Source: a virus
Length of the DNA: 23,591 nt
Virus record (IMG/VR): IMGVR_UViG_3300025110_000131
Location: 1-23,591 of that record
Strand: one strand, 5' to 3'
Within the stretch, counting starts at the first letter, position 1, and each line of letters opens with the position of its first letter. Position numbers and translations under genes: made by a program. The notes below the pieces were generated by a model. That model made no database searches. It was not told the DNA's origin and saw nothing but the letters and a program-made list of their open reading frames with translations. Positions 1 through 23,591 of the stretch are shown here, in pieces.

Positions 1-300
1 TTGACGCTCAAGAAAAGCAAACAACGTTTCTTTCATCTGAGGGTCGTCTTTTAGAAAAACAGCCGGAATAATCAATTCGCCAGTTTCTACGTGAGCAAGA
101 GTATTGTCGCCCTCGCGGCCCATAGCGGCCATCTTCTTTGTTAAAGCAGGAAATTGGGCAATTCCGTTGTTACCAAACTCTTCTGTACCATCGTCATCCG
201 GACCGTATATTGCGTCCGCATCTTCGTCAGACATTACAAAGGCAGCAATACCGCCTTCTGGAAGTTCTAAGAGTTCGTCTTTTTGAGCCGCTTTTGCCAT
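1..300 (-). CDS. virion-associated protein, N-terminal part only (3' end cut by window edge)
   Basis: The frame starts with ATG overlapping the upstream stop (TAATG) and is still open at the left edge, with 100 codons visible: MAKAAQKDELLELPEGGIAA, DEDADAIYGPDDDGTEEFGN, KKMAAMGREGDNTLAHVETG, ELIIPAVFLKDDPQMKETLF. The GREGDxxLAHVxxGEIxIP pattern is recurrent in marine phage tail-block proteins (recall), often at the N-terminus of longer virion proteins or hydrolases. The acidic DxDDDG stretch may bind ions. I assign no enzyme activity. Confidence 0.75.
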   Translation of the reverse strand, partial: MAKAAQKDELLELPEGGIAAFVMSDEDADAIYGPDDDGTEEFGNNGIAQFPALTKKMAAMGREGDNTLAHVETGELIIPAVFLKDDPQMKETLFAFLERQ

Positions 301-533
301 TATCCCGCTCCACCAATAATACTGTCAGGCATGGTTACTTGAACCATTGTACTTCTATTTTCACTCCCAGTCCATGAAGAACCGCAATCAGGACAATTTC
401 CGTCAGGGTAAGAAGCAATTTCTTCTGGAGTGTCTACCTCATTTCCACAATTAGTACAATTCACTAAGTCTTGGCTTGTAGAAGGTCTCCACTTGCTACC
501 ATCTGACATAATAATAATTGTTTCGTCACTCAT
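300..533 (-). CDS. small zinc-ribbon protein
   Basis: A 77-residue protein with a four-Cys cluster: C26-x2-C29 (NCTNCGNEV) and C47-x2-C50 (NCPDCGSSW), the spacing of a zinc ribbon. The N-terminus (MSDETIIIMSDGSKWRPSTS) and the C-terminus (MVQVTMPDSIIGGAG) are short extensions. The fold would bind one zinc ion and could contact nucleic acid or protein. Position among tail genes is unusual for a transcription factor, so a structural zinc domain or an assembly factor is likely. Both ends overlap neighbours (ATGA before, TAATG after). Confidence 0.8.
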   Translation of the reverse strand: MSDETIIIMSDGSKWRPSTSQDLVNCTNCGNEVDTPEEIASYPDGNCPDCGSSWTGSENRSTMVQVTMPDSIIGGAG

Positions 534-826
534 GTTATTGTTACCGTAGCAGTGCCCACGGCCCCCGTTCCTGATGAACCCCTTGTATAAGGCTTGTTTG
601 CAACAGTAATCCTTAACTCATCACCGTATTGAAAAATGCCCCCTAAAGGAAGTTGAAAGTTATCTGTTTGTAAATTAGGTAAAGTTAACGCTGAAGCCTG
701 CCAAGGCCCCGGATTGCTTATCTGCTCCAAAAACACAGAAAAAGCCCGCATAACCTCGACTTGGTAGTTAAGGTTGTAATCCGCAGGAGGATTAGGAAAG
801 AAGGGTAAAACTAAACCTCTGCTCAT
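530..826 (-). CDS. small structural protein with VTIT C-terminus
   Basis: A 98-residue protein starting MSRGLVLPFFPNPPADYNLN. A helical segment YQVEVMRAFSVFLEQISNPG is followed by beta-rich residues and a C-terminal RGSSGTGAVGTATVTIT. This ending resembles that of the 102-residue protein at 9698-10006 and the repeat unit of the protein at 7609-8310. Start overlaps the nozzle stop by ATGA. A minor tail protein docked on the nozzle is likely from position; no motif tells more. Confidence 0.75.
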   Translation of the reverse strand: MSRGLVLPFFPNPPADYNLNYQVEVMRAFSVFLEQISNPGPWQASALTLPNLQTDNFQLPLGGIFQYGDELRITVANKPYTRGSSGTGAVGTATVTIT

Positions 827-2748
827 CGGCGGCCATCCGATCTGGCGTCAACCCGTGGAGTTCCAAGTCTCCAATCAACCCCTGTAGCATCAGAAGCTAT
901 CTTAAAAGCAAAAGATCGGCCCCTTAAACGAATGTCTACTTCGCTTGTAAACTGCTCCACAGGAACAGTTGCAGACCGAGTTACCGCATTAGTCGAAGTT
1001 GTGGTGTAGTCAGTGCCGGGAAAGTTACGAGTTTCTAAAGTCATGTTTACAGAAGGATTAGCTGAGTCAGAACCTGAGAATGTTACATCAGGGATAAGTC
1101 TACGAAGTGACACAAAGTTGTCTCCAGCACCCATCGTCACCTGACTGCTTTCAATGTAAGAATCCACCGATACCGCCGGGGTTACACTGCCATCATCTTG
1201 ACCAAACTCATGGTAATACAAGAACCCGTCAGTGCCTGCCGCAATAGGATATTGAGCAATACCACGATCTAACCATGCCGTGCGGGTAAGAGTTCCATAA
1301 TACCAAGCCTGCTCCGAATAGTTATAAACAACGTATCGGTCTATTGAAGTAGAGCTTGCAGACGGATAAAACCACCATATTTCTGAGTAACTAGAGTTTA
1401 CACCTGTGGTAACCTTAGAGGTTTGTTCAAAGTTAAAATCATTAAAAACGTATGATCTTACAGAACAAGGAAGCTTTTGTACCTGACCAGAGTAAACGTA
1501 AAACTCTTCTCTACCCATCCAGTAAACAGAGTCATCCACCGCAATAGCCGATAAAGGACTTGCAATTGTAATATTTTCAGAAATTAAACTAATTCCGAAA
1601 GTAAACGGCGGCCCTAAAAACTGCATGGCGTGAAGAGAACGGTCCGTAAATACTAGGATTTGTTGGCGCGTTTCTACTGCCATAATTATTTCAGACCCGG
1701 AACCAATTCTTAAATCACCCGCTGTATTTGTTGCTTGAGACTCCCAAACAAGAGGGTTTTCTTGGTCCGAAAACCGTATTAAAAGCGGGTCTTGCGTACC
1801 AACATTGTCTTGAGGATCACAACCAAAAGCAATAATGTGCCTGTCACGGTCTGAAACTAAAACTTGTTTTGCAATTGTAGGAGTTGTGGAATCTGCCCCG
1901 GATAAGTCAGATATAGCTACCGCAGGCAAGAAAGCAGAAGCATTTGTTGATTTATCCCAGTAAAATATTCCTCCATTACGCGCATTAATTATAAGGTCTT
2001 CTCCAAAATTATCGTGACTCCATATACGAAGTTTATTGCCCGCAGCACTTATGTCTGTGCCCGAACCCCAAGTTCCGCGGCCCCATGTTCCTGCACCCCA
2101 TCCGTTGCCCAAAACAGCCGTATCCAACCCAACGTTTACTTGATAAGTGCCAACAATTGATCCACCGCCGTTACCACTGTCCGAACTGTTTGCAACAACA
2201 GGCGTTGGTGTGTATGTCCCGTTAACCGTTATTTCTGCCAAAGAAGCCACGGCTCTAGCTACAACAGTGTAGCTATTAGCATTTATAATAGTAACTATCT
2301 GGTATTCTTGGTTTAGAACAGCCGCTGTTATTACGCCCCCAAGAGTTGCCGCCCCAGAAAAGGTTACAAAATCACCCTCTGTAGCACCGTTGCTTGCATC
2401 CGTAACAGTTAGCAGTGAAGAGCCGTCAACCGCGGCAAACGTCACGTCGCCCGCGGATGTTGTAGAACGGACGGGAGTAATGTCGTTATAACCCCCGCCT
2501 TCTTCGATGTAGTATTTTAAATGAGTGCCCACTCCAATGTAGTTTGTTCCGTCAAGCGCGACAAAAGGGTGAAGAGCCCGGCACGTTCCTAAAAAACTAC
2601 TATTAGACAACTTTTGCCAACCGCCTATTTTTTCAGGAGTGCCGAATCTAAACCTTACCTTGTTACAATCAAACCAACCTCCTTCGTTTGAATACGAGGT
2701 TGTTTCACGGTTAACGCCCGGTCTAAATTGTAACTTTGTAAGGGGCAT
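823..2748 (-). CDS. tail nozzle / packaged-DNA stabilisation candidate (P22 gp10-like)
   Basis: A 641-residue protein starting MPLTKLQFRPGVNRETTSYS, with EGGWFDCNKVRFRFGTPEKI right after, an opening typical of the large tail-hub proteins of short-tailed phages. The rest is beta-rich with an insertion (about 100-190), a WGAGTWGRGTWGSGT motif (about 217-231), and blades such as NKLRIWSHDNFGEDLIINAR, HIIAFGCDPQDNVGTQDPLL, ILVFTDRSLHAMQFLGPPFT and YSEIWWFYPSA. A C-terminal RRLIPDVTFSG domain closes it. This suits the beta-propeller nozzle of P22 gp10/T7 gp12 type. The order after adaptors and fibre fits. GGAGTAAATGA precedes the start; the first out-of-frame ATG is ignored. Confidence 0.68.
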   Translation of the reverse strand: MPLTKLQFRPGVNRETTSYSNEGGWFDCNKVRFRFGTPEKIGGWQKLSNSSFLGTCRALHPFVALDGTNYIGVGTHLKYYIEEGGGYNDITPVRSTTSAGDVTFAAVDGSSLLTVTDASNGATEGDFVTFSGAATLGGVITAAVLNQEYQIVTIINANSYTVVARAVASLAEITVNGTYTPTPVVANSSDSGNGGGSIVGTYQVNVGLDTAVLGNGWGAGTWGRGTWGSGTDISAAGNKLRIWSHDNFGEDLIINARNGGIFYWDKSTNASAFLPAVAISDLSGADSTTPTIAKQVLVSDRDRHIIAFGCDPQDNVGTQDPLLIRFSDQENPLVWESQATNTAGDLRIGSGSEIIMAVETRQQILVFTDRSLHAMQFLGPPFTFGISLISENITIASPLSAIAVDDSVYWMGREEFYVYSGQVQKLPCSVRSYVFNDFNFEQTSKVTTGVNSSYSEIWWFYPSASSTSIDRYVVYNYSEQAWYYGTLTRTAWLDRGIAQYPIAAGTDGFLYYHEFGQDDGSVTPAVSVDSYIESSQVTMGAGDNFVSLRRLIPDVTFSGSDSANPSVNMTLETRNFPGTDYTTTSTNAVTRSATVPVEQFTSEVDIRLRGRSFAFKIASDATGVDWRLGTPRVDARSDGRR

Positions 2749-2761
2749 TCATTTACTCCGC

Positions 2762-2983
2762 CTAGTTTGCAGTTTTTTCTTCGTTATTATCTAACGATGT
2801 TGTCAGCATACTTAAACACGCTTGATGACCTATCTGCACCTGACGCAAGTGAGCTTGTGCAGATGTAATCTTTCTTTCTAAGTCAACAACGTCACTCAAG
2901 AATACTTTCTGAGTGTCGTTTAAATCATCGTAGTTATGTTCAGTGCCATTGATCGTGACGGTGTTTGTGTTTTTTTTAGCCAT
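2762..2983 (-). CDS. small coiled-coil protein (DUF6447-like pattern)
   Basis: A 73-residue protein. A short beta part TVTINGTEHNYDDLNDTQKV is followed by a coiled coil VVDLERKITSAQAHLRQVQI and a tail SMLTTSLDNNEEKTAN. The ITINGTEYxxDxLxxxxK plus coiled-coil layout resembles small proteins of a domain of unknown function often seen with phage tail genes (DUF6447; name from memory). AAAAGGAGATCACG gives a strong ribosome site. Function unknown; possibly a fibre or tail assembly factor. It lies 23 bases after the previous stop. Confidence 0.75.
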   Translation of the reverse strand: MAKKNTNTVTINGTEHNYDDLNDTQKVFLSDVVDLERKITSAQAHLRQVQIGHQACLSMLTTSLDNNEEKTAN

Positions 2984-3006
2984 CGTGATCTCCTTTTAAG
3001 TTAAAT

Positions 3007-3276
3007 TTATGAAGTGAATGAATTAGCCGCAGTAATAGCTTTGTCTATTTCTGTAAAACTTTCACTGCCCCAATCTTCTAATGCTTTCATGTGAACGAGA
3101 TAGCCGTTACTACGAGCTACACGCTCTTTCTTTTCGTCATGCGTCATGTCATGTCCGAAATCTCTGTCCGTTGCATCACTGCCTTTAGCGTGGGTAGCAA
3201 TAACGCTGTTAATTACCGACACACTGCCCAGCATTGCTGCGTGGTCCTGTGCGATTTGATCTGCTTCTCTTGCCAT
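3007..3276 (-). CDS. small conserved protein next to oxygenase, unknown function
   Basis: An 89-residue soluble helical protein starting MAREADQIAQDHAAMLGSVS. Centre DRDFGHDMTHDEKKERVARS, then NGYLVHMKALEDWGSESFTE and a C-terminal IDKAITAANSFTS. AAGGATAAATAAA precedes the start. The ERVARSNGYLVHMKALEDW-type helix pair seems familiar from small proteins beside phage fibre genes (recall). It has His and Asp/Glu residues but no definite metal site. A fibre-assembly chaperone is possible; I assign no function. Confidence 0.72.
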   Translation of the reverse strand: MAREADQIAQDHAAMLGSVSVINSVIATHAKGSDATDRDFGHDMTHDEKKERVARSNGYLVHMKALEDWGSESFTEIDKAITAANSFTS

Positions 3277-3281
3277 TTTAT

Positions 3282-3923
3282 TTATCCTTGTAGCTGTGCA
3301 ATGTTGATATTGCCTGAGATTGATATACGTTCCCCATCATTATCATAAAAGGGAAACACCTGATGAAGCATAGTTGATGGAAACATAACCATGTAACCCT
3401 CTGCTTCTTTCTCCATGTTGTAGGCAAAGGTTGACACCCTGCCCAACGTATTTGTGTAACTAAATGCAAAATTAGAAATGTGATTGTCTGCATTCGAGTT
3501 GGCACAAATAGGAAGTTTCTTCTGCTCTGCGTAAGATGTAGGTATCTGCATCCATATGACAAAGCTGTACACACCACTGTGGTCGTGCGGTGGGTTAAAC
3601 TCATGCTGCTTCTGGAAGTTAACCCAGAGGCTTTCCAAGTTCCAACCCTCACCCTCCTGCATAGTTTCACGCCAAGGTCCGCCATACGCCTCAATGTGGC
3701 TTTCTATAAACGAAGGCAGTAGCTCAGTCACAAACTCCTTGAGTAGGGGTGAGTCACCGTCCAGCCTGATAGACGTACTTATGTTACCTGCTAACTCAGG
3801 CTTCATATCCTCTGGTTGTTCTCGTGCTTCGTTTACAACTTTCCATATGTTGTCCACAACGTCCTCTGGGAGTTGCCCCTCAACAACCCCTACATTAGGA
3901 AAGTTTCGTTGTATTAGGTCCAT
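3282..3923 (-). CDS. 2OG-Fe(II) oxygenase-like protein
   Basis: A 213-residue protein with the layout of the phage/bacterial 2-oxoglutarate and Fe(II)-dependent oxygenase family. The core strand WVNFQKQHEFNPPHDHSGVY gives candidate iron ligands in H113-D114-H115, and MVMFPSTMLHQVFPFYDNDG gives the distal His187. GERISISGNINI carries R199, the likely 2-oxoglutarate carboxylate contact. Such enzymes hydroxylate proteins or small molecules. No substrate is visible, but the gene lies directly after the tail fibre, so modification of a virion protein or host factor is a reasonable guess. AAGG before the start. The HDH cluster leaves the exact ligand pair ambiguous. Confidence 0.72.
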   Translation of the reverse strand: MDLIQRNFPNVGVVEGQLPEDVVDNIWKVVNEAREQPEDMKPELAGNISTSIRLDGDSPLLKEFVTELLPSFIESHIEAYGGPWRETMQEGEGWNLESLWVNFQKQHEFNPPHDHSGVYSFVIWMQIPTSYAEQKKLPICANSNADNHISNFAFSYTNTLGRVSTFAYNMEKEAEGYMVMFPSTMLHQVFPFYDNDGERISISGNINIAQLQG

Positions 3924-3925
3924 GC

Positions 3926-6900
3926 TTAACCTTCTAGTGTTGCTATACGGGCAAGTGCCGCATCTAGTTTGGTTGATAACTCTTGTATGGATTTAATTAA
4001 TGGAGAAACAAACATTTCACGGCTGATTGTTTGGACACCATCTAGACCCTCTCCCCAACCTGCAAAAGTATCTACACCTTCAGCATCTAAAGCTGTTTTA
4101 ACTTCCTGTGCAACCAGACCATGCATAGTTACATTAGTGTCTCTCTCATTTTCTTCCTTGTAGTAAGGTAGACTTTTATCAATATCGTTACTTGGTTTCC
4201 AATTATAAGTAACAGGATTAAGTCGATTTATAAAAGACAATCCAAGTGTATCATCTTGAATGTTTGTTTTTAACCGTTCATCTGATGAATGTGACCAAGT
4301 AGCATTTGAAGTAAAAGTATTAGAAATTTTACCTGCACCTGAACCTATGGTAACAGTGCTACCTCCACTACCTGTGACTCCGGGACCAATTACTATTTCT
4401 GCTGTAACTGTTGCACTTGAAACTTGATTTGCATATCCAAGCAAAACATTAGAAACACCTGTCGTGATCGCAGTTCCTGAATCTCTACCTATACAAGTAT
4501 TGCCATTGCCTGCACCTTCAACATCTTGAAGAGCGCCTTGTCCTACTGCTGTGTTATTTGCTCCAGTAAGTTTATTAGAAGAATTACCTACTCCTGCACT
4601 AGACCCTACAAAGGTATTTGTGTTTCCTGTGGTTACATTTTGCCCAGCTTGGCTTCCTATAAAAGTACAACCTACGGCTGTGGTGAGTTCTGCTCCTGCA
4701 TTATAGCCAACAGCCGCGTTAAAACTATCTGTGGCAGTCGTAAAGTTTTGTGAAAGTAAAGCTTGGTATCCTACAGCCGTTGATTGAGAGCCAAGTGTAT
4801 CACTGCTCAAAGCAGTATAACCTAAAGCAGTGTTCTTATCTGCATCTGTAAGAGCATCACCCGCTGCCCCACCGATGAGGGTGTTGAGAATTCCGGTGGT
4901 GACCTGACTACCTGCGCTGTCACCAATAGCCACGTTGTGAACATTTGTAGCTGTCGTAAAGTTTTGAGCAGTTAATGCGTTAACACCGATTGCAATAGTG
5001 CTGCTGCCTTGAGTGTCATTATCCAAAGCTTGCAAACCAAGGGCTATGTTGCGACCTCCTGTCGTTAATGACATCCCTGCAACGCCTCCGACAAGAGTGT
5101 TGTAAAGTCCAGTAGTCAAAGCTTTACCTGCACGATCACCAATAGCTACGGTAAAACCATCTATTCCTGCGTTCAAAGTTTGAAGTGCTTGATAACCTAT
5201 TGCTACATTTAGACCGTGAGCGTCTTCTGTAGATAACGCTTCTCTTCCTATGGCTATATTTTGAGTTCCAGTAGTCAAAGCATCACCTGCTAAACCGCCT
5301 ATTAAGACGTTGTCTGTACCCGTGGTGACTGCTGCTCCTGCATCAAAACCTACCGCTACATTATAACTATTTGTAGTTGTCGTAAAGTTTTGAGCCATTA
5401 ATGTGCCGTAACCTACAGCAACATTTCTTGCTCCTTTGGTGTCTACAAGCATTGCATTAGCACCAAGCGCAACATTTCCCGAAGCAGTATTAGATGCACT
5501 TAATGACTTGTAACCAACAGCAAGATTAGCTTCACCTGTCGTAAGTGAGTCACCTGTAAGACCACCGATGAGGGTGTTTTCTTTGCCTGTGGTAATTGAA
5601 GAACCTGCGCCCATACCAATACCTACATTATAGGTGTTTGTAGCTGTTGTGAAATTTTGTGTAGCTAATGCTGCGTTACCAATAGCTACTGACATACTTC
5701 CAAGAGTATCAGAACCTAGTGCATTTTTTCCTACGGCTACGTTATAGTCTGCATCCGTGAGTGCATCACCTGTGCCACCACCGATCAAGACGTTATCTAT
5801 GCCTGTGGTCATAGCAGTACCTGCATCGTCACCTACGGCTGTGTTGCTACCAGTTGCTCCTGCATTAAGAGTTTTTAAAGCTCTATTGCCTATTGCTACG
5901 TTATTTCCATGACCATCTTCAGTGCTAAGAGCCTCAAAACCTACCGCTACGTTGTAACTTCCTGTCGTGAGTGCATCACCTGCAACGCCACCTATAATAG
6001 TGTTCTGTACGCCTGTGGTAATTGCCCCTCCTGCACTATATCCCATAGCTACATTGTAAGTGTCTGTAGCTGTTGTGAAGTTTTGAGTTCCTAAAGCAAA
6101 TCTACCAATCGCAATAGACCGATTACCTTTTGTATCAGAACCTAACGCATTTTTGCCTAAAGCTGTATTAAGGCTACCAGTAGTCAAAGCATCACCTGCT
6201 AAAGAGCCAACCAGAGTGTTGTCGGTTCCTGTCGTGACTGATACCCCTGCGTAATAACCAACGGCTGTGTTAAAACTATCTGTGGCTGTAGTATAATTTT
6301 GAGCCTCTAAAGCAAAAGTACCTATTGCAGTTGATTTGCTTCCTAGCGTGTTAGCCCCTAAAGCGTTGTATCCCATTGCTACGTTATAGTCTGCATCCGT
6401 AATTGCATCACCTGCTAGGCCACCCATTAAAGTGTTTTGTGTGCCTGTGGTTATTGATAAACCTGCAAGATAACCAACAGCTACATTATAAACAGACGTA
6501 GATGTTGTAAAGTTTTGAGCATTTAAAGTTCCTCTTCCTATTGCAGTCGATCTATTTCCTGCCGTATCTGAACTTAAAGCGGAAACACCAATGGCATCAT
6601 TATCAGTTCCAGTAGTAAGTGCATCACCTGCTAGGCCACCGACAAGGGTATTGTTTTGACCCGTGGTAATTGCTGTACCTGCGAAATAACCAACGACTGT
6701 GTTATAACTATCTGTGGCAGTCGTGAAGTTTTGATTAGCTAAAGTGGCTCTACCTATTGCAACGGACTTAGAACCTAAAGTGTCTGAGTTTAATGCACTG
6801 TCACCAATAGCTACATTGTCATCTGCGTCAGTTAGACTGTCTCCTGCAAATGCGCCAATCAGATTGTTTCGCAAACCTGTGGTAATTGATAGTCCTGCAT

Positions 6901-7597
6901 TAGTACCAACAGCCACGTTATAACCTTCTGCCCCAGCGTTAAGTGTTTTTAACGCACGATAGCCAACGGCTGTATTATTACCGTGAGCATCTTCCGTAAC
7001 TAAAGCCTCAAAGCCAACAGCCACGTTGTTATCACCCGTAGTCAAAGCAGTACCAGCCTCATCGCCCAAGACCACGTTGTAGTTACCGCCAGAGGTTATT
7101 GCATCACCTGCGTTGACGCCAAGGCGTAGGTTGGATGTACCTGCTGTACTTGTAGACAAACTTGGAACAGAAAGATCAGCAAACGCATCAACCATAGCCG
7201 CGCCAGAACCTGCGCCATCTGAATAGATAGCCTTAGTTTGTCCCGCCGAGATTGTAATGTTAGCCCCAGACCCTTGGGATATGATAATGTTCTGGGAACC
7301 AGAAGTTCCGTTTTCAATAAACCACAGCTTGCTGACCGTGTTCGGCCCTATTGTAATTGTACAAGCAGAATCTAAAGTTCCTGTGTATTTCAAGAACATT
7401 GAGCGTCCGGGGTCCGTTGCCCCATCCGCAATTGTAGTTGTGTGCGTGTCAGCATTTGTTGTTATGGCTTCTGTGCCAAAAGAAAACGCTTCCGCAATGA
7501 GTTCGAGGTTGGTGTTTGTTGTATCGCCCCAAGTACCAGACTGTTCGCCTGTAGCAATTTCTTCTAGTCTTAGGTCATTTACATATGTACTAGCCAT
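3926..7597 (-). CDS. tail fibre with 72-residue repeats and S74 intramolecular chaperone domain
   Basis: A 1223-residue receptor-binding fibre candidate. The N-terminus (MASTYVNDLRLEEIATGEQS, GTWGDTTNTNLELIAEAF) is a tail-attachment-like domain, followed by strands (GRSMFLKYTGTLDSACTITI). From about residue 157 to 1057 run repeats of NxAxG type in 72-residue super-units (for example NTLVGGLAGDALTTGTDNDA). The C-terminus, from about residue 1100, has SDERLKTNIQ with S1105 and K1110 at the spacing of the S74 Ser/Lys dyad, HGLVAQEV, and a final coiled coil IKSIQELSTKLDAALARIAT. S74 domains trimerise the fibre and cut themselves off before the Ser. Repeats resemble the beta-roll of trimeric adhesin heads. 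AAGGATTTAAAAC precedes the start. Confidence 0.88.
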   Translation of the reverse strand: MASTYVNDLRLEEIATGEQSGTWGDTTNTNLELIAEAFSFGTEAITTNADTHTTTIADGATDPGRSMFLKYTGTLDSACTITIGPNTVSKLWFIENGTSGSQNIIISQGSGANITISAGQTKAIYSDGAGSGAAMVDAFADLSVPSLSTSTAGTSNLRLGVNAGDAITSGGNYNVVLGDEAGTALTTGDNNVAVGFEALVTEDAHGNNTAVGYRALKTLNAGAEGYNVAVGTNAGLSITTGLRNNLIGAFAGDSLTDADDNVAIGDSALNSDTLGSKSVAIGRATLANQNFTTATDSYNTVVGYFAGTAITTGQNNTLVGGLAGDALTTGTDNDAIGVSALSSDTAGNRSTAIGRGTLNAQNFTTSTSVYNVAVGYLAGLSITTGTQNTLMGGLAGDAITDADYNVAMGYNALGANTLGSKSTAIGTFALEAQNYTTATDSFNTAVGYYAGVSVTTGTDNTLVGSLAGDALTTGSLNTALGKNALGSDTKGNRSIAIGRFALGTQNFTTATDTYNVAMGYSAGGAITTGVQNTIIGGVAGDALTTGSYNVAVGFEALSTEDGHGNNVAIGNRALKTLNAGATGSNTAVGDDAGTAMTTGIDNVLIGGGTGDALTDADYNVAVGKNALGSDTLGSMSVAIGNAALATQNFTTATNTYNVGIGMGAGSSITTGKENTLIGGLTGDSLTTGEANLAVGYKSLSASNTASGNVALGANAMLVDTKGARNVAVGYGTLMAQNFTTTTNSYNVAVGFDAGAAVTTGTDNVLIGGLAGDALTTGTQNIAIGREALSTEDAHGLNVAIGYQALQTLNAGIDGFTVAIGDRAGKALTTGLYNTLVGGVAGMSLTTGGRNIALGLQALDNDTQGSSTIAIGVNALTAQNFTTATNVHNVAIGDSAGSQVTTGILNTLIGGAAGDALTDADKNTALGYTALSSDTLGSQSTAVGYQALLSQNFTTATDSFNAAVGYNAGAELTTAVGCTFIGSQAGQNVTTGNTNTFVGSSAGVGNSSNKLTGANNTAVGQGALQDVEGAGNGNTCIGRDSGTAITTGVSNVLLGYANQVSSATVTAEIVIGPGVTGSGGSTVTIGSGAGKISNTFTSNATWSHSSDERLKTNIQDDTLGLSFINRLNPVTYNWKPSNDIDKSLPYYKEENERDTNVTMHGLVAQEVKTALDAEGVDTFAGWGEGLDGVQTISREMFVSPLIKSIQELSTKLDAALARIATLEG
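4430..7130 (-). repeat. about eleven 216-base super-repeats in the tail fibre gene
   Basis: A direct in-frame repeat of about 216 bases encodes 72-residue units of the fibre. Two variants of the inner half occur: one with SSDTLGSKSVAIGRATLANQ-type and one with TEDAHGNNTAVGYRALKTLN-type sequence. They are interleaved irregularly, which suggests recombination or domain swapping. Copies are moderately diverged at DNA level; boundaries are approximate. Confidence 0.8.
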
Positions 7598-7608
7598 GTT
7601 TTAAATCC

Positions 7609-8310
7609 TTACGCTGCAATTTTTGTCCATCCGGGAGATTGAGACGGCGTTGTGGTACTATACCCCGGAACTTGAGACGGCGTTACGGTACTATACCCCG
7701 GATTTTGATCTGGGACAATACTTCCCCAAACAAGAACCTGACCAACACCACCTGTGGCTGCCACGCCTGTTACAGACACATCGTTACTTACAGAGATGGT
7801 AACTGACCCTACGGAGCCCGTTCCCGTTACACCCGTAGCGTTAATATTTGCGTCTGCCGTTGCAATGACAGAACCTACAGAGCCCGTTGCTGCTACGCCA
7901 GTAACGGTTATATTGGCGTCCGCTGTGACGACAACAGAACCTACAGAACCTGTTCCCGCTACACCCGTAGCGTTAATATTTGCGTCTGCTGTTACAGTGA
8001 CCGAGCCTACAGAGCCCGTGCCCGCTATTCCAGTGGCATTAATATTTGCGTCTGCCGTTACAGTGGCAGAACCCACAGAACCTGTTGCTGCTATTCCAGT
8101 GGCGTTAATATTTGCATCTGCCGTTACAGTGACAGAACCTACAGAACCTGTTCCCGCTAGTCCAGTAGCAGGGACATTAGCTGTTGCAACAACCGTTACA
8201 GAACCTGTTTGTCCCGTTGCGCCTGTGTTTGTAATAGAGTCTTGGCCCCAAGAGAGTTGACCCCACGTTCCTCGACCCCAACCAGAGAGAGGAACGATAA
8301 TATCCGTCAT
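7609..8310 (-). CDS. 22-residue-repeat tail protein with Trp-Gly head motif
   Basis: A 233-residue protein. The N-terminus has SGWGRGTWGQLSWGQDS (residues 9-25). Residues about 35-185 hold seven 22-residue units of type TGSVGSVTVTADANINATGI, and the C-terminus has three PGYSTxTPSQ-like units ending in SPGWTKIAA. The repeat is Gly/Ser/Thr/Val with regular strands, consistent with a stacked beta or collagen-like shaft. The head motif WGxGTWG is shared with the nozzle candidate. Likely a tail spike, fibre or adhesion protein next to the large fibre; no receptor-binding domain can be named. Confidence 0.72.
   Translation of the reverse strand: MTDIIVPLSGWGRGTWGQLSWGQDSITNTGATGQTGSVTVVATANVPATGLAGTGSVGSVTVTADANINATGIAATGSVGSATVTADANINATGIAGTGSVGSVTVTADANINATGVAGTGSVGSVVVTADANITVTGVAATGSVGSVIATADANINATGVTGTGSVGSVTISVSNDVSVTGVAATGGVGQVLVWGSIVPDQNPGYSTVTPSQVPGYSTTTPSQSPGWTKIAA
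7756..8208 (-). repeat. seven 66-base repeats encoding the 22-residue units
   Basis: Direct in-frame repeats of 66 bases encode TGSVGSVTVTADANINATG-type units; the last two units are more diverged (TISVSNDVSVTG). Copies keep the reading frame, so copy number could shift by recombination. The opposite-strand open frame seen here is an effect of the repeat composition. Confidence 0.85.
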
Positions 8311-8753
8311 TAGGCTATCCGAATAATCGCGTTACTTGCGTCTGCTGTAGGAAAAACAACGGTAAATGTTCCATTACTTGCTGTTTTATCTGCACCAAAA
8401 TCTAAAACAACTACAGAAGGGTCTCCTGACGCACTGTCATTAAATACCAAAGCTCCGCGAGCCGTAAAACTAGCAGAAGACCAAGAGGAATCTGCAAAAT
8501 CTGTAAGGGCCGTAGTTCCAGAAGTTGAAGGGTCAACTCGCGTCAAAGTATTACCTTTGGCGGAGTATGCGCTACCAGCAGTGTTACTAATCTCATTACT
8601 TGTAGTGTAAGCAGTGGTAGCTGCGGTAAAAGACGCACTATTCGTGTACAAAGCAAGCTGAAAAGTGCTTCCTCCGCTGTTTAAAAAATTGTGCTTGGCC
8701 TCAAGAAGCTCTTTCTTAAAGCTCGTACACATGAAGTTACCTGAAAAGGCCAT
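8310..8753 (-). CDS. structural protein, beta-rich (tail block)
   Basis: A 147-residue protein starting MAFSGNFMCTSFKKELLEAK. A pattern of Ser/Thr/Ala-rich strands follows: STFQLALYTNSASFTAATTA, YTTSNEISNTAGSAYSAKGN, TARGALVFNDSASGDPSVVV, LDFGADKTASNGTFTVVFPT, ending in ASNAIIRIA. Proteins of this kind look like small immunoglobulin-like or jelly-roll virion domains found in many marine phages (recall). It precedes the repeat protein, overlapping by TAATG, so both are probably made together for the tail. No enzyme motif. Confidence 0.75.
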   Translation of the reverse strand: MAFSGNFMCTSFKKELLEAKHNFLNSGGSTFQLALYTNSASFTAATTAYTTSNEISNTAGSAYSAKGNTLTRVDPSTSGTTALTDFADSSWSSASFTARGALVFNDSASGDPSVVVLDFGADKTASNGTFTVVFPTADASNAIIRIA

Positions 8754-8754
8754 G

Positions 8755-9054
8755 TCACAATCTCCTTATGAGTGATGCAAGCTCTGGGTGTCCTGCGTCG
8801 GTTAATGCATTATATACAGTAGTTCTGTCATTTTTAACAGCTTCCGTCAAATAAAACTCTATTAACTTAACTATTTGAGCTTTAAAAGCACGAGCCTGCT
8901 CTTGTATTGCAGGATGCGCGTTGTTTGAAACAGAAATTATTTTATCCGCGCAACGTTCAGCAATTTCTTCTGGGGTAAAACCACGCCCCTCGGAAGTATG
9001 TACCTTTACAGAAAAATTTTCTGAAAGACTCATATCTAAGGCTGGAAGACTCAT
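8755..9054 (-). CDS. small conserved helical protein, unknown function
   Basis: A 99-residue protein starting MSLPALDMSLSENFSVKVHT. The remainder is helical with GFTPEEIAERCADKIISVSN, NAHPAIQEQARAFKAQIVKL, IEFYLTEAVKNDRTTVYNAL and a C-terminal DAGHPELASLIRRL. The conserved AERCADKI, HPAIQEQARAFK and GHPELASLIRRL blocks recur in marine phage genomes (recall) at this point of the tail block, always without function. The single Cys is in the first helix. Start overlaps the adaptor stop by ATGA. A chaperone or minor structural role is possible. Confidence 0.78.
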   Translation of the reverse strand: MSLPALDMSLSENFSVKVHTSEGRGFTPEEIAERCADKIISVSNNAHPAIQEQARAFKAQIVKLIEFYLTEAVKNDRTTVYNALTDAGHPELASLIRRL

Positions 9055-9701
9055 TGTTTAGGTCTCCTTACTACTCCAGTGCGGTACTCGTCCGTCACCT
9101 CTTTTGATTCTCCAAGACCTTTTAAGCCCATAATTGACTCCATAAACCTCTTTTCGTACAAAGCCATCATGTCTGCATCACCCTTCATATAGGTATAACC
9201 TTCGACCAAACTGCCATATAACATAGCAATAGAGGCGTTTTCACTTAGCCACGTTGTGCCGCTACTTGCCAAACTGGTTAAACTTGCTGGTCTGTAATAA
9301 TAATGAAGTTCAACATTATAACTTGAATTTGGTGTAGGTCCTATAATAAAATTATCTATGTCAAAAACACCATAGAAACGCGGGCTTCCTGTAGTTGCAG
9401 GGTTTGGGTTAAAAGATTGAATAAAATCATTTTCTTTAAAATCTAAAAACACATAATTACTGCTTGAATCTACGAAAGCTAAAGAAAAAGGTGCTAAAAA
9501 ATCCGTTGGACAAGCTAAAAACTTATTTGAACTAGACATTACTCCCGAAACATTTTTTCTAAAAAGACTTAATTGAACACTTTTTAAAATGCGTTCTTCC
9601 GCCTGTTTTATAAATACAGGTAAGTTATTTACAAAAGAAGTTTCCGTATTGTCCGCGTAATCCTGTATTGCTTGTTTTAATTCTGAATATGTAAAGCTCA
9701 T
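9051..9701 (-). CDS. phage neck/adaptor protein (SU10 adaptor-like)
   Basis: A 216-residue protein matching a widespread short-tailed-phage adaptor pattern. The N-terminus has MSFTYSELKQAIQDYADNTE and VFIKQAEERILKSVQLSLFR; the middle has NVSGVMSSSNKFLACPTDFL; strands include FYGVFDIDNFIIGPTPNSSY and VELHYYYRP; the C-terminal helices carry MLYGSLVEGYTYMKGDADMM and ALYEKRFMESIMGLKGLGES. Adaptors of this kind form a ring between portal and nozzle. It follows the P22 gp4-like candidate, so the two would stack. AGCTTTACATA precedes its ATGA-coupled start. The assignment is by recalled pattern. Confidence 0.78.
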   Translation of the reverse strand: MSFTYSELKQAIQDYADNTETSFVNNLPVFIKQAEERILKSVQLSLFRKNVSGVMSSSNKFLACPTDFLAPFSLAFVDSSSNYVFLDFKENDFIQSFNPNPATTGSPRFYGVFDIDNFIIGPTPNSSYNVELHYYYRPASLTSLASSGTTWLSENASIAMLYGSLVEGYTYMKGDADMMALYEKRFMESIMGLKGLGESKEVTDEYRTGVVRRPKQ

Positions 9702-10006
9702 GTTATGGTCACCGTCACTTCTCCTAAACCAGTGGTTCCTCTGGGAACAGGTGTTAGGCTAGGAGCTTCTACTAAAGGAAGCCCAATATAAACGTCAAAA
9801 GGTTCAACTCTGTCGGGTCTTGCGTCTTGAAGAGATTCCGGGTCATTAACTTTTCTAAAAGGACCTAGTTGTGGTTGTTTAGGTTCAAACTCATCTGGAC
9901 CAACAAGAAGACCGTTCCATTCTTTCCGCATATCTTTATACCGATACCGAAAACCAGATCGGTCAGAGATTGCGTAAGAATTTTTTCCAGATGCAAACTT
10001 TGCCAT
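9698..10006 (-). CDS. small structural protein with VTVTIT C-terminus
   Basis: A 102-residue protein starting MAKFASGKNSYAISDRSGFR. The core YRYKDMRKEWNGLLVGPDEF, EPKQPQLGPFRKV is a motif that recurs in marine phage structural proteins as I recall. The Pro-rich middle and the C-terminal strand RGTTGLGEVTVTIT are notable, because the same ending pattern appears in the 98-residue protein at 530-826. No Cys or membrane segment. Its end overlaps the adaptor gene by ATGA. Probably a minor neck or tail protein; function unknown. Confidence 0.75.
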   Translation of the reverse strand: MAKFASGKNSYAISDRSGFRYRYKDMRKEWNGLLVGPDEFEPKQPQLGPFRKVNDPESLQDARPDRVEPFDVYIGLPLVEAPSLTPVPRGTTGLGEVTVTIT

Positions 10007-10674
10007 TAGTTTGTCCTATAATATTGATAGTTTGGAACAACATTGAAAGAGGACCTATCACGATCTTCTGTAGCAGCACGATCAAATTCTTCTTCATACA
10101 TTGCTTTAAGCATTTGAACGCGGTTTGGGGCTCTTTTTAGAGCAATATAGTAAGCTAAACCCGCAGCTAAACAAGGATAAAACCTAAAAGGAAGGTCCAT
10201 AGTATTAGTGTATATGTCAGCATCGTCCATTCGTGTCAAAGCATTGTAGTATATTACATCTGTAGAATTATCTGGAACGGGCCAAACGTTTAAAACAGGG
10301 GTAAGTTGCCTGTCTAAGAAAAACTGGTTAACTCTTCCTTGAGTTGTCTTGTTGGGTATTGTTAAGTAACCATCCCTACTTAGACGGGTTAGCGAGTAAT
10401 CAGTTCCGTCCCGTTGAACAACAACAGACAAAATATCTATAACGTCCGCCCCTAAGTCATAGTTGCCGTCTGCCTGAACCGTTGTAAGAGTTCGTTGTTT
10501 TATAGTCCATTGGTTTAGGCCGCGATTAGCCCACTCTGCTAACAAAAGATTAAGAGAACGTTTTGCTGATTTTAAGTCATAACCCGTGCGAACTTCTAAG
10601 CCGCAACGTTCAAAAGCTTCTTCGACGTATTCAGCTACATCTAGTTCAAAATCTTTGCTACTTGAAACAGCCAT
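10006..10674 (-). CDS. head-to-tail connector candidate (P22 gp4-like)
   Basis: A 222-residue protein starting MAVSSSKDFELDVAEYVEEA. This ATG is chosen because GAGGAATAAA precedes it; a longer frame of 14 codons lies inside the previous gene. The N-terminal helices (FERCGLEVRTGYDLKSAKRS, LNLLLAEWANRGLNQWT) have the pattern of adaptor proteins that dock on the portal: a helical bundle with a conserved LAEWANRGLN-type turn. A beta region with VQRDGTDYSLTRLSRDGYLT and LDRQLTPVLNVWPVPDNSTD follows, then C-terminal helices. I assign connector function from the pattern and its place ahead of the next adaptor candidate; confidence is moderate. It overlaps the next start by TAATG. Confidence 0.7.
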   Translation of the reverse strand: MAVSSSKDFELDVAEYVEEAFERCGLEVRTGYDLKSAKRSLNLLLAEWANRGLNQWTIKQRTLTTVQADGNYDLGADVIDILSVVVQRDGTDYSLTRLSRDGYLTIPNKTTQGRVNQFFLDRQLTPVLNVWPVPDNSTDVIYYNALTRMDDADIYTNTMDLPFRFYPCLAAGLAYYIALKRAPNRVQMLKAMYEEEFDRAATEDRDRSSFNVVPNYQYYRTN

Positions 10675-10675
10675 T

Positions 10676-11350
10676 TTATTCCTCGTTGTAAAGGTTATCA
10701 AAAACCTTGTTAACATCTAATGTGTAGTCTAACTCAGATTTTGAATAATGTATATGCTGAGATGGCTTGAAGTCAGGAGCGCCCTCTCCTGTTTGAAACC
10801 ATGCAGGGTGTGTTACGCGCACACGGTTATTAGGTAACGCAACAATATTGCCCGTCCATTCTCCTGCATCTAACAGTTGAAGAACGTGATTTTGTTTGTG
10901 TTGTGCCGGATCATCAGCGATTTCACTCTCAGTGTAATCTACAGTAAATAAATACTTTGCCGGGTGCATTTTACCATCTATTTTAGCCATCCAAGGACAT
11001 GGGGTGGTCCTATCCATAACATAAACAGAGTTATAATGAGAAGCACAGTCCCAAGGTTGTGCATCATATGTTTCCATCGGTTCTGGCCATTCTTCTAAAG
11101 GAATGTCGGCAACAAGTGCAGTTATTGGCATACGAGCCCACATAGCTCCACCGTGTACGGTGTCCTCTTTCTCTCCTTCTGCCTCACTTCCAGTAAAAAT
11201 TACTTGAAAACTTAAAGATCGGTTTGGTATTGTTGTTACACCAATGACCATAGCATGAAGAAATTCGCCGTGATACGCCTCATGGTTATGAGTATATTCA
11301 CGACGAACCCATGCCTTGAAATAAGGAATATTGCTATGTAAATATGCCAT
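10676..11350 (-). CDS. conserved protein of the head-tail region, unknown function
   Basis: A 224-residue soluble protein, starting MAYLHSNIPYFKAWVRREYT. It is rich in His/Trp/Tyr, with NHEAYHGEFLHAMVIGVTTI, SLSFQVIFTGSEAEGEKEDT, MWARMPITALVADIPLEEWP, PCPWMAKIDGKMHPAKYLFT and a C-terminal KPSQHIHYSKSELDYTLDVN. There is no Cys/His metal signature of a known enzyme and no membrane helix. The mix of strands and aromatic residues suggests a folded beta domain. Position between basic proteins and the connector suggests a virion protein. I recall similar unnamed proteins in marine phages. The start has no strong ribosome site, so coupling to the upstream gene is likely. Confidence 0.75.
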   Translation of the reverse strand: MAYLHSNIPYFKAWVRREYTHNHEAYHGEFLHAMVIGVTTIPNRSLSFQVIFTGSEAEGEKEDTVHGGAMWARMPITALVADIPLEEWPEPMETYDAQPWDCASHYNSVYVMDRTTPCPWMAKIDGKMHPAKYLFTVDYTESEIADDPAQHKQNHVLQLLDAGEWTGNIVALPNNRVRVTHPAWFQTGEGAPDFKPSQHIHYSKSELDYTLDVNKVFDNLYNEE

Positions 11351-11353
11351 ATT

Positions 11354-11581
11354 TTATTTTTTAACTATCTTATAACCAGCGGGAAGTGATGCTCTTGCTG
11401 AAGCAAGTGATTTCTTACCACCAGCGGCTCCACCTTTTGACATACGCATTACTTTTTTACCACCAGCGGCTCCACCTTTAGACATACGGCGAACTTTTTT
11501 ACCGCCTGCGGCTCCGCCTTTAGACATCTTCTTAACTTTACCACCACTTCGGTAGCCTTTGCTTTTCATCTTCTTTTTCAC
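11354..11581 (-). CDS. Lys/Gly/Ala-rich repeat protein, histone-tail-like
   Basis: A 75-residue protein with three tandem 14-residue units of type MSKGGAAGGKKVRR (residues 19-32, 33-46, 47-60), a basic head (MKKKMKSKGYRSGGKVKK) and a tail SLASARASLPAGYKIVKK. It has no acidic residues at all. The Lys/Gly/Ala repeat resembles low-complexity basic tails that bind DNA by charge. It starts by ATGA overlap with the previous basic protein. Function unknown; internal DNA-binding or condensation is inference. Confidence 0.75.
   Translation of the reverse strand: MKKKMKSKGYRSGGKVKKMSKGGAAGGKKVRRMSKGGAAGGKKVMRMSKGGAAGGKKSLASARASLPAGYKIVKK
11402..11527 (-). repeat. three tandem 42-base repeats in the basic repeat protein gene
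   Basis: Three direct in-frame copies of about 42 bases encode MSKGGAAGGKKVRR-type units. Copies differ by scattered third-position changes (for example GCCGCAGGC/GCCGCTGGT), so they are not freshly duplicated. Copy number is likely to vary between relatives by recombination or slippage. Confidence 0.85.
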
Positions 11582-11955
11582 GATACTGATCCTTTCGTTT
11601 TTTTACGTTTACTACTTAATACTACACCACAACCCCTAGCTACTACAGTTCCGGGTGGGGTCTTACCCCGAAAAGGTCTTTTTGCTTTAGTTGCAGAGGG
11701 CTCACCGCCTCTAGCCATATTTGTAACAGTTGCTGCCTTAGTGTTCTTTACTACTTGTTGACCCTTTGATCCTGCACGTTTCTTTTTTGCAGCCGTAGCT
11801 TTGCGTTGAGCCTTAGTAAGAGAGCGAGCTTTACTTTCTGGCAAGCATCTATCAGGGTTCTTTTTGTCTTTAGACGTGCCACAAGGGCCTTTTATAGAGC
11901 CGTCGGCTCCAATTCTAACCCAGTTTTGATCCCGCCATTTCTTTAGCTCACCCAT
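11578..11955 (-). CDS. basic Cys-containing conserved protein (DUF5872-like pattern)
   Basis: A 125-residue protein with a structured N-terminus (NWVRIGADGSIKGPCGTSKD, KKNPDRCLPESKARSLTKAQ), followed by a long Lys/Ala-rich stretch. The C-terminus has FRGKTPPGTVVARGCGVVLS and a basic end. The IGxDGxIxGPCGTSKDKKNPDRCLP motif is the kind I associate with a small domain of unknown function found in marine phages and also in cyanophages (possibly DUF5872; name from memory). Cys 25 and 37 bracket the first motif. It ends ATGA-overlapping the repeat protein gene. Role unknown; basic charge suggests contact with nucleic acid. Confidence 0.78.
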   Translation of the reverse strand: MGELKKWRDQNWVRIGADGSIKGPCGTSKDKKNPDRCLPESKARSLTKAQRKATAAKKKRAGSKGQQVVKNTKAATVTNMARGGEPSATKAKRPFRGKTPPGTVVARGCGVVLSSKRKKTKGSVS

Positions 11956-12084
11956 TTAGCTCTTCTTTCTAGGAGAACGAATCATTGTTTTTAAAGTTTT
12001 AGCCTGCTTGGCATGAAGTTTTGAAGCTTTGTTTAAGCCCCTTGCAACCTTTTTAACTTTTCGTTTGTTACCTTTACTTAGCAT
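11956..12084 (-). CDS. 42-residue Lys/Arg-rich protein, unlisted small gene
   Basis: The frame fills the space between two genes exactly. Its ATG overlaps the upstream stop (TAATG) and its TAA abuts the next ATG. The product starts MLSKGNKRKVKKVARGLNKA and continues SKLHAKQAKTLKTMIRS with a basic tail. It has 16 Lys/Arg and no Asp or Glu. The KVARGLNKASKLHAKQAKTL helix is amphipathic and looks like a real conserved motif of small marine phage proteins (recall). A nucleic-acid-binding or internal head role fits the charge, without proof. Confidence 0.72.
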   Translation of the reverse strand: MLSKGNKRKVKKVARGLNKASKLHAKQAKTLKTMIRSPRKKS

Positions 12085-12269
12085 TATCCCTTTTTCCTCT
12101 TACTTTTCTTGGCATAATTAGGGTCTTTACAGTATTTAGAAGCCGCCATGTTTGCATATGCTGAAGGATATGTGTCAAAAGTACGTTTAGCCCAAGCTTT
12201 TCCAGAAGGACATATTTTGCTGCCTTTGCTTTTTGGAGATGCCTTTTTAGATTTGCGAGAATAAGACAT
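12084..12269 (-). CDS. extremely basic small protein, conserved in marine phages
   Basis: A 61-residue protein with 18 Lys/Arg and only two acidic residues by my count. The basic N-terminus (MSYSRKSKKASPKSKGSKIC) and C-terminus (KKSKRKKG) flank a compact centre PSGKAWAKRTFDTYPSAYAN, then MAASKYCKDPNYA. Two Cys (C20 and C47) could form a disulfide or metal pair. The SAYANMAASKYCKDP type core is recurrent in marine phage hypothetical proteins (recall). DNA binding or virion DNA condensation is plausible from charge alone. Its stop overlaps the next start by one base. Confidence 0.75.
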   Translation of the reverse strand: MSYSRKSKKASPKSKGSKICPSGKAWAKRTFDTYPSAYANMAASKYCKDPNYAKKSKRKKG

Positions 12270-12273
12270 TATA

Positions 12274-12456
12274 CTATCCTAATAACTTTCCAACAAAAGG
12301 TGCTATTAAAATTAAAACAGCTAGTCCCCAAAGTTTTAAATCAAAAGCTTTCAACGAGTTTTTATGATCAGAAAGTTTTTCTTCGATCTGTTGATAACGT
12401 AAGTTACACTCAGCCTCGTGTTTTTCTAATTTAGCCAGAAGTTCTAGTATTTTCAT
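12274..12456 (-). CDS. XhlA-like coiled-coil protein with C-terminal membrane helix
   Basis: A 60-residue protein. The start is the ATG giving MKILELLAKLEKHEAECNLR, preceded by AAAGAAGAT. The longer frame reaching to 12684 overlaps the previous gene in another frame and reads as its shadow. Residues 1-38 form a charged coiled coil (RYQQIEEKLSDHKNSLKAFD) and residues about 43-58 a membrane helix (WGLAVLILIAPFVGKLLG). This layout matches the hemolysin XhlA-type small phage proteins often linked to lysis or virion membranes. Its position away from the lysis cassette, among basic proteins, is odd, so the role is uncertain. Confidence 0.72.
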   Translation of the reverse strand: MKILELLAKLEKHEAECNLRYQQIEEKLSDHKNSLKAFDLKLWGLAVLILIAPFVGKLLG

Positions 12457-12463
12457 ATCTTCT

Positions 12464-12748
12464 TTACCATGCTTTACAGGACCAGTATCTGGCGCTAAAT
12501 TTGTCTTTTGCCGTGTCACAGTTGTGACGAGCCCGGAAACTTTTTCGTCTGGCGGGCTGGTCTTTTTTGATGGACATTTTGGAGTCCCCGAACCGGACAA
12601 GTTTAACTTGACTACCTTTTTTTGCGAGGACCGCGCTTTTTTTCGCCTTGCCGGGCGTCCTTTTTGGCTTGTTGTATCCGCCAAAAGTTTCTCCTCTGTA
12701 CACTAACCGCCCAGAGGGCGTCCTTTTTACGTCTTTCGTAGTGGCCAT
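12464..12748 (-). CDS. basic conserved protein with C-terminal Cys/Trp motif
   Basis: A 94-residue very basic protein. The N-terminal half contains KDVKRTPSGRLVYRGETFGG and a Lys/Pro-rich linker, then AVLAKKGSQVKLVRFGDSKM. The C-terminus has RRKSFRARHNCDTAKDKFSA followed by RYWSCKAW. The two Cys (C77 and C91), H75 and the terminal Trp-rich tail suggest a small structured, possibly metal-binding or nucleic-acid-binding end. This RARHxCDxAxDKxxxRYWSCKxW pattern recurs in marine phages as I recall it, without a known function. It opens a run of basic small proteins. There is no obvious ribosome site before the start, so coupling to the upstream gene is possible. Confidence 0.78.
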   Translation of the reverse strand: MATTKDVKRTPSGRLVYRGETFGGYNKPKRTPGKAKKSAVLAKKGSQVKLVRFGDSKMSIKKDQPARRKSFRARHNCDTAKDKFSARYWSCKAW

Positions 12749-12769
12749 TGACTAGCTTTTTTCTTAAAC

Positions 12770-13174
12770 TCAGTCATACTTTTTACGCATATACAAAATA
12801 ATTGTATAAGTGTCTGCGCTTGTATGACCTACGGTTGTAAATTGAATATCTCCAGTTTTGCCACTTCCTGCGTTGTTGGTTAAACCACCAAAAATAGTGT
12901 AGTCATGGGAACCACTTTGGTTTTCGCCAAGCTCAATGCAAAATGCGTCTGTAGTTGCATCCCACAAGATTTGAACCTTCATGCCAATACATTGCCACCA
13001 GATACGCTCAATCACAACACCAGTACAAGCGTCACCGTCTACACTGGATTCCAAGGCAGAAACATTTACCTTTTTAACGGCGGACTCTCCGGTCCCGTCG
13101 GAAACGTTAGTGAACTTCATAACGACCTGTTTACCGCCGTCGATCAGCGTCTGTGAGGTTACAGCATCCGCCAT
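12770..13174 (-). CDS. virion structural protein, conserved in marine phages
   Basis: A 134-residue protein starting MADAVTSQTLIDGGKQVVMK with a beta-rich body. Features are FTNVSDGTGESAVKKVNVSA, the Trp pair in VVIERIWWQCIGMKVQILWD, and a C-terminus TYTIILYMRKKYD. The opening DGTGES motif and IxRIWW segment look like a virion protein seen in marine phage genomes (recall). AGGAGATTAAT precedes the start. No catalytic or membrane signature is visible. A head or head-tail joining role is inferred from the position between capsid and connector genes. Confidence 0.72.
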   Translation of the reverse strand: MADAVTSQTLIDGGKQVVMKFTNVSDGTGESAVKKVNVSALESSVDGDACTGVVIERIWWQCIGMKVQILWDATTDAFCIELGENQSGSHDYTIFGGLTNNAGSGKTGDIQFTTVGHTSADTYTIILYMRKKYD

Positions 13175-13185
13175 ATTAATCTCCT

Positions 13186-13214
13186 ATAATAAAAGGTGGA
13201 GCGTTAACCCCACC
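13186..13214 (-). terminator. rho-independent terminator after the beta-rich structural gene
   Basis: On the minus strand GGTGGGG / CTCCACC pair (seven pairs with one G-U) around a TTAACG loop, followed by TTTTATTAT. It begins 8 bases after the stop of the upstream gene and ends 12 bases before the start of the next. It is weaker than the post-capsid one because the U-run is broken, but it is well placed. Confidence 0.75.
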
Positions 13215-13221
13215 CAATTAA

Positions 13222-13770
13222 TTACGCAATTTGAACGTACTCAATGATGAATGTAAACGATCCTGCTGTTGTAGCATCAACGGTGTTTGTAATGTTGCAG
13301 TAAATAGTTCTTTCGGTGTCTGTATATTGAACAGAGGCTGGGGCTGTTGTGCCGTCTTGTGTCTGAAGAACTAATGCAGTTACCGTTACGTTATGCTCAA
13401 CAACAGTTGTACCGCCGTCTAAAATCTCATCAGTCTGAGCCGCAACAATCTGCGCACCAGAGGAAGACGTGCCAACTTCGTAACCAATATCACCTGTTCC
13501 AATAACAGGAGATGTGTCACAAAATATTTTAATGTCAGTGATGATTGTGTTTGCTGGCTGTGTAAACTCACCAATTGTAGGACTATCGCCTGCTGTTGTG
13601 TTTACCGTAACGCCAGTAGCAAAGCCGACATGCTTCACATATTTATTTGTTACAATGCCTGTTGAGGCTGTATTAGCTACAGTTGTAAAAGCACCAGTTG
13701 TTGCATTTTTAGAAACAACTTGGAAGCCGTTTTCTGAACGGACGGGACCGTTAAAAGTTGTATTAGCCAT
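13222..13770 (-). CDS. virion structural protein, beta-rich
   Basis: A 182-residue product starting MANTTFNGPVRSENGFQVVS. This ATG is chosen because AGGAG lies 6 bases ahead; a frame extension of seven codons upstream has no ribosome site. The sequence is dominated by Thr, Val, Gly and Ala, with alternating beta-strand patterns (FATGVTVNTTAGDSPTIGEF, VEHNVTVTALVLQTQDGTTA) and ends in FTFIIEYVQIA. The opening motif, proteins starting M-A-N-T-T-F-x-G-P-V-R-S-x-x-G-F, seems familiar from marine phage virions near the coat gene (recall). Likely a head-surface fibre or decoration protein; that role is inferred from composition and position. It is flanked by a terminator on each side. Confidence 0.72.
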   Translation of the reverse strand: MANTTFNGPVRSENGFQVVSKNATTGAFTTVANTASTGIVTNKYVKHVGFATGVTVNTTAGDSPTIGEFTQPANTIITDIKIFCDTSPVIGTGDIGYEVGTSSSGAQIVAAQTDEILDGGTTVVEHNVTVTALVLQTQDGTTAPASVQYTDTERTIYCNITNTVDATTAGSFTFIIEYVQIA

Positions 13771-13825
13771 GATATACTCCTGTCTTGGCAAATGTCAGCC
13801 ACATGATGCGACTGTCAGGGATAGT

Positions 13826-13843
13826 TGTATTATACATAATACA
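13826..13843. promoter_or_regulatory. palindrome overlapping a TATAAT box
   Basis: An 8-base perfect inverted repeat, TGTATTAT-AC-ATAATACA, lies just past the terminator and about 55 bases before the next start. On the minus strand it contains TATAAT (13834-13829), a perfect -10 hexamer, but no good -35 lies at 16-18 bases. It could be a promoter with an operator, or a small hairpin. The location, right after a terminator, is where a new promoter would be expected. Confidence 0.35.
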
Positions 13844-13845
13844 GA

Positions 13846-13878
13846 ACAAAAAGAAAGGGGCAACCGAAGCCGCCCCTT
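13846..13878 (-). terminator. rho-independent terminator after the capsid gene (UUCG loop)
   Basis: On the minus strand a 10-pair stem AAGGGGCGGC / GUUGCCCCUU (two G-U pairs) closes a UUCG tetraloop, followed by UCUUUUUG. The stem begins 22 bases after the capsid stop. This is the clearest terminator in the window. It would limit read-through from the highly expressed head genes. Confidence 0.9.
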
Positions 13879-13899
13879 GCTGTAAATATTAAGTGCAGT

Positions 13900-14811
13900 T
13901 TAAGCTGCGCCGGGAGTTCCAAAGACAGAACGCCAGTCTGATACGCCAAAGGAATAACGCTCACGTGCCTTAAACCGCATGTTACCTGTGTCAAAATCGC
14001 CTTCCATAGCGGTCTTGATTGGTGAACGGTTAAAGAACTTGAAGCCGTTAGGGGCGTCAGTCTTAACAAAGAACGCGTCTGTGTCAGTCAAGAAGTGGTT
14101 TACCACTGCCCCGTCTGGCAACATGCCCATGTTCTTCATTGCGTTGTTGTCGTTATCCGCAGTTCCAGATCGCAAATTGGAGTTCATAACCCGCTCTGCA
14201 ATAAATTGCAGTTCTTTTGGAATTATCAACTTCATACCACGTACCGCAATCTTTAGACCACGCTCGTCAGTTAGACCAGCAACGTCAATCAACATTTGCT
14301 CTAGCGAAGTCTCATTAAGATCAGCCGCTGTAGCAAGAAGATTTGTTTGATTGCCAGATAAACTTGGATGCGCGGCAGAACAAAGTGCTGCACCGTCACC
14401 GATTGCATTAACACCTGTGCTAAACGCGTTGTTCAAGATAGCTGCTGCTTTGATCTGCTTTGTCTGCGCCATAGAGCGAGCCAAGGCTTTGGTGTAACGA
14501 GACGCCAAACGATCATACAGATTATCTTCAATAGCTTCTTCTGTGATAGAAAACGCTAGTGCGATAGTTTCGTGAGTATAACGTGCTGTGTAAGTTTCTT
14601 GTGCATCATCAAAAGTGATGGCTCCGCCTTCACTCTTAATTGGTGCGCTTGCAAAACCTCCGAGCATAACCTCTTCTTCAAAAGCTCTGTCTGAACTTTC
14701 TTCATCAAAGATTTCACCATGCTCGTTTTCGTAACGATCATACTCAAGCCCAAACAATGCGTTAAGGCCCGGTTCTAGCTCTTTAGCTAGTTGTGCGCGA
14801 GAAATAGCCAT
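13900..14811 (-). CDS. major capsid protein (HK97-fold, gpT-like)
   Basis: A 303-residue protein with the features of this coat family. The N-terminal part contains GLEYDRYENEHGEIFDEESS. A beta-strand region follows with ITFDDAQETYTARYTHETIA then LAFSITEEAIEDNLYDRL, a long helix with RSMAQTKQIKAAAILNNAFS (spine-helix-like), and GVNAIGDGAALCSAAHPSLS. The C-terminal half has AVRGMKLIIPKELQFIAERV and ends in ARERYSFGVSDWRSVFGTPG. It follows the scaffold block and is closed by a strong terminator. The length is close to a mature coat without a large N-terminal delta domain, which fits the separate scaffold gene. Family call is by recalled pattern. Confidence 0.85.
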   Translation of the reverse strand: MAISRAQLAKELEPGLNALFGLEYDRYENEHGEIFDEESSDRAFEEEVMLGGFASAPIKSEGGAITFDDAQETYTARYTHETIALAFSITEEAIEDNLYDRLASRYTKALARSMAQTKQIKAAAILNNAFSTGVNAIGDGAALCSAAHPSLSGNQTNLLATAADLNETSLEQMLIDVAGLTDERGLKIAVRGMKLIIPKELQFIAERVMNSNLRSGTADNDNNAMKNMGMLPDGAVVNHFLTDTDAFFVKTDAPNGFKFFNRSPIKTAMEGDFDTGNMRFKARERYSFGVSDWRSVFGTPGAA

Positions 14812-14824
14812 AGTTTAAAGCTCC

Positions 14825-15469
14825 TTATACGCCAGTTGTAGAAACAGTGCCAGCCGCAATAGAACCCGTAGGAGCATTGAAGTGGTTGTTTATACGAACG
14901 ATTAATGGGATACCAGCGGCAGTGAAGTCGGAATTAGCGGGGTCGTCTTGTACGCCCATAATTCTTAACGCCAAAGTGTTGGTAGTTGCGATAGTGTTTA
15001 AATCTGCTGTTGCAGAAGATAAACCAGTGGAAGTAGAACCACTGTTGCCTGTTGCAAACGCAATGTTTGCAAACACAGCCGCACGAACTTCCGCTTCAGT
15101 ATTCGCAGCAGCGACTACATTAGAAGTAGCTATCTGGAATAGTTGATTTGGGTCGTCGTACACAAAGGCTTTAACAGGGTGATCACTATCTGCGCCGGAG
15201 CCCGGCCAGTAGTTTGAAAACACTGTCTCACCTGTTGTTGATGAAACGTATTCGCATCCGCCAAATACACCCAAGATAGAAACGTTACCACCAGCCGCAG
15301 CTTGTAGATCGTCAATAACGCCCGCAGCTAACGGAATAACCGCCATGCCGTGGAAAATAGGGTTTGAGTTGTCAGAAGCAATACGATACTCGGTCATTCC
15401 GCCAGACGAAACACTACTGCCTTGTCTGGAGATTGGTCGAAGGCCATAAGATGTATCTGTATTAGCCAT
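14825..15469 (-). CDS. virion head protein, possible decoration protein
   Basis: A 214-residue protein beginning MANTDTSYGLRPISRQGSSV, an opening common to abundant phage head proteins (MANTDxxxGLRP type). The body is beta-rich and Gly/Ala/Ser-rich, with YRIASDNSNPIFHGMAVIPL, GVFGGCEYVSSTTGETVF and a C-terminal IPLIVRINNHFNAPTGSIAA. No membrane segment or enzyme motif is seen. It directly precedes the major capsid gene with a good AGGAG site before its own start. A capsid decoration or minor head protein role is inferred; it might also be a second coat subunit. Confidence 0.75.
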   Translation of the reverse strand: MANTDTSYGLRPISRQGSSVSSGGMTEYRIASDNSNPIFHGMAVIPLAAGVIDDLQAAAGGNVSILGVFGGCEYVSSTTGETVFSNYWPGSGADSDHPVKAFVYDDPNQLFQIATSNVVAAANTEAEVRAAVFANIAFATGNSGSTSTGLSSATADLNTIATTNTLALRIMGVQDDPANSDFTAAGIPLIVRINNHFNAPTGSIAAGTVSTTGV

Positions 15470-15502
15470 TTATCTTTCTCCTTAGTGGGAAGGTAGTCCT
15501 AA

Positions 15503-15991
15503 CTATTTTTTTGGACCACCAAAAGTTACACGGGATTGACGGTCAGGGTTACTGATCGTCATGGTTGAATGCGCGTTCTCCCGCATCATATCCTGATCTA
15601 CGGCCTGCATCTGATCGGTATTACGTTTATTAAAGTATTCCGTTCTTTCAGCAATTGTTTCAACAGGGATGCGAGCGAGCATTAATCCACCCACTCCAAA
15701 CACACCTTCATATTTACCTGATTCAACTACCGGGGACTCAAAGTCAGGGTATTCGTCTTGACGAACAAGTTCCCAACCTTCGCGCATTTTTGCGCTGATG
15801 TTCTTACGATCATCAAATCCACGCGTTTCGGCGCGTATCCAACGATGCTTAAAACCATCCGGTGCAGGTGGTGCGTCCAACATGGACGGGGGAGCCCAAG
15901 GCTTACGAGAAGCTTGTTTTTCCCTAGTTTCATTAGCGCGAGAAGTCCGGTCGATTCCAGAACTACCAATTTGGTTGTTTGATTTTGTCAT
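15503..15991 (-). CDS. conserved head-block protein, unknown function
   Basis: A 162-residue hydrophilic protein. The N-terminus is disordered and basic (SNNQIGSSGIDRTSRANETR). The centre has a recognisable motif KHRWIRAETRGFDDRKNISA followed by KMREGWELVRQDEYPDFESP. Later residues include FGVGGLMLARIPVETIAERT and end in RVTFGGPKK. The W-R-R-D-rich motif seems familiar from proteins encoded between scaffold and capsid in marine phages (recall). Likely a minor capsid or assembly protein by position, with no catalytic motif visible. AGGAGTAATAAG precedes the start and a 4-base gap separates it from the scaffold gene, so co-translation is likely. Confidence 0.75.
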   Translation of the reverse strand: MTKSNNQIGSSGIDRTSRANETREKQASRKPWAPPSMLDAPPAPDGFKHRWIRAETRGFDDRKNISAKMREGWELVRQDEYPDFESPVVESGKYEGVFGVGGLMLARIPVETIAERTEYFNKRNTDQMQAVDQDMMRENAHSTMTISNPDRQSRVTFGGPKK

Positions 15992-15995
15992 CTTA

Positions 15996-16856
15996 TTACT
16001 CCTTCACGTATTTCGCATATTCTTCAAGCGGCACACCCAATTTCTTCGCGATTGCGACTTGGCTAGGGGTGAGTCTAACCTTTTTCCCACTATTGCGCCC
16101 AGATGGAGTTCTTGAAGCACCAACAACCGTCTGAGCGGGCCTTTTGTTGGAACTGTTTGCGCCGATATTAAACTTTTCAGAAATCCGACGATCTAGTTCA
16201 TTATAGTAGTCTTCGCCCTGCGGGTCAAACCCTTCGTCTTCGACGAGCTTTTTATGTATTCCAAAAGCCGCATAAGTCATGGCCTCGTCTTGACCAAACC
16301 AACTGTTTCGAGCCGCCCAGTTCTCTGCCTTTGGGTCAGGACGACGAGGTTGTTGAGCAGGCATTGGTTGTTGAGACTGGTGTTGAGCAGCCGCAGCTTG
16401 TTGTTGCTGATAACGCTCCTGTTGCGCTTTTGCTTGGTTTGCACGATCTTGTTGAATAGCCAAGGCCGTAAGGTTACGTTGCGCTTCAACCGTTGCCGCG
16501 CTGTCCCCCATTTCAATTGCACGAGTTAAACTAGCTTCAGCCTGAGATACCTGCGTATTAACACGATTGGTGTACTCATTAACATAGTTAGTGTCCAAGC
16601 TTTGCATACGAGTTTTAAGCGTTTCAGATTCATTCTGAACCTGCTTGGCGTAATTAAGAGCTTCTTGTTCACGCCTTTCCGCTTCACGCATTTTCTTTGT
16701 AAGACGATCAATTCTTTTTTGCGTACTTGTTTCCGCCTTAGTAAATTGATCCTCTTCAGGTGCTTCGGTTTCGGGTGCTTCGGTTTCAGAAACATCTACT
16801 TCTGTCTCCTCGGTACTGTCTAATTCTAATTCAATTTGATTTTCTTCTTCAGCCAT
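15996..16856 (-). CDS. capsid scaffolding protein
   Basis: A 286-residue highly charged protein. It has an acidic N-terminus (residues 1-40, rich in Glu/Thr), a long coiled coil (about 44-155), and a Gln-rich linker (about 145-170). A helical region follows with ENWAARNSWFGQDEAMTYAA and GEDYYNELDRRISEKF. A basic C-terminal helix carries KKVRLTPSQVAIAKKLGVPL and EEYAKYVKE. Scaffolds fill the procapsid and guide coat assembly, and the basic C-terminal helix is the usual coat-binding end. Position between co-chaperonin and capsid genes fits. No protease domain is seen, so exit by a non-proteolytic route is likely, though a protease elsewhere cannot be excluded. AGGAGGTAAAA lies before the start. 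Confidence 0.85.
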   Translation of the reverse strand: MAEEENQIELELDSTEETEVDVSETEAPETEAPEEDQFTKAETSTQKRIDRLTKKMREAERREQEALNYAKQVQNESETLKTRMQSLDTNYVNEYTNRVNTQVSQAEASLTRAIEMGDSAATVEAQRNLTALAIQQDRANQAKAQQERYQQQQAAAAQHQSQQPMPAQQPRRPDPKAENWAARNSWFGQDEAMTYAAFGIHKKLVEDEGFDPQGEDYYNELDRRISEKFNIGANSSNKRPAQTVVGASRTPSGRNSGKKVRLTPSQVAIAKKLGVPLEEYAKYVKE

Positions 16857-16865
16857 TTTTACCTC

Positions 16866-17318
16866 CTAGAAATGAAGAACGTCTTCAGGGGATGATATTT
16901 TTGCAAGGACTTCATCATCATTAAGAATCCTCACTTCACCACCTTCAATTCTAAAACGGGAACCAGCATACCGGGCAAACATCACCCAGCTACCCTTTTC
17001 GCACCAAGGACCGTCCGGAAATTTATCGGTGTCCTTATAAGCCAGTTCTCCTACTTTGAGAACGTAACCAACTTGCGTTGAAACTGCATTGTCTTCGATA
17101 ATTTTATCAGGAAGATAAATACCGCTCTCCGTTTTTCCTTTGCCGCGATAGGGCAAAATAAGAAGCCGCCACCCAGTGGGAGAAGGCATTCTATCTAGGA
17201 GGGATTGCCCGATTGCATCGGGGTCTAACACTCTATCAGACTTTTCTTTGTAAGCCTGTGATATGTCTTCAACAGCATCTTTTACTGCTGATAAGTTTAT
17301 TTTCTGCGTCTCAGTCAT
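16866..17318 (-). CDS. GroES-like co-chaperonin (Cpn10 fold)
   Basis: A 150-residue protein whose residues about 46-142 match the Cpn10 pattern: PTGWRLLILPYRGKGKTESG, GIYLPDKI, then VGYVLKVGELAY, GSWVMFARYAG and VRILNDDEVLAKIS. Residues about 58-70 (GKGKTESGIYLP) correspond to the mobile loop, with IYL at the place of the IVL tripeptide that contacts GroEL in bacterial GroES. About 45 N-terminal residues are extra relative to the roughly 95-residue host protein. Phage precedents such as T4 gp31 replace GroES for folding the capsid protein. Placement directly before scaffold and two genes before the capsid genes supports the same job. The partner would be the host GroEL, as no GroEL is seen here. 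Confidence 0.82.
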   Translation of the reverse strand: MTETQKINLSAVKDAVEDISQAYKEKSDRVLDPDAIGQSLLDRMPSPTGWRLLILPYRGKGKTESGIYLPDKIIEDNAVSTQVGYVLKVGELAYKDTDKFPDGPWCEKGSWVMFARYAGSRFRIEGGEVRILNDDEVLAKISSPEDVLHF

Positions 17319-17508
17319 TTGAACGCTCCTGTTTGTCTAGCAGGCCCTTGAGTTCCTGTTCCACGTGATTTAGACATTCTAAGTTGCCCATAAGCTCACG
17401 ATATTGCTCCATTGACTTAACATTTCCATAGATCATTAAGTCTGTTACACCCTGACGCCTTTCTCTCAAGATTCGAAAGACTGCTTCGGCGGTGTGTATT
17501 TCGTCCAT
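17311..17508 (-). CDS. small conserved helical protein, unknown function
   Basis: A 65-residue protein (MDEIHTAEAVFRILRERRQG) predicted almost wholly helical, with no Cys cluster or membrane segment beyond a lone Cys in GNLECLNHVE. It ends in a Lys/Glu-rich coiled stretch (EQELKGLLDKQERSND). Its 3' end overlaps the co-chaperonin start by 8 bases. It looks like a compact helical-hairpin assembly factor of the kind that recurs near marine phage head genes, but the function is unknown to me. It is the first gene after the structured gap, so it would be the first read if that gap starts a transcript. Confidence 0.75.
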   Translation of the reverse strand: MDEIHTAEAVFRILRERRQGVTDLMIYGNVKSMEQYRELMGNLECLNHVEQELKGLLDKQERSND

Positions 17509-17612
17509 TCATACCTCGCATATCATCTAACAATTTATGATAATGTCCTAGCACAGTTTATATAGGATATGCTAGGACAAAGTATAAAGATATGCGAGTT
17601 AACTTAAAACCC
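17509..17612 (-). promoter_or_regulatory. noncoding gap with nested inverted repeats
   Basis: This is one of the few gene-free gaps in a tightly packed region. A 10-base perfect inverted repeat (CTCGCATATC at 17515-17524 with GATATGCGAG at 17589-17598) encloses a 9-base one (GTCCTAGCA at 17545-17553 with TGCTAGGAC at 17570-17578, 16-base loop). A smaller TATCAT/ATGATA pair (17521-17526 and 17537-17542) overlaps the outer arm and could form an alternative fold. No U-run follows, so it is not a classic terminator. A weak promoter-like TATACT (minus strand 17586-17581) lacks a good -35. It could be an operator, RNA structure or processing site between the lysis and head blocks. Confidence 0.5.
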
Positions 17613-18068
17613 TTAAACCATTAGTTCAAAATGAGGCCCATCAATAAAAGGACGCCTGCCTTCGCTACGACGCAAATCTATGTACGCATTCATAGCTTCT
17701 TCCATTGTACCATTCCACTCACGAATATCTGGGATATGCCATGCAGCGCCCCAACGAATACCAACTCCAGCAGCTTCAGCACCTTCTTTCATAGCATCAG
17801 CAAGATCATCGTACAAATTCAATTCCCACGACCCTCTTGATCCAATATAGGCCATGAGGTCCACGGCGTGACCGCCAAGATGTTTTGATTTCATGGTTTT
17901 ACTTGCGCCTTTAGCAACAAGTTCTCGCTGTTCTTCCATAGTTCGTAACCCGCAGATCACGCCAAAATCAATCTTTGTGACGGCGATAGCATAGTCAACG
18001 ACTGCGATCAGCCCGACATCTACTCCCTCCAGCCTGTCTCGACTTCGTTTAGATAGTTTAAATGTCAT
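17613..18068 (-). CDS. endolysin, M15-type zinc peptidase (L-Ala-D-Glu / D-Ala-D-Ala class)
   Basis: A 151-residue single-domain enzyme, expected to cut the peptide stems of peptidoglycan at the end of infection. Metal-site motifs of the M15 family are visible: SKHLGGHAVDL gives H63 and D70, and PHFEL near the end gives H146. The intervening region carries GVGIRWGAAWHIPDI, matching the family's Trp/Gly-rich strand. The N-terminal helix SKRSRDRLEGVDVGLIAVVD and the CGLRTMEEQRELVAKGAS segment also fit the VanY/T5-endolysin-like fold. There is no signal peptide, so access to the wall would depend on the holins encoded upstream. AAGGGG precedes the start. Fine substrate specificity cannot be read from sequence alone. 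Confidence 0.88.
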   Translation of the reverse strand: MTFKLSKRSRDRLEGVDVGLIAVVDYAIAVTKIDFGVICGLRTMEEQRELVAKGASKTMKSKHLGGHAVDLMAYIGSRGSWELNLYDDLADAMKEGAEAAGVGIRWGAAWHIPDIREWNGTMEEAMNAYIDLRRSEGRRPFIDGPHFELMV

Positions 18069-18145
18069 TTTGTTTTCCCCTTGTAATACAAAACTCCGAA
18101 CAGCTTGTATTTAATTCTGTAGTATAGGTTTATTATTACGGTCAT
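18065..18145 (-). CDS. 26-residue basic peptide, possible coupled gene ahead of endolysin
   Basis: The ATG overlaps the previous stop (ATGA) and the TGA overlaps the endolysin ATG (ATGA), so the frame bridges the two genes exactly, with GGAGGTAAAAAT before its start. The peptide is MTVIINLYYRIKYKLFGVLY followed by a basic tail. It is amphipathic/basic and short. It may be a real membrane-active peptide, or its reading may simply deliver ribosomes to the endolysin start. Both overlaps and a good ribosome site favour translation; the tiny size keeps confidence moderate. Confidence 0.5.
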   Translation of the reverse strand: MTVIINLYYRIKYKLFGVLYYKGKTK

Positions 18146-18306
18146 ATTTTTACCTCCAAACACGCCACAGCAATCCCATTATGAGTTACCATAACCTCCG
18201 CACGTTTTCTATTTGTTTCGCATTCAGTCTTAGTTTCGTAAACAGCCAACTGAAAATGATCTACGGGCTGTCCTGATATTAACTGCATCCAAACCAGTAC
18301 CCACAT
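18142..18306 (-). CDS. 54-residue protein with N-terminal hydrophobic segment, unlisted small gene
   Basis: The product starts MWVLVWMQLISGQPVDHFQL and ends in VTHNGIAVACLEVKI. An N-terminal hydrophobic segment of about 11 residues is followed by a charged region with two Cys (TECETNRKRAEVM and VACLEV). The pattern looks like a small exported or anchored domain with a possible disulfide and is reminiscent of hypothetical proteins in marine phage lysis regions (recall only). It starts 10 bases after the upstream stop, and its TGA overlaps the ATG of the next tiny gene (ATGA). The context suggests a lysis accessory; spanin function is not supported by a lipobox or clear coiled coil. Confidence 0.65.
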   Translation of the reverse strand: MWVLVWMQLISGQPVDHFQLAVYETKTECETNRKRAEVMVTHNGIAVACLEVKI

Positions 18307-18315
18307 TATCTTTTT

Positions 18316-18519
18316 TTAACCATTCGATCTGCCGCCTACATAACCACCGACAACACCAATTACTCCAGTAAGTGACATTTGAAGTAAACCTATGATGCTT
18401 TCGTCTAACGCACCACCATGTTCATTTGCCATTTGAAATTCATCTACGACTATAAGTCCAAGAATGCCCATCAGACCCACAACCATAATTAATACTGTTA
18501 TATCTTTAATATATTTCAT
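18316..18519 (-). CDS. small two-helix membrane protein, Gly-rich
   Basis: A 67-residue protein with hydrophobic segments at about 7-26 (ITVLIMVVGLMGILGLIVV) and 42-63 (IIGLLQMSLTGVIGVVGGYV), joined by a polar loop with HGGALDES. The second helix has closely spaced Gly residues typical of tight helix packing. It lies between the second holin-like gene and tiny genes leading into the endolysin. It is likely an inner-membrane component of the lysis cassette, possibly another holin/antiholin subunit. I recognise no named family. Confidence 0.75.
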   Translation of the reverse strand: MKYIKDITVLIMVVGLMGILGLIVVDEFQMANEHGGALDESIIGLLQMSLTGVIGVVGGYVGGRSNG

Positions 18520-18526
18520 TTACTAC

Positions 18527-18826
18527 TCACTTTTTGTTTGCAAGAGAAGAGCCTGTTAGAATTGCTCCAAATGCTAGATGAAACAACCCACCACCCAGAA
18601 GTGTAAATGGATCGTGCTGTCCTGTTAGCTTCTTCATCAATTCCATTTGAACCATTGGCTCCTTAGTTGAATTTATAATCTCCATAAATTGGGAGATGTC
18701 TGGTCTGTTTAATCCCCACCAAACTGGGCAAAATAGAAAGTCATAAAAGCAAATGACTAAATAAAATATAAGTGCGGTCCAACGCCACGTTATTGTACTT
18801 TTTTCATGTGCGGTTAGCTTCTCCAT
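18527..18826 (-). CDS. second holin-like protein, two membrane helices
   Basis: A 99-residue protein with a charged N-terminus (MEKLTAHEKSTITWRW), a first membrane segment (about 16-37, ALIFYLVICFYDFLFCPVWW), a soluble loop, and a second segment (about 73-95) with the motif PFTLLGGGLFHLAFGAILTG. The DFxxxPVxW plus PxTLxGGGLFHLAFGAIL pattern is one I associate with holins of marine and other phages; this is recall and not a search. It begins directly at the stop of the 33-residue peptide gene, showing operon-level coupling. Two holin-type proteins in one cassette may mean a holin/antiholin pair or two membrane-lesion systems. Confidence 0.72.
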   Translation of the reverse strand: MEKLTAHEKSTITWRWTALIFYLVICFYDFLFCPVWWGLNRPDISQFMEIINSTKEPMVQMELMKKLTGQHDPFTLLGGGLFHLAFGAILTGSSLANKK

Positions 18827-18928
18827 TTAAAGACAGGGTGGTGTACACATAGCTTTATTAACTCCATAAATCATAACAACAAAAAGTATTGCCAATCCTA
18901 ATCCAATCCAAATCCATTTATTTTTCAT
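18827..18928 (-). CDS. 33-residue single-helix membrane peptide, unlisted small gene
   Basis: The ATG overlaps the holin stop (ATGA), and the TAA directly abuts the ATG of the next gene, so the frame exactly fills the space between two real genes. The peptide is a short basic head (MKNK), a hydrophobic helix (WIWIGLGLAILFVVMIYGV) and a Cys/Pro tail (NKAMCTPPCL). It is therefore a single-pass membrane peptide with a small periplasmic tail carrying two Cys. A lysis accessory role (pinholin-like, antiholin or spanin-like) fits the context but is not shown. No lipobox is present. Too short for common gene callers. Confidence 0.68.
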   Translation of the reverse strand: MKNKWIWIGLGLAILFVVMIYGVNKAMCTPPCL

Positions 18929-19302
18929 TTAGAAACCTTTTTAACCTTCTCAAATGACCTCATACCAGCCAAACCGAGCATACCTGTTAAAATAGGCATC
19001 ATCACAGCCATATCTGCTTGAGGTATAACAAACCCAAACCCTGCACAAATTGGAGAGAGTAAGAAGTTTACAAATAAACCTAAAACGCACACATATCCGC
19101 ATAATGGCCTCCAAGACGCCTGAAACCAATTTCCCTGTGCTTCAGCCTTGTTTACCGCTAACTGCGCTAACATGGCCTCCTGTGCGTGCCTATCAGCCAT
19201 TGTGCTAATATCATGCGCAAGTTGTGCAGCTTTATCTTTGTCTTGAACAAACTTACCAACAATCTCAGTTGCTGGGCCTATTAAAGAACTAATTATACTC
19301 AT
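18925..19302 (-). CDS. holin candidate, GTA 3TM holin type
   Basis: A 125-residue protein resembling the 3TM holin family described for gene-transfer-agent release. It has an N-terminal amphipathic helix (SLIGPATEIVGKFVQDKDKA), a charged Ala/His/Glu-rich helix, and the hallmark segment NWFQASWRPLCGYVCVLGLF at about residues 58-77. Hydrophobic stretches lie at about 67-88 and 98-114, and the C-terminal tail is basic. Holins accumulate in the inner membrane and permeabilise it to release or activate the endolysin. The gene overlaps both neighbours by ATGA and lies a few genes before the M15 endolysin. Family call is from the WRP...GY motif and overall layout; it could alternatively act as an antiholin to the second holin-like protein. 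Confidence 0.75.
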   Translation of the reverse strand: MSIISSLIGPATEIVGKFVQDKDKAAQLAHDISTMADRHAQEAMLAQLAVNKAEAQGNWFQASWRPLCGYVCVLGLFVNFLLSPICAGFGFVIPQADMAVMMPILTGMLGLAGMRSFEKVKKVSK

Positions 19303-19658
19303 TTACCCTCCTCTCTATCATCATAAGTAATTGATGCTTTCTTCTTATCTGCCTTTGCAGAGTAAGCATTGAACCCCATAAACGCAGCAACAACACCAGA
19401 CGCTGCTATCACATAAACAGAGGCAATGTCTGTTATAAGAGAAGCAGCTTTGTCAAAGCCAAGCACCGAAGCAAGCAATATAATAAGTGGATACAAAAGC
19501 ATTCCAGCCAAAGCAAACCCGGTAAACCTACGTTCCGCATTGCGCTTGAGGTCCCGGTCAACCATCTCAAGCCTACGATCTTCTAAGGCAAGACGATTCC
19601 ATTCTTTTCTATCTATATAGCCGTTAGAGTCTAAATCAGCTTTATCAAACTCAGTCAT
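19299..19658 (-). CDS. EF-hand membrane protein, holin-cassette member
   Basis: A 119-residue protein joining a canonical EF-hand calcium loop to membrane helices. The loop is D8-x-D10-x-N12-G13-x-I15-D16-x-x-E19, with every liganding position filled. A charged Arg/Glu-rich helix follows (about 20-45), then two hydrophobic segments (about 46-67, FTGFALAGMLLYPLIILLAS, and 77-98), and a basic/acidic tail. It sits between the anchored protein and the 3TM holin, overlapping the latter by ATGA. Topology and context suggest a holin, antiholin or lysis regulator at the inner membrane, with calcium or another divalent ion as a possible ligand. The role is inference; the EF-hand loop is read directly from the sequence. 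Only one EF-hand is present, so pairing would have to come from oligomerisation. Confidence 0.8.
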   Translation of the reverse strand: MTEFDKADLDSNGYIDRKEWNRLALEDRRLEMVDRDLKRNAERRFTGFALAGMLLYPLIILLASVLGFDKAASLITDIASVYVIAASGVVAAFMGFNAYSAKADKKKASITYDDREEGK

Positions 19659-19770
19659 TTACCTTCCTCGCGTATGCTATAGCAAGTTTTCGTTCTACTG
19701 TTATTATAACTACTTTTCCACGTTTGTCATATACAACGTATTTTCCTAATTTATTTTGGTATAATCTCAC
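19651..19770 (-). CDS. 39-residue basic protein, GTG start, unlisted small gene
   Basis: This frame fills what would otherwise be a 108-base gap. It begins with GTG overlapping the upstream stop (GTGA) and ends with TGA eight bases inside the next gene. The product reads (M)RLYQNKLGKYVVYDKRGK, continuing VVIITVERKLAIAYARKVND. The alternation of a two-strand hairpin and a helix looks like a folded small domain rather than random translation, and the exact fit between neighbours supports coding. No family recognised. It lacks a membrane helix, unlike its neighbours. The weak points are the GTG start and the absence of a clear ribosome site. Confidence 0.55.
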   Translation of the reverse strand: MRLYQNKLGKYVVYDKRGKVVIITVERKLAIAYARKVND

Positions 19771-20234
19771 CCATTAGCCCACCGATCTGCACCCCAAATC
19801 AAAAGGGCAGTTCCTGCCGCAAAAAGCACAACACCGAGGACAACCGACAAAATATAAAACACACGGTCTCTGTGAGCAGCTTGAGCTTCCAGAGCTTCCT
19901 TCTGCCGAACACGCGCAGCGGCGGTTTCTCGTACCACCAACGCCCACATATCAGGTGGCCCGTACAAGCGGCAGGCGGACCTCAATTCCTCTTGAGCTTG
20001 CTTGTGCGCCATCTTTGCCTGCGCTATGGCAAAGCCTTCTTCTTCGCTGGACGTAAGCCTGCCCAGCGGTCCTTTGTGTTTTCCAGATTCTGCTAAATTT
20101 ATATCAGCTTCTAACTTGGCAAGTCTACCAAACGCGGGAAGCAGGGCGTGTGTATCTTTTCCTGCCTTAATAGCTGCGCTTATGCCGCCTGCTATTTTTG
20201 TGACAGCACCCGCCAAGGCCAATACCTCAATCAT
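19767..20234 (-). CDS. C-terminally membrane-anchored protein, conserved in marine phages
   Basis: A 155-residue product. I place the start at the ATG giving MIEVLALAGAVTKIAGG, because AAGGGG lies 8 bases before it; the GTG three codons upstream would sit directly on that ribosome site. Residues 1-25 form a hydrophobic/Gly-rich helix. The middle is charged and helical, with the motif CRLYGPPDMWALVVRETAAA followed by an Arg/Ala/Glu-rich helix, and a membrane segment (about residues 125-147, VFYILSVVLGVVLFAAG) ends the protein. The LYGPPDMW type of motif seems familiar from hypothetical proteins beside phage lysis genes, but no function is known to me. Position at the head of the lysis cassette suggests an inner-membrane role in lysis or its timing. 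It overlaps the next small gene (GTGA). Confidence 0.8.
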   Translation of the reverse strand: MIEVLALAGAVTKIAGGISAAIKAGKDTHALLPAFGRLAKLEADINLAESGKHKGPLGRLTSSEEEGFAIAQAKMAHKQAQEELRSACRLYGPPDMWALVVRETAAARVRQKEALEAQAAHRDRVFYILSVVLGVVLFAAGTALLIWGADRWANG

Positions 20235-20301
20235 GCTAAACACCCCTTTCTTTTAAAAGGCACTATAACATGTGTATAACTTTTTAAAAAGTTAGAAAGG
20301 G

Positions 20302-20505
20302 CTAAGAGGGATAACCTATGTAACTTTTTCCGCGGATCGCGGCACCCGCTCCACGCATAGTCATCTTTTTAGGTTTGCTCGTATCAGCCATAGGAGCCGG
20401 AGCCGACTTGCCGTATGGAATGCGGCCTTGGCCTTTAATGTCCGCATAGCTAACCGCTTCAGGTGTTTTACCCGGCGCGGAGCCGTTTACTCTTACTTTA
20501 GCCAT
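20302..20505 (-). CDS. small Pro/Gly/Lys-rich protein, unknown function
   Basis: A 67-residue product starting MAKVRVNGSAPGKTPEAVSY. It overlaps the stop of the upstream gene by one base and has AAGGGG upstream as a ribosome site. It is basic, rich in Gly, Pro, Ala and Lys, with no predicted membrane helix and no Cys, and ends in RGKSYIGYPS. Composition suggests a small flexible, possibly virion-associated or nucleic-acid-binding protein, but that is inference. No family recognised. It is followed by a roughly 67-base gap containing only an AT-rich palindrome, before the membrane-protein run starts. Confidence 0.72.
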   Translation of the reverse strand: MAKVRVNGSAPGKTPEAVSYADIKGQGRIPYGKSAPAPMADTSKPKKMTMRGAGAAIRGKSYIGYPS

Positions 20506-20768
20506 TATCTTGGCCCCTTTCTTTTAGATTTAGTTTTCTTAGGACTATCTGGAAGAGACTTTGAAGCTCGTTCCATGTCTTTTGTAGAAACACGAGCAGA
20601 CTTTGATAAAGCTTTCGCACCCATGTTCTTTATGCCTTGAGCAATAAGATTACCGGGTCCTCCAACGGAGGCACCAATAGCCGCTCCCAAACCGCGGCCA
20701 GCATTTCCACCATCGTTACGTAAAGTCTCTTTTGTGTAATCTTCTTTTGAAGGATAAGTATCTGCCAT
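20505..20768 (-). CDS. small basic protein, unknown function (after portal)
   Basis: The product has 87 residues, starting MADTYPSKEDYTKETLRND. The start is chosen because AAAGGAGCAAAATA lies directly before this ATG. A longer frame beginning at a TTG 48 bases upstream would overlap the promoter candidate and has no ribosome site. The middle contains a Gly/Ala/Ile-rich stretch (GRGLGAAIGASVGGPGNLIA) that could be a glycine-zipper-like hydrophobic helix. The C-terminus is strongly basic (PKKTKSKRKGPR). Its stop overlaps the next start by one base (TAATG), indicating translational coupling. I do not recognise the family. A minor virion or membrane-associated role is possible but unproven. Confidence 0.75.
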   Translation of the reverse strand: MADTYPSKEDYTKETLRNDGGNAGRGLGAAIGASVGGPGNLIAQGIKNMGAKALSKSARVSTKDMERASKSLPDSPKKTKSKRKGPR

Positions 20769-20787
20769 TATTTTGCTCCTTTGTTTA

Positions 20788-20816
20788 AAAATACGAGGTT
20801 TAGTACAATCTGTCAA
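20788..20816 (-). promoter_or_regulatory. sigma70-type promoter candidate between portal and lysis block
   Basis: On the minus strand a perfect -35 hexamer TTGACA is followed after exactly 17 bases by TATTTT (four of six matches to TATAAT). It lies in the short gap after the portal stop and before the next gene. A start about 7 bases downstream would place the 5' end near 20781, right at the AGGAG ribosome site of the next gene, so the leader would be very short. It could provide separate transcription of the downstream lysis and head genes. Only sequence match supports it. Confidence 0.4.
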
Positions 20817-20824
20817 ACAGACCT

Positions 20825-23278
20825 TTATTGTGGGGACCCTCGCTGTTTAAGTATCTCACGTTGCATTGCAGCATCAATACGAGCCGAAGTCTGCTGCTCT
20901 TGAGAAGCCAAACGTTCCTTGAACTGTTGACCGCGCATTTGCTGGCCACGGGCGTCAAGCTCAACCTTGGCTTGGTCAATCTGGTTGTCTGCCTGATCCG
21001 CTGCTGCCTTCTGCTTCATCTCAGCCTCTTTAAGCTGAACAAGTGGGTCAGGAGCGCCTGCACCCGTCATCTCGCCAGAAAGTTGTTTGACCTGTTGCAA
21101 CCCTTCAGCAATAAAGTTAGCCGTTAGCTGCTCAATTTGTAACATTTGTTCGTCATCGGCAGGCTGGCCACCTTGCTGCTGAACTTGTTGTAAATATGCA
21201 ACTGCGGCTTGCTCTCTCGCAGCCTGTTGTACGTGTTCCATGACATGCTTTTGTATAGAAATAGCCACTGGGGGCATCGTGCCAACAATAGGACTTGTGC
21301 CAAAAACCAAATGTGCCTGAATGTGCGCTTGGTGGTTCTGACCCTCAAACGCCCGAAGTGGCAACATATCCAAAGCATTAATGTTCTCTTGCGCTGGATC
21401 AAGCGGTTCAGGCTCTTCTGTAGGTATAGACTTCATCAAACGGTCTACATCAACAACGCCAATCGCTTCATACATGTCCCGAAAAGCTTCGTGCATGTTG
21501 TGAATCTCTGGTGCCTGACTTGCAAGTTGTAGCTTAGTCTGAGCTAACGTAATGCGCTGGGCCTGACTGAAAGCGTTTGGATTGCTAACAGGTACAACGT
21601 CAATGCGGTCATCAAAGTCCGACGCCATGATAGTCTCGTCGCCGCCCGCTACAGAATACGGATATTCCTGCGGTAAACTCTCCGACATAACACGCGCAAG
21701 TATCTTAAACTCCAACCGCATCGCATAGTGTAAACGCTTATGGACCGCGCTCATTACACGAGACCCCTGCTCCATAATCGCCATAGTAGTTCCGACGGGC
21801 GCGTTCTGATTACCCTGACCAACCTTTAAATCTGTAATGGTCGCGAACCGTTGACCCGCCTCAACAACAAAACCAAGCAGTTGAAACAACGTCTGATCTG
21901 GACCCTTGAAAGGCAGCGGCATGAGACTATCTCGGATAGCCCCGCCCGGTGCGTCCACATCTCTGAACTCTCCGGGCTGTAACGGTTCATCGTCGTCTCT
22001 GATCCGTAGTCCGCGGGCCTTGAAGCCCGCTGGGAGGTTGGACAACGTACCCGCGTCAATCAACTGTCGCAATGCCGCCGTGGCGGTTCTCGACAAACCG
22101 CCAATCGTGTGGATGAGCCCCAAGCCATAAAAACCAAAACCCGGTAAAAACTTGTAATGTGTAAAATACTGGATTTTTTTCTTCTTAGGGTCGTCCTGTT
22201 TGTAGTTCCTACGGATACTTAAAACTTGTCCATTATCCATAGAAAGCGTCACTATGTACGGTATCTTAATGCCTGTTGTTTCGCCGTCGTCATCAACTTC
22301 TTCATAACCTTCTAAATCCAAATCAACGTGACACTCTAAAATAGTGCAGTCATAATCAATCTGAGTAGGTTCAACCCCTTCAATACGGTTTAATTCTCCA
22401 TCAACGCCAGTAATTTCGCGCTGGGCTGGAATAACATCCACGTCTAAATATGTCCCCATAACCTGACGTTTACGCAAATCATTCAAAGACATGCGTACAA
22501 CCTGAGTAACATTGGGGCACGTGTCGAGGTCCACGGTCTCATACGGAACAACCAAGTTCTCCGCAGGAACAAACTTAGACACCGCACGGTCTAACGTCTC
22601 GTCAAAATAAGTTTTCTTAAAAGTAGAACCCGCCAGCGGTAAATAAAACAACATCTGGTCCATGTCAGGAGTGTAATCCTCCATAACATCTGTAATGTAA
22701 TAATTCATAAACTGTCGAACACGCTGGCCCTGCTCAACCTTCTTGCGCGTTTCTTTGCCCATCACAACTGTGCGGACGGGACCCGAAGACGGTAAAAGCT
22801 CGTTAAAAGCTTGAGCCTGAAACTGAGTAGCAGCCTCGGCTAAAAGAGGGTGCGTAACCCCTGTTGATCCTCGAAACGGCTGTGTGCGCTCCTCATAGTT
22901 AAATCCAAGAAGCTCCAAACCATTAGCATACGCATCTTCCCAATCTTGACGGCCCGACTTGTTTGCGTCGTACTCAGCAAGCATCTCACTCGAAATTCTT
23001 GACAACTCCCGGTCAGGCATCTCTTCAGCAAGGTTTGCATCAAAATCTTCCCCCTCGCCGCGCTGGTCCGCAGGATCAAAATCAATCTCAACACCGCCAT
23101 CCTCCGTCGGTGTTATTCCAATCTCACCAACATCATCCGCTTCAATCATAGCCATAACATTGTTTTGAGAGTCCGGTAACTCAATTTCTATCTCAGCAGC
23201 TAGGTCGGCCTCATCAAGTTGAGAAGGGACCCCAGTGTCAATTAAACTGCTTGCGTATCCATTTTTTTCTTCAGCCAT
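20825..23278 (-). CDS. portal protein (P22-like)
   Basis: Portal proteins form the dodecameric ring at one capsid vertex through which DNA is pumped in and out, and to which scaffold, terminase and tail bind. The 817-residue product fits the large P22-type portals of podoviruses. After an acidic N-terminal region (about residues 1-100) comes a segment with QDWEDAYANGLELLGFNYEE, then TQPFRGSTGVTHPLLAEAATQF and a mixed alpha/beta core to about residue 600. A Gln/Ala-rich coiled-coil C-terminus (about 680-817) resembles the helical barrel or tail of P22-like portals. The start ATG follows AGGAG (GTATAGGAGAGTTGAATG), so it is secure. A promoter-like sequence overlaps the intergenic gap after its stop. 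Family call from recalled sequence pattern. Confidence 0.88.
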   Translation of the reverse strand: MAEEKNGYASSLIDTGVPSQLDEADLAAEIEIELPDSQNNVMAMIEADDVGEIGITPTEDGGVEIDFDPADQRGEGEDFDANLAEEMPDRELSRISSEMLAEYDANKSGRQDWEDAYANGLELLGFNYEERTQPFRGSTGVTHPLLAEAATQFQAQAFNELLPSSGPVRTVVMGKETRKKVEQGQRVRQFMNYYITDVMEDYTPDMDQMLFYLPLAGSTFKKTYFDETLDRAVSKFVPAENLVVPYETVDLDTCPNVTQVVRMSLNDLRKRQVMGTYLDVDVIPAQREITGVDGELNRIEGVEPTQIDYDCTILECHVDLDLEGYEEVDDDGETTGIKIPYIVTLSMDNGQVLSIRRNYKQDDPKKKKIQYFTHYKFLPGFGFYGLGLIHTIGGLSRTATAALRQLIDAGTLSNLPAGFKARGLRIRDDDEPLQPGEFRDVDAPGGAIRDSLMPLPFKGPDQTLFQLLGFVVEAGQRFATITDLKVGQGNQNAPVGTTMAIMEQGSRVMSAVHKRLHYAMRLEFKILARVMSESLPQEYPYSVAGGDETIMASDFDDRIDVVPVSNPNAFSQAQRITLAQTKLQLASQAPEIHNMHEAFRDMYEAIGVVDVDRLMKSIPTEEPEPLDPAQENINALDMLPLRAFEGQNHQAHIQAHLVFGTSPIVGTMPPVAISIQKHVMEHVQQAAREQAAVAYLQQVQQQGGQPADDEQMLQIEQLTANFIAEGLQQVKQLSGEMTGAGAPDPLVQLKEAEMKQKAAADQADNQIDQAKVELDARGQQMRGQQFKERLASQEQQTSARIDAAMQREILKQRGSPQ

Positions 23279-23296
23279 TCAACTCTCCTATACGAA

Positions 23297-23591
23297 TTAG
23301 TAGTTCCGGTATCTCCGCGGGGAGAAACCAAGAACCTTACGTGTCGTATCAAAAAAACCCTTTTCATTACGAGGGAAATAAACATCCATTGGCCCCTCTT
23401 CGGGCGATTTAAAGTTCCGCGGGGCGCGGGGCTGGTCCGGTGCAGGAGTAAACTGCTCTTCCGGGGTGCGACCCAAGATAACTTCTAATTGGTTAAATAT
23501 CTCTTGATTAACTGTTTCTGCAAGCTCCTCCGCGGAAGCAGTGTAACCAGCCTTTAAAAATATCTGACGACCAGCAGCATTGTTCCGCTGA
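23297..23591 (-). CDS. unrecognised protein, C-terminal part only (5' end cut by window edge)
   Basis: An open frame runs in from the right edge and ends in TAA 18 bases before the portal start. About 97 codons are visible. The residues include RQIFLKAGYTASAEELAETV near the cut, a Pro-rich stretch, and a basic tail ending in SPRRYRNY. No in-frame early ATG is present, so the true start lies outside the window. The composition (charged, no membrane segment, no Cys cluster) gives no clear family. Its place just upstream of the portal suggests a gene of the packaging/portal block, but I do not recognise it and assign no function. The end fits the tight spacing seen across the window. Confidence 0.7.
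   Translation of the reverse strand, partial: QRNNAAGRQIFLKAGYTASAEELAETVNQEIFNQLEVILGRTPEEQFTPAPDQPRAPRNFKSPEEGPMDVYFPRNEKGFFDTTRKVLGFSPRRYRNY

Follow-up and report, generated by a model that had tools for sequence, protein, structure and literature searches.

Of the accessory genes of marine phages that still lack an explanation, those for oxygenases dependent on Fe(II) and 2-oxoglutarate (2OG) belong to the most common, and present guesses at their role are DNA repair or control of 2OG and nitrogen. Within this broad assemblage, P4H enzymes carry an R-x-S/T motif, of which the basic residue and the Ser/Thr bind the 2OG carboxylate, and AlkB enzymes carry RxxxxxR. The textbook Fe(II)/2OG facial triad is HX(D/E)...H, as defined in PMC4543633. 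Another report counts 24 2OG-Fe(II) oxygenases in one genome and describes the viral functions as not specifically investigated (PMC9602691). The sole link between a phage oxygenase and a tail fibre found in a search of openly available journal articles is Table 1 of PMC3909814.

Several described systems come close to the gene reported here, which we denote OX. The PF13759/phrog_81 oxygenases of cyanophages (S-SM2 SSM2_037 and P-SSM2 PSSM2_184) are 36-45% identical to OX over 93% of the protein in BLAST comparisons and share its HxH...H...RxS pattern, but their neighbours are DNA polymerase/UvsX, oxygenases, ferrochelatase and head/tail genes, whereas OX is accompanied by a fibre with a Peptidase_S74 (S74) chaperone and by a small gene, DN89. 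In S-SM2, an OX relative with 44.5% identity lies inside a cluster flanked by tail-fibre genes. In the cultured SAR11 phages HTVC111P and HTVC112P, the tail fibre is followed by a glycosyltransferase and then by a DN89 homologue. Two TIGR02466 structures, 3bvc and 2rg4, both titled uncharacterised proteins, are like OX in fold, in H-x-H and in a later H...R-x-S, but are 15-18% identical to it. AlkB DNA repair oxygenases combine RxxxxxR with HxD, whereas OX has Asn205 and HxH at these places. The Pseudomonas putida prolyl hydroxylase PPHD (4j25, Z 14.3; 4iw3, Z 14.1) and other P4H/PHD enzymes have the double-stranded beta-helix (DSBH) fold, the distal His and R-x-S/T in common with OX, but PPHD and OX are 13% identical, and in place of the HX(D/E)...H triad (PMC4543633) OX has HxH...H.

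The oxygenase gene and its neighbourhood

The window, that is, the whole stretch of DNA analysed here (23,591 nucleotides; IMG/VR virus record IMGVR_UViG_3300025110_000131), has no near match in the phage collection searched with megablast. Its portal is ~49% identical to the portals of the Pelagibacter phages HTVC027P and HTVC023P, and the phage is therefore a relative of the HTVC023P/HTVC027P group. The open reading frame singled out in a preliminary description was recovered with identical ends, and we add that it lies on the (-) strand, in the following arrangement:

2762..2983 (-): DN73, the next small gene, 73 aa, phrog_21153, function unknown
3007..3276 (-): DN89, 89 aa, partner of the S74 fibre, directly downstream of OX after a 5-nt gap
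3282..3923 (-): OX, PF13759/phrog_81 oxygenase, 213 aa, with H113, H115, distal H187 and R199-x-S201
3926..7597 (-): tail fibre, 1223 aa, with many NVAVG-type repeats and a C-terminal Peptidase_S74 intramolecular chaperone

The start of OX lies 2 nt after the fibre stop, and DN89, which has no match in Pfam, PHROG or NCBIfam, is a fibre-module gene in relatives; the earlier placement of the gene directly after the tail fibre and ahead of small fibre-linked genes thus stands, as does the assignment to the oxygenase family. OX passes the Pfam cut-off of PF13759 (2OG-FeII_Oxy_5; 42.8 bits vs 27, E 7.4e-11), with residues 99-205 aligned to positions 2-101 of the 101 in the profile, and residues 8-210 match phrog_81, '2OG-Fe(II) oxygenase', in PHROG (E 1.1e-29). 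Two NCBIfam runs gave 28.7 and 28.1 bits for TIGR02466, the cut-off of which is 62.5 bits; judged by this rule, OX is a relative of TIGR02466 and not a member. A tblastn search with OX returned 190 phage records, every one below 60% identity and mostly from Synechococcus and Prochlorococcus phages, and searches of PDB sequences gave 0 matches with OX alone and chance matches only with profile A2.

The dN/dS of OX against 14 relatives is 0.04-0.09 (16 were tested; synonymous sites are unsaturated in these 14), and OX is therefore a selected gene; for 614 pairs, values have a median of 0.083 and reach 0.18 at most. The possibility that OX is a chance open reading frame is ruled out by the values for the 14 relatives.

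Several other features of the window were recorded in passing. Just upstream of the fibre, 7609-8310 (-) encodes a 233-aa protein of GTGSVGSVTVTADANINATGIA-type repeats without a Pfam or PHROG match, and a similar gene follows DN89 in three loci (L041-L043). An Rfam RF03012 Mu-gpT-DE RNA (13768-13820 (-); 68.5 bits vs a gathering score of 49) lies between the major capsid gene and the next downstream gene. The gene at 10676-11350 (-) matches phrog_3704, 'ferredoxin' (E 5.6e-29), without a Pfam match, and this label looks doubtful; 11354-11581 (-) encodes, from a GTG start, a 75-aa Lys/Gly repeat protein of KKVRRMSKGGAAGG units, and a longer similar repeat protein is present in L046.

Predicted fold and iron site

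An AlphaFold2 model built from a diverse 61-row alignment (pLDDT 93.5, pTM 0.91; an earlier run on the shallow alignment A1 reached pLDDT 37.1 and was left unused) gives OX the predicted DSBH fold of the Fe(II)/2OG superfamily. Foldseek returned 288 PDB chains at E <= 0.001, and the 50 listed were mainly DSBH oxygenases. The best PDB folds for the model were 3bvc (Ism_01780; Z 15.5) and 2rg4 (Z 14.8), and among characterised enzymes the scores were 14.3 for the P. putida prolyl hydroxylase, 13.6 for an algal P4H, 13.2 for PHD2, 13.1 for AlkB and 13.0 for LH3. The closest characterised folds to the model are mainly protein prolyl and lysyl hydroxylases; differences within 1 Z were counted as ties, so that the fold indicates a DSBH oxygenase, P4H/AlkB-like, without naming a substrate. 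The preliminary description had favoured a virion protein instead of DNA as the target. The fold alone does not allow DNA use to be set aside, since AlkB-type DNA-repair folds, at Z 13.1, come close to P4H, and distant relatives adjoin DNA replication genes.

The same description had read an HDH cluster, the distal His187 and R199 as fitting an active 2OG oxygenase. The residues H113-D114-H115, H187 and R199 are present at those positions, and the predicted fold, the family and the conservation of H187 and R199 speak for this reading; the Asp of the cluster does not, and the HX(D/E)...H triad, as PMC4543633 defines it, is replaced in OX by H113-x-H115...H187. Among 61 diverse sequences (identity down to 18%), H113, H115 and H187 are invariant in 61/61, whereas position 114, the variable residue of 'HDH', is Asp in just 25. 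R199 is kept in 60/61, R199-x-S/T also in 60/61, and Asn205, six residues after R199, is invariant. Across the best 80 of 118 confirmed viral OX loci and the window (81 rows, 66 distinct), H113, H115, H187 and R199 are unchanged wherever present.

Since Asp114 is variable and H115 invariant, it is His115 that stands in the sequence where an Asp/Glu ligand is usually found. The iron site would consist either of three histidines or of two, with the third ligand missing or unusual, and the R-x-S/T motif is consistent with 2OG binding. Judging from these motifs, 2OG/Fe activity of OX is likely, though non-canonical because HxH...H is invariant and the Asp is not. An H-x-H followed by a later H...R-x-S is found also in a bacterial TIGR02466 protein, as it is in 3bvc and 2rg4. 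Among the papers listed on TIGR02466, 2OG-FeII_Oxy_5 and three-histidine triads (12 of 74 for the last), none, as judged by title and the start of the abstract, deals with the chemistry of this family.

Genomic contexts of the oxygenase

We compared three sets of loci: the best 80 of 118 confirmed viral loci with OX, the best 80 of at least 306 confirmed loci seeded with DN89, and a third set comprising the best 80 of at least 513; these sets overlap in contigs, and their counts are not additive. Among the best 80 of 118 OX loci, the fibre is directly upstream of OX in 57, DN89 lies between the two in 3, a contig edge intervenes in 7, and 13 are linked to a holin, so that fibre or lysis neighbours are present in all 73 close loci uncut at the upstream contig edge. 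Where the fibre adjoins OX, 2 nt separate its stop from OX in 48/57 loci and DN89 is directly downstream in 52/57; because fibre adjacency is inherited, these are not 57 independent events.

In the DN89-seeded loci (best 80 of at least 306), DN89 is preceded by OX in 26 cases and immediately by an S74 fibre in 41; the remaining ones have a fibre without an S74 call (2), another open reading frame between (5) or a contig edge (6). A second oxygenase, 23-25% identical to OX by BLAST, lies right after DN89 in 8 of these 41 S74-DN89 loci, and the copy in L148 passes PF13759 (E 5.8e-14). Two loci (L099 and L101) present an empty site, in which nearly the same fibre C-terminal tail and a close DN89 are 5 nt apart without OX. 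Given that fibre-DN89 pairs without OX exist, OX is an optional insert. The S74 and DN89 matches of HTVC112P were confirmed by profile searches, and its enzyme is a borderline match to GT9, the heptosyltransferase family (22.1 vs a cut-off of 22); the glycosyltransferase of HTVC111P is known by annotation. The site behind the fibre therefore accepts enzymes, of which OX is one. OX is genuinely linked to the fibre module, as an optional member.

Fibres with and without OX are alike in the two features compared, and none that predicts OX was found. After removal of fibres with identical last 200 aa and of those shorter than 350 aa, NVAVG-type repeats exceed one motif per 100 aa in 40/40 fibres with OX and in 33/34 without it. 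The proline content is low, 0.80% with OX (n=40) vs 0.98% in fibres followed directly by DN89 (n=34), and so gives no sign of a proline-rich substrate. The same repeats with and without OX, together with the near-identical tails in L099 and L101, indicate that the fibre can do without OX. Among 23 loci whose OX shares 93% or more identity with that of the window (93-98%; L001 and L002, with 100% identity, were excluded), BLAST found DN89 in 22, at 72-98% identity, and the S74 part in 18, at 31-76%. Very unlike fibre ends thus stand beside a conserved OX-DN89 pair, which therefore travels with these ends or is swapped among them.

The lysis cassette is an alternative home of OX, and the following genes of the window have homologues next to it elsewhere:

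18925..19302 (-): GTA_holin_3TM holin; in 13 lysis-cassette loci, its homologue lies next to OX on the downstream side
19299..19658 (-): EF-hand-like membrane protein; its homologue lies upstream of OX in L040, L046, L048, L050, L067 and L077

The lysis cassette of the window itself spans 17613-19658 (-) and consists of an M15 peptidase, two membrane proteins, the GTA-type 3TM holin and the EF-hand-like membrane protein; the window's OX is absent from it. The 13 holin-linked OX genes form one clade (SH-aLRT 95) of a rapidly built tree whose outgroup branches are long; the count of changes on this tree left 7 edge loci and 7 outgroup rows without a state. A strictly fibre-only enzyme was set aside given these 13 loci among the best 80 of 118.

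Distant relatives of OX are mostly found in other contexts, namely, DNA replication, other oxygenases and head genes. Scanning 102 of the 121 listed neighbours of the wider family identified 21 other phrog_81 oxygenases, 12 ferrochelatase-like proteins and 7 UvsX; among the neighbours listed, neither S74 nor DN89 was seen near relatives with 36-51% identity outside the window's clade. In one locus (L178), an oxygenase 50-51% identical to OX (4349-5041 (+)) directly follows a phrog_2599 gene, ribosomal protein S6 glutaminyl transferase-like (2993-4345 (+)), another possible protein-modifying enzyme. Chromosomal PF13759 genes of the alphaproteobacterial SAR116 group (L242, L243) and Rhodobiaceae (L244) are 47-49% identical to OX over nearly the whole length, and the L243 copy passes PF13759. 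The SAR116 relatives imply that this enzyme type is not phage-specific. In L242 and L243, the oxygenase (6001-6651 (+)) is a single gene among ordinary chromosomal genes, and no phage genes were seen around it in the open reading frames read. The genome scan that found these genes matched 7 loci by a single pattern, a count that does not amount to a survey.

Possible targets of the enzyme

Our leading, unproven hypothesis, put forward tentatively, is that OX modifies a late fibre-module protein, with the fibre or DN89 as substrate. In this marine relative of HTVC023P/HTVC027P, OX would be optional cargo of the late fibre operon, probably expressed late, with its translation following that of the fibre across the 2-nt gap; its product would be a DSBH iron oxygenase, the predicted fold and distal His/Arg-x-Ser of which resemble those of protein prolyl hydroxylases. 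Using iron and 2OG, it would most likely hydroxylate one or a few residues of a polypeptide, in the fibre repeat shaft or in DN89, before or during assembly, and this modification, though dispensable for folding, may alter adsorption or stability. That enzymes have been placed repeatedly at a single site is the strongest point in favour of a function linked to the fibre or the cell surface. The preliminary idea of virion protein modification accordingly survives in part: the linkage to the fibre (57 loci, and 3 more via DN89, among the best 80 of 118), the second PF13759 enzyme and the hydroxylase-like fold favour it, and the 13 lysis loci, the independence of the fibre from OX and the relatives elsewhere, including SAR116, count against it.

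The latter observations fit an OX that acts late in infection on a target in the host, either a translation protein or a metabolite, in which case the slot behind the fibre would be no more than a handy place for insertion into a late operon with high expression. The lysis cassette houses the same OX clade too (13 of the best 80 of 118), its 47-49% identical relatives are ordinary SAR116 chromosomal genes, and the fibre does not need OX; in addition, PPHD, the closest characterised fold by Z, acts on EF-Tu (PMC4543633), and modulation of 2OG and nitrogen is a published idea for cyanophages (PMC3037559). A host-directed enzyme, however, would be expected early, whereas in 48/57 loci OX starts 2 nt after the end of a late structural gene, and the presence of another, divergent PF13759 enzyme next to this module would have to be a coincidence. 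We regard such a target as doubtful, albeit a serious contender.

That OX instead changes the surface of the host (its LPS, a lipid or a receptor), perhaps to keep released virions from sticking to debris or to exclude superinfection, as other fibre-linked surface enzymes can, seems improbable. The slot does hold a GT9-like glycosyltransferase in HTVC112P and an annotated one in HTVC111P, and for the metaviromic islands of marine phages, 'Host recognition' has 8 entries that are Fe(II) oxygenases (PMC3909814); but those fold neighbours whose substrates are known are for the most part peptidyl hydroxylases and AlkB-type enzymes, and the model, by its secondary structure alone, is one compact domain over 213 aa without a separate membrane-binding part. 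Still less probable is a role of OX mainly as a conserved flank that aids fibre-tip exchange by homologous recombination, with its chemistry secondary. The S74 parts that are 31-76% identical to the window where OX is 93-98% identical would fit such exchange, but dN/dS of 0.04-0.09 and invariant catalytic residues show selection on protein function, and pS reaching 0.40 in the close OX group implies that long DNA identity is not kept.

AlkB-like DNA repair, proposed in print (PMC3037559, PMC9146016 and PMC11288001) and in keeping with the AlkB structures at Z 13.1 and with the DNA polymerase, UvsX and endonuclease V genes that distant relatives adjoin, is very improbable and is rejected as the main role of the OX clade on gene context, that is, the fibre or lysis neighbours of all 73 close uncut loci, and on the invariant Asn205 at the position of the second AlkB arginine.

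Returning to a fibre-module target, a wider reading, which we consider unlikely as a whole, is that marine phages possess, in the S74 fibre-DN89 module, a modification slot which any of several enzymes can occupy (either of two divergent PF13759 oxygenases, or a glycosyltransferase), each tuning the fibre or its receptor chemically, and that PF13759 is a large three-histidine (HxH...H) class of 2OG-type peptidyl hydroxylases, the first to act on a phage virion. For the marine phages, an oxygenase clade tied to the fibre module yields a concrete, testable list of two candidate substrate proteins. For the family, the invariant HxH...H, found also in 3bvc and 2rg4, raises the question of a three-histidine iron site in a common family.
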